A program made the position numbers and the translations under genes. DNA of 64,000 bases from Spinactinospora alkalitolerans. GTDB lineage: Bacteria > Actinomycetota > Actinomycetes > Streptosporangiales > Streptosporangiaceae. Under the pieces are notes generated by a model. That model searched no databases and had not been told where the DNA came from. It saw nothing but the letters and a program-made list of their open reading frames with translations. The DNA lies in NCBI RefSeq assembly GCF_013408795.1, contig NZ_JACCCC010000001.1, positions 6,510,001 to 6,574,000 on the forward strand. Direction: 5' to 3'. The stretch's first letter is position 1, and each line of letters starts with the position of its first letter. Positions 1 to 64,000 of this stretch are shown here, one piece after another.

Positions 1-1065
1 GCCGAGGACGCCGGCCGGGCGGTGCTCGGAGCGGCCGGTCTACAGGCCCAGGACGTGCGGGCCGTGCGCCTGGCGGTACGCGCCCGGACGGCGGGGCTCA
101 CGGCGGGCGACGTGCGAGGGGCCGTGGCGCGGGAGCGCTCGGTGGTCTGCACGTGGGCCATGCGCGGGACTCTGCACATGGTCGCCGCCGCTGACGTCGG
201 CTGGCTGGTCGACCTGCTGGGCCCCGTGTACTCCGCACGCGGTCGGCGCCGCAGGCTCGAACTCGGCATCGACGACTGCACCGCCGAGCGAGGGCTGGCG
301 GCGATCCGGGACGTCCTTGCCGGGGGCCGCGCGCTGTCCCGGGCGGAGTTGGTGGCCGAGCTCGCCGCGGAGGGGGTTCCGATCGAGACCGAAGGGCAGG
401 CGCCCGCGCACATGGTCGCGTTCGCCGCGATGCGCGGCGTGATTTGCCGGGGACCGGAGCGGGAGGACGAGGAACCCACTTACGTGCTGCTGCGCGACTG
501 GGTCGGGCCCTGGGAGCCGCGCAGTCCGGAGTCCGCGCAGGCGGAGCTGGTCCGCCGTTATCTGGCCGCGTACGGTCCCGCGACGCCCGCCGACTTCAGG
601 GCCTGGTCGGGGTTGCCCGCCCGGGCGGTGCGGCAGGGCTGGGATTCGGTCTCGGGAGAGCTGGCCGAGGTCGCGACCTCGGCCGGTGCCGCGTGGATGC
701 TCGGCGGGACGCGGATCCCCGACCAGGCCGATGGTGAACCGGTCGGCGAACCGGTCGGCGGCGGGCCGCGGGTCCGCCTCCTGGGCGCCTACGACACCTA
801 CCTGCTCGGGCACCGCGGCCGTGACCTGGTCCTGCCGCCCGGGTACGCCCGGCGGATCCAGGCGGGCGGCGGGGTCGTCCACCCGGTGCTCCTGGTGGAC
901 GGGGAGGTGGTCGCCAAGTGGCGGCGGGAGCGGCGCGCCGGTGCCGTGGCCGTGGAGCCGTTCACCCGGCTTGCCCCCGCGGTCCTCACGGAGCTGGAGA
1001 AGGAGGTGGCGGACCTTGGACGCTTCCTCGAAATGTCGACAAATCTACAGGTTGCTGACTCATGA
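1..1065 (+). CDS. winged-helix DNA-binding protein, AlkZ-like (5' end cut by window)
   Basis: This protein belongs to the winged-helix family that contains the AlkZ/YcaQ DNA glycosylases, which unhook interstrand crosslinks or remove alkylated bases. The reading frame is open back to base 1, and the visible protein starts just before a GLQAQD segment. That segment corresponds to the GIHAQ stretch near the N-terminus of family members, so the true start lies left of the window. Family hallmarks visible are the CTWAMRGTLHMVAA segment, the AYGPATPADFRAWSGL helix-turn region and the RLLGAYDTYLLGHRGR segment. AlkZ enzymes use a Gln-x-Gln/Asp-type motif; the QAQD here is a candidate, but I cannot align it. 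A repair role is inferred from the family; many actinobacterial members are uncharacterised. Confidence 0.75.
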   Translation, partial: AEDAGRAVLGAAGLQAQDVRAVRLAVRARTAGLTAGDVRGAVARERSVVCTWAMRGTLHMVAAADVGWLVDLLGPVYSARGRRRRLELGIDDCTAERGLAAIRDVLAGGRALSRAELVAELAAEGVPIETEGQAPAHMVAFAAMRGVICRGPEREDEEPTYVLLRDWVGPWEPRSPESAQAELVRRYLAAYGPATPADFRAWSGLPARAVRQGWDSVSGELAEVATSAGAAWMLGGTRIPDQADGEPVGEPVGGGPRVRLLGAYDTYLLGHRGRDLVLPPGYARRIQAGGGVVHPVLLVDGEVVAKWRRERRAGAVAVEPFTRLAPAVLTELEKEVADLGRFLEMSTNLQVADS

Positions 1066-1141
1066 TTCGGCTGGACCGAAACAGGGGAAGGGGGCGGGGC
1101 AGGCCACGAGGGCGGTCCGCTTGGCCGCTCCTCCGGTCTCG

Positions 1142-1690
1142 TCAGCGCGTGTCCGGCTTCGCGCGGCGGCGGCGACGGGCGTCGCCGTAGAGCGAAACCT
1201 GTTCGTCGACGTGCGTGCTCGACTCCATGTCGACAAAAGCACCGGCCGGCAGGGGGCCGTAGCCGATGTTGAACGTCCACAGCGCGTACCACCAGCGCCC
1301 CGAGGAGGTGATGAACCGGTGGTTCGCCCGGTAGCGGGCGAACGCGCCGGGGTGGATCCGGAACAGTTCGCGCGGCCGCCGTCGGGGGAACGCGTCGTCG
1401 ACGGAGGTGCGGTGGACGACGAGCAGGCCGTCGTGCTCCTCGAACCGCAGGCCGAACTCGCGCGGCACGCGCTCGGCGAACGGGTCGAACGTCTCCTCGA
1501 CGCGGTAGCCGTCCTCGTCGCGCATCCGAACCCGGTGCACCAGGACCGGCCCGGCGCCGGTGGTCCCGTGCGGCAGCGGGAAGGCCCCGGCCAGTCCGGC
1601 GCGTGCGTTCGCCGCTTCGGCGCCGCGGCGCTCCTTCGGCCACGAGACGGTGATCCGCTGCACCGTGATCTGCTGCCTCATGCCGTTCAT
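1142..1690 (-). CDS. hypothetical protein
   Basis: I do not recognise this gene. The product is about 182 residues, basic at the C-terminus (DARRRRRAKPDTR), with no signal peptide or membrane segment. Aromatic-rich stretches such as RYRANHRFITSSGRWWYALWTF suggest a folded cytoplasmic domain. I chose the start MNGMRQQITV over an upstream methionine because the extra N-terminal residues look like intergenic translation; MRQQ three codons later is equally possible. It converges on the AlkZ-like gene and is read toward it. Codon use is strongly GC3-biased on this strand, which supports coding. Confidence 0.55.
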   Translation of the reverse strand: MNGMRQQITVQRITVSWPKERRGAEAANARAGLAGAFPLPHGTTGAGPVLVHRVRMRDEDGYRVEETFDPFAERVPREFGLRFEEHDGLLVVHRTSVDDAFPRRRPRELFRIHPGAFARYRANHRFITSSGRWWYALWTFNIGYGPLPAGAFVDMESSTHVDEQVSLYGDARRRRRAKPDTR

Positions 1691-1852
1691 TGTGCTGCCG
1701 ACCGGAGCGGGCCGGCACCCGGTTTTCACGGCTCGGGCGCCGGGGCGGCGGGCAGGCGGCGGCCTCGCCGCGCCGCGAGGAGGGGCGCGGCGGCCGGGGA
1801 CGCCTTCACCCGCGGAAGGCCTGTGGCCTCCCGGGACAGGACGACGGGGGTG

Positions 1853-1957
1853 TCACTCCTCTTCGGAGTCCACCCCCACCGGTGTTTCCATCAGCTGGCG
1901 CACCAGCGCCATGAACTCTTCGTCGCTCATCGCGGCCCAGTCCACACGCTCGTTCAT
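1853..1957 (-). CDS. small acidic peptide, 34 aa (candidate)
   Basis: A short frame encodes MNERVDWAAMSDEEF followed by a MALVRQLMETP helix and an acidic DSEEE end. A GGGGAA sequence about nine bases upstream of the ATG could serve as a ribosome binding site. The peptide has a sensible amphipathic helix and no low-complexity composition, unlike the overlapping frames. Function is unknown. It is read in the same direction as the hypothetical gene 160 bases downstream. It is too short for composition tests to decide. Confidence 0.35.
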   Translation of the reverse strand: MNERVDWAAMSDEEFMALVRQLMETPVGVDSEEE

Positions 1958-2106
1958 GTTGAGCGATTTCCCCGGCTTCAAGATCAATAAGCCTCAAAGG
2001 CGGCCAATCGGCCGGGAAATCTGAGTAAATTCAGCGCTCCACCGGGGTTTCCGTGCCGACGCGGCCGCTTTGACGTGGGATTCCGTGGACCGGCGGGCGA
2101 CGCGGC

Positions 2107-2415
2107 TCAGATGCGCCGGTTCACCGCCGCGCGGCATTGCGGGCACCGGCAGCGCTTGTTGTAACCGGTGACCGTTCCGTGCGGAAGACCGGGATCGCGC
2201 TCGGCCGTGAGGGTGGCGTCGAGCTGGTCGCCGAAGGCGCTCAGGATGCGCGCGGCGGCGAACACGCGTTGAGGGCTCACGCCCAGGTCGCGGGCTGCGT
2301 CGTCGATGTGGACCCCCGTGCGCAGTTTCGCGATCAGCCGCGACCGCGTGGGCGGTGGGATCTCCTCCTCCGCTGTTGCGATCAGCTTCTCTGCGTCGTC
2401 AATGGGTTGGCTCAT
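2107..2415 (-). CDS. small helix-turn-helix protein with CxxC tail
   Basis: The 102-residue product has a central sigma-factor-like helix-turn-helix (RLIAKLRTGVHIDDAARDLGVSPQRVFAAARI, about residues 26-57). It ends in RCRCPQCRAAVNRRI, whose CxCxxC could bind a metal. The start MSQPIDDAEK was chosen because upstream in-frame sequence is arginine-rich junk that overlaps the riboswitch region. I read it as a small DNA-binding protein of unknown target, common in actinomycetes. It is divergent from the guanidinium exporter. Nothing links the two functionally. Confidence 0.6.
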   Translation of the reverse strand: MSQPIDDAEKLIATAEEEIPPPTRSRLIAKLRTGVHIDDAARDLGVSPQRVFAAARILSAFGDQLDATLTAERDPGLPHGTVTGYNKRCRCPQCRAAVNRRI

Positions 2416-2585
2416 CGGTTTCCTAGCGTGGCCACGGGGACGGTCCCCCGATCGTCCATCCTGCATCGTACGCGCTGTCGTCCGGCGGCGGACCCGCGCG
2501 GACCGGCGCAGATCGCGGCGCCCGGCCCGCGCTGCGGGGGCCGGCGGGAGGTGCGGGGCGGGAATCCCGCCGATCACGGGACGGT

Positions 2586-2591
2586 TATGAT
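2586..2591 (+). promoter_or_regulatory. putative -10 box of the gdx transcript
   Basis: TATGAT lies about 30 bases before the riboswitch core and fits a -10 hexamer, but no good -35 is visible. Transcription would begin near 2598, leaving a leader of about 90 bases that contains the whole aptamer. Confidence 0.35.
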
Positions 2592-2620
2592 CGAGAGAGG
2601 GCGCGACCATGCGCCCGCCC

Positions 2621-2663
2621 CCGGACGAGGTGCACCGTACCCGGTCATGACAAGACGGCGCGG
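2621..2663 (+). promoter_or_regulatory. guanidine-III (ykkC-III) riboswitch
   Basis: The segment reads CCGGACGAGGTGCACCGTAC, then CCGGTCATGACAAGACGGCG, then CGG. It matches almost base for base the Thermobifida fusca guanidine-III aptamer whose crystal structure I recall. The two CCGG blocks pair as the short stem. GCACCGT pairs with the later ACGGCGC to form the H-type pseudoknot, with a single A·C mismatch (the T. fusca RNA has G at that position). The aptamer ends about 10 bases before the GGAGG ribosome binding site at 2675 of the downstream exporter. Ligand-dependent exposure of the ribosome binding site is therefore the expected mechanism. Presence beside a Gdx gene is the classic context for this class. 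Confidence 0.9.
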
Positions 2664-2686
2664 ACCCTGAATTCGGAGGCGAAACA

Positions 2687-3001
2687 ATGGCTTGGGTTCT
2701 GCTCGTCATCTCGGGCTTCCTCGAAACCGCATGGGCGACCGCGCTGGCGGCGTCAAAGGGCTTCACCCGGTTGTGGCCGACGGTCACCTTCCTGATCACC
2801 CTGACCCTGAGCATGGGCGGTCTGGCGCTGGCCCTGCGCTCGATCCCGGTCGGCACCGGCTACGCGATCTGGGTGGGCATCGGCGCGGTCGGAACCGCGG
2901 TCGTCGGCATGCTCTGGTTGGGCGAGGCGGTCAGCGTCGCCAAGATCCTCTGCCTGCTCCTCATCATCGCCGGCATCGTCGGCCTGAAGCTGCTGCACTA
3001 G
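2687..3001 (+). CDS. gdx: guanidinium exporter, SMR family (Gdx/SugE)
   Basis: This is a 104-residue four-helix membrane protein of the small multidrug resistance family. The start MAWVLLVISGFLETAWATALAASKGFTRLWP contains the membrane-embedded glutamate (Glu13) that binds substrate and protons. The WATALK/S pattern and the later GTGYAIWVGIGAVGT segment are those of the SugE/Gdx branch rather than EmrE. Gdx proteins export guanidinium in exchange for protons as antiparallel dimers, and a single gene is usual for homodimers. GGAGGC at 2675 is the ribosome binding site. The guanidine-III riboswitch in the leader supports the guanidinium assignment independently. Confidence 0.9.
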   Translation: MAWVLLVISGFLETAWATALAASKGFTRLWPTVTFLITLTLSMGGLALALRSIPVGTGYAIWVGIGAVGTAVVGMLWLGEAVSVAKILCLLLIIAGIVGLKLLH

Positions 3002-3004
3002 CCG

Positions 3005-3916
3005 CTACGGCCGGCCGGGGCCGCCGCGGGCTCGTTCGGCGCCGCCGGGCAGCCCCCGGCGGCGCAGGAGTGCCGTCAGCACCAGGATCCCCATCAGGAT
3101 CACCGGGATCGCGGCGACGGCGGCCGCGTCGGGCCGGCCCTGGGCGTCGCGCAGGCCGAGGCCGCCGGCCGCCAGGGGGAACACCACGGCGTCGAAGGCC
3201 CCGTGCAGCGCGCAGGCACCCCACAGGGTCCGGTCCCACAGCACGTAGAGGGCGGCGAAGACGCCGAAGGCGAACAGCAGGACCGGGTGGAGCGCCGACG
3301 CCGGCCCGCCGCCCGGGCGCCAGGCGGCGAAGAGGACCGCCTGGCCGAGGATCGCGAGGGGCACGCCCAGCTGCCGGGCGAGTGCGTGCAGCAGCCAGCC
3401 GCGGGCGAGCAGTTCCGCGCCGACGCCCTTGGCCAGTGACGCCACCAGGTACACCAGCCCCAGCAGCACCGCTCCCGCGACTCCCCGCGGTGCCGCTGCG
3501 GCGGCGGTGGGCTCGGCGGCCCCCGCCGCCCACGCGAGGGCCGTGCCGCAGCCGCCCAGCCCCGCGCCGACCAGCAGCCCGCGCAGCACCTTCCGCCACG
3601 GCACCTTCGCGGTCAGCCCGATGTCGCGGATCCGCAGCCGCAGGCGTCTGCGCAGGTAGACGCCGAGCAGGATCGTCGTGATGGCGAGCGTCGCCACCTG
3701 GACGAGCAGGTGCACGGCCCCGTGCGGGGCGGTCCAGGACTGCGCGTCGTCCCCGAGCCGCAGCACCGATCGCACGGGCAGCGAGATGAGCACCGCGCCG
3801 CCCAGGGCCGCGGCGCCCACCGCGCAGTAGACGGCCACCGCTTCGGCGGCGCCGAGGAGGCGCCGCCCGGCTCCGGCTCCCGGTCCCTCGTGGCCGCCGC
3901 GCGCGTCCTTCCCCAT
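3005..3916 (-). CDS. CPBP-family intramembrane protein, degenerate active site
   Basis: The product is about 303 residues with roughly eight hydrophobic segments and the layout of the CPBP/Abi (CAAX protease-like) family. Canonical members have EExxxR, FxxxH and HxxxN/D. Here motif 1 is GAELLARGW (only the second Glu kept, with Arg), motif 2 is FAAWR (His replaced by Arg) and motif 3 is HGAFD (kept). Loss of one Glu and one His suggests it may not be a protease. The start at 3916 is supported by GGGAGG just upstream; a longer frame from 4000 lacks such a site. Its stop lies four bases past the end of gdx, so the two genes converge tightly. Function is unknown. Confidence 0.6.
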   Translation of the reverse strand: MGKDARGGHEGPGAGAGRRLLGAAEAVAVYCAVGAAALGGAVLISLPVRSVLRLGDDAQSWTAPHGAVHLLVQVATLAITTILLGVYLRRRLRLRIRDIGLTAKVPWRKVLRGLLVGAGLGGCGTALAWAAGAAEPTAAAAAPRGVAGAVLLGLVYLVASLAKGVGAELLARGWLLHALARQLGVPLAILGQAVLFAAWRPGGGPASALHPVLLFAFGVFAALYVLWDRTLWGACALHGAFDAVVFPLAAGGLGLRDAQGRPDAAAVAAIPVILMGILVLTALLRRRGLPGGAERARGGPGRP

Positions 3917-4116
3917 TCCGCCTCCCGTAATGCGGCCATCCGTAACATTAATATCGTTTCGTCCCGGAAGGCGTACAACGAAACACATTTCGGCGTCCAC
4001 GGGTGACGAAAATCCGCGATTCGCCGTCCGATTTCTAGAAACTCATTGCTAGAGGCTAGGTCGAGTGCTTCTCTGGTGTCACAGCACCAGTACTCCGCGT
4101 GTACGGAAATGACGCC

Positions 4117-4950
4117 ATGACCAGCCCCACAGTCCGCCGTCGACGTCTTTCCGCCGAGCTGCGCAGGCGGCGCGTACAAGCGGGAATGACACTCAGCGAC
4201 GTCGCCTTCGAGCTCGAATGGTCCCCCGCCAAACTCGGGCACATCGAGACCGGTATCCGCAAATGGCCCTCGGTCATGGAGGTCTCCGCGCTGCTCAAGC
4301 TGTACGGGGTCACGGGAGGTCAGCGTGAGGCGATCCTCACACTGGTCCGCGAGTCGCGGCTGCGGCCGTGGTGGACCGAGTACGAGGACGTGCTCTCCTC
4401 GGCCTACGTCGGCAACGAGGCCGGCGCCGTGGTCATCGACACCTACACCGGCATGCTCGTTCCCGATCTCCTGCAGGCCCCGGAGTACACCGCCGCGCTG
4501 GCCCGCTCCCAGGGGCGCTCCCCCCACGCGGTCGAGCGGATGGTGGCCGCCTTCCTCAAGCGCCAGGACGTGCTCGACCGCGACAACCTGGAGCGCTACC
4601 ACGCGGTGGTCGAGGAGGACGCCCTGCACCGCATCGCCTCCGATCCCGCTCTGCTGCGCGCGCAACTGTGCCGCATCGTCGAGCTCGCCGAGGCCGACAA
4701 CCGGATCACCGTCCAGCTTCTGCCCACCTCGGTCGGGCTGCACGCCGGTGCCGCCGGCCCGTTCGCGGTCCTGGGGTTCGACGAGGGCGAGAGCGCGCTG
4801 GCCTTCGTCGACGCCACGCACGGCGGCGCGATCGTGGAGTCGGAGGAGGCCGTCGCCCGCTGCCAGGAGGTGTGGCGGCGCCTCACCGGCGCCGCGGCGG
4901 CCCCGGACGCCACGCTCGTCGCGCTGAGGCGGTTCGCCCTGCTCGCGTGA
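4117..4950 (+). CDS. XRE-family regulator with DUF5753 domain
   Basis: The N-terminal helix-turn-helix (RRRLSAELRRRRVQAGMTLSDVAFELEWSPAKLGHIETG, about residues 8-45) is followed by the DUF5753 region. That region contains VVIDTYTGMLVPDLLQAPEYTAAL and ITVQLLPTSVGLHAGAAGPF. This architecture is hugely amplified in streptomycetes and relatives, often paired with a small DUF397 protein. No DUF397 gene is adjacent. I took the ATG at 4117; a GTG six codons upstream is also in frame. Targets are unknown; family members are usually pleiotropic regulators of development or metabolism. Confidence 0.85.
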   Translation: MTSPTVRRRRLSAELRRRRVQAGMTLSDVAFELEWSPAKLGHIETGIRKWPSVMEVSALLKLYGVTGGQREAILTLVRESRLRPWWTEYEDVLSSAYVGNEAGAVVIDTYTGMLVPDLLQAPEYTAALARSQGRSPHAVERMVAAFLKRQDVLDRDNLERYHAVVEEDALHRIASDPALLRAQLCRIVELAEADNRITVQLLPTSVGLHAGAAGPFAVLGFDEGESALAFVDATHGGAIVESEEAVARCQEVWRRLTGAAAAPDATLVALRRFALLA

Positions 4951-4961
4951 GCGCTCGCCGG

Positions 4962-4995
4962 TCCGCCTCCGGCCATCGGGGGACCGGAGGGCGGA
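4962..4995 (+). terminator. hairpin terminator after the XRE gene
   Basis: TCCGCCTCCGG and CCGGAGGGCGGA form an 11-bp stem with one bulge and an 11-base loop, 12 bases after the stop codon. There is no T-run, as is usual for high-GC actinobacterial terminators. Confidence 0.5.
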
Positions 4996-5182
4996 AACAC
5001 CCCGAGTGGCCGGGGAAGAACCCTCTCGGGTTGCTAGTCTGCTTGGGGACAAACCCGTAAAGTTCCCTACTGACACCGCACGCTCGGTCGTACGGGCAGG
5101 GCGGCCCGGCCGCGACCCTGAACCCCCGAGCTGCACGGTCAGTTCTGATCAAGATCCGTGAAGGAAGTAAGGGGTCCTCACC

Positions 5183-5305
5183 GTGAAGAAGATCATCGTC
5201 CTGGTGCTGGTGGCCCTCGGGGCGTTCGCCGTCTACCGCAAGATCCAGGCCGACCGCGCCGAGCTCGACCTGTGGACGGAAGCCACGGCGGCCAGCGACA
5301 ACTAG
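5183..5305 (+). CDS. DLW-39 family peptide
   Basis: This 40-residue gene encodes VKKIIVLVLVALGAFAVYRK, then a conserved IQADRAELDLWTEAT tail. It has a single N-terminal membrane helix, and the DLW motif gives the family its name. In many actinobacteria this peptide lies between gyrA and tRNA genes, and here it precedes tRNA-Ala, so synteny supports it. The start is the GTG at 5183, with AAGGGGT about nine bases upstream. No function is known to me for the family. Confidence 0.8.
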   Translation: MKKIIVLVLVALGAFAVYRKIQADRAELDLWTEATAASDN

Positions 5306-5307
5306 GT

Positions 5308-6759
5308 TCAGCAACGCAGTCGGCCGCGGCACGTCCCCGACGTGCCGTCGGTCGCTGTCGTGCCGCGAGGGATCCGGGGTCCTGTCGTCGGCCGCCGCGC
5401 GCGTCCGGCGCCCCCGGTCTCTCGGTTCGGCGGACTTCGCCGTCCGCCGGGGCGGTATGCTCTCGTTGTCCGTGTCCTCGCCCGGCCGAGGTGCGGCACA
5501 CCCGTCGAGGGGCCATAGCTCAGATGGCAGAGCGCCGGTTTTGCATACCGGAGGTCAGGGGTTCGACTCCCCTTGGCTCCACAAGCGAATAAGCAGGTCA
5601 GCAGAGACACCGACGGCCGCCCGCTCGATCGAGCGGGCGGCCGTTGCACATTCAGTGCACATGCCGGTGGCAGGTGTCCGTAAGTGTCCAGGGTCATGGT
5701 CGCGGTCTTGTGCCCGAGCATGGTCTGTACGACCTTCACGTCCGCGCCGGAGGCGATCGCCAGGGACGCCGCGGTGTGCCGGAGCTTGTGCGCGGTCACC
5801 TTCAACTCGGCGAGGCCGGCCCCCGCCACCGCGGGAGTGAAGACCCGCCGTCGGAAGTTGTCGTAGTACAGCGGGCCGCCTTGGGGAGCGGTGAACACGA
5901 GGCCGCCGCCGTCCTTGTCCTTGATCAGCGGGCGAAGCTCCTTCACCAGGAAGGCTGGGATGGGCACCGCGCGCTGTTCGTGGTTCTTGGGCGTTTCAAG
6001 GTAGAGCTTGCCGGATTCGCGGCCGTAGGTCTCGACGATCTGGATCCGCTTGCGCCGCAGGTCGATCCGGCCGACCTTCAGCGCCGACAGTTCGCCCCAG
6101 CGGAGCCCGGTGTAGGCCAGGAGCAGCACCAGCACCCGGTAGTCACCCGCCTTGGAAGCGAGCTTTTCGACCTGCACATGGTCAAGGTAGACGTGCTCGG
6201 TCGGCACGATCAGCGGCAGGCTCACACCGAGGGCCGGATTCGTCATGATCCGGTTCGCCTTCACGGCCCAGGCGAGTACCTGGAACAGCGTGTAGTAGAC
6301 CTTCCGGACGTAGGACGCGCTCAGTCTGCCCCCGCGTTTGCCCGGTTCCGTGACGAGCCGGTTCACCCAGTCGGCCACAGCTTCGAACCGCACCCGGTTC
6401 ACCGGGACCGTCCCCCACTCGGGGAGCACGTAGTTATCCAGGTGTTCGCGGTAGTCGCGCCGGGTCGAGCGCTTCAGATGGTGCTGTGCGGCCAACCACT
6501 TCTCCGCGAGCTCGGCGACCGACACCTTTCCGGCAGCCGGATCCCGGAAGGTTCCCGTGTCGAGCTGGCCCTCGATCTCGGTTTGCCGCTTCTCCGCCTT
6601 CGGTTTCTTGGCGAACGTCTCGCTTCGGATCTTCCCTGCGGGGTCGTAGTAGCGGACCTGCCACCGAGCCGGAGGAGTCCGCTTGGCCTTCTTCGCTCGG
6701 GCCACCGCGTCGCGGTAGGCCTTGTCCTTGGTCCGGTCGTAGATCCACGCCCTGGCCAT
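5308..6759 (-). CDS. int: site-specific tyrosine recombinase (integrase) of the integrative element
   Basis: This phage-type integrase inserts and, with Xis, excises the element. Catalytic residues are visible: Arg220 (TGLRWGE), His324/Arg327 (HKLRH), His350 (LGH) and nucleophile Tyr360 (DTYGHL). An N-terminal arm-binding region and a SAM-like core-binding domain (about 80-175) precede them. AAAGGAGG stands upstream of the ATG. The frame has no stop within the element. It runs through the 111-bp attachment repeat (residues about 371-406) and on into antisense tRNA-Ala and chromosome to 5308, giving 483 codons. The catalytic domain ends near residue 362, so the tail is probably neutral. In the excised circle the same frame would stop after about 423 codons. 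Confidence 0.9.
   Translation of the reverse strand: MARAWIYDRTKDKAYRDAVARAKKAKRTPPARWQVRYYDPAGKIRSETFAKKPKAEKRQTEIEGQLDTGTFRDPAAGKVSVAELAEKWLAAQHHLKRSTRRDYREHLDNYVLPEWGTVPVNRVRFEAVADWVNRLVTEPGKRGGRLSASYVRKVYYTLFQVLAWAVKANRIMTNPALGVSLPLIVPTEHVYLDHVQVEKLASKAGDYRVLVLLLAYTGLRWGELSALKVGRIDLRRKRIQIVETYGRESGKLYLETPKNHEQRAVPIPAFLVKELRPLIKDKDGGGLVFTAPQGGPLYYDNFRRRVFTPAVAGAGLAELKVTAHKLRHTAASLAIASGADVKVVQTMLGHKTATMTLDTYGHLPPACALNVQRPPARSSGRPSVSLLTCLFACGAKGSRTPDLRYAKPALCHLSYGPSTGVPHLGRARTRTTRAYRPGGRRSPPNRETGGAGRARRPTTGPRIPRGTTATDGTSGTCRGRLRC
5509..5581 (+). tRNA. tRNA-Ala (anticodon TGC)
   Basis: A full cloverleaf can be drawn. The acceptor GGGGCCA pairs with TGGCTCC (one G·T). The anticodon stem CCGGT/ACCGG carries loop TTTGCAT with anticodon TGC at 5542-5544, and the T-arm is GGGG TTCGACT CCCC. 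CCA is not encoded. The 3' part from the anticodon loop onward is shared with the attR copy, so integration left the tRNA intact at this end. Confidence 0.95.
5540..5650 (+). repeat. attL direct repeat (111 bp)
   Basis: Identical to 15424-15534. It starts exactly at the first base of the tRNA-Ala anticodon loop, covers the 3' half of the tRNA and continues 69 bases past it through a 28-bp palindrome. The flanks differ at both ends (T versus A before, T versus A after). The identity segment is longer than the 40-60 bp I would expect for tRNA-targeted elements. Confidence 0.93.
5615..5642. terminator. palindromic terminator downstream of tRNA-Ala
   Basis: A perfect 28-base palindrome (GGCCGCCCGCTCGA and its complement) lies 34 bases past the tRNA. 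It would terminate the tRNA transcript and, on the other strand, lies inside the integrase frame. A second copy is at 15499-15526 in attR. Confidence 0.55.
5645..5661. promoter_or_regulatory. candidate integrase/Xis arm site near attL
   Basis: TGCACATTCAGTGCACA, with TGCAC/GTGCA half-sites, straddles the element-side edge of attL. A one-base variant occurs at 15300-15316, on the inner side of attR. No third copy was noticed. Terminal pairs like this are typical of arm-type recombinase sites. Confidence 0.4.
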
Positions 6760-6789
6760 CGGGGCGCCTCCTTTCCATCGGGCACGCGG

Positions 6790-7026
6790 TCAGGGCTGTT
6801 GCAAGACCCAGGAATGGACTTCTGCGGGGTCGTACCGGATGTGACGGCCGATGCGGTGTGACGGGGGGCCGGTCTCCAGATACCGCCACTGGTAGGGCGT
6901 CTTCACGGGCAGGCCGAGGAACGCGGCGGCATCCTGCACCGACCACAGGGACTGCATGTGCCGCGGCTGCGGCACGGTGTGTTCCTGCCCGCTGTCGAGG
7001 ACACGGGGAACGGTCGCGCTGTTCAT
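6790..7026 (-). CDS. xis: excisionase-like helix-turn-helix protein
   Basis: The 78-residue product has a MerR/AlpA-type winged helix: SVQDAAAFLGLPVKTPYQWRYLETGPPSHRIGRHIRYDPAEVHSWV, about residues 29-74. This is the form of excisionases that act with AICE integrases. It lies just upstream of int in the same direction, 30 bases away. Its ATG overlaps the TGA of rep (ATGA), as in pSAM2-type rep-xis-int operons. GGAGAGAGGG precedes the start. A methionine at residue 24 is an alternative start. Confidence 0.85.
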   Translation of the reverse strand: MNSATVPRVLDSGQEHTVPQPRHMQSLWSVQDAAAFLGLPVKTPYQWRYLETGPPSHRIGRHIRYDPAEVHSWVLQQP

Positions 7027-8724
7027 GCCGCCCTCTCTCCGGTTGCCGAAAGATCGGTTTGTTGTGTCTGCCGTGCCGCGTCGAGTTGGGCGCGGCGTTT
7101 GAGCGACTCCCCCACCGCGCGCAGGAGCCGGTGTTCGCGTGGGGGTACGTCGGGGTCGGTGGGTCGGGCGAGTTCCCAGGCGATGTCGTTACCGGCCACG
7201 GCCAGCCGGATCGGCGAGCCGGGTTGCCCGGTGTCGTCGTCGGGGCCAGCGTCGGGGTCGACGCCGAGGGCGTCGAGGACCCAGGCGAGTCGGTCGGCCT
7301 TGTGGTCGGCCAGGGTCTTGCCGGACCATTTGCGCGAGACCAGCACGCGGCGTCCGGCGTAGCCGAGGTGTTCGCGCTTGTGGGCTTTGGAGCGGCAGTA
7401 GCCGGGGCGCAGGCCCGCTTTGGCGTCTTGGGGTTGGATGCCGTATCGGAGCCAGTTGGCGCAGCGCGGCGAGCAGGGTTCGAACCGCAGCGCTTCCACG
7501 AGCCGGTCAACGTGGCGCTGTTGGGCGTCGGTGTTGATCGTGTGGCAGTCGGCGATGTCCTTGGTCAGGTACTTGGCCAGGTAGCGCACGCACCGGTCCG
7601 CGTCGGCCGAACCCGCGAGCACGCCCTTGGCGTCGACCTGCGGCCCGAAGCGCACCACGTGCATCGGTTCGGCGTCCGGGTTCGGCGTCGAGGGCGTCCA
7701 GTGCCTCATCCCAGGTGGGCAGGAGTTCACCGGTCGTCGTGTCGACATAGGTGTTTGCCTCCTCGTCCCACACCGGCAAATCCGCGCCGTCGTAGACCAC
7801 CTCGTCGGCTGGAGGCCACCACACCTGGTGGTAGGTGGCCGCCGCGATCTGGCGCAGCTCGGCGCGCGGGATGGTGCCCCGGGTGGCCATGTGCAGGTGC
7901 GGCGCCAGGCGGCGCTGGGGTTCGACGGCGGCGAAGTACTGCACCTCGAAGCCGGCCACCCGGCGCAGGTTCTGCACGAACCGGTCGATCAGCTTGGAGA
8001 AGTGCAGCGCATCGCGCGCCGCCCGCCGGTAGTCATACGCCGAGGGATCCACCGGGGTCCCATCAGAGCGCATCCGCCCGTAGCTGTCACAGGTCAGGGT
8101 GACGAACAGCGAGGGACGGAACACCTTGCCCGAGGCCGGGTCTTGGAAGGCCTGGCCCACGGTGCGCCGCACCATCGGCCGCTTCGGCAACTCCGGAGCG
8201 TCCTGGCGCCTGCGGGTGGAGCGCACCCGCCGCGGCTTGGACGGGCCCGGATCCGGGGAGGCAGCGGCCCTGCCCCGCAGCCCGGATGCGGTGATCTCCT
8301 CATCCAGGTCGGCAATGGCCGCATCCAGCGCCGCCAATGCATCCAGATCGGCACGGCCGGAGGAGGCCAGCGCGTCGCGTTCGGCGGTCACCATCGCGCG
8401 CTGCTCCACCCAGGCCCGCTGCACCTCGGAGGGGGCGTCGGGAACCACGGTGGGTTCCTCGGTGAGGTGCCAGCCCTCTTCGCACTGGGTGCGCCGGATC
8501 GAGCGCTTACGGCGCGCACACGCCGGGCAGCGGGATTCGAGCGTGGAGCCGCACGGCACATCGATGATCTCGGTGGCACCGGTGGCCAGGTCGGTGCGTC
8601 GGAGAGAGACCGGGCGGATGCAGACGCCCTTCTCCGCCGCGATGGTTTCGGCGACCTCCCGCGCCAGCGGCTGGGCCAGGCGCTCGGTGCGGGTGGTCTT
8701 GCCGGTCGGGGTGGGCATCAGCAC
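7023..8724 (-). pseudogene. RepSA-like rolling-circle replication initiator, frameshifted
   Basis: The upstream frame (8724 to about 7690) carries the N-terminal CPAC zinc-like motif (residues 67-70), the FVTLT motif and the HLH metal-binding motif of HUH endonucleases (PHLHM, residues 275-279). The downstream frame (7748 to 7023) carries the matching C-terminus, including YLAKYLTK, whose tyrosine suits the nicking residue. The two frames join if one copy of an 11-base repeat with 13-base offset (7666-7689) is removed, giving LDAEPMHVVRFGPQ. As written, translation of the first frame leaves the Rep sequence near residue 343, before the catalytic tyrosine. The cause could be a real mutation, phase variation or an assembly error. 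Start is GTG 8724 or ATG 8718. Confidence 0.8.
7666..7689. repeat. short tandem duplication causing the rep frameshift
   Basis: GGTTCGGCGTC occurs at 7666-7676 and again at 7679-7689, an offset of 13 bases. Removing one unit restores a single reading frame through rep. A gain of 13 bases shifts the frame by one. Confidence 0.75.
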
Positions 8725-8768
8725 TTCACCCCGCAGGCGGACGACCCCACGAGTCCACGGAGGCGCCC

Positions 8769-9002
8769 ATGTCCCCGAAGTTCTATCGCACGGTGTCCCC
8801 GAAGTTCTACCGCGCGGTCCATACCTACTCCGCTGCCGTCTGGTTCGTGAGCGCGGCGTTCATGTTCGTCATGTACTGGCCGCTCTCGCATCTGCCGCTG
8901 CTGTTTGCTCTGGTGTTCGGCGGCGGAGCTCTGGTACTGGGAGTCCGCGACATCGTCAGAGCGGCCAGAGGACCCAGGCAGCCCCAAAAGAGCACGCATT
9001 AG
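8769..9002 (+). CDS. small two-helix membrane protein of the element
   Basis: The 77-residue product starts with a tandem SPKFYRTV/SPKFYRAV duplication, then has two hydrophobic helices (about residues 20-38 and 42-60) and a basic tail. GGAGGC sits upstream of the ATG. It is the only rightward gene in the replication/transfer half of the element. It overlaps the 3' end of the FtsK-like gene by four bases. Position and size recall the Spd spread proteins of actinomycete plasmids, but I see no specific motif. The opposite-strand frame here has antisense-like composition and was not called. Confidence 0.6.
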   Translation: MSPKFYRTVSPKFYRAVHTYSAAVWFVSAAFMFVMYWPLSHLPLLFALVFGGGALVLGVRDIVRAARGPRQPQKSTH

Positions 9003-10417
9003 ACCGCACCACCGCCACGCCCACAGCCGCCCGCCATGGCGTCGATGTCGGCATCGCTGACGAACGCGGCCCGGACGCGGACCGGGGCCGGGGAGCCCTC
9101 CAGGCGGACGAAGGCCACGCCGGGGAGGTCCGGGTCGATCAGGTGGGCGTTGGCGCCCCTCTCGCGTGCGCCGTCGCCGAGCACCATGTCCACCTGGCTT
9201 GCTTCGTCCAGGCGTAGCGCGATCTTGTCGGGGAAGAGGTTGCGCAGGTTCAGCACCTCCTTGCGCGGATCCTGCAGCGCGGCCAGCACCGACACCCCGA
9301 CCGAGCGGCCTTGGGAGGTGAGGGTGGCCAGCGCGTTCTCGGCGCGGCGGCGGATGTCGCGGTCGGGGTGGTAGGCGGTCACAAACGCGACCTCGTCGAC
9401 CACCACGGCCACGAACGGATCCGCTTCGGTGGGCGTGTGGACGCGCTGTTTACCGGCGTAGCGCGCGGCCCGGTCCTGCATCATCGAGACCGCCGCTTCG
9501 AGCAGGCCCACCGCGGCTTCTCCGGTGTCGGCATACTCGGCGAACAGGGATCGGCCGTAGGACAGCTCCATCCGCTTGGGATCGACCGCCCACACCTGCG
9601 CCGTACCGTCCTCGATCGCGGGCAGCATCGCACGCACGGCCGACCAGATCACCGAACCCTTCCCCGCCCCGGTCACCCCCACCGTCAGGACATGGGTGCC
9701 GTGCAACCGCAGCCGCCACGGTGCGCCGTCCTCGCGCTTGCCGGCCGGCAGTGCCGCCAAGTCGACATGGCGCGGTACCGGCAAAGCGCCGATCGGCTCG
9801 GCCAGGGTGTCGAAGCGCGGGAACTCCAGCACCACATCCCGCGGCCCGTTCACCGTCACCCGGCACGACGGCGCGCCGAAGCCGTGCGCCAACTCCGTGA
9901 CCCGCTGCTCCACGTCGGCCGGGGCGGTGCCGGCCACCAGGCGCACCCGCACCCGATCCGACCACGCAGAGCAGGTCACCCGCCGGATGCGCGGCAGGTA
10001 CTGGCGCTCCTGGTAGGACTCCGCCAACCCCGCCACGACCAGCACCGGTTGCCAGTGCCGCCGATACACCCACACCCACCGCCAGGCCGCCAGCGCCCGC
10101 AGCGCCACCAGCCGCCGAAACGAGGACGGCCAGCGCCGCCACCACACCAGCAGCCCCACGTCCGCGACCGTCCAGACCACGGCTAGCGCCACCCAGCCGA
10201 AGGCGTGCCACACCGCCACCGAAACGGCCGCCGTGCCCACCGCGACGGGAAAGCGGACCGGTAGCCGCACCAGCAGGCCCACGAGCCGGGCGATCCAGCG
10301 GGCGAGGACGAAAATCCCCGGGGTCTCCACCACCGGGGTGGAGAACCGCACGGTCTGGGCCGGAACCGGCGCGGTGGGCTGCACCGCGGCCCCGGCGTTC
10401 CTGGAACGCAGCATCAC
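8999..10417 (-). CDS. FtsK/SpoIIIE-type DNA transfer ATPase (TraB/TraSA-like)
   Basis: The 472-residue protein has two N-terminal membrane helices (about residues 50-95). Its RecA-like motor has Walker A GVTGAGKGS (residues 247-255) and Walker B VAVVVDEVAF (around residue 340). TraB proteins of actinomycete plasmids and AICEs move double-stranded DNA between hyphae as a hexameric pump. The product is shorter than full FtsK and lacks a clear gamma domain, consistent with this class. Its start overlaps the stop of the preceding small gene by four bases (ATGA). It is expected to be repressed by the KorSA-like protein. Confidence 0.85.
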   Translation of the reverse strand: MMLRSRNAGAAVQPTAPVPAQTVRFSTPVVETPGIFVLARWIARLVGLLVRLPVRFPVAVGTAAVSVAVWHAFGWVALAVVWTVADVGLLVWWRRWPSSFRRLVALRALAAWRWVWVYRRHWQPVLVVAGLAESYQERQYLPRIRRVTCSAWSDRVRVRLVAGTAPADVEQRVTELAHGFGAPSCRVTVNGPRDVVLEFPRFDTLAEPIGALPVPRHVDLAALPAGKREDGAPWRLRLHGTHVLTVGVTGAGKGSVIWSAVRAMLPAIEDGTAQVWAVDPKRMELSYGRSLFAEYADTGEAAVGLLEAAVSMMQDRAARYAGKQRVHTPTEADPFVAVVVDEVAFVTAYHPDRDIRRRAENALATLTSQGRSVGVSVLAALQDPRKEVLNLRNLFPDKIALRLDEASQVDMVLGDGARERGANAHLIDPDLPGVAFVRLEGSPAPVRVRAAFVSDADIDAMAGGCGRGGGAV

Positions 10418-10662
10418 ACCTCACCGCCAAAGCCGTAGAAGGCGCGAGTCTCCTCAAGCTGGGCGCGCGCGTTCTCGGCGACCGCGTGGGTTTCCGGATC
10501 GTCGGATTCGGCGGCGATGCGGCCCAGCAACTCGGCCTTGCGTTCGAAAAACGCCACATCCTCGGCCGCAGTCGTGGGCGAGGCCCCGCCGAAACGGCCC
10601 AGGACCTCGGACAGGAAGTCCGCCACATCCCGGGCGGTCACGCGTTCTGGCTGTTCAGACAT
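10414..10662 (-). CDS. hypothetical element protein
   Basis: The 82-residue acidic helical protein (MSEQPERVTARDVADFLSEVLGRF, ending ETRAFYGFGGEV) is translationally coupled to the FtsK-like gene. No family is recognised. Small genes in this position are common in pSAM2-type elements and may assist transfer. Confidence 0.6.
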   Translation of the reverse strand: MSEQPERVTARDVADFLSEVLGRFGGASPTTAAEDVAFFERKAELLGRIAAESDDPETHAVAENARAQLEETRAFYGFGGEV

Positions 10663-10701
10663 AACCTGGACACACCTCTTCCAAAGGATTCGCAGTTGGA
10701 G

Positions 10702-10746
10702 GGAGAGAAAGGGGCGGCCAACGGTGTTGCAGCACCAGGCCGCCCC
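10702..10746 (-). terminator. Rho-independent terminator after pra
   Basis: Read leftward, GGGGCGGCC pairs with GGCCGCCCC (9 bp, 18-base loop) and is followed by TTTCTCTC. It separates the activator gene from the downstream transfer genes. Confidence 0.65.
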
Positions 10747-10760
10747 GTCTGCATCAGGAG

Positions 10761-11177
10761 CTAAGCCGCGTCCTTCGCGGCAGCCGAAGCCGGAGCCGAC
10801 TTGCGCCCCGCGCCGCCGGGAGCCTTCACCCCGCGCGCCCGCAGCGAGTAGGCCACCCGGGGACGGCGCCCGTTGTCATCCACATAGGGCATCACCGCCA
10901 TCCCCTCGAACTCCACGGGTCGGAACGGCAGCCCCGGAACCTCATCGGGCAGCGTCGGGCAGACCTCGGCGGCAACCTTGACCTTCACGCTCTTGGCCTT
11001 GCCCCGCGCCTCCGGATCGGCGTCGATCACATCCACCGCCCACAGCGGCAACCCCGAGTCCCTGTCCAACTGCGGCCGCTTGGTCTCAAAATCGGTGATC
11101 GCCTCAACCCCCAGCGCATACGCCCCCGCCGGGAACACCGTCCCGAACGCCACCGGCAACGCACCCTGAATCGCCAT
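10761..11177 (-). CDS. pra: Pra-like activator of replication, integration and excision
   Basis: The 138-residue product begins MAIQGALPVAFGTVFPAGAYALGVEAITDF and has LPFRPVEFEGMAVMPYV plus SLRARGVKAP near the end. I know this pattern from AICE proteins annotated as plasmid replication, integration and excision activators, after Pra of pSAM2. Pra switches on rep-xis-int. GAGGAG stands before the ATG at 11177; an upstream ATG at 11195 is less likely. Two palindromic operators overlap its promoter, so the KorSA-like repressor very likely controls it, as in pSAM2. Confidence 0.75.
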   Translation of the reverse strand: MAIQGALPVAFGTVFPAGAYALGVEAITDFETKRPQLDRDSGLPLWAVDVIDADPEARGKAKSVKVKVAAEVCPTLPDEVPGLPFRPVEFEGMAVMPYVDDNGRRPRVAYSLRARGVKAPGGAGRKSAPASAAAKDAA

Positions 11178-11209
11178 CGGAACACTCCTCAACATTCGAC
11201 TAATCGACC

Positions 11210-11262
11210 ACTCGTCCGGTCGAGTTATTACAAAATAGCCGATCCAACTTGTTCGGACAAGT
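11210..11262 (-). promoter_or_regulatory. pra promoter with two repressor operators
   Basis: Leftward, TTGTCC (11255-11260) and TATTTT (11232-11237) are separated by exactly 17 bases. Two 16-base palindromes of the same type flank the start site: ACTCGTCCGGTCGAGT at 11210-11225 and ACTTGTTCGGACAAGT at 11247-11262. The second covers the -35. A related half-conserved site lies before the GntR gene. Confidence 0.7.
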
Positions 11263-11289
11263 GATTAAGAGGAGTTCTCTTGGGTCTTC

Positions 11290-12021
11290 TCAGGAAGCCG
11301 GGTAGTTGTCTTCCAGTTCGTGCAGGTCACCGGGGAGGACGACGTCCGCGACCGCGATGACGCCCTCGGAGGCGTCGAGAATGCTGGCGATGACGCCGAG
11401 CACCGGGGTCCCCGAGTCGAGCTGGAGAAGCTCCCTTTCCTGCTCCGTGGCCAGCCGGGCCGACAGGCGCTCGGAGATGCGCGCCGGGCGCAGCTGCTTG
11501 ACCGCCTGGAGGTGTTCCCTGACTCCGATGCTGATGACGTGCTCTTCTGCGAGGTCGGTTCCCGAAGCCACATCCAGTGGGAACCACAGGGTGACGAGTT
11601 CACTCGGAGAGCCGTCGTCGAGGATGACCCGTTGCCGCATGATCGCCGGGGAGTTCTCCGGCAGCTTCAGAGCGTCCGCGACCGTCGCCGGTGTGCTCGC
11701 GCGCCCAACGCCGGTGATCCTGCTGCCCTTGGGGTTCTCCGCCGCGTCGAAGGCGCTCGCCCCCGCGTGGGAGCGTTCGGCCGACTGCTCGGGCACTCCC
11801 TTGACGAAGGAGCCGCGCCCGTGCTCGCGCTCGATCCAGCCACGCATGCTGAGGATCTGCAAGGCCCGGACCACCGTGCTGCGGCCGGCCCCGAACTCGC
11901 GCACCATGCGCGACTCGGAGGGCAGCATCTCCCCCACCGGGTAAGTGCCGTCTTCGATGCGCTCTTGGACCGCCTGGACGATCTGCACGTATTTAGGAGG
12001 AGCGAACTCCAGATTCGACAT
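11290..12021 (-). CDS. GntR/HutC-family repressor (KorSA-like)
   Basis: The 243-residue protein has an N-terminal winged helix (YVQIVQAVQERIEDGTYPVGEMLPSESRMVREFGAGRSTVVRALQIL, about residues 11-57). A C-terminal UTRA-type ligand-binding domain starts near residue 100. In pSAM2, the GntR protein KorSA represses pra and itself and keeps the element integrated. Here the gene sits directly upstream of the Pra-like gene, and the same operator type occurs before both genes. Unlike the element's structural genes, its ligand, if any, is unknown. Confidence 0.85.
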   Translation of the reverse strand: MSNLEFAPPKYVQIVQAVQERIEDGTYPVGEMLPSESRMVREFGAGRSTVVRALQILSMRGWIEREHGRGSFVKGVPEQSAERSHAGASAFDAAENPKGSRITGVGRASTPATVADALKLPENSPAIMRQRVILDDGSPSELVTLWFPLDVASGTDLAEEHVISIGVREHLQAVKQLRPARISERLSARLATEQERELLQLDSGTPVLGVIASILDASEGVIAVADVVLPGDLHELEDNYPAS

Positions 12022-12044
12022 GACAACCGTCCGGTGACTCTAGT

Positions 12045-12089
12045 ACTCGTCTGGTCAAGCAGCATACTTCTGTTGCCGTGACCTGTCAT
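12045..12089 (-). promoter_or_regulatory. promoter and operator of the GntR repressor gene
   Basis: Leftward, ATGACA (12084-12089) and TATGCT (12061-12066) are 17 bases apart. An operator-like ACTCGTCTGGTCAAGC (12045-12060) covers the predicted start site. It shares the ACTCGTCYGGTC core with the pra operators, so autoregulation is likely. Confidence 0.55.
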
Positions 12090-12247
12090 GATCAGGGTGC
12101 AACCTTGCTGCACACGACTCCCCGGGGAGGCGGAAGCGCATCGAGAGGGCGGTGACCCCGGCCTCGGTCAGTGCGCTGCCGAGGTCACCACCCGTGAAGC
12201 GCGGCCGGTGGGAAGGCCGTTACCGAGGCACCCGACCGCGCGGCTTC

Positions 12248-12532
12248 CTAGGCCATCGGGGGAGTGTCGTTCCAGAACACGCCGTCTCCCACATCGGTGA
12301 GCCGTTCCGCGATCCACGGGGCCGACAGCAGCGAGCCACGGCCCGCCCGTGGAGGCGGGTCTTCGAGCTGGCGGACGAAGGCGTCAACGTCGGGCTCGAT
12401 GAGCGTGGGTGCGTGATCGGCGCCGCGGTCGACGGCGGTGGCGATCCAGAGATGCTCGGTGCGCCGGATCGTCCAGCGTTCGGCGTAGCGCCTGCGGAGC
12501 AGCTTCAACAGGGGATCGTTCCCGCCGCTCAT
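12248..12532 (-). CDS. hypothetical element protein
   Basis: The 94-residue protein (MSGGNDPLLKLLRRRYAERWTIRRTEHLWIATAV) has a well-formed N-terminal basic helix and no membrane segment or known motif. Its ATG overlaps the TGA of the upstream gene (ATGA), so the two are coupled. Similar unnamed genes accompany pSAM2-type elements. Confidence 0.6.
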   Translation of the reverse strand: MSGGNDPLLKLLRRRYAERWTIRRTEHLWIATAVDRGADHAPTLIEPDVDAFVRQLEDPPPRAGRGSLLSAPWIAERLTDVGDGVFWNDTPPMA

Positions 12533-12708
12533 CCGGCTGCCCCAAGGACAGCGAACGCGGCAGGGACAGCGCGGTACCGCTGTTCGCGGCGCATCCGTTC
12601 GGCGGCTTCGCGCTCCTGGACGCGGCGCTCATGGACGAGAACGTAGGGGCGGACGTAGGAACGCCGGGGCCGGTACCGCCGTGAAGGGGAAAAGACTAGC
12701 CTTGTCAT
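12529..12708 (-). CDS. small basic element protein
   Basis: The 59-residue arginine-rich product starts MTRLVFSPSRRYRPRRSYV and has a central charged helix. AGGTGG precedes the ATG at 12708; an earlier in-frame methionine lacks such a site. It is probably the first gene of a two-gene operon with the gene at 12248. Function is unknown; its charge suits nucleic-acid binding. Confidence 0.5.
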   Translation of the reverse strand: MTRLVFSPSRRYRPRRSYVRPYVLVHERRVQEREAAERMRREQRYRAVPAAFAVLGAAG

Positions 12709-13069
12709 CGTTCCACCTGCTTCGATCAGGTTGGGACCACGCCCCCGGAGTGTTCGCAGCACTCGCGGGGGTCACTTGTCAGACGTCATGCGGCAGCCGC
12801 ACCGGTCCCCGCGCAGACGGGGCACCGGATGGAACGGAGTCCGGAGGACACGCCCGGTTTAGGGCGCAGCACGACAACCTTGCGCGGTCGCACGCTCTTG
12901 CGTCCTCGTCCTCGGCAGGACCGGCACTTCTCAGCGGCTCGCGCATCACTCATGCATCAAGGTTCCAAGAGAAGCAAGGGCCTTTCCCATGTCCTGATAC
13001 CGCCTCAGCGCTGAACTTTCACTGCACTTGGGCCTTTTTGCGGACCGGAGCCAATGCCAGACTGGGGCC
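12709..13069. other. 361-base divergent intergenic region
   Basis: No convincing gene is visible. It should hold the promoters of the leftward small genes and the rightward cargo pair. CAGACT ends six bases before the ATG at 13070, which would give a leaderless cargo transcript, but the -35 is unclear. Confidence 0.5.
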
Positions 13070-13849
13070 ATGGCAGAACTCAACGGCGTACCGGTCACAG
13101 CCGGTGAGCTTCAAACGCTCGCGCTGGTCAACTACGGTCACTTCACATCCATGCGGGTGGACGACCAGCACATTCGCGGACTTTCCCACCACATGGACCG
13201 ACTCGTCAAGGACTGCCGCGAGGTCTTCGGCGCAGGACTCGACAGGGACCGAGCGCGCGAACTCGTCCGCCACGCGGTTGGGAACCAGACCGGATCATGC
13301 GTCGTGCGCGTGACCGTATTCGACCCCGCGCTTGAGTTGGGGCACCCCGGCGTTTCGGCCGATCCGCACGTGTTGGTCACCACCCGATCAGCGGCGGCAT
13401 GGCCGCCGGCCCCGATGCGGGCCCAGTCGGCCGTCTACACGCGCGACATGCCGTTGGTGAAACACATCGGCCTGTTCGGCGCGATCAGGCACCGCCGCAA
13501 CGCCCAACTCAACGGCTTTGACGATGCCGTGTTCATCGACACCGCCTCTTTCATTTCCGAAGGCGCCACCTGGAACATCGCCTTCTTCGATGGCGAACAG
13601 GTCGTCTGGCCGGACGCGGAGGTCCTTCCCGGGGTGACGATGCGTCTTCTGCAGCAGGTTCACGAGAAAACGGTGACCGCCCCCGTCAGCCTCCACGACC
13701 TGCACCAAATGCAGGCGGCGTTCGCAACCAATACAACGGTCGGCGTGCGCCCCATCACCGCCATCGACGGCATCGAGTTCCCCGCCGACCACGAGATCTT
13801 CGATTCCCTGCGCAAGGAGTACGAAGAGATCCCCGCGGAACAGATCTAA
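13070..13849 (+). CDS. aminotransferase class IV-fold PLP protein (cargo)
   Basis: The 259-residue protein has the fold of IlvE, D-amino-acid aminotransferase and PabC. Lys of VKHIGLFGAIRHRRNAQLNGFDDAVFID fits the PLP lysine, and SEGATWNIAFFDGE matches the conserved phosphate-binding glutamate segment. Ends such as AFATNTTVGVRPITAIDGIEF correspond to the SNS..GV.PV..ID block. The start ATG was preferred over an upstream GTG/ATG because a possible -10 lies close to it. It forms an operon with the XRE-SUMF1 gene 35 bases downstream. Substrate cannot be told; the protein is shorter than IlvE and closer in length to PabC-like lyases. Confidence 0.8.
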   Translation: MAELNGVPVTAGELQTLALVNYGHFTSMRVDDQHIRGLSHHMDRLVKDCREVFGAGLDRDRARELVRHAVGNQTGSCVVRVTVFDPALELGHPGVSADPHVLVTTRSAAAWPPAPMRAQSAVYTRDMPLVKHIGLFGAIRHRRNAQLNGFDDAVFIDTASFISEGATWNIAFFDGEQVVWPDAEVLPGVTMRLLQQVHEKTVTAPVSLHDLHQMQAAFATNTTVGVRPITAIDGIEFPADHEIFDSLRKEYEEIPAEQI

Positions 13850-13884
13850 GGCTTTACACGTCTCCCTTACCCCCAGGAGAACCG

Positions 13885-14859
13885 ATGTCTGCACCGACCA
13901 TTCAGCTCTGGTCCGGGCGCGAGGTCCGCGCGCTCCGTGAGGCCAAGCGAATGAGCATCCGCGCGTTCGCCGCCCACCTCGGAGTGAGCGAGCGAATGGT
14001 GTCAAAATGGGAGAAGAACGGCGAGGACATTCACCCCCGCCCGGTGAACCAGCAGGCGTTGGACTCGTCCTTGGCCGCATCAAGCGCCGACGTTCAGGCC
14101 CGGTTCGAAAACCTCGTCGGCCCGGCAACGGCGACCGCGCGTGAGGAGCATCCCGAGCAGGCGGCGAAACAGGAGCCCGCTCCACCGTCCCTCAACGAAC
14201 CGCACCAGGTGCGCCACCCCGTGGACGGCAAGCTGATGACCCTCGTCGAGGCCGGGGTCTACCTCTCCGGCGAGGGCAACGAGTCGGTCTACCTCCCCGC
14301 GTTCTACATCGACGTCTTTCCGACGACCAACGCCGACTACTCCCGCTTCCTCGCGGCAACCGGCCACCCCGCCCCGCAGCACTGGGAGAACGCCACACCT
14401 CCCGCCGACCTCTACGACCACCCGGTCGTATTCGTCACCTGGAAGGACGCCGCAGCCTACGCGAGCTGGGCCGCGAAGTCCCTACCGGCGAGCAGGCAAT
14501 GGGAGAAGGCGGCACGAGGTACCCGGGGCGACGTCTATCCATGGGGGAGCCAGCGCACACCGGCCAAGTGCAACGTGCGTGAGAGCCAGCTCCGCAGCAC
14601 AACACCCGTCAGCCGCTACCACAGCGGAGTGAGCCCGTACGGCGTCTACGACATGTGCGGCAACATCTGGGAATGGTGCTCCACAGAGTCCGAACCAGGC
14701 CGCTACGAACTCAAGGGCAGCGCGTTCACAAGCCCGTTCTTCCGGGCGACGCCGTCGAACTTCAACGACGCATCAACCGAGATGCTCGACGACGACACCG
14801 GGTTCCGCTGCGTCACCCCATCTGAAACCATGCAGGCCCTCTTGAAGCTCAACACGTGA
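13885..14859 (+). CDS. XRE helix-turn-helix fused to SUMF1 (FGE-type) domain (cargo)
   Basis: Residues 8-45 form an XRE DNA-binding domain (VRALREAKRMSIRAFAAHLGVSERMVSKWEK). After a linker, residues about 115-315 form a SUMF1/FGE domain. It contains YIDVFPTTNADYSRFLAATGH, WKDAAAYASWAAKSLPASRQWEKAARG, YPWG, SPYGVYDMCGNIWEWC and GFRC. The block that bears the two copper-binding cysteines of true formylglycine-generating enzymes is replaced by KGSAFTSPFFRATPSN. FGE chemistry is therefore unlikely, and the domain is probably a ligand- or protein-binding fold. AGGAGA precedes the ATG. Regulation of the partner aminotransferase or sensing of its product is inference. Confidence 0.85.
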   Translation: MSAPTIQLWSGREVRALREAKRMSIRAFAAHLGVSERMVSKWEKNGEDIHPRPVNQQALDSSLAASSADVQARFENLVGPATATAREEHPEQAAKQEPAPPSLNEPHQVRHPVDGKLMTLVEAGVYLSGEGNESVYLPAFYIDVFPTTNADYSRFLAATGHPAPQHWENATPPADLYDHPVVFVTWKDAAAYASWAAKSLPASRQWEKAARGTRGDVYPWGSQRTPAKCNVRESQLRSTTPVSRYHSGVSPYGVYDMCGNIWEWCSTESEPGRYELKGSAFTSPFFRATPSNFNDASTEMLDDDTGFRCVTPSETMQALLKLNT

Positions 14860-14890
14860 TCACTGCCGAATTGGGCTATGTGAGATCAAG

Positions 14891-14913
14891 GCGACGGCGC
14901 TTCGCGCCGTCGC
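14891..14913. terminator. hairpin terminator after the cargo operon
   Basis: GCGACGGCG and CGCCGTCGC pair perfectly around a CTTCG loop, 31 bases past the XRE-SUMF1 stop codon. A stem capped by UUCG is exceptionally stable. Confidence 0.6.
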
Positions 14914-15111
14914 ACCGGCACGCCGGCCCCTCGCTCGGGCTGCGGGCTGCCGCCCGGTCCCGAGCGCGCGCCCGACGGCCGGGGCCAGCAGAGGCGAGCA
15001 TCGCCTGAACCTCATCCGCCCCACGGGGTTGCGCCGTCGCCCACGGACAGGACACCGAAGCGCCACACGCCGACTCGATCATGCGCCCTCAACTATCCGG
15101 CGTTCTCGGTC

Positions 15112-15178
15112 CCGAGGCACTCGATCGCGCAACCCTGACCGTCTGCGGCTGAGCACTCGGCGCGATCGAGCACCTCGG
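15112..15178. repeat. 19-bp inverted repeat in the right end of the element
   Basis: CCGAGGCACTCGATCGCGC (15112-15130) faces GCGCGATCGAGCACCTCGG (15160-15178) with two mismatches and a 29-base loop. It lies in the roughly 500-base gene-free right end. It could be a replication origin hairpin or the cis-acting transfer locus; nothing decides between these. Confidence 0.5.
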
Positions 15179-15299
15179 ACCGGAAACCGTGGTTACTCGC
15201 CGCCGCGGTTGCCGGGAAGGGGCGTAGCGTGGGTGGAAATGTAGCCCGCCGCGGCCGCCTCCCTCATCCCATAGGCGGCAGGGGAGGAGCGGGGGGCGA

Positions 15300-15316
15300 T
15301 GCACATTCGGTGCACA
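15300..15316. promoter_or_regulatory. candidate integrase/Xis arm site near attR
   Basis: TGCACATTCGGTGCACA differs by one base from the site at 5645-5661. Closely spaced GGGGAACGC/GGGGAACGG direct repeats follow at about 15324-15340. Confidence 0.4.
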
Positions 15317-15423
15317 CCGTCGCGGGGAACGCGGGGAACGGGCGAGAAACGGCGGGATGCCCCCGTGCAGGTCACCGGTTATCCGTTCCCATCTCCGCAG
15401 GTGGCCCACTGCCGCTCAAACGA

Positions 15424-15534
15424 TTTGCATACCGGAGGTCAGGGGTTCGACTCCCCTTGGCTCCACAAGCGAATAAGCAGGTCAGCAGAGACACCGACGG
15501 CCGCCCGCTCGATCGAGCGGGCGGCCGTTGCACA
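15424..15534 (+). repeat. attR direct repeat (111 bp)
   Basis: Exact copy of 5540-5650. It carries the 3' half of tRNA-Ala without a 5' half, so it is a tRNA remnant, not a functional gene. It also carries the 28-bp palindrome. Confidence 0.93.
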
Positions 15535-15997
15535 ATCGCTGTGCTGCGCGCCTGCATCTGGAGACGCCGCCCGAGCTCCGGCAGCCCCCGCTTCGAGATC
15601 GCTTCAGAGGCCGTGGAAGCGTCCCCGCCCAACGCCTTTGCCAGCGGGGGCATGTCGGGGCCTCCTCTCGAGACCTCCATGGGAGGACGCGCTACCGGCA
15701 GGGGTCCCTTCGGATCCCCGTTCCTCGTTCCGGACGGCCCTGCGGGCGTTACCGCAGTGTTTGAAGGCCGAAGTGGGCGAGGGCCCGGCCGGCGCGCCGG
15801 GAACGAACGGGGCTCCGCGGTCGTCACACGGGATGACGCCCGACGGCTTTTTTCGTGCCGGAGCTCGAAATCAGGGTGGATTCAGGGTCCGTCCCTCATG
15901 CGCGGCACGGCGAGATCGCGCATGATGGAGATTCGAGCACCACGCGGACCGCCCCGATTGAAGGGGCCCGTCACCGGTGACGAGGCAAGGAGTGAGT
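15535..15997. other. 463-base gene-free chromosomal flank
   Basis: I see no gene here. Short GC-rich palindromic bits such as CCTCC...GGAGG are present. The promoter of the DUF1707 gene is expected in the last 100 bases. AAGGAG at 15987 is its ribosome binding site. Confidence 0.5.
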
Positions 15998-16645
15998 GTG
16001 GCTGTGTACAACCCGTCCCCTCCGCCCTGGTCTTCGGGGCCGAAGGCGCGCCCGAACGCCCCCGCGGCAAACGCCCACCTGCGCCTCACCCACGCCGACC
16101 GCGACGCGGTGGCCGACCGGCTGAAGGACGCCTACGCCGACGGGCAACTCGACCACGACGAGTTCGAGGAGCGGCTCGACCTCGCCATGGGCGCGAAGGT
16201 GCGGGCCGACCTCGAACCGCTGCTCAGCGACCTCAACATCGATCGGCCCCGGACCTCGGCGCCCTCCGTGGCGGTCCCCACCGCCGGGGGGCCGGAGCCC
16301 GACAAGGAGGAGCGCGTCTGGGCGCTCGGCGGGCACCTCTCGGGCTACTTCACCCTCGCGCTCGGTCCGCTGGTGGTCCTGCTGCTCAAGGGCGGGACCT
16401 CGCCCTACGTCCGCCGCCAGGCGACGGAGGCGCTGAACTACCAGCTCAACTTCCTGATCTTCTCCATCCTGCTGCCGGTCATCGCGATCGTCACGCTCGG
16501 GCTCGGCCTCGTCGTGTACCTCTTCATGGTCCTGGGCTGGATGGTGCTGCCGCTGATCGCCGGCCTGGCCTCGGCGCTCGGCGCGAACTGGCGCTACCCG
16601 CTGACCTGGCGCATGATCAAGAACGAGCGGCGCGGGGTCCGGTAG
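15998..16645 (+). CDS. DUF1707 and DUF4870 membrane protein
   Basis: The protein of about 215 residues has an N-terminal DUF1707 (SHOCT-like) domain: LRLTHADRDAVADRLKDAYADGQLDHDEFEERLDLAMGAKVRADLEPLLSDL. A C-terminal DUF4870 region follows, with three membrane helices and YVRRQATEALNYQLNFLIFSILLPVIAI. The GTG at 15998 follows AAGGAG by five bases; GTGs at 15992 and 16004 are alternatives. Function is unknown. Such proteins are abundant in actinobacteria and may act in envelope stress. Confidence 0.8.
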   Translation: MAVYNPSPPPWSSGPKARPNAPAANAHLRLTHADRDAVADRLKDAYADGQLDHDEFEERLDLAMGAKVRADLEPLLSDLNIDRPRTSAPSVAVPTAGGPEPDKEERVWALGGHLSGYFTLALGPLVVLLLKGGTSPYVRRQATEALNYQLNFLIFSILLPVIAIVTLGLGLVVYLFMVLGWMVLPLIAGLASALGANWRYPLTWRMIKNERRGVR

Positions 16646-16660
16646 GCTCCCCGCGCCCCG

Positions 16661-16708
16661 AACGACGGCGGCGGCCCCGCGATCGATCGCGGGGCCGCCG
16701 CCGTCGTT
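16661..16708. terminator. bidirectional terminator
   Basis: A perfect 48-base palindrome, with AACGACGGCGGCGGCCCCGC as its left half start, lies between two convergent genes and should terminate both. Confidence 0.75.
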
Positions 16709-16726
16709 CGTGCGGTGCCGCGGCCG

Positions 16727-17299
16727 CTACTTGACGCGGCCGTTCAGCTCCTGAGCGGACTCCTTCGTCCCCTTGGCGGCGATGTCCTTGGCCTCCTTGG
16801 TGTCGGAGGCGGTCTCCTGCGCCGCGCCCTTGACCTTGCCCTTGGTCTCCTTGGCCTTGGCCGTGAGCTGGTCCTTGGTCTCGCGCACCTGCTCGCGCGC
16901 GCTGTCCAGGTTCTCCTGCCACTCGGCGTCCTGGGAGACCCGGCGCACCCGCAGCGCGCCGTACACGGCCGCGGCGCCGAGCGCGCCGACGCCGATGACG
17001 ATCACCGAGCGGGGGATCCGCCCGAAGCGCCTGGCGGGCTTCGGGTCCACCCTGTGGGCCGCGGCGTTCAGGAGGTCGGCCACGCGCGGCGCGACGGTGT
17101 CCTCGACCCGCTGGGCGGCCGTCTCCAGGCGGGGGGCGGTCCAGCCGCGGGCCTGGGTGAGGCGCAGGGCTGCGTTGTCACGGGCCTGTTCCGCGTAGGG
17201 GCCCAGCCGCTCGGCCTGCTCGCGGGCGAGCTCCTGAAGGCGGATCAGTGCCGCCTCGGTCTCCGCATTGGCCTTGCGGCGCTTCAACGCGATCGACAC
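16727..17299 (-). CDS. coiled-coil membrane-anchored protein
   Basis: The 190-residue protein has an N-terminal helical region (ALKRRKANAETEAALIRLQELAREQAERLGPYAEQARDNAALRL). One membrane helix follows (VIVIGVGALGAAAVYGAL, about residues 99-116), then a lysine/glutamate-rich tail resembling repeated amphipathic helices (KETKGKVKGAAQETASDTKEAKD). AAAGGAGG precedes the GTG at 17299, which decides the start. It resembles the Streptomyces DUF5324 family in layout and in its position near ppiA and crgA. Function is unknown. The tail recalls LEA/YtxH-like proteins. Confidence 0.7.
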   Translation of the reverse strand: MSIALKRRKANAETEAALIRLQELAREQAERLGPYAEQARDNAALRLTQARGWTAPRLETAAQRVEDTVAPRVADLLNAAAHRVDPKPARRFGRIPRSVIVIGVGALGAAAVYGALRVRRVSQDAEWQENLDSAREQVRETKDQLTAKAKETKGKVKGAAQETASDTKEAKDIAAKGTKESAQELNGRVK

Positions 17300-17548
17300 G
17301 TTGACCTCCTTTGTTCCTAAGAGTGCTAGATGGCCCCCTGCCCGTTCCCGCGGCACCTATTCGCAGGGCCCGCGCCACAGGGCCCGAGATGACACCGTTA
17401 TGGGCGTGTTACCTCAATATAGGTGTTCGGTGTTAATCGGCTCACGTCATGACACGCGGCGGCCGCCGGTGTGCCGCGGGGCAGGCCCGGGCGGGAGCAG
17501 GGCCGGTAACGTGGGAGCCGTAAGCACACACAACAGAAGGGCACCCAG

Positions 17549-18076
17549 GTGTCTGACGCCAACGGTCAGCCGCTCGCGCGGCTGAACACCAACAAGGGCG
17601 CGATCGTCGTCAAGCTCTTCCCCGACGAGGCGCCCGAGACGGTGGAGAACTTCATCGGCCTCGCCGAGGGCACGAAGCAGTGGGTGGACCCGCGCACGGG
17701 CCAGACCACCAGCGCCAAGCTCTACGACGGCACGATCTTCCACCGTGTCATCAAGGACTTCATGATCCAGGGCGGCGACCCGCTGGGCAACGGCCGCGGC
17801 GGTCCCGGCTACCGCTTCAAGGACGAGATCCACCCGTCCCTGAAGTTCGACCGCCCCTACCTGCTGGCCATGGCGAACGCGGGCGCCAACACCAACGGCT
17901 CGCAGTTCTTCATCACGGTGGTCGAGCCCAACTGGCTCAACGGCAAGCACACGATCTTCGGTGAGGTCGTCGAGGGCCGCGACGTCGTCGACGGCATCGC
18001 CACGGTGCAGACCGACCAGTTGGACAAGCCGGTCGACGACATCGTCATCGAGTCCGTCTCGATCGAGCGCGAGTAG
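17549..18076 (+). CDS. ppiA: peptidyl-prolyl cis-trans isomerase, cyclophilin type
   Basis: This 175-residue cytoplasmic cyclophilin carries the active-site motifs YDGTIFHRVIKDFMIQGGDP (Arg and Phe of the catalytic site) and GSQFFITV. A WLNGKHTIFGEVVEG segment also follows the family. There is no signal peptide. It catalyses proline isomerisation in protein folding. The GTG start at 17549 follows an AGAAGGGCA sequence. The rhomboid gene begins 12 bases downstream, an arrangement conserved near crgA and pknB in actinobacteria. Confidence 0.93.
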   Translation: MSDANGQPLARLNTNKGAIVVKLFPDEAPETVENFIGLAEGTKQWVDPRTGQTTSAKLYDGTIFHRVIKDFMIQGGDPLGNGRGGPGYRFKDEIHPSLKFDRPYLLAMANAGANTNGSQFFITVVEPNWLNGKHTIFGEVVEGRDVVDGIATVQTDQLDKPVDDIVIESVSIERE

Positions 18077-18088
18077 GGCCGCACGGTC

Positions 18089-18961
18089 ATGAGCGCCTCC
18101 CCGCCTCCCCAGCCCTCCGAGTCGGAGGCCCACGCGGTCCCGACCTGCTTCCGGCATCCCGACCGCGAGACCTATGTCCGTTGCACCCGGTGCGATCGGC
18201 CGATCTGCCCCGACTGCATGCGCGAGGCCTCGGTGGGCTTCCACTGCGTCGAATGCGTCGCGGAGGGCAGCCGGGGGGTGCGGGAGGCGCGCACCGCGTT
18301 CGGCGGCAGGGTCACCGAGCGCCCGTACGTCACGTGGGTCCTGCTCGGGCTCATGCTGCTGGGGTTCCTGGCCCAGCAGGTGAACCCGTTCCTCACCTCG
18401 CAGTTCGGCATGTTCGGGCAGAGCGTCTTCCACGGCGCGTGGTACCGCCTGCTGACGGCCGCGTTCCTGCACGGCGGGCTGATGCACCTGCTGTTCAACG
18501 GGTTCGCGATGTACGTGGTCGGCCCGCAGTTGGAGCGCTGGCTCGGCCATGCGCGGTTCCTGGCCCTGTGGGTGCTCAGCGCCGTCGGCGGTTCGGTGCT
18601 CAGTTACGTCGTCGACCCGCTGCAGCTCTCGGTCGGCGCGTCGGGCGCCATCTTCGGGCTGTTCGGCGCGATCTTCGTGATCGGCCGCCGACTGCGGCTG
18701 GACACCCGCTTCATCATCGGCCTGCTGGCGATCAACCTGCTGATCACCTTCCTGGTCCCCGGCATCTCCTGGACCGCGCACATCGGCGGCCTGGTGACCG
18801 GGCTGGCCCTGAGCGCGGCCTACGCCTACCTGCCGCGCGGCGCCGGCCAGTCCGACCGCAGGAGACAGACCCGCACGATCGTGCACGCCAGCGTCACGCT
18901 GGGGTACGCGGCGCTGCTGGCCGCGGCGGTCGTCGGCTGGACGTTCGTGCTCATGGGCTGA
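18089..18961 (+). CDS. rhomboid intramembrane serine protease with zinc-binding N-terminus
   Basis: Residues about 12-55 hold a B-box-like zinc motif (CFRHPDRETYVRCTRCDRPICPDCM...GFHCVECV). Six or seven membrane helices follow. The catalytic serine is in VGASGAIFGLFGA and the histidine in TAHIGGLVTG, both intact; HGGLMHLLFNG is the helix-2 motif. Rhomboids cleave substrates within the membrane. It is co-transcribed with ppiA and ends at a strong terminator. The substrate is unknown. Confidence 0.92.
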   Translation: MSASPPPQPSESEAHAVPTCFRHPDRETYVRCTRCDRPICPDCMREASVGFHCVECVAEGSRGVREARTAFGGRVTERPYVTWVLLGLMLLGFLAQQVNPFLTSQFGMFGQSVFHGAWYRLLTAAFLHGGLMHLLFNGFAMYVVGPQLERWLGHARFLALWVLSAVGGSVLSYVVDPLQLSVGASGAIFGLFGAIFVIGRRLRLDTRFIIGLLAINLLITFLVPGISWTAHIGGLVTGLALSAAYAYLPRGAGQSDRRRQTRTIVHASVTLGYAALLAAAVVGWTFVLMG

Positions 18962-18980
18962 TCCGGACGCGAACGGGGAA

Positions 18981-19014
18981 GGGCCCGAAAGACCGAACGC
19001 GGTCTTTCGGGCCC
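18981..19014. terminator. Rho-independent terminator
   Basis: GGGCCCGAAAGACCG and its exact complement form a 15-bp stem with an AACG loop, 20 bases past the rhomboid stop. Confidence 0.8.
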
Positions 19015-19213
19015 TCTCTCGTCTTCGGTTCCCGTCGGGCTCTGATCGCTGCGCTCGCGGGGCGAGGCGGGGCTTCCGGGGCCCGGATCCGCTGCGCCGC
19101 CGACGCTTGCGCGCACTGCGGCAGCCGACCTTGCGCGGGCCCGACCGTCGGTCATCGGTCAGCGACCGGCCGATCAGACCGAACGGGTACGCCGAGCAGA
19201 ACTCCCCACAGGC

Positions 19214-19313
19214 TGTGGATAACCATGTGGACAGCTAGGTGACCGGCTGTGGATAAAGTCTGTGGAACCCCTACTGAGCAGGGAAAATCGGATCAGTGCC
19301 AGCGTGTGGACAA
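19214..19313. promoter_or_regulatory. cluster of four DnaA-box-like sites
   Basis: TGTGGATAA (perfect TTATCCACA on the other strand) occurs at 19214-19222 and 19248-19256. TGTGGACAG lies at 19226-19234 and TGTGGACAA (the favoured actinobacterial box) at 19305-19313. All point the same way. The last lies in the 3' end of crgA. The gap has no dnaA or dnaN beside it, so this is not oriC. Confidence 0.6.
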
Positions 19314-19547
19314 AATAACGGCAATGATGATCCCGCCGAACCCGATGGCCAGGTTCCAGTCTTCGAGATCCCGCATGTACGGAACCATCCCACCGGCGAG
19401 GTAGTACACCCCGATCCACAAGATGCCCAGAACACCGAACGCCACCATCGCCGGCGCCAGCCAGCGCGGGCTGATCTTCGGCTTCTCCGACGTGGGCGGC
19501 GGAGTGTAGACGGCCTTCTTCTTGCGATCGTTGCGGGACTTGGGCAC
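19293..19547 (-). CDS. crgA: cell division protein CrgA
   Basis: This 84-residue protein has a basic N-terminus (PKSRNDRKKKAVYTPPP) and two membrane helices (WLAPAMVAFGVLGILWIGVYYL and WNLAIGFGGIIIAVIL), the usual CrgA length and form. CrgA works at the division site with FtsZ, FtsI and CwsA, and in Streptomyces restrains sporulation septation. The GTG at 19547 follows TGGAG. The further upstream frame was rejected. Its place beside the pknAB block is conserved. Confidence 0.92.
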   Translation of the reverse strand: MPKSRNDRKKKAVYTPPPTSEKPKISPRWLAPAMVAFGVLGILWIGVYYLAGGMVPYMRDLEDWNLAIGFGGIIIAVILSTRWH

Positions 19548-19730
19548 GGTCGCTGCTCCAAAACGAGTGGGCCGGACTTCTCCAGAGTGAGTAACCCAGT
19601 CTAGGTCCCACCAGGAGTCGCCTGGACGGTTCAATGGTGTCGTGGCGCACGCCGAGGACGTGACCAGCGAAAAGGGGCGCCATCTGGCGTCAGCCGGGTG
19701 ACGCCCCCTCTCAGGTTAGCCGCCGTCCCC

Positions 19731-21536
19731 TCAATCGCGGGCGTGCCGGCTCGCGTCGTTTTCACCGTCACGGCTGAAGGGGAAGCCGGTCGGGAAGTCG
19801 CCGGGGCCGGGGGTGTCGCCGTCGCCGTCGTCCTCACCGTCGTCGTCCTCGCTCGGGTCCGGCGACTGCGTCTGCTCCGGAGCCTCGGCCAGGACCACGT
19901 TGACCGTGGTGCCGGGTTCGGCCTGCTGTCCCGCGCCCGGGTCCTGGCGGATCACGGTCCCCGGCGGGGTCTCGGCGTTCTCCTCCTCGGTGAAGTCGGG
20001 GGTGAAGTCCTGCTCGGTGAGCGCGGCCTCGGCCTGCTCGCGGTTCTGGCCGACCACGTTGGGCACCTCGACCGTGCTGGGCCCTTCGGCGACGATCAGG
20101 GTGACCTCGGATCCGGGCTCCACCGAGGAGCCCTCCTCGGGATCGGTCGCCAGCACCGTCCCGGGCTCGACGTCGCCGTTCTCCCGGGTCTCGGTCCCGC
20201 CGAAGTTCAGGTTGGCGTCCTGCAGCGTCTGGATCGCCTCGTTCTGGCTCGACCCCGCGACCGCGGGCACCTCCACCTCACCGGGGCCGCTGGAGACCAG
20301 GATCGTGATCTCCCGGTCGGTCAGCGCGGTCTCGCCGCCCGGGGGATCGGTGTCGATGACCGTGCCCTCCTCGACGTCGTCGCTGTTCTGCTCCTCGGTG
20401 GTGGTGTTGGTGAAGCCGTCCTCCGCCAGCTCGGCCTCGGCCTCCTCCACCGTGCCCCCCGCGACCTCGGGGATCACCGTGCCTTCGGCGCCGTCCCGCA
20501 GGAACAGCCATCCGACGAAGACCAGGGAGGCCAGGACGGCGACCGCCAGCACGGCCCACAGTGCCCGCTTGCTGCCGTCGCCGCGCCGGTCGTCGTAGTC
20601 GTCGTAATCGTCGTAGTCGTCATCCCGGGACTGGACCGGCGGCAGCGTCGTGGTCGCACCGGCCGGGGGGATGGCCATGGTGCCGGCCTCGGTGGGCATG
20701 CCCTGCAGTCCGCGCTGGATGTCGACGCGCATCTCGGCGGCGCTCTGGTAGCGCTGCTCCCGGTCCTTGGCCATCGACCGGAACACGATCGCCTCGATCC
20801 ACTCGGGGACCTCCGGGTCCAGATCCGAGGGCGGGATCGGGTTCTCCCGGACGTGCTGGTAGGCGATGGAGACGGGGGAGTCGCCGATGAACGGGGGGCG
20901 GCCGGTCAGCAGCTCGTAGAGCACGCACCCGGTCGAGTAGATGTCGCTGCGCGCGTCCACGCGCTCGCCGCGGGCCTGCTCCGGCGACAGGTACTGCGCG
21001 GTGCCGATGACCTGGGAGGTCTGCGTCATCGTGGCCTGCGAGTCGTTCATCGCCCGCGCGATGCCGAAGTCCATCACCTTGACCTCGGCCTGCCGGGTGA
21101 GCATCACGTTGGCCGGCTTGATGTCGCGGTGCACGATGCCGTTGCGGTGGCTGTACTCCAGGGCCCGCAGGATGCCGTCGGTGATCTCCAGCGTGCGCTC
21201 GGGCAGCAGCCGGCGGTCGTCGTCGAGCAGCTCCTTGAGCGTCCGCCCGTCGACGTACTCCATGATGATGTAGGGGATCGATATGCCGTCGACGACGTCG
21301 TCGCCGGTGTCGTACACGGCGATGATCGACGGGTGGTTCAACGAGGCCGCTGACTGCGCCTCACGCCGGAACCTGGCCTGGAACGTGTGGTCGCGCGCGA
21401 GGTCGGAGCGGAGCGTTTTAACGGCCACCAGGCGGTCAAGGCGGAGGTCGCGAGCGCGGAAGACCTCGGCCATGCCACCGCGCCCGACGACTCCGTCGAG
21501 CTCGTAGCGGCCACCGAGTAGCCGGGGCTGAGACAT
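19731..21536 (-). CDS. pknB: serine/threonine protein kinase with PASTA domains (PknB)
   Basis: The 601-residue kinase has a GRGGMAEVF glycine loop, VAVKTL lysine, HRDIKPANV catalytic loop, DFG and an activation loop with threonines (SQATMTQTSQVIGT). A membrane helix (WAVLAVAVLASLVFVGWLFL, near residue 330) follows an aspartate/tyrosine-rich linker (DDDYDDYDDYDD). Outside are three PASTA repeats (PEVAGG, PAVAGS, PNVVGQ starts), then an acidic low-complexity tail. PASTA domains sense peptidoglycan fragments or lipid II. Mycobacterial PknB has four PASTA repeats; here I count three. It is the last gene of the leftward block. The start MSQPRLLGG was chosen over a methionine nine codons upstream. 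Confidence 0.95.
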   Translation of the reverse strand: MSQPRLLGGRYELDGVVGRGGMAEVFRARDLRLDRLVAVKTLRSDLARDHTFQARFRREAQSAASLNHPSIIAVYDTGDDVVDGISIPYIIMEYVDGRTLKELLDDDRRLLPERTLEITDGILRALEYSHRNGIVHRDIKPANVMLTRQAEVKVMDFGIARAMNDSQATMTQTSQVIGTAQYLSPEQARGERVDARSDIYSTGCVLYELLTGRPPFIGDSPVSIAYQHVRENPIPPSDLDPEVPEWIEAIVFRSMAKDREQRYQSAAEMRVDIQRGLQGMPTEAGTMAIPPAGATTTLPPVQSRDDDYDDYDDYDDRRGDGSKRALWAVLAVAVLASLVFVGWLFLRDGAEGTVIPEVAGGTVEEAEAELAEDGFTNTTTEEQNSDDVEEGTVIDTDPPGGETALTDREITILVSSGPGEVEVPAVAGSSQNEAIQTLQDANLNFGGTETRENGDVEPGTVLATDPEEGSSVEPGSEVTLIVAEGPSTVEVPNVVGQNREQAEAALTEQDFTPDFTEEENAETPPGTVIRQDPGAGQQAEPGTTVNVVLAEAPEQTQSPDPSEDDDGEDDGDGDTPGPGDFPTGFPFSRDGENDASRHARD

Positions 21537-21581
21537 GTCGTGAACTGTTCCTCGTATCTCCAAGCGAGCGCGTGTGCGCCG

Positions 21582-23102
21582 CTAGTGAACGGTGGATTGC
21601 GGGCCTCTGGACTGGTCTCCCTCGTCGCCGCCCTCTGGCCGGTCCTCCTGATCGGGCGGCCCGTCGTCCCCGGTCTCCCCCTCACCGTCGCCCGGGGTGT
21701 CCTCGCCGCCGCCGGGCTCCTCGCTCTCTTCGCCCGAGTCGACCGGGGGAGTCGAGGCCGACGGATCGGTGGCGGGCTCGGACGGGGTGCCCGACGGTGC
21801 CTGCGTCTGCTCTTCACCTGTTGGAGGCCGCGGGTCGGTGTTGCCTTGCTCCACGGGGGGTTGGGGGTCGGTGTCCTCGACCGTCTCCTGTTGTGACGGA
21901 GTGGGGCTGTGCGAGACGTCCGGCTCCGTGTTGCCCGCGGGCCGGCCGTTGCTCTCCGGGGCGTCCCACAGTCGGCCGACCAGCACGATCCCCAGCACGA
22001 GGACCGCGAGTGCGCCGACCGCGGCGAGCAGGAGCGGCCGGTTGACGCCTCGGCCCGGTGCGGATTCCCCGGCAAGCCTATCCGAGGAGCCGGCAGCGGC
22101 GGCGGCCGGCCACGCGGCCGGGGTCTCCCGCCCGGACGGTCGCGTTGCCCGGCGTCCGGTCTGCTGACCGGTGACATCGGCCACCGTCGTCTGGTCCGGA
22201 TCGGCCAGGTCCATGGCCGTCGTCGCGCCGTCCACCGCCGCTCCCGCGCCGGTGAGCAGCCCGTGCGCGAGCCGCGCGACCTCGCCGGCCGAGCCGGGGC
22301 GGTCCTCGGGCTCCTTCTCCAGCATCCGCTCCACGAGCGCGCGCACCTGCGCGGGCACGCTCGGGGGCAGCGGCGGCGGGGGCTCCCTGGTGTGGGCCAG
22401 CGCCAGCGCCAGCGGGGTGTCGGAGGTGAACGGCGGCCGTCCGGCCAGGCACTCGTAGGCCACCACGCCCAGCGAGTAGATGTCGGAGGCGTGCGAGGCG
22501 GGCCGGCCCGACGCCTGCTCCGGCGAGATGTACTGGGCCGTCCCCATGACCATGCCGGTCTGGGTCAGCGTCACCGACTCGTTGCCCCTGGCGATTCCGA
22601 AGTCGGTCAGCTTGACCGCGCCGTCCCCGGTGACCAGCAGGTTGCCCGGTTTGATGTCGCGGTGCACGATGTCGTGCGCGTGCGCGGCGCCCAGCGCCTG
22701 GGCGGCCTGGTTCAGGATGTCGAGCGTGACGCCGGGCTCCAGGCCGTCGTTGCGCTTGAGGATCGACGAGAGCGGCTCGCCCGGCACCAGTTCCATGACG
22801 AGGAAGGCGTGGTCGTCCTGCTCGCCGTAGTCGTAGACCTGCGCGATGCCCGGGTGCGCCAGGGCCGCGGTGATGCGCGCCTCGGTGCGGAACCGCTCGC
22901 GCGACGTCGGCTCGGCCATCTGGGCGGTGTGCAGCATCTTCACCGCGACGGGGCGGTTGAGCAGGACGTCGGTCGCCCGCCACACCTCACCCATGCCGCC
23001 CGCGCCGATCCGCTCCTGGAGTTCGTAGCGGCCGCTGAGTAGTGTCCCGCTCCGGTCACCGGACCCGCCGGGGCCGGGGCCGTCCGCGTCGTACCCGCTC
23101 AC
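21582..23102 (-). CDS. pknA: serine/threonine protein kinase (PknA)
   Basis: The 506-residue kinase has GAGGMGEVWRA, VAVKML, HRDIKPGNLLV and DFGIARG, with activation-loop threonines (SVTLTQTGMVMGT). A single membrane helix (PLLLAAVGALAVLVLGIVLVG, near residue 355) is followed by about 120 residues rich in Pro, Ser, Glu and Gly with no PASTA domain. PknA and PknB together control growth and division by phosphorylating cell-wall proteins. Its GTG/ATG start overlaps the pbpA stop by four bases. The gene lies between pbpA and pknB as in mycobacteria. Confidence 0.95.
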   Translation of the reverse strand: MSGYDADGPGPGGSGDRSGTLLSGRYELQERIGAGGMGEVWRATDVLLNRPVAVKMLHTAQMAEPTSRERFRTEARITAALAHPGIAQVYDYGEQDDHAFLVMELVPGEPLSSILKRNDGLEPGVTLDILNQAAQALGAAHAHDIVHRDIKPGNLLVTGDGAVKLTDFGIARGNESVTLTQTGMVMGTAQYISPEQASGRPASHASDIYSLGVVAYECLAGRPPFTSDTPLALALAHTREPPPPLPPSVPAQVRALVERMLEKEPEDRPGSAGEVARLAHGLLTGAGAAVDGATTAMDLADPDQTTVADVTGQQTGRRATRPSGRETPAAWPAAAAAGSSDRLAGESAPGRGVNRPLLLAAVGALAVLVLGIVLVGRLWDAPESNGRPAGNTEPDVSHSPTPSQQETVEDTDPQPPVEQGNTDPRPPTGEEQTQAPSGTPSEPATDPSASTPPVDSGEESEEPGGGEDTPGDGEGETGDDGPPDQEDRPEGGDEGDQSRGPQSTVH

Positions 23103-24547
23103 TCGTTGATCACTGCCTCCATGATCTGTTTGGCCACCGGGGCGGCCAGGGCGCCGCCGCTCTGGTTGCCGTCCTCGACCACGACGGCCACCGCGACCTG
23201 GGGGTCGTCGGCGGGGGCGAAGGAGATGAACCAGTTGTGGGTGGTGTTTCTGCCGGTCTCCGCGGTTCCGGTCTTGCCGGCCACCTGCATGCCGGGGATG
23301 GCGCCGGTGGTGCCGCTGCCTTCGGCGCCCTCGGTCACGCCGATCATCATCTCGGTGAGCTCGTCGGCCGTGCTGGAGCTGACGGCCTCGCTGTAGACAT
23401 CGGGGTCGGCGGAGACGATCTCGGAGAGGTCGGGGCCCTGCACCGAGTCGACCAGGTAGGGCTTCATGACGTCGCCGTCGTTGGCGATGCCGGCGGCGAC
23501 CATGGCCATCTGCAGCGGGGTCGCCTGGACCTGGCCCTGCCCGATGCCGGACGTGGCGAGGGCGTTCTGGTCGATGTCGGTGGGGTACAGGCTCTCGGTG
23601 ACGTCGACCGGCACCTCCATCGGGCCGGTGTTGAACCCGAACGCCTCGGCCTGCTCGCCCATCTTCTCCGCGCCCAGTTCCTTGGCCCAGTTCGCCATGG
23701 AGGTGTTGCAGGAGATCATGATCGAGTGGGCCAGGGTGTCGGGGGCCCCGCCGTTGCAGGTCCCGTTGGGGGTGGCGTTGGGCAGCGTGCTGCCGCCGAT
23801 GGGCAGCCGGTCGGGGGCCTCCATGGTGGAGTCGGGGCTCGCGCCGTTCTCCAGCGCCGTCGCCGCGGTCACGACCTTGAACGTCGAGCCCGGGGGATAG
23901 CGCTCGTTGAACCCCCGGTTCAGCAGCGGCTTGTCCTCCTTGCTCTCCAGCTCGACCCAGTTCTCCGCCGCGCCGATCGAGTTCCCGACGCTGGCGACCT
24001 CGTTGGGGTCGTAGGTGGGCACCGAGACGGAGGCCAGGATGGCGCCGGTCTCGGGGTCGAGGGCCACGGCCGCGCCGTTCTTGTCGGGGGCGACCGAGCG
24101 CAGCCCCTCCATCGCCGCCTGCTGGGCCTCGGGGTCGAGCGTGAGGTTGACGGTGGCGCCCTGGCTCTGCTCACCGGTGAGCATGTCCAGGAAGTTGCGG
24201 ACCAGCAGCCGGCTGTCGGAGCCGTCGAGGAAGGAGTTCTCGGTCAGCTCGATGCCGTTGGCGCTGCCGCTGCGGAACACGCCGACGGGGTGGGCGTAGA
24301 GGTCGCCGTACTCGTAGACGCGCTGGTAGTTCTCGCTGTCCTCGATCGGCTCGGAGTAGGCGACCTGCTCGTTGCCGGCGACGATGGGGCCGCGGGGCAC
24401 GGTCAGCCGCTCGGCGAACTGCCGACGGTTGTACTCGTGCTCGCGCAGCGAGTCGGCCTGGATCGCCTGGATCCAGGTGGCGTTGAGCAGCAGCACGCCG
24501 AACAGCGCCATGGCGAAGACCGCGAGTCTGCGGATGGGCTTGTTCAT
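23099..24547 (-). CDS. pbpA: class B penicillin-binding protein (PbpA)
   Basis: The 482-residue transpeptidase has an N-terminal membrane anchor (residues about 7-27) and a transpeptidase domain. The three active-site motifs are SxxK in PPGSTFKVV, SxN in SCNTS and KTG in AGKTGTAE. It crosslinks peptidoglycan during septation or polar growth, partnered with the adjacent SEDS protein. It overlaps rodA by four bases (ATGA), so the pair is coupled. In mycobacteria PbpA is a PknB substrate. Confidence 0.95.
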   Translation of the reverse strand: MNKPIRRLAVFAMALFGVLLLNATWIQAIQADSLREHEYNRRQFAERLTVPRGPIVAGNEQVAYSEPIEDSENYQRVYEYGDLYAHPVGVFRSGSANGIELTENSFLDGSDSRLLVRNFLDMLTGEQSQGATVNLTLDPEAQQAAMEGLRSVAPDKNGAAVALDPETGAILASVSVPTYDPNEVASVGNSIGAAENWVELESKEDKPLLNRGFNERYPPGSTFKVVTAATALENGASPDSTMEAPDRLPIGGSTLPNATPNGTCNGGAPDTLAHSIMISCNTSMANWAKELGAEKMGEQAEAFGFNTGPMEVPVDVTESLYPTDIDQNALATSGIGQGQVQATPLQMAMVAAGIANDGDVMKPYLVDSVQGPDLSEIVSADPDVYSEAVSSSTADELTEMMIGVTEGAEGSGTTGAIPGMQVAGKTGTAETGRNTTHNWFISFAPADDPQVAVAVVVEDGNQSGGALAAPVAKQIMEAVINE

Positions 24548-25983
24548 CGGGATATCACCTGGGTAGCGCCCTCGTCCTGGATGGCCTGCGGGGCCGGTTT
24601 GCGCGCGTTGTTGCTCATGCGGATCAGCAGCGCGAGCATGAACCAGCTCGCCAGGAGCGCCGATCCGCCCTTTGCGACGAAGGGGATGGTGGCGCCGGTC
24701 ATCGGGATGACGCGGGTGACGCCGCCGATGACGACGAAGGTCTGGAACGCCAGCAGGAAGGAGATGCCCGAGGCGAACATCTTGATGAAGAGCTCCTTGG
24801 AGGCCAGCGCGACGCGCATCCCGCGCTGGACCAGCAGCGCCAGGGCGATCAGCATCACCATGATGCCGGTGAGCCCGAGCTCCTCACCGAACGCGGTGAA
24901 GATGAAGTCGTTCTGGACCTCGGGGACGTAGCCCGGCTTGCCGCCGCCAAGACCGGTGCCGAGGATACCGCCCTCGGCCAGGGCGAACATGCCCTGCACG
25001 AGCTGCTGGCTGTTGCCGGAGGTGTTGCAGAACGAACTGGGGTCGGCCATGGCGGCCGCGTCGCAGTACACATCGGGGGCGAACGCGTCGAGCCAGGTGA
25101 TCATGCGCACCCGGAAGTGCGGGACGAACGGGTAGAGCGCGGCGCAGGCGCCGAAGAACGCGGTCAGCCCGATGACGATCCACGAGGGGCGCTGGGTGGC
25201 GACGTAGATCATCGCCAGGAAGGTGCCGAACAGCAGCAGCGAGGTGCCCAGGTCGTTCATCAGGATGACCAGGACCACGATGCAGAAGCCCCAGGCGACC
25301 GCCATCGGCGCGGTGTCGCGCATCCGCGGCAGGTCGATGACCTTGATCGGGCCGACCTTGATCCGCTTGCTGGCCAGCGACAGCACGTCGCGCTTCATCA
25401 CCATGTACCCGGACAGGAAGATGACCAGGGCGATCTTGGCGAACTCCGAGGGCTGCATGGTGCCGAGCCCCGGGACGGCGATCCACTGCGTGGCGCCGTT
25501 GACCGTCCTGCCGAGTCCGGGGACGAGCGGCAGCAGCAGCAGGATGACCGCGCCCAGCGCCATGATGTAGGGGTAGCGCTGCAGCGTCCGCGGCTCCTTG
25601 AGGAAGAACACGATGACCGCGAACACCACCATGCTCAGCCCGGTCCAGAGGAGCTGACCCATCGCGCTGCCGTCATCGGTGTTGCCGGTGGCGTCGAGCA
25701 GCCGCCAGATCATCGCCAGGCCCAGCCCGTTCAGCACGGTGGCCAGCGGCAGCATCAGGGGGTCCGACCACGGCGCGAAGAACCGGATGAAGACGTGGGC
25801 CAGGATCGCCAGGCCGCCGAAGGGCACGGCGTAGGCGAAGAAGCCCGCCGGCATCGTGCCGTTGCGGGTCAGGCCGGCCTCGGCGAACGCGAACAGCGTG
25901 ATGCCGATCGCGAGCAGCAGCATGACGAGTTCGGCGTTGCGCCGCTTGATCGGTGGGAGAGCTGTGGACAGTGCCTCGCTCAT
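24544..25983 (-). CDS. rodA: SEDS-family peptidoglycan polymerase (RodA/FtsW)
   Basis: The 479-residue polytopic protein has about ten to twelve membrane helices. SEDS motifs include GATQWIAVPGLGTMQPSEFAKIALVIFLSGY, LMNDLGTSLLLFGTFLAMIYVAT and FGEELGLTGIMVML. SEDS proteins polymerise lipid II glycan strands with a class B PBP, here the downstream pbpA. It overlaps both pstP and pbpA by four bases. A cysteine pair in the extracellular loop (VYCDAAAMADPSSFCNTSG) may form a disulfide. Confidence 0.93.
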   Translation of the reverse strand: MSEALSTALPPIKRRNAELVMLLLAIGITLFAFAEAGLTRNGTMPAGFFAYAVPFGGLAILAHVFIRFFAPWSDPLMLPLATVLNGLGLAMIWRLLDATGNTDDGSAMGQLLWTGLSMVVFAVIVFFLKEPRTLQRYPYIMALGAVILLLLPLVPGLGRTVNGATQWIAVPGLGTMQPSEFAKIALVIFLSGYMVMKRDVLSLASKRIKVGPIKVIDLPRMRDTAPMAVAWGFCIVVLVILMNDLGTSLLLFGTFLAMIYVATQRPSWIVIGLTAFFGACAALYPFVPHFRVRMITWLDAFAPDVYCDAAAMADPSSFCNTSGNSQQLVQGMFALAEGGILGTGLGGGKPGYVPEVQNDFIFTAFGEELGLTGIMVMLIALALLVQRGMRVALASKELFIKMFASGISFLLAFQTFVVIGGVTRVIPMTGATIPFVAKGGSALLASWFMLALLIRMSNNARKPAPQAIQDEGATQVISR

Positions 25984-27356
25984 CGCCGTCCTCCTCCCTG
26001 CTCGTCGGCCGCGCCCTCGGGGGCGGTCGGAGCCTGGTCGGAGCCCTCCGCGGTGCCGGCGTCCGGAGAGGGCCCGCTGTCGGCCGGGGCGTCCATGCCG
26101 CAGGATCCGGGGTCGGCCCGGCACTCCTCGGCCTTGCCGCGCAGCTCCTCGATCCTGCTGTCGGCCTGCTCGCGGCTCTCCAGCGCGATCGTGTCGGTGA
26201 CCGCGTTGCGCTCGTTCTGCGGCAGGAACTCCATCGGGACGCCGGTGTCCTCCACCTGTTCGGCCAGGCTGTAGCCCGCCACATCGGTGTTGATGCCGCG
26301 GTAGACCGCCACGCTGGTCTCGTCCTCGGTCGGACCGATGAAGTACTGGCTGTTGAGGTATTGCTGACCGAAGTAGAACCCGGCCCCGGCCACGACCGCG
26401 ACGATCACCAGGAACGTGACCACCATGGGCCACCAGCGCTTGGTGGGGCGCTCCGGCTCGGGGCCGTCGGCCGGATCGAAGGCCGGGATGCGGTCCATCT
26501 CGGCGGTGTCGCCGCTGCCCCTGGTCAGCCCCTGGGCGCGCCCCGCGGGCGTGTCGGGCGTCATGACGGGCTCGCGCCGCTGGTCGGCCGCTCCCACGAC
26601 CGCGGGAACCGAGGTCGGCCCCTGCGGGTCGGTGGCGGTGTCGATGACGTCGGCCACGACCGCGGTGATGTTGTCGGGACCGCCGCCCCGGTTGGCGAGG
26701 TCGATGAGCCGGCGCGCGGCCGCGTCGACGCCGGGCTCCGAGGCCAGCGTCTCGTGGATGGTCTCCTTGCTGACCACGCCGGACAGCCCGTCGGAGCACA
26801 GCAGGTAGCGGTCGCCGACCTTGGCCTCGCGCACCGAGACGTCGGGCTCGACCTGCCCCTGGCCCTGGATCGCCCGCAGCAGCAGGGAGCGCTGCGGGTG
26901 GGTGGCGACCTCGTCCTCTGTGATCTTGCCCTCGTCGACGAGGGTCTGCACCAGCGTGTGGTCGTGGGTGATCTGGTTGAACTCGCCGTCGCGCAGCAGG
27001 TAGGCGCGGGAGTCGCCGACGTGGACGAGGGCCACGCGCGCGCCGGACCACAGCATGGCGGTCAGCGTCGTGCCCATGTTCTCCAGCCGGGGCTCCTCCC
27101 GGACCTTCTGGGCGAGGGCGCTGTTGGCCAGGTCGACGGCCTCTTCGAGGGAGCCCACCATCTCGTTGCCGGGCACGTCGTCGTCGAGCGGCATCAGGGA
27201 GGAGACCGCGACCGCGCTGGCGATCTCGCCGCCGGCGTGTCCGCCCATCCCGTCGGCGACCGCGAGCAGGTAGGGGCCGGCGTAGGCGGAGTCTTCGTTG
27301 CCTTCGCGGAGGCATCCTACGTCGGAGTACGCCGCGTATCGGAGAGCGATTGTCAT
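25980..27356 (-). CDS. pstP: PP2C-family serine/threonine phosphatase (PstP)
   Basis: The 458-residue protein has an N-terminal PP2C domain with metal-binding motifs ADGMGGHAGGE, GDSRAYLLRDGE, LCSDGLSG and GGPDNITAVV. A linker, a membrane helix (near residue 318, MVVTFLVIVAVVAGAGFYFG) and a low-complexity extracellular tail follow. PstP reverses PknA/PknB phosphorylation. It is coupled to fhaB and rodA by four-base overlaps. Confidence 0.95.
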   Translation of the reverse strand: MTIALRYAAYSDVGCLREGNEDSAYAGPYLLAVADGMGGHAGGEIASAVAVSSLMPLDDDVPGNEMVGSLEEAVDLANSALAQKVREEPRLENMGTTLTAMLWSGARVALVHVGDSRAYLLRDGEFNQITHDHTLVQTLVDEGKITEDEVATHPQRSLLLRAIQGQGQVEPDVSVREAKVGDRYLLCSDGLSGVVSKETIHETLASEPGVDAAARRLIDLANRGGGPDNITAVVADVIDTATDPQGPTSVPAVVGAADQRREPVMTPDTPAGRAQGLTRGSGDTAEMDRIPAFDPADGPEPERPTKRWWPMVVTFLVIVAVVAGAGFYFGQQYLNSQYFIGPTEDETSVAVYRGINTDVAGYSLAEQVEDTGVPMEFLPQNERNAVTDTIALESREQADSRIEELRGKAEECRADPGSCGMDAPADSGPSPDAGTAEGSDQAPTAPEGAADEQGGGRR

Positions 27357-27832
27357 TTGCGCAGTTCCAGGACGGTTTTGCCGATGCGGATGGGCTGTCC
27401 GACGGTGATCGGCTGCGGGCGGGTCAGCCGCTGCTGACCGAGGTAGGTGCCGTTCGTCGAACCGAGATCTTCCACGACCCAGCGGCCGTTGTCGGAGAAG
27501 ATGCGCGCGTGCCTGCCGGAGGCGTAGTCGTCATTGATGACCAGCGTCGCGTCCTTGGCGCGGCCGATGACGATCGGGTTCGCTGTGAGGTTGAGGGTGG
27601 TGCCGGCCAGGGGGCCCTTGGTGACGACCAGGGCCCGGGGCTCGTTGCGCCGGCCGCGGGGGGCGGCGGGCTTGGAGCGCCGAGGCTCGGATTTCGCGGT
27701 TCGCTTCGTCTTGGTCTTGCTTGCGGCGGTGCCGAACAGGTCGGTGCGGATCACTCCGACCGCCATGATCACGAACAGCCACAGCACCGCGAGGAACGCG
27801 AGCTTGATCAGCATGAGGGTCAGATCGGACAT
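27353..27832 (-). CDS. fhaB: FHA-domain membrane protein (FhaB/FipA)
   Basis: The 159-residue protein has an N-terminal membrane helix (LMLIKLAFLAVLWLFVIMAVGVI) and a C-terminal FHA domain. Its phosphothreonine-binding motifs are VIGRAKDA, SGRHARI and DLGSTNGTYL. It recruits phosphorylated partners in the PknA/B network and in mycobacteria bridges FtsZ and FtsQ. The start MSDLTLM was preferred over an upstream methionine because membrane anchoring begins there. The pstP start overlaps its end. Confidence 0.92.
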   Translation of the reverse strand: MSDLTLMLIKLAFLAVLWLFVIMAVGVIRTDLFGTAASKTKTKRTAKSEPRRSKPAAPRGRRNEPRALVVTKGPLAGTTLNLTANPIVIGRAKDATLVINDDYASGRHARIFSDNGRWVVEDLGSTNGTYLGQQRLTRPQPITVGQPIRIGKTVLELRK

Positions 27833-28093
27833 TGAAGTGCTCTTTAGCCCCTGTCGTGCTCCGGCTGGGTTGGCGGACCTCGGCGCCGCCAGTGCGTCGT
27901 GTTCGTGCTGAACCGTGCCAAACCGCGTCGAAAAGCCAAGTAAACCCAATGGACCCGGTTATTGTGCCCGATTGGTCAAGGATTCGGGGAGAGGGTCCTC
28001 CTGGCCCGGATTCGTCGCTGGTCGGGTGGGTCGGCACGGTGGCGGCTCGGTCCGCCCCTCCACCGGGGGCGAACCTCGCCGTCGGTGCCGCGG

Positions 28094-28855
28094 TCAGTCG
28101 CGGCGGAACGTCATGGTCGTCCTGCCGAGGCTGACCCGGGTTCCGTCCACCAGGCGCGCCCGTTTGACCTGCTGGCCGTTGACGAACGTGCCGTTGGTGG
28201 AGCCGAGGTCGACGAGAACGGCGTCGTCGTCCTCCACGCGGATCTCGGCGTGGTGGCGGGAGACGCCGTTGTCCACCAGCCGCAGATCACAGTCCGTCCC
28301 GCGACCCAGGAGCGTCACCTGGGTGTTGAGTTCGTAGGACTGCTGCATCCCCTGAGACGCGGGGGCGCCCTCGATGGTTGCGCCTCCCGGCGACAACAGC
28401 AGCCGCGGCCGGCCCTGGACGGCGCCGCCGCCGCGGGGGTGGTCGCTCACCGGCTGGCGGATCTCACCGCTCTCCACCGTCGAGCCGCGGATGACGCCGG
28501 AGCGGATGCGGAACCGGCCGGTCTGCAGGTCGTCGGCCGCGTCGAAGCGCACGCGCACCGGTCCGACGAACGAATAGCCCTGCTCCGTGGCGTACTCGCG
28601 CGCGAGCTTGGAAAGCTCCTGGCCCAGGCTGTCGGAATAGACCTCCAGGCGTTCCTTGTCAGAGCCGGACAGCTCCACGACGAAGTCGTTGGGGACCAGA
28701 GTGCGGCCTTGCGCGACGATCGCTGCGCGTTCGTCCATCTCGCGTTGCACGGCACTGGCGACCTCGACGGGCTGGAGTTCCGACTTGAAGGCCCGCGCGA
28801 AGGTGCCTTCGATCATGCCTTCGAGCCTGCGCTCGAAGCGTTGGAGCACTCCCAC
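28094..28855 (-). CDS. fhaA: FHA-domain protein with DUF3662 (FhaA)
   Basis: The 253-residue cytoplasmic protein starts with the DUF3662 domain (GVLQRFERRLEGMIEGTFARAFKSELQPVEVASAVQREMD). A C-terminal FHA domain (LLGRGTDCDLRL, SRHHAEIRV, DLGSTNGTFVNG) follows a short linker. FhaA binds phosphorylated PknB and the lipid II flippase MviN in mycobacteria. GGGAGG precedes the GTG at 28855. A 260-base gap separates it from fhaB, so the two may have separate promoters. Confidence 0.93.
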   Translation of the reverse strand: MGVLQRFERRLEGMIEGTFARAFKSELQPVEVASAVQREMDERAAIVAQGRTLVPNDFVVELSGSDKERLEVYSDSLGQELSKLAREYATEQGYSFVGPVRVRFDAADDLQTGRFRIRSGVIRGSTVESGEIRQPVSDHPRGGGAVQGRPRLLLSPGGATIEGAPASQGMQQSYELNTQVTLLGRGTDCDLRLVDNGVSRHHAEIRVEDDDAVLVDLGSTNGTFVNGQQVKRARLVDGTRVSLGRTTMTFRRD

Positions 28856-29071
28856 GAGGTACCTCCCTTACTCCACTCCCGATGTATGACGATCGTAGCC
28901 GTGCAAACGTGCCCTCTGCTTCACACTCGCCCCTGCGTCGCTGTTGATGTGTCGGCTCCCAATAGTGCACGACCGGTGTCGCGACCGTGCTAGCCTTGTG
29001 TCTGTCGCCAGGCGAACCGGTCGAAACGCCGGTTGCCGGGTCAAGGCGGTACCAATAGGTATATGTCACTC

Positions 29072-29154
29072 GGGCGGGTGGCGGAACGGTAGACGCGCAC
29101 GGTTCAGGTCCGTGTGTCCGAAAGGATGTGAGGGTTCAAATCCCTCCTCGCCCA
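29072..29154 (+). tRNA. tRNA-Leu (anticodon CAG)
   Basis: The acceptor GGGCGGG pairs with CTCGCCC. The anticodon stem CACGG/CCGTG carries loop TTCAGGT with CAG at 29105-29107. A long variable arm (GTGTCCGAAAGGATGT) marks a class II tRNA. CCA is not encoded. Confidence 0.94.
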
Positions 29155-29162
29155 CGGTGAAC

Positions 29163-29194
29163 AAGCCCCGCGGAAGCGGGGCTTTTTCTTTTTC
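29163..29194 (+). terminator. Rho-independent terminator of tRNA-Leu
   Basis: AAGCCCCGC and GCGGGGCTT pair around GGAA, followed by TTTCTTTTT, a classical terminator nine bases past the tRNA. Confidence 0.88.
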
Positions 29195-29275
29195 CTCGCC
29201 ATCCTCGCCGATTCCGGGCCCGTCGGCCGCGTGAACGCGCCGGGCGGGGCCGCGAAAGTCGCGCCGGCGCGCCGC

Positions 29276-29818
29276 TCAGGGCGACAGCACGGCGCCGAGG
29301 TTCTCCCAGCGGTTCAGTTCGCAGCCGCCGGCCTTGGAGAGGCCTGCGTCGATCTCGGTGCCGCCGACGTGGCCGGTGACGGTGGCGGTCTCCGGTCCGC
29401 CGTAGATGTGGGTGCAGGGCTGATCGCGGGGAACGGGCTCGAACGCCTCGGCCCCGGCTTCCTCCAGGTCCGCGCACGCCGCCTCGGGGTCGGGGTGGTC
29501 GCCGCCGACGGGGGAGCAGGTGAGGGTCCAGGTGCCGGTCTCGATGTCGTCGGGGCTCTGCGCGGTGTCGGCGTCGGGGTCGAGGGCGACCTCGATGACG
29601 AGCTCGGTTTCGGCGTCGCCGCCCCCGGGGGCGGCGGAGGGCGGTGACGCGCCGCCGTCCGGGCCGGGTGAGCCCGGGGAGGCGGAGTCGGAGGGGGCCG
29701 GTGAATCGTCTGCGGGGGCGACCTGGTCGGTGCCGCCGCCGCAGCCCACGACCAGGAACCCCAGGGCCGTGAGTGCGGCGAGGCGGACCGGCGCGGTCGC
29801 CGGGATGTGCTTGCGCAT
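29276..29818 (-). CDS. subtilisin-inhibitor-like (SSI) lipoprotein
   Basis: The protein of about 180 residues has a lipoprotein signal ending LVVGC. A Pro/Ser/Gly/Asp-rich linker follows, then a C-terminal SSI-type domain: TWTLTCSPVGGDHPDPEAACADLEEAG, PCTHIYGGPETATVTG and GGCELNRWENLGAVL. The four cysteines match the two disulfides of Streptomyces subtilisin inhibitor. SSI proteins are normally secreted freely; a lipid-anchored form is less usual. The start MRKHIPATAP gives a normal signal n-region. The target protease is unknown. Confidence 0.75.
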   Translation of the reverse strand: MRKHIPATAPVRLAALTALGFLVVGCGGGTDQVAPADDSPAPSDSASPGSPGPDGGASPPSAAPGGGDAETELVIEVALDPDADTAQSPDDIETGTWTLTCSPVGGDHPDPEAACADLEEAGAEAFEPVPRDQPCTHIYGGPETATVTGHVGGTEIDAGLSKAGGCELNRWENLGAVLSP

Positions 29819-29885
29819 ACCCTGTTCGACGCGTGCGGTCACCGCGGGGTTCCCGTTTGGTAGTGCCGGTGGCACGGAAAGTGAT

Positions 29886-30233
29886 ATGAGAGGTTTCCAG
29901 GTGTTTGGTGCGAATGTTCCGGTCGTCGAGGTCGGAACGGTTCCGGACGACGGCTACCTGCTGGACGTCCGCGAGGACGACGAGTGGCGGGCCGGGCACG
30001 CGCCGCAGGCCGTGCACATCCCCCTGCACGAGCTCTCCCAGCGGGCCGGTGAGGTCCCCCAGGACCGCCAGGTCTACGTCATCTGCCGGGTGGGCGGCCG
30101 CTCGGCCCAGGCCGTGCAGGCGCTCAACGACGCCGGGTGGCAGGCGGCCAACGTCGCCGGCGGAATGAGCGCCTGGGCCCTGGCCGGCCGCGGCATGGCC
30201 AGCGAGACCGGGACCGACCCGAAGGTCGTCTAG
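29886..30233 (+). CDS. single-domain rhodanese
   Basis: The 115-residue protein has the rhodanese fold motifs YLLDVREDDEWRAGHAPQAVHIPL and the active-site loop VICRVGGRSAQA, whose cysteine carries persulfide. It probably moves sulfane sulfur or detoxifies sulfide or cyanide. The ATG at 29886 starts the domain; upstream frame is antisense of the SSI gene. Its stop codon overlaps the stop of the convergent alkyltransferase gene. Confidence 0.88.
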   Translation: MRGFQVFGANVPVVEVGTVPDDGYLLDVREDDEWRAGHAPQAVHIPLHELSQRAGEVPQDRQVYVICRVGGRSAQAVQALNDAGWQAANVAGGMSAWALAGRGMASETGTDPKVV

Positions 30234-30904
30234 CCGCTCCGGCTCCTCTTCTTGAACTCTTCGAGGGTGAGCAGGTAACGCTTGGCGTCCGGGCCGCCGG
30301 CGTAGGGGCCGGTCTCGTGGGGGTAGCCGTCGGGGATCACCCGATGGCACGGCAGCAGCACGCAGATCGGGTTGGTGGCCAGCGTGTTCACCACCGCACG
30401 GACGGCGTTGCCGCGCCCGACCCCCTCGGCCAGCCCCTGGTAGGTCGCCGTCGAGCCGTAGGGGACCCTCAGCAGCGAGCGCAGTACCACGCGGCCGAAG
30501 TCACTGGTCAGGCGCAGGTCGAGCGGGACGGAGAAGGACGTCAGCCTGCCCTCGAAGTAGGCGTTGAGCTCACGGCGCACGGGGTCCAGCCGGGCCTCGT
30601 GCGTGCCGATCCTGGACGAGACCGCGCGCGCCAGCCGCGGCAGCAGCGTCTCCTCGGGGTCGAACGAGCAGCACACCAGTCCCCGCTGGGTCAGCGCCAG
30701 GGACAGGAAGCCCACCGGCGTCTCGGCGGTCCCGGTGACGACGTCGAACCGGGCGTCCTCGGCGGGCGGCTCGGGCCGCCGCGGCGGATCGGCCCACCGC
30801 TGCCCCGAGGTCGTCGCCCGGATCAGCGCGTCCAGGTCGTCGTCGTCCGGCTGATCGATGCCGCCGAGCCGGTCGCGTCGCTTCCCGCGCCAGGTTTTCG
30901 TCAC
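30230..30904 (-). CDS. ogt: methylated-DNA--[protein]-cysteine S-methyltransferase
   Basis: The 224-residue repair protein has the suicide cysteine motif LLPCHRVIP, the helix-turn-helix TYQGLAEGVGRGNAVRAVVNTLATNP with its arginine finger, and PYAGGPDAKRYLL downstream. It removes O6-alkyl groups from guanine, used once per molecule. GAGGGG precedes the GTG at 30904, which I chose over two upstream methionines. The N-terminal 50 residues are charged and non-conserved. Confidence 0.88.
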   Translation of the reverse strand: MTKTWRGKRRDRLGGIDQPDDDDLDALIRATTSGQRWADPPRRPEPPAEDARFDVVTGTAETPVGFLSLALTQRGLVCCSFDPEETLLPRLARAVSSRIGTHEARLDPVRRELNAYFEGRLTSFSVPLDLRLTSDFGRVVLRSLLRVPYGSTATYQGLAEGVGRGNAVRAVVNTLATNPICVLLPCHRVIPDGYPHETGPYAGGPDAKRYLLTLEEFKKRSRSG

Positions 30905-31079
30905 GTTCGCCCCTCGTGTCGCCTTCATCATGTCGGCCCGACGATGAATGAAGGATGACACGGGGTGCTCCTTCCGCAGTGGAACCGAAAGGCGCGTGGC
31001 GGGGTGCCATACCCACCAAATTGGACCAACCTCGGCATTCGTATGCCGTAGACAGGCCCCTGAATGGCACTATGACGTC

Positions 31080-32999
31080 GTGAGCTCCGAGCCTGCAGCC
31101 CTCAACGCCGACGCCGTGTTGGCGTGTGCGGCCGATGCGATCGTCGTGGTCGACGCCGAGCTCCGGGTCACGGGGTGGAATCCGGCGGCGGAGCGCCTGT
31201 TCGGCTGGCGGGCCGAGGAGGTCATGGGCGAGCCGGTCCCGATCGTGCCCGAGGAGCTGACGGCCGAGCACCACGCCGTGCTGGAGCGGGTGCGCGCCGG
31301 CGGACCGCTCTCCATCGTGAGCAGACGCATGCGGCGCGACGGCCAGGTCGTCGACGTCCGCGTCGACACCAACGGCCTCTTCGACGCCGCGGGCCGACCC
31401 ATCGGCTGGGTGAGCGTCTTCCACACCTACGAGGACGCCGGCGCCCTGCAGTCCCACATGGCCGAGCGCGCCCGGCTGGTGCGCCGGCTCACCGACGTCG
31501 TGGCCGACGTCAACGCCGACCTCGACCTCTCCGCGGTCCTCGACCGCATCGCGCACAGCCTCACCGAGCTCACCGGCGCCGACGCCGGCGGGTTCGTGCT
31601 CATCGAGGACGACCGGCTGCGGCTGGTGAGCCTCACCCAGCTCTCCGACCACCTGCGCGGCTACAGCGCGTCGCTGGAGTCCAGCCTGTTCGGGGAGCTG
31701 CTGCGCAGCGGCAAGACGGTGCTGCTGGCCACCGACGACACCCGGTCCCTCGGCGACCTGATCTGGGCCGACCTGGACGGCCTGCACACCATCGCGCTGG
31801 GCGTGTCCAACGTGCAGGGCAGGCCCTACGGGGCGCTGTACGCGCTGTACAGCAGGCGCAAGGTCGGCCACATCGAGCTCGAACTCCTGGAGCTGCTGGC
31901 CGCGCACGCCGGGGTGGCGCTCGGCAACGCGATGGCCTACCAGGAGATGGTCCGCCAGCGCGCGCACGAGCACGCGGTGGTCGACGCCAGCGCCGACGGG
32001 ATCGCGGTGCTGGACCGCGCCGGCCGGGTGCGCAAGTGGAACCGGTCCGCGGCCGAGCTGACCGGGCGCGCGTTCGGCGACGTGGTCGGCCGCCCGCCGC
32101 CGTTCCCCCTGCCCCGGGAGCAGGGCGAGCCGATCAAGCACCTGCTGGACAACGGCTGCTGGCTGGAGATCCTCATCGCCGACATCCCCGGGACCGAGGA
32201 GCGGGTGGTCGACTTCCGCGACGTCACGCAGGCCAAGGCGCTGGAGGAGGAGAAGGACCTGTTCCTCGCGACGGCCAGCCACGAGCTGCGCACCCCCATC
32301 ACGGTCGTGCAGGGGTTCGCCAACACCCTGGTGCAGCGCTGGGAGAAGCTCGACGACGCCGCGCGCCGCTCCGCCGTCACCACGATCGCCGAGCGCTCCG
32401 CGACGCTGGCGCACCTGGTGGAGAACCTCGGGCTGGGGTCGCGCGCGGGAAGCGGCGACCTCGCCGTCTCCAACGCTCCCTTCGACCTCCGGAAGCTGCT
32501 GAAGTCCACCACGGCGGCGTTCCGGCCGCTTTCGGGCCGGCACGGGCTCACATTGGCGCTGCCCGAATGCCTGCCCGAGGTGGTCGGTGATCCGGTCGCC
32601 ACCGATGTCATCGTCGGCCAGCTCCTGGAGAACGCGTTCAAGTACTCCCCTGACGGCGGCTCGGTGGTCGTGCGCGCCGAGGTGCGCCGGGACCGCGTCG
32701 TCGTCGCCGTCGAGGACGAGGGGATCGGGATCGCGTCCGGTGACGAGGAGCGGATCTTCGAGCGGTTCGTGCAGGGCGAGGCCGGGGATCGCCGCAGGTT
32801 CGGCGGCATCGGCCTGGGGCTCTACATCGCGCGCAGGCTGGCCAGGGTGCAGGGCGGCGACGTCACGGCCCACCCCAACGACCCGAGCGGGACGCGGATG
32901 AGATTCACGCTACAGCGCGCCGGGAACCGCGGTCCGGGATCCGGCGCCGAATCGAGCATTCCGGTTGCGGACGACACGGAGGACGGCGCGGCGCCGTGA
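31080..32999 (+). CDS. PAS-GAF-PAS sensor histidine kinase
   Basis: The 639-residue cytoplasmic kinase has, in order, PAS (about 8-115; WNPAAERLFGW), GAF (about 135-280), a second PAS (about 295-385; KWNRSAAEL), HisKA with phospho-accepting His near residue 401 (SHELRTPIT), and HATPase_c (ENAFKYSPDGG, DEGIGI, GGIGLGLYIARRL). No membrane helix is seen, so it senses a cytoplasmic signal, perhaps redox or gas. No response regulator gene is nearby, making it an orphan. The GTG at 31080 starts close to the first PAS domain. Confidence 0.88.
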   Translation: MSSEPAALNADAVLACAADAIVVVDAELRVTGWNPAAERLFGWRAEEVMGEPVPIVPEELTAEHHAVLERVRAGGPLSIVSRRMRRDGQVVDVRVDTNGLFDAAGRPIGWVSVFHTYEDAGALQSHMAERARLVRRLTDVVADVNADLDLSAVLDRIAHSLTELTGADAGGFVLIEDDRLRLVSLTQLSDHLRGYSASLESSLFGELLRSGKTVLLATDDTRSLGDLIWADLDGLHTIALGVSNVQGRPYGALYALYSRRKVGHIELELLELLAAHAGVALGNAMAYQEMVRQRAHEHAVVDASADGIAVLDRAGRVRKWNRSAAELTGRAFGDVVGRPPPFPLPREQGEPIKHLLDNGCWLEILIADIPGTEERVVDFRDVTQAKALEEEKDLFLATASHELRTPITVVQGFANTLVQRWEKLDDAARRSAVTTIAERSATLAHLVENLGLGSRAGSGDLAVSNAPFDLRKLLKSTTAAFRPLSGRHGLTLALPECLPEVVGDPVATDVIVGQLLENAFKYSPDGGSVVVRAEVRRDRVVVAVEDEGIGIASGDEERIFERFVQGEAGDRRRFGGIGLGLYIARRLARVQGGDVTAHPNDPSGTRMRFTLQRAGNRGPGSGAESSIPVADDTEDGAAP

Positions 33000-33211
33000 T
33001 GTGGCCACGGATCCACCGGGGATGATGGGTTTCCGGGGGAACTGAACGGGGCATTTCGGCCGTGGCGGGGTTCAAAGACGAAACAGTGCCGCTCACCGGC
33101 AGAACGAGCGCAAGGCGCAACACCAGCGAGGGCGCACCCGCCGGACCATCCCCCCGACGCCGGGCCAGCGACCGGCGAGGGGACCGGTGCGCCGATGAAC
33201 AGGAGAAGGAC

Positions 33212-33781
33212 GTGTCGAGGGCCGTACTGCTGCCACATGTGCCGTCGAGTGTCACCGCCGCACGTCAGCACCTCTGTTCCGACCTGCACGACTTCGGTGT
33301 CGGAGCGCCCGAGGTCGACGACGCCGCGCTCATCATCAGCGAACTGCTGAGCAACGCGCTGCGCCACGCCTCCCCCCTGCCGCCGCCCTTCCCGCCCGAC
33401 TCCGTGCGGGTGTCCTGGAACGTCGTTCTCGATACCGACGGCGCCGACAGTGCCGACGGCGCCGACGGCGCCTCCTCCGGAGGGTGGATCGAGATCTCGG
33501 TGTGCGACGGCGGGGCCGAGACCCTGCCGAGGATCGCCCGCCCCTCGCTCTCCGCGCTCGGCGGCCGGGGGCTGGGGATCGTGCAGCACCTCGCGACCAA
33601 GTGGGGCACCGAGGTCGACGACGCCACCACCACGGTCTGGGCGGTGCTGGAGGTGCCCGAGAGCGGGTCGCCGCGGGCCGAGTCCTCCGCCGCGCCGGGC
33701 ACGGCCGCTGCGCCGCCGGCGGGGAGCGGACCCATGGTGACGACCGGGGCCCTGGCCGCCTCCGAGGCGTCCAGGGCCTGA
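33212..33781 (+). CDS. RsbW-like anti-sigma/ATP-binding protein
   Basis: The 189-residue protein has a HATPase_c domain of the RsbW/SpoIIAB class: AALIISELLSNALRHA (N-box) and CDGGAETLPR...LGGRGLGIVQHLATKWG (G-box). It likely binds a sigma factor or an anti-anti-sigma factor as a serine kinase. AGGAG at 33201 sets the GTG start at 33212. Its C-terminal 35 residues are Ala/Pro/Ser-rich. It lies one gene upstream of an STAS protein, so partner switching is plausible. Confidence 0.82.
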   Translation: MSRAVLLPHVPSSVTAARQHLCSDLHDFGVGAPEVDDAALIISELLSNALRHASPLPPPFPPDSVRVSWNVVLDTDGADSADGADGASSGGWIEISVCDGGAETLPRIARPSLSALGGRGLGIVQHLATKWGTEVDDATTTVWAVLEVPESGSPRAESSAAPGTAAAPPAGSGPMVTTGALAASEASRA

Positions 33782-33885
33782 CGTTTCCCCGGTTCACGGG
33801 GTTTTAACCACCCGATTCCGGACGGTGTCGCGAAACACCGCGAACGAGGTGGCCAGGGCTGCACGCGACCGCTACAGTCACGACT

Positions 33886-34242
33886 GTGGAGTTGAAGATC
33901 TCAAGTCAGTCTCAGGCGGATTACGCGATTGTTGCCGTCCGCGGTGAGATTGATCTTTACACGGCACCGCATTTGCACAGCGAGCTCGTCGACGCGTTGG
34001 ACGACGGGGCCTCCCGGCTCCTCGTCGACATGTCCGGGGTGGAATTCTGCGATTCCACCGGCATGAACGTCCTGTTGTCGGCCATGAAGCGGTCGCGGGA
34101 GAAGGAGGGCGACCTCGAACTCGTGGCCCCGCGCCCGGCGGTCATGAAGATTCTGCAGATCACCGGCCTCGACGGTGTCTTCACGATCCACGAGTCCACC
34201 GACGCCGTCCCCGTCGCCGCGGGCAGCAGCGCCGCGAAGTAG
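33886..34242 (+). CDS. STAS-domain anti-anti-sigma factor (BldG-like)
   Basis: The 118-residue protein contains RGEIDLYTAPHLHSELVDAL and the phosphorylation motif FCDSTGMNVLL, with serine as the expected target. Unphosphorylated STAS proteins bind an RsbW-type partner and free the sigma factor. TACAGT ends seven bases before the GTG, so the transcript is probably leaderless. It resembles BldG of Streptomyces, which controls development, but I cannot assign orthology. Confidence 0.88.
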   Translation: MELKISSQSQADYAIVAVRGEIDLYTAPHLHSELVDALDDGASRLLVDMSGVEFCDSTGMNVLLSAMKRSREKEGDLELVAPRPAVMKILQITGLDGVFTIHESTDAVPVAAGSSAAK

Positions 34243-34257
34243 CCCGGGGACCCGATC

Positions 34258-35094
34258 ATGAGTTCTGGCAGCGCCGGTGGCCGGGGGGACGGCGACCGCG
34301 GCGGCGTCGCCGTCGTCGTCCCGGCCAAGGACGAGGGTGACCGCATCGCGGCCACCGTCCGGGCCGCCCGGACGCTGCCCGGCGTCGACCTCGTGGTCGT
34401 CGTCGACGACGGCTCGGCCGACGGCACCGCCGCCGCGGCCGTCGACGCCGGCGCGCGGGTGCTCCGGCACAGCCGCAACCGCGGCAAGGGCGCCGCCATG
34501 GAGACCGGAGCCGAGGGCGTCCGGCTGATCGAGGAGCACGAGACCGCCACCGGGACCGTCGCGGCACCGCGGCACCTGCTGTTCCTCGACGCCGACCTGG
34601 CCGGCACCGCGGCCGACGCCGGGCCGCTGGTGGAACCGGTGCTCGACGGCGTGACCGATATGACCATCGCGCTCTTCCCCGCCACCCGGACGCGCCTCGG
34701 CGGCCACGGGTTCGTGGTGCGGCTGGCCCGCGAAGGGATCAAGCGCGCGACCGGCTGGGAGGCCGAGCAGCCGCTCAACGGGCAGCGCTGCCTGACCCGC
34801 GCCGCGTTCGAGGCGGTGCGCCCGCTGGCCCACGGGTTCGGCGTGGAGACCGGGATGACCATCGACCTGCTGCACCGCGGTTTCCGGGTGCTGGAGGTGG
34901 AGGTGCCGATGGAGCACCGGGCCACCGGCACCGATCTGCGGGCGCAGGTGCACCGGGCCCGGCAGTTCACCGATGTCGGCCGCGCGCTGGCGGCGCGCGA
35001 ACTGCGCCCGGCGGCGGTGCGCCGGATGTGGCGCCTCCGCGAGGGGCTGCGCGAGGCCTCGCGGTCCGTTTCGCGCAGGATCAACCGGAAGTGA
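34258..35094 (+). CDS. family 2 glycosyltransferase
   Basis: The 278-residue enzyme has GT-A features: VVVPAKDEGDRI at the start, VVVDDGSADGT for nucleotide binding, RNRGKGAAMETG and the DAD motif in LLFLDADLAG. No membrane helix is seen. It resembles dolichol-phosphate-sugar or glucosyl-3-phosphoglycerate synthases in layout. The acceptor is unknown. It begins 15 bases after the STAS gene, so the two are probably co-transcribed. Confidence 0.82.
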   Translation: MSSGSAGGRGDGDRGGVAVVVPAKDEGDRIAATVRAARTLPGVDLVVVVDDGSADGTAAAAVDAGARVLRHSRNRGKGAAMETGAEGVRLIEEHETATGTVAAPRHLLFLDADLAGTAADAGPLVEPVLDGVTDMTIALFPATRTRLGGHGFVVRLAREGIKRATGWEAEQPLNGQRCLTRAAFEAVRPLAHGFGVETGMTIDLLHRGFRVLEVEVPMEHRATGTDLRAQVHRARQFTDVGRALAARELRPAAVRRMWRLREGLREASRSVSRRINRK

Positions 35095-35158
35095 CCTTGA
35101 CGCGCCGAGCACGGCGCGTATCTGTATGGGAACGTACGGTAACTATTAGTCTCGGATT

Positions 35159-36031
35159 GTGCTATCTACGATCCTGGCCGTCTGCGGTGCGTCGTTGGGA
35201 CTGGGCGGACTGGCCTTCGCAGCAATCGCATACCTCAGAGTGAGGGAGGCGGCCGAGGAGTGCCGGTCCCTCGTCGGCAGGCTCCTGCGCGACTCCGGAA
35301 ACGTCGACGTCCTGGCGATGCGCGACGTCGCCCTGGTGCGCTACGACGCGCTGGAGGAGATGTCGGGCGCGCGTTCGTTCTCGCTGGCGATGCTCAACGT
35401 CGCCGGGGACGGTGTGGTGCTGACCTCGATCAACGGGCGCACCGAGACCCGCACCTACGCCAAGATCGTCGAGGGCGGCAACGCCACCGACGCGCTCTCC
35501 CCCGAGGAGTACCGCGCGGTCCGCGCCGCCCGCCTCGGCCACGGGGTCGGCTCCGCCGTCCCCACGGACGACGACGAGGGCGGGGCGATGGTCTCGGTGA
35601 CCACGAGGACGGGGCCCGGGTCCGGGGGGAGGACTCCCGGACCCGAGGCGGTGCAGCGGGAACCCGAGGCCGAGGCGCCCCGGCTCGTCAAGGTGCGGGA
35701 GCCGGTCGCCTCGCCGGGACCCGAGGCCGCGGGGAGCGCGGGCGCGGCCGAGCCCGCGTGGGAGCCGGAACCCGAACCGGAACCGGTGCCCGAACCGGTG
35801 CGGCAGCGGAAACCGGAGCCCGAGCCCTACCGGCGGCCCGAGCCCGTGCCGGAACCGGAGCCCGCGTGGGAGCCGGAACCCGAACCCGGGCCCTACCGGC
35901 GGCCGGAACCCGAACCCGAGCCCGCCGGGGAAGGGGAGCCGATGATCGACATCCCCGATCAGGTGGAGGCCAGGTCCCGCGGCGACGGCCGGCACCGGCG
36001 GACGGAGTCGTCCTCGGTCGGCAAGGGCTGA
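35159..36031 (+). CDS. DUF4446 membrane protein with Glu-Pro repeat tail
   Basis: The 290-residue protein has one N-terminal helix ([22 protein letters not shown]) and the DUF4446 domain ([47 protein letters not shown]). A tail from about residue 170 is made of EPEPEP and [10 protein letters not shown] repeats. TATTAG lies nine bases before the GTG, which allows a leaderless mRNA. The position before pheA and serS is conserved in actinobacteria as I know it. Function is unknown. Confidence 0.82.
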
Positions 36032-36093
36032 GCAGGGCCGTGACCGGGCCTTCGGCGCACGGGCCTGCGGCCGGGCCGAGTAACCTGCAGGAT

Positions 36094-37041
36094 ATGCCGA
36101 AGCGTTACGCCTACCTGGGACCAGAGGGCACCTTCACCGAGGCCGCGCTGCGTGCGCTCGTGCCCGGCGAGGACGCGGGGGCGTTCGTCCCGTGCACGGG
36201 GGTCGACGCGGTGTTCGCCGCGGTCCGCGACGGCGAGGTCGCCGGCGGCGTCGCCCCGCTGGAGAACTCGGTGGAGGGCGGGGTGACCGCCACGATCGCC
36301 GAGCTCATCAACGGGGACCCACTGCTGATCGCGGCCGAGACCGCGATCCCGGTGGAGTTCACCCTGTTCGCCCGCTCGGGCGTCGCGCTCTCCGACGTCA
36401 AGCGGGTGGCGACCCACCCGCACGCGCTCGCGCAGTGCCGCGGGTGGCTGGCCCGCCACCTGCCCGACGCCGAGACGTTCACGATGTCGTCGACGGCAGC
36501 GGCGGCGCAGGCGGTCGCCGAGCCGGGGGCGCCCTACGACGCGGCGATCTCGGCGCGCATCGCGGGCGAGCGCTACGGGCTGGCCGCCGTCGCCGAGGGC
36601 GTGGGCGACCGGTCGGAGGCCGCGACCAGGTTCGTCTACCTGACCCGTCCGGGGGCGCTGCCCGAGCCGACGGGCGCCGACCGCACGTCGCTGGTGGCGT
36701 TCATCGCCGACGACCACCCCGGCGCGCTGGTGGAGCTGCTGAACCAGTTCGCGGTGCGCGGAGTGAACCTGACCCGGCTGGAGTCCCGGCCGACGGGCGA
36801 CGGGCTGGGCCGGTACTGCTTCTGCATCGACGCCGACGGCCACGTGGCCGAGGCCCGCGTGGGCGAGGCCCTGATGGGGCTGCGCCGGATCTGCACCGAC
36901 ATCCGCTTCCTCGGCAGCTACCCGCGCGCCGACGCCGAGACCGAGCTCACCCCGTTCATACCCGCCAGGGGGACCACGAACGCCGCATTCCACGAGGCCG
37001 AGGAGTGGCTGGCCCGCATCCGATCGGGCGCCGTGGCCTGA
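36094..37041 (+). CDS. pheA: prephenate dehydratase
   Basis: The 315-residue enzyme converts prephenate to phenylpyruvate in phenylalanine synthesis. Motifs are YLGPEGTFTEAAL at the start, PLENSVEGGV and SEAATRFVYL (the catalytic threonine in TRF). A C-terminal ACT domain (TSLVAFIADDHPGALVELLNQFAVRGVNLTRLESRPT) gives feedback control by phenylalanine. There is no fused chorismate mutase. TAACCT ends seven bases before the ATG, pointing to a leaderless transcript. Confidence 0.95.
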   Translation: MPKRYAYLGPEGTFTEAALRALVPGEDAGAFVPCTGVDAVFAAVRDGEVAGGVAPLENSVEGGVTATIAELINGDPLLIAAETAIPVEFTLFARSGVALSDVKRVATHPHALAQCRGWLARHLPDAETFTMSSTAAAAQAVAEPGAPYDAAISARIAGERYGLAAVAEGVGDRSEAATRFVYLTRPGALPEPTGADRTSLVAFIADDHPGALVELLNQFAVRGVNLTRLESRPTGDGLGRYCFCIDADGHVAEARVGEALMGLRRICTDIRFLGSYPRADAETELTPFIPARGTTNAAFHEAEEWLARIRSGAVA

Positions 37042-37059
37042 AGTACCCCTCTTCCCCGC

Positions 37060-37259
37060 CGATCTTGACCTTGAGTTCTGACCTTGGCCATCGGGGGTCG
37101 TGAAGCCTCGGCCGAAGGTGGGATCCGCGGTGGTTGGGTGATGGTGCGCGCCGTCCCTCCTGGGGCCGGCCTTGAAGACCCCTTGGGGGCGAGGTTAAAA
37201 CTCACGTCGACCTTATGGGGCCTGAAAACGCTGCGATGACCCCGACAAGGCCAAGATCG
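37060..37259. repeat. dispersed intergenic repeat, copy A
   Basis: Arms CGATCTTGACCTTG (37060-37073) and CAAGGCCAAGATCG (37246-37259) are inverted with one mismatch. Between them is CCTTGGCCATCGGGGGTC, shared with copies B and C. The element fills most of the pheA-serS gap. Confidence 0.65.
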
Positions 37260-37340
37260 CCGAGAGCACCCGCGCACAGCGTGCGCACGTCGCCGGTAAA
37301 GCGGTGTGTGGCCGTGCGGTATCCCCGGTAACCTGCTCAC

Positions 37341-38609
37341 GTGATCGACCTGCGTGCTCTACGGGATGACCCTGACCGCCTTCGTGTTTCGCAGCGGGCC
37401 CGCGGCGAGGACGAGTCCGTCGTCGACCGGCTGCTCGACCTCGACTCTCGCCGCCGCGCCGCGCTGACGCGCTTCGAATCGCTGCGCGCCGAACAGAAGA
37501 CCGTCGGCAAGTCGGTGTCCAAGGCCTCTCCCGAGGAGCGCGAGGAGCTCCTGGTCCGGGCGAAGAGCCTGGCGGCCAACGTCAAGGAGGCCGAGGCCGA
37601 GGCCGAGCGGCTGGCCGGCGAGCTCGACTCGCTGCTCGCCTCCGTGCCCAACCTCGTCGAGGAGGGCGCGCCCGAGGGCGGGGTCGACGACTTCACGGTC
37701 GTCGAGGAGAGCGGGACACCCCGCGCGTTCGACTTCGCCCCGCGCGACCACCTGGAGCTGGGCGAGATGCTCGGCGCCATCGACATGGACCGCGGCGCCA
37801 AGGTCTCGGGCGCGCGCTTCTACTTCCTCACCGGTGTGGGCGCCATGCTGGAGCTCGGCCTGCTCACCATGGCCATGCAGCGGGCCGTGGCCGACGGCTT
37901 CACGCCGATGGTCCCGCCGGTGCTGGTCAAGTCCGAGACGATGGAGGGCACCGGCTTCCTCGGCGAGCACTCCGCCGAGGTCTACCACCTGCCGGCCGAC
38001 GACCTGTACCTCGTGGGCACCTCCGAGGTGCCGCTGGCCGGCTACCACGCCGGCGAGATCCTGCCGGCCGACGCGCTGCCCAACCGCTACATCGGCTGGT
38101 CGTCCTGCTTCCGCAGGGAGGCCGGCTCCTACGGCAAGGACACCCGCGGCATCATCCGGGTGCACCAGTTCAACAAGGTCGAGATGTTCGTCTACACCCA
38201 CCCCGAGCAGGCGCACGAGGAGCACCTGCGGCTGCTGGCGTGGGAGCGGCGGATGCTCGACGACCTGGAGCTGCCCTACCGCGTGGTCGACATCGCGGGC
38301 GGCGACCTCGGCACCAGCGCCGCGCGCAAGTACGACTGCGAGGCGTGGATCCCCACGCAGGGCCGCTACCGCGAGCTGACCTCGACCTCCAACTGCACCG
38401 ATTTCCAGGCCCGCCGCCTCAACATCCGCTACCGCGACGGCGAGGGCAGGCCGCGCTTCGCCGCCACCCTCAACGGCACCCTGGCGACCACGCGCTGGAT
38501 CGTCGCCATCCTGGAGAACCACCAGCAGGAGGACGGGTCCGTCATCGTCCCCGAGGCCCTGCGCCCCTTCGTCGGCCGCGACGTCCTGGAGCCGGTCGAC
38601 AAGAAGTAA
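37341..38609 (+). CDS. serS: seryl-tRNA synthetase
   Basis: The 422-residue class II synthetase has an N-terminal coiled-coil arm for tRNA-Ser (about residues 30-100). Catalytic motif 2 is [25 protein letters not shown] and motif 3 is [19 protein letters not shown]. Length is typical. The GTG at 37341 follows TAACCT by six bases, so translation may be leaderless. No T-box structure is visible upstream. Confidence 0.96.
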
Positions 38610-38622
38610 TTCGCGCCACCGA

Positions 38623-38666
38623 CGCCCGGTCCCCGCGCCCAGCAGTGCGCGGAGGCCGGGCGTTTC
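38623..38666 (+). terminator. terminator after serS
   Basis: CGCCCGG and CCGGGCG pair, with further internal pairing of CCGCGC and GCGCGG, followed by TTTCCGTATTT. Confidence 0.7.
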
Positions 38667-38933
38667 CGTATTTGAAAAGCCGCTGACCTGGGAAAGGACA
38701 TCTTTGTCGACTTTTCGTCGCGCTGGTCCGGCTTGACGGTGAGACGTTCCGATTCGGTGCGATTCGCCGAATGGTTTGGATGCGTTATGACACATTCGCT
38801 CCCTGTTATTTCGCTTCTGTGCTCGGGCAGCCAGAGACCAAGCCCGCAGCACCGTTCCGCAAAACGATGCGGCGGGTGAGCCCGAACTGGAAACCCCCAC
38901 CCCCTCGGTGGGATCGACAGAAAGGGAACAACC
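38667..38933. other. gene-free leader region of the small secreted protein gene
   Basis: Relatively AT-rich sequence without a convincing gene. It should contain the promoter of the gene at 38934; AAAGGGAA lies just upstream of that ATG. Confidence 0.45.
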
Positions 38934-39233
38934 ATGAACGTGCGTCGCATCGCCACCGTCGGAGCCATCGCCCCGGCCATCGCCCTGGCCGCTCCGGGCC
39001 TGGCCATGGCCGACTCCTTCGAGCAGTCGGGGAACATGGCCGGCCCCGACGGCGCGAGCTCCCACAGCGTCAGCGCCTCCTCCGGCGGTACCGGCGGCGG
39101 TGGCGCCTCTTACGAGGAGTCGCACCAGTGGGCGGGCCCTGACGGCGCCGGCTCCTCCTCCACCAGCAGCAACGCCGGCGGTTCCGGCGACGAGGGCCTG
39201 CTGGGAGGCCTGGGGCTGGGCGGCATCCTCTAA
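38934..39233 (+). CDS. small Ser/Gly-rich secreted protein
   Basis: The 99-residue product has a Sec signal peptide (MNVRRIATVGAIAPAIALAAPGLAMA, cut after AMA). Two related units follow, DSFEQSGNMAGPDGASSHS and SYEESHQWAGPDGAGSSS, and a GLLGGLGLGGIL end. No cysteines are present, so it is not a rodlin or chaplin of the disulfide type. A paralogue follows 111 bases downstream. The family is unknown to me; a cell-surface role is inference. Confidence 0.7.
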   Translation: MNVRRIATVGAIAPAIALAAPGLAMADSFEQSGNMAGPDGASSHSVSASSGGTGGGGASYEESHQWAGPDGAGSSSTSSNAGGSGDEGLLGGLGLGGIL

Positions 39234-39254
39234 CGGCCGCCCCGCAATGACGAC

Positions 39255-39282
39255 GGCCCGGCGGGGGCATCCCCGCCGGGCC
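39255..39282. terminator. hairpin between the two secreted protein genes
   Basis: GGCCCGGCGGGG and CCCCGCCGGGCC pair perfectly (12 bp) around GCAT. It may terminate the first gene or set the ratio between the two. Confidence 0.65.
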
Positions 39283-39344
39283 GCCTTCGTGCCGACCACG
39301 GTGCGAAGGCGCACGACCTCGCACGCCACCGAAAGGACGCCCCC

Positions 39345-39557
39345 ATGACGACCCGCCGTATCGCCACCGTCCTGCTCGCCGCCCCGGCCGTCGCCCTGGC
39401 CGCCCCGGCCATGGCCTCGGCCGCCTCCTACGAGGAGCGCTCCAGCAGCGTCGGCCCCGGCGGCGCCGAATCCTCCAGCATCGTCAGCAGCGCCGGAGAG
39501 TCGTCGCTGGTCGGTCTCGGCCTCAATATCGGCGTCATCAACCTCGACCTGCTCTGA
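39345..39557 (+). CDS. small secreted protein, paralogue of the gene at 38934
   Basis: The 70-residue product has the same signal peptide style (MTTRRIATVLLAAPAVALAAPAMASA). One SYEERSSSVGPGGAESSS unit matches the repeat of its neighbour, and the protein ends in a hydrophobic GLGLNIGVINLDLL. GAAAGGAC precedes the ATG. The shared signal and repeat show tandem duplication. Function is unknown. Confidence 0.7.
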   Translation: MTTRRIATVLLAAPAVALAAPAMASAASYEERSSSVGPGGAESSSIVSSAGESSLVGLGLNIGVINLDLL

Positions 39558-39629
39558 CCCCGCCGGTGACCGATCCAACGCGGGGCGGGCGGCGGGCACG
39601 CCGGTGCCCGTCCCGCCCCGCCGCACCGC

Positions 39630-40202
39630 CTACAGGTACGGCCCGGAGCCGGGACCGGGCAGGTGCTGGCCGGGGCCCTCGCCCTCCTGGGCCTGCGGCA
39701 TGCCGGCCGGGAGGGCCTTGCGCATGTTCTCCAACTGCGCCCTGGCGGCCATCTGCTGGGCGAACAGGGTGGTCTGGATGCCGTGGAACAGGCCCTCCAG
39801 CCAGCCGACCAACTGGGCCTGGGCGATCCGGAGCTCGGCGTCGCTGGGGGTCTCGCCCTCGGTGAACGGCAGAGAGAGCCGCTCCAGCTCGCTGACGAGC
39901 TCCGGGGCCAGGCCGTCCTCCAGCTCCTTGATGGAGCTGGAGTGGATCTCCTTGAGGCGCGCGCGGCTGGCCTCGTCCAGCGGCGCGGCCTTCACCTCGT
40001 CGAGAAGCTGGCGGATCATGCTGCCGATGCGCATGACCTTCGCCGGCTGCTCCACCATCTCGGTCACGGGGCGCTCCTCCTGCCCCTGCTCCTCGTCGCC
40101 GTCGGCGGCCTCCGCCGCATCGCCGGAGGCCCCGGCCGAACCGCCGGGCCCGACGACGAGGATGTGCGGGTGCTGCTCTTCTTCGTTGAATCCGTTGCTC
40201 AT
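39630..40202 (-). CDS. bpa: bacterial proteasome activator (Bpa)
   Basis: The 190-residue protein has the four-helix core of Bpa/PafE (PAKVMRIGSMIRQLLDEVKAAPLDEASRARLKEIHSSSIKELEDGL...LVGWLEGLFHGIQTTLFAQQMAARAQLENMR). It ends in GPYL, equivalent to the GQYL gate-opening tail that docks in the 20S proteasome. Bpa drives ATP-independent degradation of unfolded proteins. The N-terminal 50 residues are acidic and disordered. The start MSNGFNEEE was chosen from spacing to AGGTGA. The proteasome genes are not in this window. Confidence 0.9.
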   Translation of the reverse strand: MSNGFNEEEQHPHILVVGPGGSAGASGDAAEAADGDEEQGQEERPVTEMVEQPAKVMRIGSMIRQLLDEVKAAPLDEASRARLKEIHSSSIKELEDGLAPELVSELERLSLPFTEGETPSDAELRIAQAQLVGWLEGLFHGIQTTLFAQQMAARAQLENMRKALPAGMPQAQEGEGPGQHLPGPGSGPYL

Positions 40203-40299
40203 CAAGAATGTCACCTAGCGGCTTCGGGATGTGGATCTGCGGGTTCCCGGCCCCGCCGCGCGCGTCCCTGGGGGCGTCGCGCGGCGGGGCCGGTGCCTG

Positions 40300-41289
40300 T
40301 CAGTTGGTGAGCACGATCTTTCCGACGTGCGCACTCGATTCCATGATGCGGTGTGCCTCGGCCGCCTGCGGCAGGGGCAGCGTCCGGTCCACGATGGGGC
40401 GGAGGGTTCCCTCCTCGACCAGGGGCCACACGTGCTCGGTGACCTCCGAGACGATCGCGGCCTTCTCCTCCACCGGCCGGGAGCGCAGCGTCGTCGCGTG
40501 TACGGACAGGCGCTTGACCAACATTCTGCCGAGGTCCAGCTCGGCCTTGCGCCCGCCCATGAGGCCGATGACGGTCAATCTGCCGTTGACGGCCAGCGAC
40601 CGGAGGTTGGCGTCGAGGTAGGAGCCGCCCATGATGTCCAGGATGACGTCGACCCCGGCGCCCCCGGTCTCCTCCTTGACCCGCGCGGCGAAGTCCTCCT
40701 CGCGGTAGTTGATGCCCACGTCGGCGCCGAGCTCCCCGCATCGCTGCAGCTTGTCCGGGCTGCCGGCCGTGGTGAGCACGCGGGCGCCGCGGGCGTGCGC
40801 GAGCTGGATCGCGAAGGTGCCGATGCCGCTGCCGCCGCCGTGCACCAGCAGGGTCTCCTCGGGCCGCAGCCGCCCGACCATGAAGACGTTGGACCACACC
40901 GTGCACGCCACCTCGGGCAGCGCCGCGGCCTCGACCAGCTCGACGCCCTTGGGCACCGGCAGGAGCTGGCCGACGGGGACCACCACGCGCTCGGCGTACC
41001 CGCCGCCGCTGAGCAGCGCGCACACCTCGTCGCCCACGTTCCACGCGTGGTCCCTGCCTCCCGGGCCGAGGGAGACGATCCGGCCGGAGCACTCCAGGCC
41101 GGGGTACTGCGAGGCGCCGGGGGGAGGCGGGTAGTCGCCCTGCCGCTGGTTGACGTCGGCCCTGTTGACGGCTGTGGCGGCCACCTCGACCAGCACCTCG
41201 TCCGGACCGGGTTCGAGGTCGGGCACCTCGGTCCAGGTGAGTGCGTCGGGGCCGCCGGGTTCGTTGATGACAATCGCTCGCATGGACAT
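40300..41289 (-). CDS. NAD(P)H quinone oxidoreductase, PIG3-like MDR family
   Basis: The 329-residue zinc-free medium-chain dehydrogenase has an N-terminal GroES-like domain (NRADVNQRQGDYPPPPGASQYPGLECSG). Its Rossmann motif is LLVHGGGSGIGTFAIQLAHARGARVLTTAGSPDKL. The combination of NRAD and YPPP is typical of the PIG3 branch of quinone oxidoreductases. It reduces quinones or other electrophiles with NADPH. The start is ATG 41289 or 41283. Confidence 0.88.
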   Translation of the reverse strand: MSMRAIVINEPGGPDALTWTEVPDLEPGPDEVLVEVAATAVNRADVNQRQGDYPPPPGASQYPGLECSGRIVSLGPGGRDHAWNVGDEVCALLSGGGYAERVVVPVGQLLPVPKGVELVEAAALPEVACTVWSNVFMVGRLRPEETLLVHGGGSGIGTFAIQLAHARGARVLTTAGSPDKLQRCGELGADVGINYREEDFAARVKEETGGAGVDVILDIMGGSYLDANLRSLAVNGRLTVIGLMGGRKAELDLGRMLVKRLSVHATTLRSRPVEEKAAIVSEVTEHVWPLVEEGTLRPIVDRTLPLPQAAEAHRIMESSAHVGKIVLTN

Positions 41290-41513
41290 GACGCTACCCA
41301 GGCGGCGGGCGGTCCTCGCGGGCGCGGCGTGCGGGACGGCGAACGGCGCATGGCCGTGGCGCCTATTTTCTTGAACGGTAGTTTTATCGTTGTTGACTCG
41401 GGTGAAGGAAGTCAGGAGGCTGGGATGTCCGGCATGGATACGTCTTTCCCCTGTTGACCGGAGCCCGGCCTGTTGATGTTGTTGGTCACTGATGCGCCTT
41501 GAGGAGAACCGCG

Positions 41514-43343
41514 GTGACATATGGAGAGCACGACGGTTCGGAGCACCCCGGCGCGCGTTCGCTGCGTCAGGAGCACGATCGCGACGCGGCGGTGACCGAG
41601 AACGGACACGGCGGGGACTCCTATGGCCAACACGGTCGGCCGGACCGGCCCGATCAGCCCGACGAGCCCGAGCGGGAGGAGAACGGTCCGGTGTCCTCGC
41701 CCGCGGACCAGTGGTTCGGCGACGACTTCGGGGACACGCCGATCCCGCCCCCGCCGCCCTATGCCCAGCCGCACGGGTCCGCACCGTCCGCGGGCTACCC
41801 GCCGGCGTTCTCCGACCATCGGCCTCCGCCGCTCGCGCCGATGCCCCCGCCGCCCCCGGCTCCGCCGGAGTCCGGGCCCGAGGAGTGGAACGAGCCGCCC
41901 TCCGCCCACGACCCCGGACCGCGGCCGGCGCCGCCGCCCGCGCCACCGGCGCAGCCTCCGCCGGTCCAGGAGCCTCCGGTCGACGACGACCTGCCCGAGC
42001 CCGAGCCGCTGCCCCCGCTGGACCTCCCCGAGGGCTCGCCCTACCGCGTCCCCAGGGCTCCGTCAGCGGATGACCAGGGGCGGACGCACGGCCGCGAGCC
42101 GTCGGGTCCGCAGTACCCGCCCGGTCCGCACCACCCGCCCGGCCCACGGTACGAGTACCCGTCGGCCCCGCAGCCGGCTCCCGGTCCGCACTACCGGGAG
42201 CCCGCTTCGGGCCCGCAGTACCCGCCCGGACCGCACTACCGGGAGCCCGCCTCGGGCCCGCAGTACCCGCCCGGCCCCGGACCGCAGCGGCCGCAGCCGC
42301 CGTTCCCCCCGGCCCCGCCGCGGACCGGCGGCGACCCGTTCCCGGCCGCCGGGTACGCCCCCGCCGGCCACGGCCGCCCGGAGCAGGGCGGGTACGATCC
42401 CCGCCAGGAGGTCGGGCAGACAGCGGAGTCGCTGAAGGCCGAGACGCTGGTGCGCGGCCGCCGCACGCCGCCGTCGTCGGGATGGCGCAAGCTGGTGCAC
42501 TCGGCGACGATGGGACTGGTTCACCCGGGCGAGGCGCCCGCGGAGCTGCGCCGGCGCGAGCTGGTGGCGCGGGCGCGCACGCACGTGGCGGGCGGTCACC
42601 ACCGGGTTGCGGTGCTGTCGCTGAAGGGCGGGGTGGGCAAGACCACCACGACCGTCGCGCTGGGCTCCACGCTGGCCAGCCTGCGCGGCGACCGGGTGCT
42701 GGCGGTGGACGCCAACCCCGACCGCGGCACGCTGTCGGACAAGGTGCGGCTGGAGACCGCGGCCACGATCCGGGACCTGCTCAACGAGAAGGAGCTGATC
42801 CAGCGCTACGCCGACATCCGCGGGTTCACCTCCCAGGCGGCCTCACGGTTGGAGATCCTGGCCTCCGACCGCGACCCCGCCGTCTCCGAGGCGTTCTCCG
42901 AGGCCGACTACCGCGAGGTGTCGCGGATCCTGGAGCACTTCTACTCCATCTGCCTGACCGACTGCGGCACCGGCCTGCTGCACTCGGCGATGCGCGGCGT
43001 GCTGGGGCTGGCCGACCAGATCGTGCTGGTCTCCACCGCCTCGGTCGACGGCGCGCGCAGCGCCAGCGCGACCCTGGACTGGCTGGAGGCCCACGAGTAC
43101 GGCTACCTGGTGCGCGGCGCTGTGGTGGTGCTGTCCATGGTCCGGGTGGGCAAGAGCACGGTGGACCTGGACCGGCTGGAGGAGCATTTCAACTCCCGCT
43201 GCCGCTCGGTGGTGCGCGTGCCGTGGGACTCCCACCTGGAGGAGGGGGCCGAGGTCGACCTCGACCAGCTCAACCCCGAGACCCGCGACTCCTACCTGCA
43301 CCTCGCCGCCACCGTCGGAGAGGCCTTCGCCTGGCCCAGGTGA
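41514..43343 (+). CDS. proline-rich MinD/ParA-like ATPase (SCO5717-like)
   Basis: The 609-residue protein has about 310 N-terminal residues rich in Pro, Gly, Tyr and acidic groups, including a 15-residue tandem repeat (GPHYREPASGPQYPP). A MinD/ParA domain follows, with deviant Walker A VLSLKGGVGKTTTTVALGS and the switch segment LTDCGTGLLHSAM. The architecture matches Streptomyces SCO5717 and mycobacterial EspI, which are linked to ESX secretion. No ESX genes lie nearby. GAGGAG precedes the GTG at 41514. Precise function is unknown. Confidence 0.82.
   Translation: MTYGEHDGSEHPGARSLRQEHDRDAAVTENGHGGDSYGQHGRPDRPDQPDEPEREENGPVSSPADQWFGDDFGDTPIPPPPPYAQPHGSAPSAGYPPAFSDHRPPPLAPMPPPPPAPPESGPEEWNEPPSAHDPGPRPAPPPAPPAQPPPVQEPPVDDDLPEPEPLPPLDLPEGSPYRVPRAPSADDQGRTHGREPSGPQYPPGPHHPPGPRYEYPSAPQPAPGPHYREPASGPQYPPGPHYREPASGPQYPPGPGPQRPQPPFPPAPPRTGGDPFPAAGYAPAGHGRPEQGGYDPRQEVGQTAESLKAETLVRGRRTPPSSGWRKLVHSATMGLVHPGEAPAELRRRELVARARTHVAGGHHRVAVLSLKGGVGKTTTTVALGSTLASLRGDRVLAVDANPDRGTLSDKVRLETAATIRDLLNEKELIQRYADIRGFTSQAASRLEILASDRDPAVSEAFSEADYREVSRILEHFYSICLTDCGTGLLHSAMRGVLGLADQIVLVSTASVDGARSASATLDWLEAHEYGYLVRGAVVVLSMVRVGKSTVDLDRLEEHFNSRCRSVVRVPWDSHLEEGAEVDLDQLNPETRDSYLHLAATVGEAFAWPR
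42186..42275 (+). repeat. 45-bp tandem repeat in the ParA-like gene
   Basis: Two nearly identical 45-base units (42186-42230 and 42231-42275) encode GPHYREPASGPQYPP twice. The surrounding PQYPPGPHHPPGP region is a degenerate extension of it. Confidence 0.8.
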
Positions 43344-43409
43344 GTCCGGGCCCGCGGCCCTGATGAGCCGGGCGCGTCCCCGCCGCGACGGCGGAGCGCG
43401 CCCGGGACG

Positions 43410-44438
43410 TCACCGGCCCGTCAGGCTCCGGGTCGGCCTGGGGACGGCCGTCGAGCGGCGGACGACCAGCCGGGTGTCCAACCGGACGTGCTCGCTGCAC
43501 GGCTCGGAGGCGTCGATGGTCTCGGCGGCCAGCCGCGCGGCCTGGACGCCCATGTCGAAGACCGGCTGGGCGACGGTCGTGAGGTCGGCCAGGGCCGCCA
43601 TGTCGCTGTCGTCGAACCCCATCACCGACACGACGTCGGGCACCTCCAGCCGGGAGCGCCGCACGACCTGAAGCGCTCCCATGGCGACGTCGTCGGATTC
43701 GGCGAACACCGCGGTGGGGGGGTCGGCCATCGACAGCAGCCGCCCCATCCCCAGTGCGCCGCCCTCGTGGCCCGGCCGTTCGGTGACGACGAGCGGGGCG
43801 GCTCCGGCCTCGGCCATGGCCGCCTCGTAGCCTCTCAACCGGTCGTGGGAGGCCCACGAGAAGCCGGTCTCGTCGCTGGACTGGATGTAGGCGATCCGCG
43901 CGTGCCCCAGGTTGAGCAGGTGCCGCGCGGCGTCGGCCGCGGCCTCGGTGTTGTCGATGAACACGCTGGCCCGGTCCTTGACGCGCTGGCTGCAGAAGAC
44001 GACGGGCACGCCGATCTCGTCGAACCGCGCGGCCTCGCCCTCCTCGAGGTCCAGCGCCACCGCGATGACGGCGTCGACGTTGCTGCGCAGAGGCAGGGAA
44101 CGGATGTAGGCGTTGAGCTCGGTGACGTCGCCCACCTGGTAGACGAGCATGTCGCGCCCGCTGGAGCGCATCTCGGTGCTCATGCCGGCGAGCGCGACGC
44201 CGAAGAACCAGGGCTGCAGGAACGGGACGAGCACCGCGATCCGGCCGGTGCGCCCGGTGACCAGGCCCGACGCGCCGCGGGAGACCACGTAGCCCAGCTC
44301 GGCCGCTGCGCGCTCCACGTTCTCGCGGACGGACGGGGCGACGCCGGTGGCGCCGCGCAGGGCGCGCGACACCGTCGACAGGGAGACTCCCGCGCGCTCG
44401 GCGACGTCGCTCATGCGGGGATGGTCGGAGACCGCCAT
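43410..44438 (-). CDS. LacI-family transcriptional regulator
   Basis: The protein of about 342 residues has a LacI helix-turn-helix and hinge (MSDVAERAGVSLSTVSRALRGATGVAPSVRENVERAAAELGYVVS). A periplasmic-binding-protein-like core follows (VPFLQPWFFGVALAGM, PTAVFAESDDVAMGALQVV, VMGFDDSDMAALADLTTV). It probably binds a sugar or other small ligand. No transport or catabolic genes adjoin it, so its regulon is elsewhere. Start is ATG 44438 or six codons earlier. Confidence 0.88.
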   Translation of the reverse strand: MAVSDHPRMSDVAERAGVSLSTVSRALRGATGVAPSVRENVERAAAELGYVVSRGASGLVTGRTGRIAVLVPFLQPWFFGVALAGMSTEMRSSGRDMLVYQVGDVTELNAYIRSLPLRSNVDAVIAVALDLEEGEAARFDEIGVPVVFCSQRVKDRASVFIDNTEAAADAARHLLNLGHARIAYIQSSDETGFSWASHDRLRGYEAAMAEAGAAPLVVTERPGHEGGALGMGRLLSMADPPTAVFAESDDVAMGALQVVRRSRLEVPDVVSVMGFDDSDMAALADLTTVAQPVFDMGVQAARLAAETIDASEPCSEHVRLDTRLVVRRSTAVPRPTRSLTGR

Positions 44439-44715
44439 GCCCACGATGGTAGACAACCCGGCCGGAACGGCGACGCCCCGCGCTCCGGATCGCCGCGGGC
44501 CGCGGGCACCGGGGCGCGGGGCCGGGGCCCCTACCTCCGTGACCGGGGTCGACGCACGCGTTCAGGGAGGCGCGTGACGTCTTTTCCGATTTGTAATGTT
44601 ATCGGGGGCTTCGTGGGGTAGCGGGGAACCGGCCCCCGGTGGCGCCGTCGCGCCGCGGTCGACGAGGGGCCGACGATCACCACGGCGATGGCGTGGGCGA
44701 GAGAGAGGGGTCCAC

Positions 44716-44970
44716 ATGTCCTATTCGGTGCCGACGCACCCGTACTCCCCGCAGACGCGGGTCCACCACATCACCGAGCAGGACCACCGGGTCTTCGCCC
44801 GAGGGGCGGGCAGTGTGGTCGACGCCCAGGCCGGCCCCGACGGCGGCTACCGCTACGCCGTGCGCCGGGACTCCGACGGGGCCACGGTGGAGTGGCCGTC
44901 CTACGAGACCATCCCGGCGGGCATCTGGCCGTCGGTCCCGGCCGAGGGTGACGGGGCGCGCGAACTCTGA
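44716..44970 (+). CDS. hypothetical protein, 84 aa
   Basis: The small soluble protein (MSYSVPTHPYSPQTRVHHITEQDHRVFARGAGSVVDAQAG, then GYRYAVRRDSDGATVEWPSYETIPAGIWP) looks like a compact beta-rich domain. GAGAGGGG precedes the ATG. No family is recognised. The long upstream frame in the same phase is intergenic. Confidence 0.6.
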   Translation: MSYSVPTHPYSPQTRVHHITEQDHRVFARGAGSVVDAQAGPDGGYRYAVRRDSDGATVEWPSYETIPAGIWPSVPAEGDGAREL

Positions 44971-44993
44971 AACGACCCGCGCGTCCCTTCTGC

Positions 44994-45055
44994 GCCGATC
45001 TCGACCTTGTGGCCCCGGAAAGCGCGGTTTCATCGCCCATAAGGCCGAGATCGGC
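44994..45055. repeat. dispersed intergenic repeat, copy D (short)
   Basis: GCCGATCTCGACCTT (44994-45008) and AAGGCCGAGATCGGC (45041-45055) form an inverted repeat with one mismatch. The arms match those of copy A, but the central GGCCATCGGGGG block is missing. Confidence 0.6.
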
Positions 45056-45720
45056 GGAACCGCGCCCGGCTTCCGAAAGCCCCGGTGGCGCGGCGGATCG
45101 CCGGAAATGCTTTTCCCGTCCCGCATTGCCGGGCATCTCCATTGTTTCCACTCCCCTCACTCAGCGTTATCGTCGGGGATTTCGGGCAGCATGATTTAGG
45201 CCGGTTTGCATGCGCGGCCCCCGGTCGCCGGCGGGCGGCCAAACCGTGCATATCCGGGCAAGGGCCGTGCTGCCGCACGTCGTGCGCATAAGCTTTTATT
45301 GGCGGTCGGATGCCATGAAAAAGCGGCCGCCAGATGCAGAGATTAAAAAGTAAATCACCACTGCATATCCTTTGGGTCATCGTTACGAAGCGTTACGATG
45401 CGATCACTTAGCGGAATTCGTTTTTGCTTTGGCGGACTCGACGTCTGGGGGTGCGCAGTGCGGTTTCACTCGGATCGGCGAGAGCGTTCGATTTCAGCTC
45501 GCGACGGTTCTCACCTGGCTTTTCTCGGCTCTTTCCGCCTCATGGCGGCGCCCCCGGGCGCCGGCGCGCGGCCGCCGTCTCCCCGTCCCCGGCCGCGCCG
45601 GTCCCCGCCGCTCCGGCCGCCCTCGCCGGCAGGTCCTCCGACGTCCCGAGCAACATCCTGAGGAGGAGTGCGCGCGAACGGTGAAATCTGCGTTCATCCA
45701 CTGAGAAAAGGCAGGTTTTC
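45056..45720. other. 665-base gene-free region upstream of the tad-like operon
   Basis: No convincing gene: the frames that span it are arginine/proline-rich in their second half and unrelated to known families. The stretch 45180-45440 is clearly less GC-rich than its surroundings. It contains a CGTTACGA direct repeat. It probably holds the tad promoter and regulatory sites. Confidence 0.5.
45381..45398. promoter_or_regulatory. CGTTACGA direct repeat
   Basis: CGTTACGA occurs at 45381-45388 and 45391-45398, exactly ten bases apart, so both face the same side of the helix. This is a plausible regulator site about 320 bases before the tad operon. Confidence 0.4.
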
Positions 45721-46407
45721 GTGTCGGTTAAGACGGATTTGGACGAGACGGACATCCGCGCCGTCGATGACGAGATCGAGGCGATGCCCGCGGTGCAGTC
45801 GCTCCGTTCGCGGCGCCGCCCCTGGGTGGTGCTCGCCGGGGTGGTGCTGACCGCGGTCTCCGGCGCGGCCGCGTCGGCGCTCTACCTCGCGGCCGATGAC
45901 CGGACGGAGGTGCTGGTCGTGGCCAGGGACGTGTCCTACGGGCAGGAGCTGGCCGCCCGGGACCTGGTCAGGGCGCAGGTGGCGCTGGACCCGGCGGTGG
46001 ATTCGGTCCCCGCCGAGAACCTGTCGCGGGTGGTCGGTCAGCGGGTGTCGGCGGACCTGCAGGAGGGACAGCTCCTGGTTCCGGCGAACACCCGGTCCGA
46101 CGTGGTCCCGGCCCGCGACTCCCAACTCGTCGCGATGCCGCTGCGGCCGGGCCAGGTGCCGGCCCGCGGGCTGCACTCCGGCGACCTGGTGGACATCGTC
46201 GCCACGTCCGGCGACGGCGACGGCGACCCGGACTCCCCGCCGCCCACGATCACCGGCCGAATCGTGCAGGTGGGAGCGCCCGGCGCCGAAGGCGTCCGGG
46301 TGGTCGACGTCGAGACGGCCGCGACCGACGGCGCCGAACTGGCGGCCCTGGCCGCCGGCGGCGACATCGCCCTGGTCATCAACCCGGCCGCAGCGGTGGA
46401 GGACTGA
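45721..46407 (+). CDS. SAF-domain protein, CpaB/RcpC-like
   Basis: The 228-residue protein has a cytoplasmic N-terminus and one membrane helix (WVVLAGVVLTAVSGAAASALYLAA). An SAF domain follows (VLVVARDVSYGQELAARDLVRAQVAL...VVGQRVSADLQEGQLLVPANT). CpaB/RcpC-type proteins help assemble Flp pili, possibly binding peptidoglycan. It is the first gene of a six-gene rightward operon and overlaps the next gene by one base (TGATG). Confidence 0.8.
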   Translation: MSVKTDLDETDIRAVDDEIEAMPAVQSLRSRRRPWVVLAGVVLTAVSGAAASALYLAADDRTEVLVVARDVSYGQELAARDLVRAQVALDPAVDSVPAENLSRVVGQRVSADLQEGQLLVPANTRSDVVPARDSQLVAMPLRPGQVPARGLHSGDLVDIVATSGDGDGDPDSPPPTITGRIVQVGAPGAEGVRVVDVETAATDGAELAALAAGGDIALVINPAAAVED

Positions 46408-47264
46408 TGCTCATCTGCATGGTGACGGCGAAGGGCGCGCCGGGGGCCACGACCTCGACGCTGGCGATGTCGATGACCTGGCCCCGCCCGGTGCTGATGA
46501 TCGAGGCGGACCCTGCGGGCGGCGACCTGCAGTCGGGCTTCCTGCAGGGCGTCGACGTCGGGCAGCGCAACCTCCTGCAACTGGCCAGGACGGTCCGGCA
46601 CGGGATCACCGCCGTGGACATCGCCCGGCAGTGCCTGTCCCTGGACCCGCCCGAGACGACGCACCTCGTGCTCCCCGGGCTGCCCAGCCCGTTCCAGGGG
46701 GCGAGTCTGGCCCCGATGTGGGACCCGCTGCTGGAGGCGGCCTCGCAGTTCTGGGTCAGGAACCCGATCTGGTCGACGCCGGTGGACGTCGTCGTGGACT
46801 GCGGGCGCCTCGACCACCCGCACATGCCGTGGCGGCTGGTCGAGGCCGCCGACCTCGTGGTGCTGGTGTTCCGCTCCACGCTGACCTCGATCACGGTCGC
46901 CAAGCCCTGGGCCGACCATGTGCGCGGCCGCCTCGAACAGGCGGACGGGCGGCCCGATGCGCTGGCCGGGCTGGTGATCACCGAGGGGTCCTACTCGGCG
47001 GCGGAGATCCGCCGCACCGGCATCGACGTGGTCGCCACGCTGCCCCACGACCCCGCCGCGGCCCGGGTGCTCACCGAGCGGACGCACGTGCCGCGCGGCT
47101 TCCACCGGTCCCAGTTCGTCCGCAGCGCCCGCTCGGCCGCCGAGGCGCTGCGGGCCCGCGGTCCGGAGCCGGCGGAGGAGGAGCGGGACGCCGCCGCGCG
47201 GCGCGCCGAAGCGGTCGGTCCCCATGAGGAAGAGGAACAGGAGGTCGCACATGTCGGTCTTTGA
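46407..47264 (+). CDS. TadZ/CpaE-like ATPase-fold protein with degenerate P-loop
   Basis: The 285-residue protein has a MinD-like fold, but its P-loop is KGAPGATTS instead of KGGVGKTT: the signature and catalytic lysines are gone. VVVDCGRLD and VLVFRSTLTSITVAK match later MinD elements. TadZ proteins localise the Tad machinery to a cell pole and often have atypical Walker motifs. The C-terminal 40 residues are highly charged. Its end overlaps the start of tadA by 14 bases. Confidence 0.75.
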   Translation: MLICMVTAKGAPGATTSTLAMSMTWPRPVLMIEADPAGGDLQSGFLQGVDVGQRNLLQLARTVRHGITAVDIARQCLSLDPPETTHLVLPGLPSPFQGASLAPMWDPLLEAASQFWVRNPIWSTPVDVVVDCGRLDHPHMPWRLVEAADLVVLVFRSTLTSITVAKPWADHVRGRLEQADGRPDALAGLVITEGSYSAAEIRRTGIDVVATLPHDPAAARVLTERTHVPRGFHRSQFVRSARSAAEALRARGPEPAEEERDAAARRAEAVGPHEEEEQEVAHVGL

Positions 47265-48657
47265 ATTCCGCACCCGCCGGGAGGCCTCGGCGAACGACGA
47301 CGGTGAGGCCGCGGTCAGCTGGGAGGACGTGCGCCACCTGCGCGCGGCGGTGGTCGAGCGCCTCACCGGCGAGCTGGGCGGCCGGCACGCCGACGAGGAG
47401 TACCGGCGCCACCTCGGGCGGGAGTTCATCGCCGAGGAGGTGCAGGAATGGGGCAACCGGCGGGTGAGCGCCGGCGAGCCCGCGCCCACGCTCGCCCAGG
47501 AGCAGCGGTTGCGGACCCGGCTCTGGGACGCCCTGTTCGGGCTGGGGCGGCTGCAGCCGCTGCTCACGGAGGACGTGGAGAACGTCGAGATCAACGGCTA
47601 CGACGAGGTGTGGCTGCGGATGGCCTCGGGCGAGGTCGCCCGCGCCGAGCCGGTGGCCGACAGCGACGAGGACCTGGTCGCGGAACTGCGGTTCCTCGCC
47701 TCCCAGTCGGGCCGAAGCCTCTCGACGGCGAGGCCGAGCCTGCACCTGGAGCTGGCCGACGGCAGCCGGCTGGCGGCGATGATCGAGACCACCCGCCGCC
47801 CGCACGTCGTGCTCCGCCGCCACCGCCTCACCGGGATGACCCTCGGCGACCTGGTCGGCAGGGCCACGCTGTCCACCGGCCTGCGCCACGTCCTGGCCGC
47901 AGCGGTCCGCGCCCGCAAGAACATCCTGGTCACCGGCCCGCAGAACTCCGGCAAGACCACGCTGGTCCGCGCCATGGCCACGGAGATCCCCGCGGACCAG
48001 CGCTTCGCCTCGATCGAGCAGGAGTACGAGCTCCACCTCGACCGGCTCGGCCTGCACCCCCACGTCGTGGCGATGCAGGCCCGCGAGGGCGGCTCGGAGC
48101 TCGGCCCCGACGGCAGGCCGGCGGGCGAGATCGGCCTGGACCGGATCATCCGCGACAGCCTCAGGATGAACCTGAGCCGCATCATCGTCGGCGAGGTCCG
48201 CGGCCCCGAGGCGCTGCCGATGCTCGACGCGATGACCACCGGCGACGGCGGGTCCATGGCGACCATGCACGCCCACTCCGCCCGCGGCGCCGTCGAGCGC
48301 CTCGTCGCGCTGTGCGGGCGGCACGGTCTCGCCCCCGACATCGCCTACCGGGTCATCGCCGACGCCGTCGACCTCATCGTGCACGTCCACCTGGTCGACG
48401 ACACCTGGCGCGCCGGCGGCTGCCGGCACCGGTTCGTGCGCGAGGTCGTCGCGCTGGAGCCGGGCGCGGACGGGCGTCCGGCGATCACCGAGGTGTACCT
48501 GCCCGATGACGAGGGCCGGGCGGTGGCCACCGGCGACCCGGGCCCGCTGGAGGGCGACCTGGTGCGGGCCGGACTGCCCCCCAAATGGCTGCGGCCGGGC
48601 AACGACCAGTGGAAGAGCGCCCCCGCCGCGCGGGTGAGCCCGGCGGCGTCGTCATGA
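47251..48657 (+). CDS. tadA: TadA/CpaF-family secretion ATPase
   Basis: The 468-residue hexameric ATPase has Walker A ILVTGPQNSGKTTLVRAMA, an Asp-box-like IEQEYELHL, Walker B IIVGEVRGPEALPMLDAM and a His-box SMATMHAHSARGAVERL. It powers assembly or secretion by Flp-type pili. GGAGGTCG precedes the ATG at 47251. It overlaps tadB by four bases. Confidence 0.92.
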   Translation: MSVFEFRTRREASANDDGEAAVSWEDVRHLRAAVVERLTGELGGRHADEEYRRHLGREFIAEEVQEWGNRRVSAGEPAPTLAQEQRLRTRLWDALFGLGRLQPLLTEDVENVEINGYDEVWLRMASGEVARAEPVADSDEDLVAELRFLASQSGRSLSTARPSLHLELADGSRLAAMIETTRRPHVVLRRHRLTGMTLGDLVGRATLSTGLRHVLAAAVRARKNILVTGPQNSGKTTLVRAMATEIPADQRFASIEQEYELHLDRLGLHPHVVAMQAREGGSELGPDGRPAGEIGLDRIIRDSLRMNLSRIIVGEVRGPEALPMLDAMTTGDGGSMATMHAHSARGAVERLVALCGRHGLAPDIAYRVIADAVDLIVHVHLVDDTWRAGGCRHRFVREVVALEPGADGRPAITEVYLPDDEGRAVATGDPGPLEGDLVRAGLPPKWLRPGNDQWKSAPAARVSPAASS

Positions 48658-49553
48658 CCCCCGAGACCGTCGCCGCGGTGATCGGCATCGGGGTCGCCGG
48701 AGGGATCGGCCTGGTCATCGTCGGTTGCCTGGGCCAGGTCACCGCGCCGCCGCGGCCGGGCGAGGCCGGCGATCCGGCCGGGCCCGCACCGGACCGGCGC
48801 AGCGCGCGCCCGTCGCGGATCACGGTCGGTGCCCTCGCGGGCGTCCTCGCCGGGGCGCTCGCCTGGATGGTGACGGGCTGGCCGGTCCTGCTCCCCGCGC
48901 TGCCGCTCGCCGTGCTGGGCCTGCCGTTCCTGCTCGGCGGGGAGCGCGAGGCGCGCGAACGCGTCGACCGCCTCGCGGCGATCGAGGAGTGGGTGCGCGG
49001 CCTGGCCGGCCGCCTCACCGCGGGCGCCACCCTGGAGCAGGCACTCGAAGCCGGCGCCGCCGGTGTTCCGGCCCCGATCCGGCCGGAGCTGCAGCGCCTC
49101 GCCGCGCGGCTGCGCCAGGGGCAGACGACCCCGGTCGCGCTGCGCGCCCTGGCCGACGAGCTCGCCGGGTTCACCGGCGACCAGGTCGTCGCCCAGTTGC
49201 TGCTGGCCCACCGGCGGCGCGGGCCGGGCGTGGCCGAGGCGCTCGGGCAACTCGCCGAATGGGTCGCCGAAGAGGTCGCGGCCCTGCGCGCCGTCGAGGC
49301 CGAGCGGGCGCGCCCCAGGTCCAGGGTCCGGGCCGTCACCGTGGTCGCCTTCGGCGCCTTCGCGGTGCTCGCCATGACCGGCGGCTACATGGAGCCCTAC
49401 GCGACCGCGTCCGGGCAGCTCGTCCTGGCCGTGGTCCTGTGCGCGTCCGCCGGGGCGCTGGTGTGGATGCGGCGCATCACCGCCACGCCCCCCGAGCCCC
49501 GGCTCTTCGACGCGCCCGTCCCGCAGTCGGACGCGACGGCGGTGCTCCGGTGA
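48654..49553 (+). CDS. tadB: TadB-like inner-membrane platform protein
   Basis: The 299-residue protein has an N-terminal membrane helix, a helical pair near residues 60-95 and a T2SSF domain (LAAIEEWVRGLAGRLTAGATLEQALEAGA...LADELAGFTGDQVVAQLLLAHRRRGPGVAEALGQLAEWVAEEVAALRAVEAERARPRSRVRAVT). Two C-terminal helices follow. It forms the platform with TadC. Both ends overlap its neighbours by four bases. Confidence 0.85.
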   Translation: MTPETVAAVIGIGVAGGIGLVIVGCLGQVTAPPRPGEAGDPAGPAPDRRSARPSRITVGALAGVLAGALAWMVTGWPVLLPALPLAVLGLPFLLGGEREARERVDRLAAIEEWVRGLAGRLTAGATLEQALEAGAAGVPAPIRPELQRLAARLRQGQTTPVALRALADELAGFTGDQVVAQLLLAHRRRGPGVAEALGQLAEWVAEEVAALRAVEAERARPRSRVRAVTVVAFGAFAVLAMTGGYMEPYATASGQLVLAVVLCASAGALVWMRRITATPPEPRLFDAPVPQSDATAVLR

Positions 49554-50452
49554 GCCTGCCCATGATGACCCTCGCCGGGCTGGGCGCGGGAGCCGGGATC
49601 ACCTGCGTCCTCGTCGCCCTGGCCCCCAAGCGCCCCGACCTGCGCGCCGCGCTCGACACCGACCGGGCCTCCCGGCAGCACGGCCGCACCGCGGAGGAGG
49701 ACCGGGGCGAACGGCGGGCGTGGTCGCGGCTGGCCGCGCGGATGCCGCGCTTCGACGGCGACCGGGCCGCGGCCCTGACGCGGCTGCCCCACCGGGACCT
49801 CGAACTCCTCGGGCGCACCCCGGCCGCCCACGGTGTGCGCAAGCTCGTCTGGGCCTCGATCGGGCTGCTCCTGCCCAGTGCGGCGGTCGCCCTGCTCGCG
49901 CTGCTCGGCGTCGCCGTGCCGTTCGCGGTCACCGCGGGGGCGGTGCTGGCCGCCGGGGCCACCGGATTCGTGCTGCCCGACGTCGACGCCCGCGCCAGGG
50001 TGGAGGACGCCCGCTCCCGGCTCCGGCACGCGGTCAACGCCTACCTGGTGCTCGTGGCGCTGGAGTACCGCGCGGGCCCGGCGTCCCAGCAGGCCTTCAA
50101 CCAGGCGGCCCGGGTCGCCGACACCTGGATGTTTCGGCGCATCCGCTCCGCGCTGGACCGCGCCCGGCTGCAGCGGCGCCCCGCCTGGGAGGGGCTGCGC
50201 GACCTCGCCGAGCAGGTGGAGGTGGGCGAGCTCGCCGACTGCGCCGACATCATGGCGACCTCGGCCGACGGCGGCGCCGTCGCCGACGCCCTGCTCGCCA
50301 GGGCCCGCGGGCTGCGGGGCGAGGCCCTCAGCCACCGGCGCGGCCGGGCCGACAAGGCCAGCGAGCGCATGGCCGTCCCCGTCGCCGCACTCGGCCTGTG
50401 CTTCGCCGCGCTGCTGGTCTACCCGGCCGTCGCCGGACTGCTCGCCGCCTGA
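49550..50452 (+). CDS. tadC: TadC-like inner-membrane platform protein
   Basis: The 300-residue T2SSF-domain protein has membrane helices at the start, middle (LVWASIGLLLPSAAVALLALLGVAVPFAVTAGAVLAAGATGFVLP) and end. It carries YLVLVALEYRAGPASQQAFNQAA and LRDLAEQVEVGELADCADIMATSADGGAVADALLARARGLRGEAL. GTG start 49550 overlaps the tadB stop. It is the last conserved tad gene here. Confidence 0.85.
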   Translation: MSLPMMTLAGLGAGAGITCVLVALAPKRPDLRAALDTDRASRQHGRTAEEDRGERRAWSRLAARMPRFDGDRAAALTRLPHRDLELLGRTPAAHGVRKLVWASIGLLLPSAAVALLALLGVAVPFAVTAGAVLAAGATGFVLPDVDARARVEDARSRLRHAVNAYLVLVALEYRAGPASQQAFNQAARVADTWMFRRIRSALDRARLQRRPAWEGLRDLAEQVEVGELADCADIMATSADGGAVADALLARARGLRGEALSHRRGRADKASERMAVPVAALGLCFAALLVYPAVAGLLAA

Positions 50453-50481
50453 AAGAGCCGCCCCGTCAAGGAGGAGACCTC

Positions 50482-50622
50482 GTGAACGCCGCACCGACAC
50501 CGCCGCCCCCGTGCGCCCGGACCCGGCCCTGCGGGTGCGTCCCGCCGGGGCCGCCCGGGGCCACGGCCGCGGACCCCGCCCCCCGCGGCCCCGTGGGCGC
50601 GTTCCGCTGGAGAGCACCGTGA
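50482..50622 (+). CDS. small Pro/Cys-containing peptide, 46 aa (candidate)
   Basis: AAGGAGGAGA stands eight bases before a GTG that opens a frame VNAAPTPPPPCARTRPCGCVPPG ending FRWRAP. It has three cysteines and many prolines. Its TGA overlaps a second GTG (GTGA at 50619) that opens a 24-codon frame. That frame's TGA in turn overlaps the ATG at 50690. The ribosome binding site is strong, but low complexity and GC bias mean it could be non-coding leader. Confidence 0.35.
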   Translation: MNAAPTPPPPCARTRPCGCVPPGPPGATAADPAPRGPVGAFRWRAP

Positions 50623-50689
50623 TCCGGGCCGACCGCCGCCCACGGCGGGCGGCCGTCCGCATCGTCCCCGGCACCTTCCAGGAATGGCC

Positions 50690-53536
50690 ATGACCACAGC
50701 ACCCGAGCGTCCGCGCGCGCGCCGAAGCGCGGGCGACCTTCTGCGCGCAGGCGCGGCACTGTCCGTACTGGCCGCGCTCCTGATCGGCGTTCCCTGGGCG
50801 CTTCCGGCCCTCACCGGCCCGCTCCTGCCCGCGGGCGTCCCGGCCGGGGACGCCGTGGCCGCGGCCCTGACGTCGCCGGACGCCGGCGCCCTCGTCCGGC
50901 TGCTCCCCGTACTCGCGGCCTGGGCGGCCTGGGCGGCCTTCACCGCGTGCGTCGCCGCCGAGATCGCCGCGCAGGCGCGCAACCGGCCCACGCCGCGCCT
51001 CCCCGGGCTGCGGTGGGGGCAGGTCGCGGCGGCCAAGCTGGTCCCCGCCGTCGCGGTCGGCCTCGGCAGGGGCGCCGGCCTGGCCGACGTCGTCCCCGCC
51101 TCGGAGGCCATCCTGGCCGCGACACCGGTCGAGGCCGCCGCGACCGGAGCGCGCACCGGCGCCCCCGCTGCCGCGGCCGACGCGGGGGAGCCGGCCGACG
51201 ACCCCGGGACCTACACGACCCGGCGGCACGACACCTACATCGGCATCGCCCAGGAGCAGCTCGGCGACCGCGCCCGCTACTCCGAGATCATCGACCTCAA
51301 CGTCGGCAGGGAGATGCCCGACGGCACGGTCCTCACCGGCGAGGAGTTCCTCGAACCGGGCTGGCCGCTGCTGCTGCCCACCGACGACCGGGACGAGGAC
51401 GACCCGGCGGAGGAGGGCGACGAGGACGGCGACCCGGACGGGGCCGAACCGCCCGCCCCCGACGGCGCCCGGCGGACCGGCGCCGGCGCTCCCGCCCCCG
51501 CGTCCCCCGCCGCAGCGGGGACGGGCGCGAACGCGGCGCCCGACCGCCGCGGGAACAGGAGGAGGCGCACCGAGCCGACCGGGGAAAAGACCGACCAGGC
51601 CGTTCCGGCCGTGAAGGTCGCCGGCTACAGCGCGCCGCTCGCCGTCGGGCTCCTGGGCCTCCTCGACGCGCGGAGGCTGCTCCAGCAGCGGCGCCGCCGC
51701 CCCGGCCACCGCATCGTCCAGCCCACCGACGACGCGCTCGTCGCCGCGGAGGAGACCATGCGCCACGCCGCCGACCCGGCGGGCGTCGGCCTGCTCGACC
51801 AGGCCCTGCGCTCCCTCGCCGCCCGGGCGGCGAGGACCGGGCGTCCGCTGCCCCCGCTGCTGGGCGCGCGCGTCACCCCGCGCGACTGCGAGCTCCTGCT
51901 CGCCGCCGAGGACGAGGACGAGACCGGGGCCGAGCCCCTGGCCCCGTTCCAGGCGGTGGACGGCTGCACCTGGCGGCTCGACCCGGGCGACGAGGCGCTC
52001 CTCGGGCGGGGGGAGGCCGCCGCCGTGCCGGGCCCCTGCCCCGGCCTGGTCACCCTGGGCCGCGACGCCGCGGGCGCGCACCTGTTCGTCGACCTCACCC
52101 GGGCGGCCGCCGTCAACCTGACCGGTGCGCCGGAGCACGTCCGCGAAGTGCTGACCGCCCTGGCGCTGGAGCTCGCCGCATCGGCGTGGGCCGGGCGCAT
52201 CGGCGTCACCGCCGTCGGCTTCGGCGACGAACTGCCCGCCCTCCTGCGCACCGACCGGCCCGACCGGCTGCGCCACACCGGCACCGTCAGCGCCTGCCTG
52301 GACCGGATCGAACTCCTCGCCCGCGACCTCCACGACGGCGCCGAGCAGGGGGAGGAGCGCCCGACCGAGATCATCCTCTCCGCCCGGCCGATCGCCCGCG
52401 GGGACCTGCGGCGCCTGCGCGACATCGCCTCGGCAGCGCCCGACCTGCCACTCGGCATCGTCGCCGCAGCGGGCGACGACCGGCACCTGCCCACCGACTG
52501 GACGCTCGACGCGGCCCCCGAGGCGGTGGTGACGCTGCCCGGGACCGAACGGACCGTCCTGCTGCAGCGCATGACGGCCGAGCAGAGCGACCAGGTGGCC
52601 GCGGTGCTCGGCGCCGCGGCCCGGACCCGCAGCGCCCCGGCCGAGGGGTGGGAGGCGGTCCCGCCCGAGCCCGACGGCGCCGACGCCGACGCCGAAGAGG
52701 AGCGTCCGCACGACCCCGCCGACCCGGCGGACCCGGAGGAGGAGCGGACCGACCCCGGCGAACCGGCTCCCCCGCTCCCCGCGCTCGCCGACCCCGCCGC
52801 GCCCTGCATCCGCATCCTCGGCCCCATCGGCATCACGGGCGTCGACACCCGCAAGCTCGAAGCCGGCAAGCGCCGGGCCCTCGTCGAGCTCGCCTGCCTG
52901 CTCAAGCTCAAGCCCGGCCGGACCCCCGACCAGATCTCCCGGACCCTGGGCGGGCCGCGCGGGCCGTGGTCGGCCTCCACCCGCGCCGCCGGCCTCAGCC
53001 GGCTGCGCTCGTGGCTCGGCCGCGACGGGGACGAGCGCCCGTACTTCCCCAACCTCACCGGCGGCGTCTACGCCCTGGCCGACACCATCGGCTGCGACTG
53101 GACCGACTTCCAGGCGCTCGCCCGCTACGGTGTCGACAACGCCGGTCCGGCCGGTACCGCGGCCCTCCACCAGGCCCTCGACCTGGTTCGCGGCGCGCCG
53201 TTCGCCGATGCGGCCCCCGAGCGCTACGCCTGGGCCGAACCGCTCAAACCGGCGATCACCGCCGCGGTCGCCGACGTCGCCCACGTCCTCGCGACCCGCC
53301 ACACGGCCCGCGGCGAGTTCGACGCCGCCCGCGAGGTCCTGACCGCGGCGCTGGAGAACGATCCGGCCGCTGAACTCCTGCACCGCGACCTCGTCCGCCT
53401 CGAACACCGGGCCGGCGACCCCGGGGCCGTCGACCGCGCGGTCCAGGGGCTCACCGCGGCCCTCGACCGGCTCGCCCTGGCCCCTGACCCGGAGACCCGG
53501 CGCCTCGTGGAGCGGCTCCGCCCCAGGTGGGGGTGA
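50690..53536 (+). CDS. membrane protein with LysM-like and BTAD domains
   Basis: The 948-residue protein has two N-terminal membrane helices (about 22-45 and 70-95) and a LysM-like region (about 185-235; DTYIGIAQEQLGDRARYSEIIDLN). An acidic Pro-rich linker and a third hydrophobic stretch (VAGYSAPLAVGLLGLLDARRLL) follow, then a large cytoplasmic part. It ends with a winged-helix/BTAD module (about 710-948; RILGPIGITGVDTRKLEAGKRRALVELACLLKLKPGRT). BTAD domains occur in SARP activators; a membrane-bound version is found with actinobacterial tad loci. I infer a regulator or scaffold of the tad system. AGGAA six bases upstream favours the ATG at 50690. Confidence 0.8.
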   Translation: MTTAPERPRARRSAGDLLRAGAALSVLAALLIGVPWALPALTGPLLPAGVPAGDAVAAALTSPDAGALVRLLPVLAAWAAWAAFTACVAAEIAAQARNRPTPRLPGLRWGQVAAAKLVPAVAVGLGRGAGLADVVPASEAILAATPVEAAATGARTGAPAAAADAGEPADDPGTYTTRRHDTYIGIAQEQLGDRARYSEIIDLNVGREMPDGTVLTGEEFLEPGWPLLLPTDDRDEDDPAEEGDEDGDPDGAEPPAPDGARRTGAGAPAPASPAAAGTGANAAPDRRGNRRRRTEPTGEKTDQAVPAVKVAGYSAPLAVGLLGLLDARRLLQQRRRRPGHRIVQPTDDALVAAEETMRHAADPAGVGLLDQALRSLAARAARTGRPLPPLLGARVTPRDCELLLAAEDEDETGAEPLAPFQAVDGCTWRLDPGDEALLGRGEAAAVPGPCPGLVTLGRDAAGAHLFVDLTRAAAVNLTGAPEHVREVLTALALELAASAWAGRIGVTAVGFGDELPALLRTDRPDRLRHTGTVSACLDRIELLARDLHDGAEQGEERPTEIILSARPIARGDLRRLRDIASAAPDLPLGIVAAAGDDRHLPTDWTLDAAPEAVVTLPGTERTVLLQRMTAEQSDQVAAVLGAAARTRSAPAEGWEAVPPEPDGADADAEEERPHDPADPADPEEERTDPGEPAPPLPALADPAAPCIRILGPIGITGVDTRKLEAGKRRALVELACLLKLKPGRTPDQISRTLGGPRGPWSASTRAAGLSRLRSWLGRDGDERPYFPNLTGGVYALADTIGCDWTDFQALARYGVDNAGPAGTAALHQALDLVRGAPFADAAPERYAWAEPLKPAITAAVADVAHVLATRHTARGEFDAAREVLTAALENDPAAELLHRDLVRLEHRAGDPGAVDRAVQGLTAALDRLALAPDPETRRLVERLRPRWG

Positions 53537-53542
53537 AGGAGG

Positions 53543-53877
53543 CCTGGCCATCGGGGGTCTCGAGACCTCGGCCTCAGGGGGTTTCTAAGGCCCACTCCAG
53601 GCCGGAGCAGGCGTGCGGGTGGGCCGTTCTCTCGCGTGGCCGAAGGTCCCTGAAAGAAATCGACCACCCGCGCGCGAAGCAGTCCCGCCGCCTTCGGTCC
53701 AGACCTCCCGTGGTCGGTGTTTCAAGCGCTTGACGGCCGGGGCGGGTGGGCACGGCGGCCCGTGCTTTCACCGCGTGCCGAAACCGCGGTCGCGTCCTGG
53801 TGCGCACGGTGTCGGCGTGAGTCGCGCGGCGCCGGGGCGATCCCTCGGGGGTCTTCGGCCACGCGAGAGGATCGCCT
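53543..53877. repeat. dispersed intergenic repeat, copy B (long)
   Basis: The copy begins with CCTGGCCATCGGGGGTCTC (53543), then has perfect 17-base inverted arms: CTCTCGCGTGGCCGAAG at 53629-53645 and its complement at 53853-53869. The segment 53825-53877 is the inverse of 59018-59073 in copy C with few differences. The whole gap 53537-53968 has no gene. Confidence 0.7.
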
Positions 53878-53968
53878 GGTCACCGCGGAGCTCCGGTCTG
53901 GGGCCGAGGTTTCACGCCCCGGAGCGAGGACGCCATGAACGTCGATGCGCGCCCATGGCGAAGCGCCG

Positions 53969-54901
53969 CTATCCGTCCATGCGGGCGCGGGGGTCCTTGG
54001 CGGCCAGGCGGGAGAGCAGCAGGTCGACCTCGCCGCGCGCGGCCGCGGACAGCGAGCCCGCCGGGGCGCGCTGGGCCTCGGAGGCGAGGATGCCCCGGCG
54101 CATGAAGACGTACTTGCGCACCGCCAATCCCACCCCCGGCTGCTGCTCGTAGCGCAGCAGCGGGAGGTGGGCGTCGAAGAGGTCGTGCGCGGCGTTCCGC
54201 TCGCCCCGGGCGGCCAGCTCGACGAGTTCGACCAGCATGTCGGGGAAGCAGTACCCGGTCATGGCGCCGTCGGCGCCGCGCTCGGTCTCGAAGTCCAGGA
54301 ACAGGCCGCCGTTGCCGCACAGGATGGACAGCCGCCGCATGGAGCCGTCGGCCTCGAAGCCGCGCAGCGCGGAGATCTTCTCCAGGCCGGGCCAGTCCTC
54401 GTGCTTGAGCATGACGCAGCCGGGGTTCTCGGCGACGATCGCCCGGATCACCTTCGGCGCCATCACGACCGAGAAGGTCAGGGGGTAGTCCTGGATGACG
54501 AAGGGCACGTCGGGGCCGATCGCCTTCGCCGCGTTGCGGTAGTAGCCGATGATCTGGTCGTCGGTCCGCAGCGAGGCGGGCGGCGCGATCATGACGCCGG
54601 CGGCACCGGCGTCCATGACGGCGTCGGACAGGGCGCGCATCGCGGCGAAGCCGGGCGCCGAGACGCCCACGACGACCGGCACGCCGGCCCGGGAGATCAC
54701 CCTGGAGGCCACGGCCAGCGCCTCGGAGTGCTCCAGCTTGGGCGCCTCGCCGAGCTGGCCCAGCACGGTGATGCCGGTGACGCCCGACTCCAGGTAGAAG
54801 TCGGTGAGCCGGTCGAGCGACTTCTCGTCGACCGCGCCGTCGTCGTGGAACGGGGTCGGCGCGATCGCGTACACGCCGCGCGCGTCGTTGCTGATCTTCA
54901 C
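53969..54901 (-). CDS. DapA/NanA-family lyase or aldolase
   Basis: The 310-residue TIM-barrel protein has the Schiff-base lysine Lys166 (GCVMLKHEDWPG) and catalytic tyrosine Tyr139 (VIQDYPL). The GTTGE loop of true dihydrodipicolinate synthase is GQLGEAP here, so the substrate is different. The family includes aldolases and dehydratases of 2-oxo acids. GGGAGGAG precedes the GTG at 54901. It is the last gene of the lar locus, 83 bases after larC. I infer that it cleaves or dehydrates a 2-oxo acid made by the neighbouring dehydrogenase. Confidence 0.8.
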   Translation of the reverse strand: MKISNDARGVYAIAPTPFHDDGAVDEKSLDRLTDFYLESGVTGITVLGQLGEAPKLEHSEALAVASRVISRAGVPVVVGVSAPGFAAMRALSDAVMDAGAAGVMIAPPASLRTDDQIIGYYRNAAKAIGPDVPFVIQDYPLTFSVVMAPKVIRAIVAENPGCVMLKHEDWPGLEKISALRGFEADGSMRRLSILCGNGGLFLDFETERGADGAMTGYCFPDMLVELVELAARGERNAAHDLFDAHLPLLRYEQQPGVGLAVRKYVFMRRGILASEAQRAPAGSLSAAARGEVDLLLSRLAAKDPRARMDG

Positions 54902-54984
54902 GGGTCTCCTCCCGGTGGTGCCTCGCGGTGCTTCGTTCGTGTGTCGGGGGCTGGGGCTTCGCCGGTTCCGTCTCGCCCGGCCGG

Positions 54985-56160
54985 TCACCGACCGGGCTCG
55001 GGCGGCAGCGCCCGCAGCGCGCGCTCGGCGACCTCGCGGAGCGGGACGCCGAGCGCCTTCGCGGCCCTGACGGCGTCGTCGTGCTCGGGTTTGGCGCGCC
55101 ACGGGCCGTGCTTGACGCGGATCTCGCAGCCGTCGAGGACGACCGTCGTCGTGCGCCTGGGGAGCGCGACCCTGCCCGTGGGCGTGCGGCGCGCGCCCAG
55201 GCTGCCGCTCTCGCGCAGCAGCAGCGCCTCCAGTTCGGGCACCCGCTCCGGTCGGCACAGCACGTGCACGGTGTGGGCGGGGCGGCCCTTCTTCATGACG
55301 ATGGGCGCCACCCACGCGTCGGCCGCGCCGGCCTCCAGCGCGCGCTCGACGACGTGGCCGAGCGTCTCGCCGGTGGCGTCGTCCACATTGGTCTCCAGAA
55401 CCACGTACCGCTCCTCGGCGGTCGGGCCGTGCCCCGCGTGCCCCGCGCCGATGCGCTCGCCGAGCGTGGCCTGGAGGACGTTGGGCCGGTCGGGGAGTGT
55501 CCGGTCGCCCGCGCCGTACCCGGTGCCGTGCAGCAGCATCGGCGGTGGCGGACCGTACTCCGCGGCCGTGGCCGCCAGGAGCGCCGCCCCGGTCGGGGTG
55601 ACGGTCTCGGCCTCGATCTCCTCACCCGTCACCGGCACCCCGCGCAGCAGGGCCAGCGTCGCCGGCGCCGGGGCGGGCAGCCGGCCGTGCGCGGTGCCGA
55701 TCGTGGTCCGGCCCAGGACGAGGGGCGCGGAGACGACCTCGTCGACGCCGAGCAGGTGCAGCGCCGCCGCGACCCCGACGGTGTCGACCACGGTGTCGAG
55801 GCCGCCGATCTCGTGCAGGTGCACCTCCTCGGGCTCGGCGCCGTGCAGCCGCGCCTCCACCCGCGCGATCGACGCGATCGCCTCGGCGGCGATCCGGGCG
55901 ACGGGTTCGGGCCGGGCCAGCTCGGCGCGCTCGATGAGTTCCCCGGCCCGCCGGGACGTCGCCGCATCCTCGACGCGCACGTCGGCCTTTGTCGCGGCGA
56001 TCCCCTCCTTCTGCACGCGCCGCGCCTCCAACCGCCACCCGGTCAGGCCCGTGGCCTCGATCGACGCGGTGACGTCGGCGACGGGTGCGCCCAGGTCGAT
56101 CAGGGCGCCGAGCAGCATGTCGCCCGAGATCCCGGCGAAGGGGTGCAGCCACAGGATCAC
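54985..56160 (-). CDS. larC: nickel insertion protein LarC (nickel-pincer cofactor synthesis)
   Basis: The 391-residue protein is a full-length LarC: LHPFAGISGDMLLGALIDLG at the start, HLHEIGGLDTVVDTVG in the middle and VVLETNVDDATGETLGHVVERAL plus the C-terminal LarC2 part (LLRESGSLGARRTPTGRVALPRR). LarC is a CTP-dependent nickel insertase that completes the pincer cofactor. In Lactobacillus plantarum larC1 and larC2 need a ribosomal frameshift; here one frame covers both. GTG 56160 overlaps the larB stop. Confidence 0.93.
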   Translation of the reverse strand: MILWLHPFAGISGDMLLGALIDLGAPVADVTASIEATGLTGWRLEARRVQKEGIAATKADVRVEDAATSRRAGELIERAELARPEPVARIAAEAIASIARVEARLHGAEPEEVHLHEIGGLDTVVDTVGVAAALHLLGVDEVVSAPLVLGRTTIGTAHGRLPAPAPATLALLRGVPVTGEEIEAETVTPTGAALLAATAAEYGPPPPMLLHGTGYGAGDRTLPDRPNVLQATLGERIGAGHAGHGPTAEERYVVLETNVDDATGETLGHVVERALEAGAADAWVAPIVMKKGRPAHTVHVLCRPERVPELEALLLRESGSLGARRTPTGRVALPRRTTTVVLDGCEIRVKHGPWRAKPEHDDAVRAAKALGVPLREVAERALRALPPEPGR

Positions 56161-56876
56161 GGCCGGCTCCTCTCCATGGCCGCGCACAGCCGGTGCGCCG
56201 CCATCGCGGCGCCGAACCCGGAGTCGATGTTGACGACGGTGAGCCCGGCCGCGCACGAGCTCAACATGGCGAGCAGGGCCGTGACACCCTCCAGTCCGGC
56301 CCCGTAGCCGGTCGACGTCGGCACGGCGATGACCGGCTGGGCCACGAGGCCGCCGACGACGCTGGCCAGCGCGCCCTCCATGCCCGCGACCACGATCACC
56401 GCGTCGTGCTCGCCCACCTGGTCGACGCAGTCGAGGAGCCGGTGCAGGCCGGCCACCCCGACGTCGCGGTGGAGGTCGACGCGCAGGCCGACGGCGCGGG
56501 CCACGGCGGCGGCCTCGGCCGCCACCGGCCCGTCGGAGGTCCCCGCCGTCAGCACGGCCAGCCGGAACGGCCGCCGCGCCGACCGGCGCCAGGACAGCAG
56601 CCGGGCTTCGGGGTCGTAGTCGCCGTGCGGGTGCTCCCGCAGCACCGTGCGGGCGGTCACCTCATCGGCGCGCGTGACGAGGACCGGCCCCTCGCCGTGG
56701 GCGAGCAGCTCGGCCACGATCGCGGTGACCTCCTCGGGCCGCTTGCCCGGCGCGTACACGCACTCCGCCACGCCCTGCCGCGACTCCCGCTGCGTGTCGA
56801 CGCGGGCGAAGCCCAGGTCGACGAACCCTTCTCCGGGACCGGGGCCGGGAGCCTGTCCGTTGCGGTTCGGGTCCAT
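56157..56876 (-). CDS. larB: NaAD carboxylase/hydrolase LarB
   Basis: The 239-residue protein has the PurE-like C-terminal domain (LAVLTAGTSDGPVAAEAAAVARAVGLRVDLHRDVGVAGLHRLL...VIVVAGMEGALASVVGGLVAQPVIAVPTSTGYGA). LarB carboxylates nicotinate adenine dinucleotide and releases AMP, the first step of pincer cofactor synthesis. The SSCAAGLTVVNIDSGFGAA segment contains the expected conserved cysteine. The gene lies between larE and larC, overlapping the latter. Confidence 0.93.
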   Translation of the reverse strand: MDPNRNGQAPGPGPGEGFVDLGFARVDTQRESRQGVAECVYAPGKRPEEVTAIVAELLAHGEGPVLVTRADEVTARTVLREHPHGDYDPEARLLSWRRSARRPFRLAVLTAGTSDGPVAAEAAAVARAVGLRVDLHRDVGVAGLHRLLDCVDQVGEHDAVIVVAGMEGALASVVGGLVAQPVIAVPTSTGYGAGLEGVTALLAMLSSCAAGLTVVNIDSGFGAAMAAHRLCAAMERSRP

Positions 56877-56880
56877 CCGC

Positions 56881-57741
56881 TCATCCCTCCGTCGGCCGGC
56901 CGGTCCCGACCAGCGGGAGCAGGGCGTTCAACCGGCCGGTCGCGAAGCCCGCCAGATCCAGGGAGCAGAAGGTGAAGCCGCAGGAGCGCACGGCCGGGTC
57001 GATCCGGTGGCGCAGCTCCACGGCGCGCGCGGCCTCGGCGTCGGGCACCTCGATCCGCGCGACGGTCCCGCCGGAGTGCGCGCGCACCCGCACGGTGGCG
57101 AAGCCGAGCGCCCGCACGGCCTCCTCGGCGGCCTCGACCCGCGCCAGCACCTCGGGCGTGACGGACTCGCCGTAGGCGACGCGCGAGGCCAGGCAGGGCG
57201 CGGCCGGCTTCTCGGCCGTCCGCAGGCCCAGGCGCGCGCTCGCTTCGCGGACCATCCGCTTGGTGAATCCGGCGTCGGCCAGCGGGGTGATGACACCGCG
57301 CAGCGCGGCCGCCCGCTGCCCCGGGCGGTGGTCGCCGAGGTCGTCGAGGTTGGTCCCCACGGCCACCGAGGCGTCCAGCAGGCCGGCCAGCGGCCCCACG
57401 GCGTCGAACAGCGCCGACTTGCAGTGGAAGCACCGGTCGCCGCCGTTGGCGACGTACTCCGGGCGGGTCCCCTCGTCGGTGCAGACCTCCAGGTGTCGGA
57501 TCCGGTGCTCGGCGGCGAACTCCCGGGCCGCGCGGCGCTCCGCGGCGGCGAGGCTGGGGGAGACGGCCGTGACGGCCAGCGCGCCGGGTCCGAGCGCGTC
57601 GGCCGCCGCGAACGCGAGCAGGGCCGAGTCCGCTCCGCCCGAGAACGCCACGACGACCCTGTGCTCCCCGGCGAGCCGCTCGCGCAGCCGTGCGAGCGCG
57701 CCGCCCGCGTCGTCCACCGTGTCGTTCATCGCGTCGCTCAC
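56881..57741 (-). CDS. larE: sacrificial sulfur transferase LarE
   Basis: The 286-residue protein has a PP-loop SGGADSA (residues 34-40) for AMP activation of the pincer precursor. Cys183 (AAPCLASR) aligns with the Cys176 of L. plantarum LarE, which gives its sulfur and becomes dehydroalanine. CFHCK is also present. GTG 57741 overlaps the TGA of the Ldh gene (GTGA), so translation is coupled; ATG 57729 is an alternative start. Confidence 0.93.
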   Translation of the reverse strand: MSDAMNDTVDDAGGALARLRERLAGEHRVVVAFSGGADSALLAFAAADALGPGALAVTAVSPSLAAAERRAAREFAAEHRIRHLEVCTDEGTRPEYVANGGDRCFHCKSALFDAVGPLAGLLDASVAVGTNLDDLGDHRPGQRAAALRGVITPLADAGFTKRMVREASARLGLRTAEKPAAPCLASRVAYGESVTPEVLARVEAAEEAVRALGFATVRVRAHSGGTVARIEVPDAEAARAVELRHRIDPAVRSCGFTFCSLDLAGFATGRLNALLPLVGTGRPTEG

Positions 57742-58931
57742 CGCGCGGCCCCCCTCTCCCGGTCGGACGCGCTCCCGCGGTCGGGACCGCCCGGCGGGCG
57801 GGCGCCGTCGAGCGCGTCGACGCTGGAGCGCGCGACGCCGAGCCCCGAGGCGACCTCGCGCAGCTCCGCGCGCACCTCGGCGGAGAGCGGGATCCCGTGC
57901 TCGCGGCGCAGCGCCTCGCGCTCGGCCTCCGGCTCGCCCGGCAGGTACACCCGGTCGTGGCCCTCGGCCGCGGGCAGCGCCTTCAACTCGTCGGCCAGCC
58001 CGGCCACCCGCGCGGTGAACTCCTCGGGCGGGACGAAGACGCCGGGCCGCAGCGCCAGGAAGAAGTGCCCGATCCCCTGCGCGCGGTCGGGGTTGTCGTA
58101 GAGCGGCGGGATGTGCGGGCCGTGGTGGGCGCCGGAGAGCAGCGACGACAGGACGTCCACGAGCAGCGCCAGCCCGGACCCCTTGGCCCCGCCCAGGGGC
58201 AGCATGGTGCCCCGCAGCGCCGAGGCGGGGTCGTGCGTCGGGCGGCCCTCGGAGTCGAGCGCCCAGCCCAGCGGGATCCGCTCGCCGTTCTTGCCGGCGA
58301 GAATGATCTTGCCCTTGGCGACGTGGCTGGTCGCCATGTCGAAGACGATGTCGGGGCGCCCGGCGGGCGTGGGGACCGCGTAGGAGAGCGGGTTGGTCCC
58401 GAAGAAGGCCTCCTTGGCGCCCCAGGGGGCCATGGCGGGCGGGGCGCTGGTGGTCGCGAAGCCGATGAGCCCCTCCCGCGCGGCCATGCCGGTGTAGTGG
58501 GCGAGCATCCCGCAGTGGTTGGAGTTGCGCACGCTCGCCATCCCGATCCCGGTCTCCGCGGCCTTGCCGACGGCGGCCCGCATCGCCTGCTCGGCCGCCA
58601 CGATCCCGGAGCCGTTGTCGGCGTCCAGCAGCGCGCTCACCGGGGTCTCGGTGAGCGTCCGATGCCGGGGGCGGGGATTGACCAGCCCCTGCCGGAGCCG
58701 GGTGACGTAGATGGCGGTCCGGCTGACGCCGTGGGAGTCGACGCCCCTGAGGTCGGCCAGCACGAGGTGGCCGGCGACCGCCCGGGCGTCCTGCTCGGAC
58801 AGCCCCGCGGCGACGAAGATCCGCCGGACCAGCTCCTCCAGCCCGGCGGGCTCGACACCCGGCAGTGCGTCGGCCGCCGCAGTCCCGGCCCCGGCGGCCG
58901 CTCCTCGTTCCCGTCCGACCGACATGCTCAC
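57738..58931 (-). CDS. Ldh-family (malate/L-lactate/sulfolactate-type) dehydrogenase
   Basis: The protein of about 397 residues belongs to the NAD(P)-dependent 2-hydroxyacid dehydrogenase family distinct from LDH/MDH. Motifs are LADLRGVDSHGVSR, VRNSNHCGMLAHYTGMAA (active-site His), GTNPLSYAVPTP and GGAKGSGLALLVDVLSSLLSG. Members oxidise malate, lactate, ureidoglycolate or 3-sulfolactate; the substrate cannot be read. AGGAAA six bases upstream favours the GTG at 58931. It is the first gene after the copy C repeat and is coupled to larE. Confidence 0.88.
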   Translation of the reverse strand: MSMSVGRERGAAAGAGTAAADALPGVEPAGLEELVRRIFVAAGLSEQDARAVAGHLVLADLRGVDSHGVSRTAIYVTRLRQGLVNPRPRHRTLTETPVSALLDADNGSGIVAAEQAMRAAVGKAAETGIGMASVRNSNHCGMLAHYTGMAAREGLIGFATTSAPPAMAPWGAKEAFFGTNPLSYAVPTPAGRPDIVFDMATSHVAKGKIILAGKNGERIPLGWALDSEGRPTHDPASALRGTMLPLGGAKGSGLALLVDVLSSLLSGAHHGPHIPPLYDNPDRAQGIGHFFLALRPGVFVPPEEFTARVAGLADELKALPAAEGHDRVYLPGEPEAEREALRREHGIPLSAEVRAELREVASGLGVARSSVDALDGARPPGGPDRGSASDRERGAAR

Positions 58932-58967
58932 ACTCGCTTTCCTGGATTTCTCACTCTGAATTTCAAT

Positions 58968-59073
58968 CTTGGCCATAGGGGTCTTCGACCTCGGCCGTAG
59001 GAGGATTCGCGGTGACTGGGCGATCCTCTCGCGTGGCCGCCAGGCCCCCATAGGGATCGCCCCGGCGCCGCGC
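58968..59073. repeat. dispersed intergenic repeat, copy C
   Basis: CTTGGCCATAGGGGTCTTCGACCTCGGCC starts it in two parts resembling copies A and B. GGGCGATCCTCTCGCGTGGC at 59018 is the inverse of the copy B right part. It sits in the 277-base gap between larA and the Ldh gene, inside an otherwise tight leftward gene string. Confidence 0.7.
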
Positions 59074-59208
59074 CACCCACGCCGCCACCGTGCGTGCCAG
59101 ACCGGAACCACGGTGTCGGCCCGTACCGAAAGCGGCCTCGGGCGGACCTCACCGGCCCCCTGGGGCCGAGGTCGCGACTCAAGTCCGAGATCGATGAGAG
59201 TGCGCCCA

Positions 59209-60465
59209 TCACGGGAGCAGCCTTCCGGCCGCGTCGAAGGCCGGGCCCGGGCGCCGGTCCGTGACCTCGATCTCCTCCACCGCGGCCACCTCGGGCAGCA
59301 CCGCCTCCGACACCCAGAGGGAGTCGAGGCTGAGGGTGTTGTCGATGACCGCCATGCGGACGTCGGCCTCCCGCTGCGGCCGCAGCATCTGCCCCATCGC
59401 GTCCAGCAGGGCCGCGTCGTCGGGGAACGCCATCGGTACGGCGGCCCGCTGCGGACCGCCGCTGGTCAGGCAGTTCAGGTAGGTCGCCGATCGGTCGATC
59501 GCGCGCACCAGGCGCTCGGTGGTGAAGTCGGCGAGCCCCACCCCGGTCGCGTTGCCGTGCGAGTCCTCGGCCAGGTCGAGGACGCCGAGGCAGCGGACGC
59601 GCGGCCGCTCGGGCTCGGGCATCCCCTCCAGGCGCAGCCGCCCGATCACGTTGGTGTCCATGCCGCAGCCGCTGTAGGCCTTGCCCATCTCGCGGACGAC
59701 GAGCGCGTCGAGGTCGTCGACCGGGAGGCGGGGCAGCAGCGCGCGCGCCCTTTCCAGGAGTCGGGACTCCCGCTCCGCGATGTCGTCGGCCGCCATCGCC
59801 TCGACGGCGGCCAGGCGCTCGTAGGGGTCCTGGACCAGCCCGAGCCCGCCGATGACCGGGAGCCGGTCCAGGACCACGGCGCCGATCGCCTCGATGGCCG
59901 CCACCATGTTCGACCAGCCGAGCCGGTGCACCATGGCGGCGCCGCGCGCGCGGCCGGAGCCGACCGTCAGCATCTTCAGCAGGCCGCTCTCGTGCGGGCC
60001 GTGGAACGAGGTGTGCGGCTTGATCCGGTTGACGGCGATGACCGCGTCGGCCGCCGCGGCCTCTTCGGCGAAGAACACGGGCAGGCCGGGCAGCGGGGCG
60101 CCGGTCTCCCCGAGCTCCACGACCCGGTCGGAGCAGCTCACGGGTGCGCCCACCGCGTCCTCGGTGATGCCGAGGCCGGCGAGCACGTCGCGCTGCCCCT
60201 CCGGCGTGCCGCCGCCGTGGCTGCCCATCGCGGAGAACAGGAACGGGTGGCCGCCGGCGTCGGCCACCGCCCGGACGGTCGCGCGCAGGACGCCGACGAC
60301 GCCGTCGATCCCCCGGCTGCCCGCCGTGATCGCCACGCGCGCCCCGGCGGGCGTGCCGCACCGCCGCAGCAGCGCCGACACCTCGTCGTAGGCCCGCGCC
60401 CGCGGATCGGGCAGGGCCGCCGAAGGCAGGTTCCGGCGGATCCGGCACATGGGGACGTTCCTCAC
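59209..60465 (-). CDS. larA: LarA-family nickel-dependent hydroxyacid racemase/epimerase
   Basis: The 418-residue protein has the LarA (DUF2088) fold. His83 (GSHGGG), the segment KPHTSFHGPHESGLLKMLTVG (His151, His155, His158, Lys164) and His180 (AMVHR) are good candidates for the catalytic bases and the lysine that holds the pincer cofactor. LarA homologues racemise lactate, malate or sugar acids. The presence of larB, larC and larE in the same string shows the cofactor is made. GGAGGTCAGG precedes the GTG at 60465, which overlaps the tctA stop. The substrate is unknown; lactate is only the name-giving case. Confidence 0.85.
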   Translation of the reverse strand: MRNVPMCRIRRNLPSAALPDPRARAYDEVSALLRRCGTPAGARVAITAGSRGIDGVVGVLRATVRAVADAGGHPFLFSAMGSHGGGTPEGQRDVLAGLGITEDAVGAPVSCSDRVVELGETGAPLPGLPVFFAEEAAAADAVIAVNRIKPHTSFHGPHESGLLKMLTVGSGRARGAAMVHRLGWSNMVAAIEAIGAVVLDRLPVIGGLGLVQDPYERLAAVEAMAADDIAERESRLLERARALLPRLPVDDLDALVVREMGKAYSGCGMDTNVIGRLRLEGMPEPERPRVRCLGVLDLAEDSHGNATGVGLADFTTERLVRAIDRSATYLNCLTSGGPQRAAVPMAFPDDAALLDAMGQMLRPQREADVRMAVIDNTLSLDSLWVSEAVLPEVAAVEEIEVTDRRPGPAFDAAGRLLP

Positions 60466-61982
60466 GCCCTGACCTCCTCGGACTCGGGGATGCGCCGGCG
60501 CAGCCGCCGCGCCAGCACCGGGGTCAGCAGGGAGATCAGGATCAGGGCCATGAGCACCACGGACAGCGGCCGGGACAGGTAGTAGGCCAGCACGTCGCCC
60601 TGGGCCATCACCACCGACTGGCGCAGCCCCTTCTCCGCGATGGCGCCGAGGATGAGCCCCAGGACCACCGGCGCCGGCGGCACGCCGACCTTGCGCAGCA
60701 GGTATCCCGCGGCCCCGAAGAACAGCATCACCCAGACGTCGGCGACGCTGTTGTTGACCGCGTAGGTGCCCACTACGCACAGCGCGACGATGACGGGCAC
60801 CAGGACGCGCATCGGCACCCGCGTGGCGTGCACGAAGTACCTGGCCCCGGCGATCGCGATCACGCCCATGAGGATGTTGGCGAGCAGGAAGCCGAGCATG
60901 ATCGCGTAGGTGATGTCGGCCTGATCGGTGAACAGGCCGCCGCCGGGCTGCATCCCGTGGATGAGGAGGCCGCCGAGGATCACCGCCGTCGCCGAGCCGC
61001 CCGGGATGCCCAGGGTGAGCAGCGGGATCATCGCCCCGCCGGTGACCGCGTTGTTGGCGCTCTCCGCCGCGGCCACGCCCTTGATCGAGCCCTTGCCGAA
61101 CTCCTCCTTGTCGGCGCCGCGGGAGAACCGCTTGGCCTCGTTGTAGCCGACCCACGAGCCGATGTCGCCGCCGGCGCCCGGCAGGATGCCGACGAAGACG
61201 CCGATGCCGGAGGAGCGCAGGACCGTGCCGCCGATCCGCTTCAGCTCCCGCAGCGTGGGCAGCGCCCGGCCCCGCAGGGCCTCGGCCATCGCGGAGGGGC
61301 CGCCGTCCCGGCCCTCGGCGATCACCAGCACCTGGGAGAGCGAGAACAGGCCGATCAGTGCGGGCACCAGCTCGATCCCCGACTGCAGCGACGTCGTCCC
61401 GAAGGTGAAGCGCGGGTATCCCGTCAGGATGTCGATCCCGACCGTCGCCGTCAGCAGCCCGAGGGTTCCGGCGGCGAACCCCTTCAGCAGGGAGCCGGCC
61501 GAGAGGCTGCCGATGATCAGCAGTCCGAAGACCGCGATCAGGAAGTACTCGGAGGCGGAGAAGGCGAGGGAGATCTCGGCCAGGGGCGGGGCGACCAGCA
61601 GCAGCGCGAAGGCGCTGACCAGCCCGCCGATCATCGACGCGATCGCCGAGACGGCCAGGGCCTTCGCGCCCTTGCCCTGGCGGGTCATCTGGTAGCCGTC
61701 GAGGGCGGTGGCCGCACCGGCCGGGGTGCCCGGCGTGTTGATCAGGATGGCCGAGACGGAGCCGCCGTAGGTGGCGGCGGCGTAGATGCTCACCAGCATC
61801 GAGATGCCGGCGACCGGGTCCATCCCGAAGGTGATCGGCACGAGCAGGGCGATCCCCATCGTCCCGCTCAGGCCGGGGAGCGCGCCGATCACGATGCCGC
61901 CGACGACCCCGGCGACGATCGCGAACAGGACCTCGGGGGTGAAGAGGTTGGCCAGCGCGGCCATGAGCAGTGTCGAGTCCAT
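60462..61982 (-). CDS. tctA: tripartite tricarboxylate transporter large permease (TctA)
   Basis: The 506-residue protein has about twelve membrane helices and TctA signatures: VVGGIVIGALPGLSGTMGIALLVPITFGMDP, YGGSVSAILINTPGTPAGAATALDGY, VGILPGAGGDIGSWVGYNEAKRFS and GGAMIPLLTLGIPGGSATAVILGGLLIHG. It transports organic acids with sodium or protons together with TctB and a binding protein. It lies nine bases after tctB and overlaps larA. Confidence 0.94.
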   Translation of the reverse strand: MDSTLLMAALANLFTPEVLFAIVAGVVGGIVIGALPGLSGTMGIALLVPITFGMDPVAGISMLVSIYAAATYGGSVSAILINTPGTPAGAATALDGYQMTRQGKGAKALAVSAIASMIGGLVSAFALLLVAPPLAEISLAFSASEYFLIAVFGLLIIGSLSAGSLLKGFAAGTLGLLTATVGIDILTGYPRFTFGTTSLQSGIELVPALIGLFSLSQVLVIAEGRDGGPSAMAEALRGRALPTLRELKRIGGTVLRSSGIGVFVGILPGAGGDIGSWVGYNEAKRFSRGADKEEFGKGSIKGVAAAESANNAVTGGAMIPLLTLGIPGGSATAVILGGLLIHGMQPGGGLFTDQADITYAIMLGFLLANILMGVIAIAGARYFVHATRVPMRVLVPVIVALCVVGTYAVNNSVADVWVMLFFGAAGYLLRKVGVPPAPVVLGLILGAIAEKGLRQSVVMAQGDVLAYYLSRPLSVVLMALILISLLTPVLARRLRRRIPESEEVRA

Positions 61983-61991
61983 GTCAGCCCC

Positions 61992-62519
61992 CTACTCGAA
62001 CAGCAGACCGGTGGGCAGCGGGACGTTGAGCTCGTAGGCGAACAGCAGGTGGATGAAGGCGATGAGGCCGACCACCACGCCCGCGAACACCCGCCAGTCG
62101 CGCACCCCGCCGAACCAGAGGTGGCCGAGCAGGTACAGGGCCGTCGCGGGCAGGAAGCCGATCACCTCCAGCAGCCCCACGTACACCACGACGACGCCCA
62201 GGGTCAGCGCCGGGCGGCGCAGGACGCCGCGCTCCCATTCGCCCTGCTCGGACGGTGCGGCGCCGTCGTCGTCCCGCGCGGGCGCGGCGCCGTCCCCGGC
62301 CGCGGGCGCGGAGCCCGAGCGGATCCCGCGCACCGCGATCGCGACGCCGAGCACTGCGAGCAGCGCGAGCACGGCGCGGGGCCAGGCCGCGGCCTGCGCC
62401 GAGAGTTCGAAGGTGTAGACGAGGAAGAAGGCGGCGATGGCCGTCAGGACCAGGCCGAGGATCGTGTCGGGGGTGGGCGACCGCAGTGGGCGCGGCCGGG
62501 TCGTCGATTCGGTCGACAT
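61992..62519 (-). CDS. tctB: tripartite tricarboxylate transporter small permease (TctB)
   Basis: The 175-residue protein has four membrane helices, with a charged linker (PAAGDGAAPARDDDGAAPSEQGEWERG) between the second and third. LGVVVVYVGLLEVIGFLPATALYLLGHLWFGGVRDW matches the TctB C-terminal half. It is the small subunit of the transporter encoded with tctA and tctC. Confidence 0.88.
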   Translation of the reverse strand: MSTESTTRPRPLRSPTPDTILGLVLTAIAAFFLVYTFELSAQAAAWPRAVLALLAVLGVAIAVRGIRSGSAPAAGDGAAPARDDDGAAPSEQGEWERGVLRRPALTLGVVVVYVGLLEVIGFLPATALYLLGHLWFGGVRDWRVFAGVVVGLIAFIHLLFAYELNVPLPTGLLFE

Positions 62520-62691
62520 GGCTGGGTCAGCTCCTCACATCGGCCCCGTGGCTGCGGGCCGGAAGCGGGCGGCGGATCGTGGCCGGATGGATCGGGGACC
62601 GGCGTCCCCGGGTCCGGCCGTCCCGGGCGGGACAGCGGGAGGCCGACGTTCGGGTCGTCCGGTGCGTCGGCGGGCGCGGCGGGCGCGGCGG

Positions 62692-63747
62692 TCAGAGCCC
62701 TTCGGGGCCCCAGATGTACTTCTCGCCGAGGCGGCGGGTGAACGCGTCGTCCTCCTCGAGCATCTCGGCGTACTCCTCGGGCGCGCGGTAGTCGACCTCC
62801 AGGCCCTGCGCGCCGAGCTGCTCGATGTGCTCGGGGTTGTCGATCGCCCTGCGGCAGGCCGCGCTCAGCTTCTCGGTGACCGTCGGGTCCAGGCCCGCCG
62901 GTCCCGCGATGCCCCGGGAGGACCACGACTCGACGCCGCCGAAGCCGGCCTCGGCCAGCGTCGGCACGTCCGGCAGGTAGGGGGAGCGCTGCTCGCCGTC
63001 CTTCATCACCGCGATCACCCTGACCTTGCCGTCCTGGTGGTGGGACATGAGTTCGCCGACGTTGGCGAAGACCGCGTCGGTGTTGCGCCCGAGCAGGTCG
63101 GAGAGGCTGTCGGAGGAACCCTCGTTGTGCAGGACGTCGAACCTCGCCTCGTAGCGGTCGCTCAGGGCGAGGGAGGCGAAGTGGTCGTCGCTGCCCACCC
63201 CGGTCGACGTGACGACCAGCGGGTTCTCAGTGGCGTGGCGGATGAACCCGCCGATGTCGTCGAACCGGTCGTCGTCGGGGTGGACCGCGACGGCCCCGTA
63301 GTCGGTGACCTGGTTGGCGATCGGGGTGAACGAGTCGAGTCCCAGGTCCTGGCGGCCCAGCCGCGGGTCGAGGTAGCCGGTCATGAAGTTCGGGGAGTTG
63401 ATGAACCCGAGCGTGTAGCCGTTCGGATCGGCGCGGGCGATCTCGTTCCAGCCGGCCCAACCGCCGCCGCCGGGGCGGTTGACGATCTGGATCTCGCCGC
63501 CCAGTTCCTCCTCCAGGTAGGGCTGCAGGATCCGGGCGCCCACGTCGGTCCCGCCGCCGGGCGCGTAGGCGATGATCATCTGAATGGGGCGCTCCGGGTA
63601 CTTCCCCGCGCCGCCCGCCGACCCGCAGCCGGTGAGGAGGCCCCCTCCGGCCGCGGCCCCGGCGAGGCCGAGTCCGCCGATCCGCAGGAACCGCCGGCGG
63701 TTCATCGCCGGGGGTCCCGATTCCGCTTTCGTCCGTTTTTCGGGCAC
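62692..63747 (-). CDS. tctC: tripartite tricarboxylate transporter substrate-binding lipoprotein (TctC/Bug)
   Basis: The protein of about 351 residues has a Tat-type signal NRRRFLRIGGLGLAGAAAGG and a lipobox LLTGC. The Bug-family domain follows (YPERPIQMIIAYAPGGGTDVGARILQPYLEEELG, VNRPGGGGWAGWNEIARADPNGYTLG). It binds the organic acid outside the cell. AAGGAGG lies 11 bases before the GTG at 63747; an ATG at the twin-arginine stretch (63705) is the other option. It is 172 bases upstream of tctB, with no gene between. Confidence 0.9.
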   Translation of the reverse strand: MPEKRTKAESGPPAMNRRRFLRIGGLGLAGAAAGGGLLTGCGSAGGAGKYPERPIQMIIAYAPGGGTDVGARILQPYLEEELGGEIQIVNRPGGGGWAGWNEIARADPNGYTLGFINSPNFMTGYLDPRLGRQDLGLDSFTPIANQVTDYGAVAVHPDDDRFDDIGGFIRHATENPLVVTSTGVGSDDHFASLALSDRYEARFDVLHNEGSSDSLSDLLGRNTDAVFANVGELMSHHQDGKVRVIAVMKDGEQRSPYLPDVPTLAEAGFGGVESWSSRGIAGPAGLDPTVTEKLSAACRRAIDNPEHIEQLGAQGLEVDYRAPEEYAEMLEEDDAFTRRLGEKYIWGPEGL

Positions 63748-63848
63748 GCCAAATCTCGCCTCCTTGGGGAAAGGCACGCCTCTTCTGGGAGCCGTGCGAA
63801 AGGCGGCGCGTTCAGCGGGAGAGGGCCGGGCCGCAGCCCGGTGCCGGG

Positions 63849-64000
63849 CTAGTCGTTCCCGTCGTTCCCGGTCCGCTCCTGCTGCTGCGCGAGGAATTTG
63901 ATCATCGTGGCCTCACCGGCTTCGAGATGGCCGATGAGCGCCGCGCGGGCCGCCGCGAGGTCCTTTCTTCCGATGGCGCCGCAGACGTCCTTGTGCTCGT
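63849..64000 (-). CDS. FadR-type GntR regulator, C-terminal end only
   Basis: The visible 49 residues (EHKDVCGAIGRKDLAAARAALIGHLEAGEATMIKFLAQQQERTGNDGND) are the last helices of an FCD domain, the ligand-binding part of FadR/GntR regulators. The rest lies beyond the window. It is read in the same direction as the lar/tct genes and directly precedes tctC by about 100 bases, so it probably regulates them in response to the transported acid. Confidence 0.7.
   Translation of the reverse strand, partial: EHKDVCGAIGRKDLAAARAALIGHLEAGEATMIKFLAQQQERTGNDGND

Follow-up and report, generated by a model that had tools for sequence, protein, structure and literature searches.

Why should a mobile element of Spinactinospora alkalitolerans carry, side by side, a class IV aminotransferase and a protein that joins an XRE-type DNA-binding domain to an FGE-type (SUMF1) domain? 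The two genes lie in a 64,000-nucleotide stretch of the genome (contig NZ_JACCCC010000001.1, positions 6,510,001 to 6,574,000; hereafter the window, in whose coordinates all positions are given). They had been predicted from the DNA as an enzyme-sensor system of a form not described before; we found both to be real, with the predicted boundaries, and we found no description of the pair or of XRE-SUMF1 regulators in the open-access literature.

The carrier element and its last cargo

The features on which the argument depends are as follows.

5540-5653: left att repeat, overlapping the 3' end of tRNA-Ala (5509-5582)
5644-6759, minus strand: tyrosine integrase of the AICE (open reading frame 5308-6759; integrase motifs; relatives in AICE loci)
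8999-10417, minus strand: TraB/FtsK-like transfer protein (weak matches to NF041214 TraB and PF01580; 90-92% identical copies in three sibling elements)
11290-12021, minus strand: GntR-UTRA regulator of the element (PF00392 and PF07702 above cut-off)
13011-13029, plus strand: putative operator, a direct repeat of 11-bp period, CTGAACTTTCA/CTGCACTT (lag-11 signal; tracks the regulator gene)
13058-13063, plus strand: -10-like hexamer CAGACT (TGNNAGACT motif), 6 nt ahead of the aminotransferase start codon
13070-13849, plus strand: class IV aminotransferase, a fold-type IV PLP enzyme of the PRK09266 subfamily (PF01063, 126 bits; NF006734, 336 bits)
13885-14859, plus strand: XRE-SUMF1 fusion (PF03781, 123 bits; HTH_31 and HTH_3 just above their cut-offs)
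about 14891-14913, plus strand: GC-rich hairpin 3' of the operon, with no T-run (from folding; the terminator scan makes no call)
15424-15537: right att repeat, 99% identical to the left copy

The carrier is a 9.9-kb AICE-type element with 114-bp direct repeats as att sites, and it has the integrase, Rep, TraB/FtsK-type transfer gene and tRNA-associated att repeats that define such elements; the reading frame of the integrase continues across the att site. As predicted, the pair sits at the cargo end: it is the last cargo, with the GntR/transfer module on one side and the right att repeat on the other. The same genome holds three sibling AICEs (L230, L231 and L232, at about 1.60, 5.96 and 5.89 Mb), which share, besides the TraB copies, a nearly identical Rep, have different integrases, and are flanked by repeats of ~100 bp. 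In the same slot they carry an XRE gene with a flavoprotein gene; an XRE gene with genes for an ABM monooxygenase and a HATPase; and HTH genes with genes for HD and NUDIX proteins. Since the siblings fill this slot with other genes, the pair is an optional part of the cargo, and combinations of XRE and enzyme genes may recur at this position. Past the AICE, in chromosomal DNA, the window also contains a perfect 26-bp inverted repeat with no spacer (16659-16710).

The gap between the two genes is 35 bp and includes AGGAG ahead of the second, so that a single operon, as originally proposed, is likely. The aminotransferase mRNA is probably leaderless, given the position of the -10-like hexamer. 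The operon had also been credited with its own terminator: the strong GC hairpin downstream speaks for one, whereas its missing T-run and the negative terminator scan do not.

The enzyme and the cysteine-less SUMF1 domain

The aminotransferase belongs to NCBIfam NF006734/PRK09266, whose cut-off of 202 bits it clears at 336. Its catalytic lysine, K131, and E164 are invariant in 50 relatives, and its structural model (pLDDT 94) superposes about equally well on DAAT, BCAT and ADC lyase (Z 26-28). Against the NCBIfam equivalogs it falls below every cut-off: the best ADC lyase match scores 50 bits against cut-offs of 177-273, BCAT 46 against 279 and DAAT 24 against 277. The fold alone does not decide among these three enzymes. 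One lead to the substrate comes from a genus (g3, loci L189-L198) in which an unpaired PRK09266 relative with 45-50% identity comes after a GntR-FCD gene and adjoins 5-oxoprolinase-type (LamB/YcsF, CT_C_D, CT_A_B), Nramp-like and D-glutamate cyclase-type genes. This neighbourhood would fit a link of the PRK09266 family to D-amino acids or 5-oxoproline, and hints only faintly at the same for the paired enzyme.

The second protein consists of an XRE-type HTH (residues ~10-65), a disordered linker (82-103) and a SUMF1/FGE-type domain (~107-312). Its HTH matches HTH_31 at 27.1 bits (cut-off 27) and HTH_3 at 26.2 bits (cut-off 23), and the model (pLDDT 89) places five helices in residues 11-78 in the HTH_3-like fold of XRE regulators. 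PF03781 matches residues 133-310, so the fold of FGE is present. The copper-binding catalytic cysteine pair is not: in the GGSYLCHxSYC block, where the cargo protein has KGSAFTSPFFRATP, two genuine FGEs encoded in this genome have GGSYLCHRSYC and GGSYLCHDSYC, and a CxxSxC block occurs in 0 of the 110 sequences of the XRE-SUMF1 set, some of them partial or duplicate. The predicted loss of the FGE cysteine block from an intact fold thus stands, and a normal FGE with its cysteines at another site is not what we find. By sequence criteria the domain is a pseudo-FGE, catalytically dead with its fold kept. Its closest sequence match in the PDB is SUMF2, in which the catalytic cysteines are likewise missing, and by fold it is most like ToxD and SUMF2. 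Without the FGE cysteines, and with its closest likeness in a protein that also lost them, the domain most likely senses; it is from the lost catalysis that we regard it as a probable sensor.

The domain might instead be an enzyme with another chemistry, of the EgtB, PvdO or ToxD kind, acting in the same pathway as the aminotransferase, with the HTH secondary. All three proteins are among its fold matches, and H166, H179 and C258 are nearly invariant. However, C258 is replaced by valine in L032 and L035, the conserved positions resemble a scaffold common to the whole superfamily, no member of the set has the FGE cysteine pair, and the tie between operator and HTH described below points to selection on DNA binding. 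An enzymatic SUMF1 domain seems improbable to us. The NCBIfam equivalog cut-offs for sulfoxide or selenoxide synthases lie far above the scores of the domain (EgtB, 65 bits against a cut-off of 360; SenA, 58 against 420; OvoA, 34 against 400).

Distribution of the pair and the repeat that follows the regulator

Repeated co-occurrence of the two genes in mobile elements had been named as support for a true system, and a single occurrence as evidence against one. Our locus set comprises 83 non-redundant full-length XRE-SUMF1 loci, from sources that include named genomes, twelve plasmid records and one IMG/VR contig. In 78 of the 83 the aminotransferase lies directly upstream on the same strand, with a gap of 16-104 bp, and the pair is often on a mobile element: the settings are plasmids, AICEs, one prophage contig (the IMG/VR contig, where genes for endolysin, tape-measure and structural proteins adjoin the pair) and chromosomes. 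AICE-like integrase, transfer or replication genes occur within the fetched stretch at 23 of 87 loci, and phage GenBank records gave no match. Close XRE-SUMF1 proteins are present in ~22 of 297 sampled genomes of the order and, in a phylum-wide sample of 396 genomes, in the own genome and one other only.

No third gene is constant beside the pair among 77 loci. The recurring neighbours are specific to lineages or elements: GntR, an RsbW-like ATPase, XRE-DUF5753/DUF397, and two gene clusters. One of these, conserved and divergent to the pair at L041, L042, L043, L049 and L071, encodes a SAM-synthetase-like protein and seryl-tRNA synthetase, along with glycosyltransferase, histidine phosphatase-like and kinase-like proteins, and is possibly a natural-product cluster. 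The other adjoins the pair in Nocardia (L084, L086, L087 and L095) and includes glycyl-tRNA synthetase-like, radical-SAM-like and SIS-domain/kinase-like genes. The protein names in both clusters come from reading of the sequences.

The aminotransferase also occurs without its partner in many genomes, and some of these unpaired relatives are 70-81% identical. In the tree, unpaired enzymes fall at several points within groups of paired ones, from which it follows that the partner was probably lost several times. These facts bear on the possibility that the pair is a toxin-antitoxin or addiction module, one partner toxic and the other neutralising, as was once proposed for XRE-DUF397 pairs. Two genes in one operon, one of them for an XRE protein, and carriage by plasmids, AICEs and a prophage would suit such a module; autoregulation is typical of toxin-antitoxin loci, and the autoregulation that we propose below fits that habit. 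Yet the enzyme persists intact where the partner was lost, and beside broken XRE-SUMF1 genes (L020-L022), while XRE-SUMF1 in turn stands alone at three loci (L083, L096 and L097). We know of no fold-type IV PLP enzyme that acts as a toxin. Both genes here occur alone, at odds with a type II toxin-antitoxin system, and a role in element maintenance, which the original prediction had allowed, is disfavoured in the form of addiction. We consider an addiction module very unlikely.

What distinguishes the promoters of paired enzymes is a direct repeat. In the window it reads CTGAACTTTCACTGCACTT and lies 40 bp ahead of the aminotransferase start; its typical form upstream of paired aminotransferases is CTGAACTTTCACTGAACTT, with a period of 11. 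Across 82 upstream regions, lag 11 stands out at z = 24 relative to dinucleotide shuffles, with all other lags at z <= 5. Under a fixed rule, the repeat is called in 56 of 82 paired promoters and in 1 of 33 unpaired ones (p = 3e-11), and in 0 of 114 control regions further upstream. Most of the 26 paired promoters that fail the rule have a degenerate copy; some loci, such as L057, L080 and L094, have no clear repeat. The 70-81% identical unpaired aminotransferases have none, and at the three loci where XRE-SUMF1 stands without the enzyme, the repeat is found before XRE-SUMF1 itself. The -10-like motif precedes most of the unpaired aminotransferase genes as well as the paired ones, so the feature that tracks the regulator is the repeat rather than the promoter.

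Two variants of the repeat were seen. In one Streptomyces clade (L065, L067, L069, L072, L075 and L114) the period is 10 rather than 11 (CCGAACTAATCCGAACTTTGG), and AICE-borne copies from Pseudonocardiaceae and relatives (L047, L048, L050 and L055) have three or four tandem half-sites upstream of the aminotransferase instead of two.

The bases of the repeat vary with the recognition helix, which spans residues 36-48 of the XRE-SUMF1 model. Residue 36 goes with the first base of both half-sites: E36 with T in 26 of 29 cases and D36 with C in 17 of 17 (p = 7e-10, from counts uncorrected for relatedness, with residue 36 changing only ~3 times on the tree). An Asn-Pro helix start likewise goes with TGAC half-sites in one Nocardia and one Streptomyces group. 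Relatedness-corrected sign tests have too few independent changes for significance, and all informative pairs are in the expected direction. Many actinobacterial regulators bind direct repeats, and the repeat could on that account belong to another regulator with which XRE-SUMF1 merely co-occurs. However, its presence goes with XRE-SUMF1 and not with the host or the aminotransferase, and there is covariation between its bases and the recognition helix of XRE-SUMF1, so that ownership by a different protein strikes us as very unlikely.

In its own genome, the site at 13011-13029 is the sole match with up to 3 mismatches. Four relatives have exactly one match each, at the same promoter, and one further relative has one extra weak match. 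A single operator-like site in the genome speaks against a genome-wide regulon of XRE-SUMF1.

Proposed mechanism and comparison with known systems

Taken together, we think it likely that XRE-SUMF1 is a dedicated one-component autoregulator whose HTH binds the repeat and whose pseudo-FGE domain is the probable sensor. Bound to the 11-bp-period repeat just upstream of the operon promoter, it would control expression of the aminotransferase and of itself; the in-silico evidence for this is strong and, judging from the conserved DNA, the pair's own promoter is its likely target. The SUMF1 domain would set the output of the operon in response to a small molecule, which might be one that the neighbouring PLP enzyme consumes or produces. 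The module travels on AICEs, plasmids and prophages as an optional part of their cargo. The repeat adjoins a non-consensus -35 region, which tips the balance very slightly toward activation of the operon over repression. Of the sensor controlling DNA that was originally envisaged, the DNA-binding-type protein, the dead FGE-type domain and a putative operator at its own promoter are now in place, and the sensing itself is carried forward as probable. The pair is a patchily distributed, probably self-regulated enzyme-regulator module whose type of sensor domain is possibly new. The broader reading, in which dead FGE domains form a new class of small-molecule or peptide sensors, the aminotransferase makes or removes the ligand, and the whole is a self-contained metabolite-signalling circuit that AICEs, plasmids and prophages spread across actinobacteria, is possible but in our view less likely than not.

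A defence role, also among those first suggested, in which the FGE fold would recognise an invader protein and the HTH trigger a response, is highly unlikely: the pair is mobile, and FGE-type domains have been proposed as sensors or effectors in bacterial conflict systems (PMC10907252, PMC7159879), but PADLOC returns nothing beyond weak HTH matches (E 0.002 and above) and thus no known anti-phage system, the loci have no fixed defence neighbours, the sole putative operator is at the pair's own operon, and an aminotransferase that persists without its regulator is implausible as an effector.

If the autoregulator model is true, the FGE fold gains a further role, sensing in transcription, besides catalysis and target recognition. 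The PF03781 fold is common to the cargo protein, FGE/SUMF1 and SUMF2 (pFGE, PDB 1y4j), the last of which likewise has no catalytic cysteines. By contrast with FGE and SUMF2, the cargo domain is cytoplasmic, is joined to an XRE domain, has an aminotransferase as its partner and has no cysteine block. As a putative C-terminal binding module of a multidomain protein, it resembles the FGS/CLec-type domains of conflict systems and DGR targets (PMC7159879, PMC10907252); there the partners are vWA, STAND, EAD and others, whereas here control of the own operon is predicted.

The closest parallel in organization is with the XRE-DUF397 pairs of Streptomyces (Scr1/Scr2, WhiJ-like; PMC6262351, PMC10364602), which are likewise mobile and patchy two-gene XRE modules of actinobacteria, with the difference that the DUF397 partner is a small protein rather than an enzyme and that there is no SUMF1 domain. 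Some XRE-DUF397 pairs adjoin the aminotransferase/XRE-SUMF1 pair. If the autoregulator model is true, the present module would also offer a compact and testable pair of regulator and operator, whose specificity code can be read by setting helix residues 35-36 beside the bases of the half-sites.

The carrier, with its integrase, replication protein, TraB/FtsK-like protein, GntR regulator, att sites at a tRNA gene and variable cargo, has the same make-up as pSAM2-type AICEs, for which two surveys (PMC9513070 and PMC3218068) describe variable cargo. The sections consulted of these surveys do not name an aminotransferase/XRE-SUMF1 pair. Were our model to hold, AICE cargo could be a tightly self-regulated enzyme module, besides resistance or defence genes. 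Finally, the cargo enzyme has its fold and catalytic lysine in common with PRK09266 and other class IV aminotransferases (DAAT, BCAT, aminodeoxychorismate lyase) and differs from them in being coupled to a dedicated regulator, a coupling that would provide a handle on the orphan PRK09266 family, as the regulator's ligand should point to the substrate of the enzyme.
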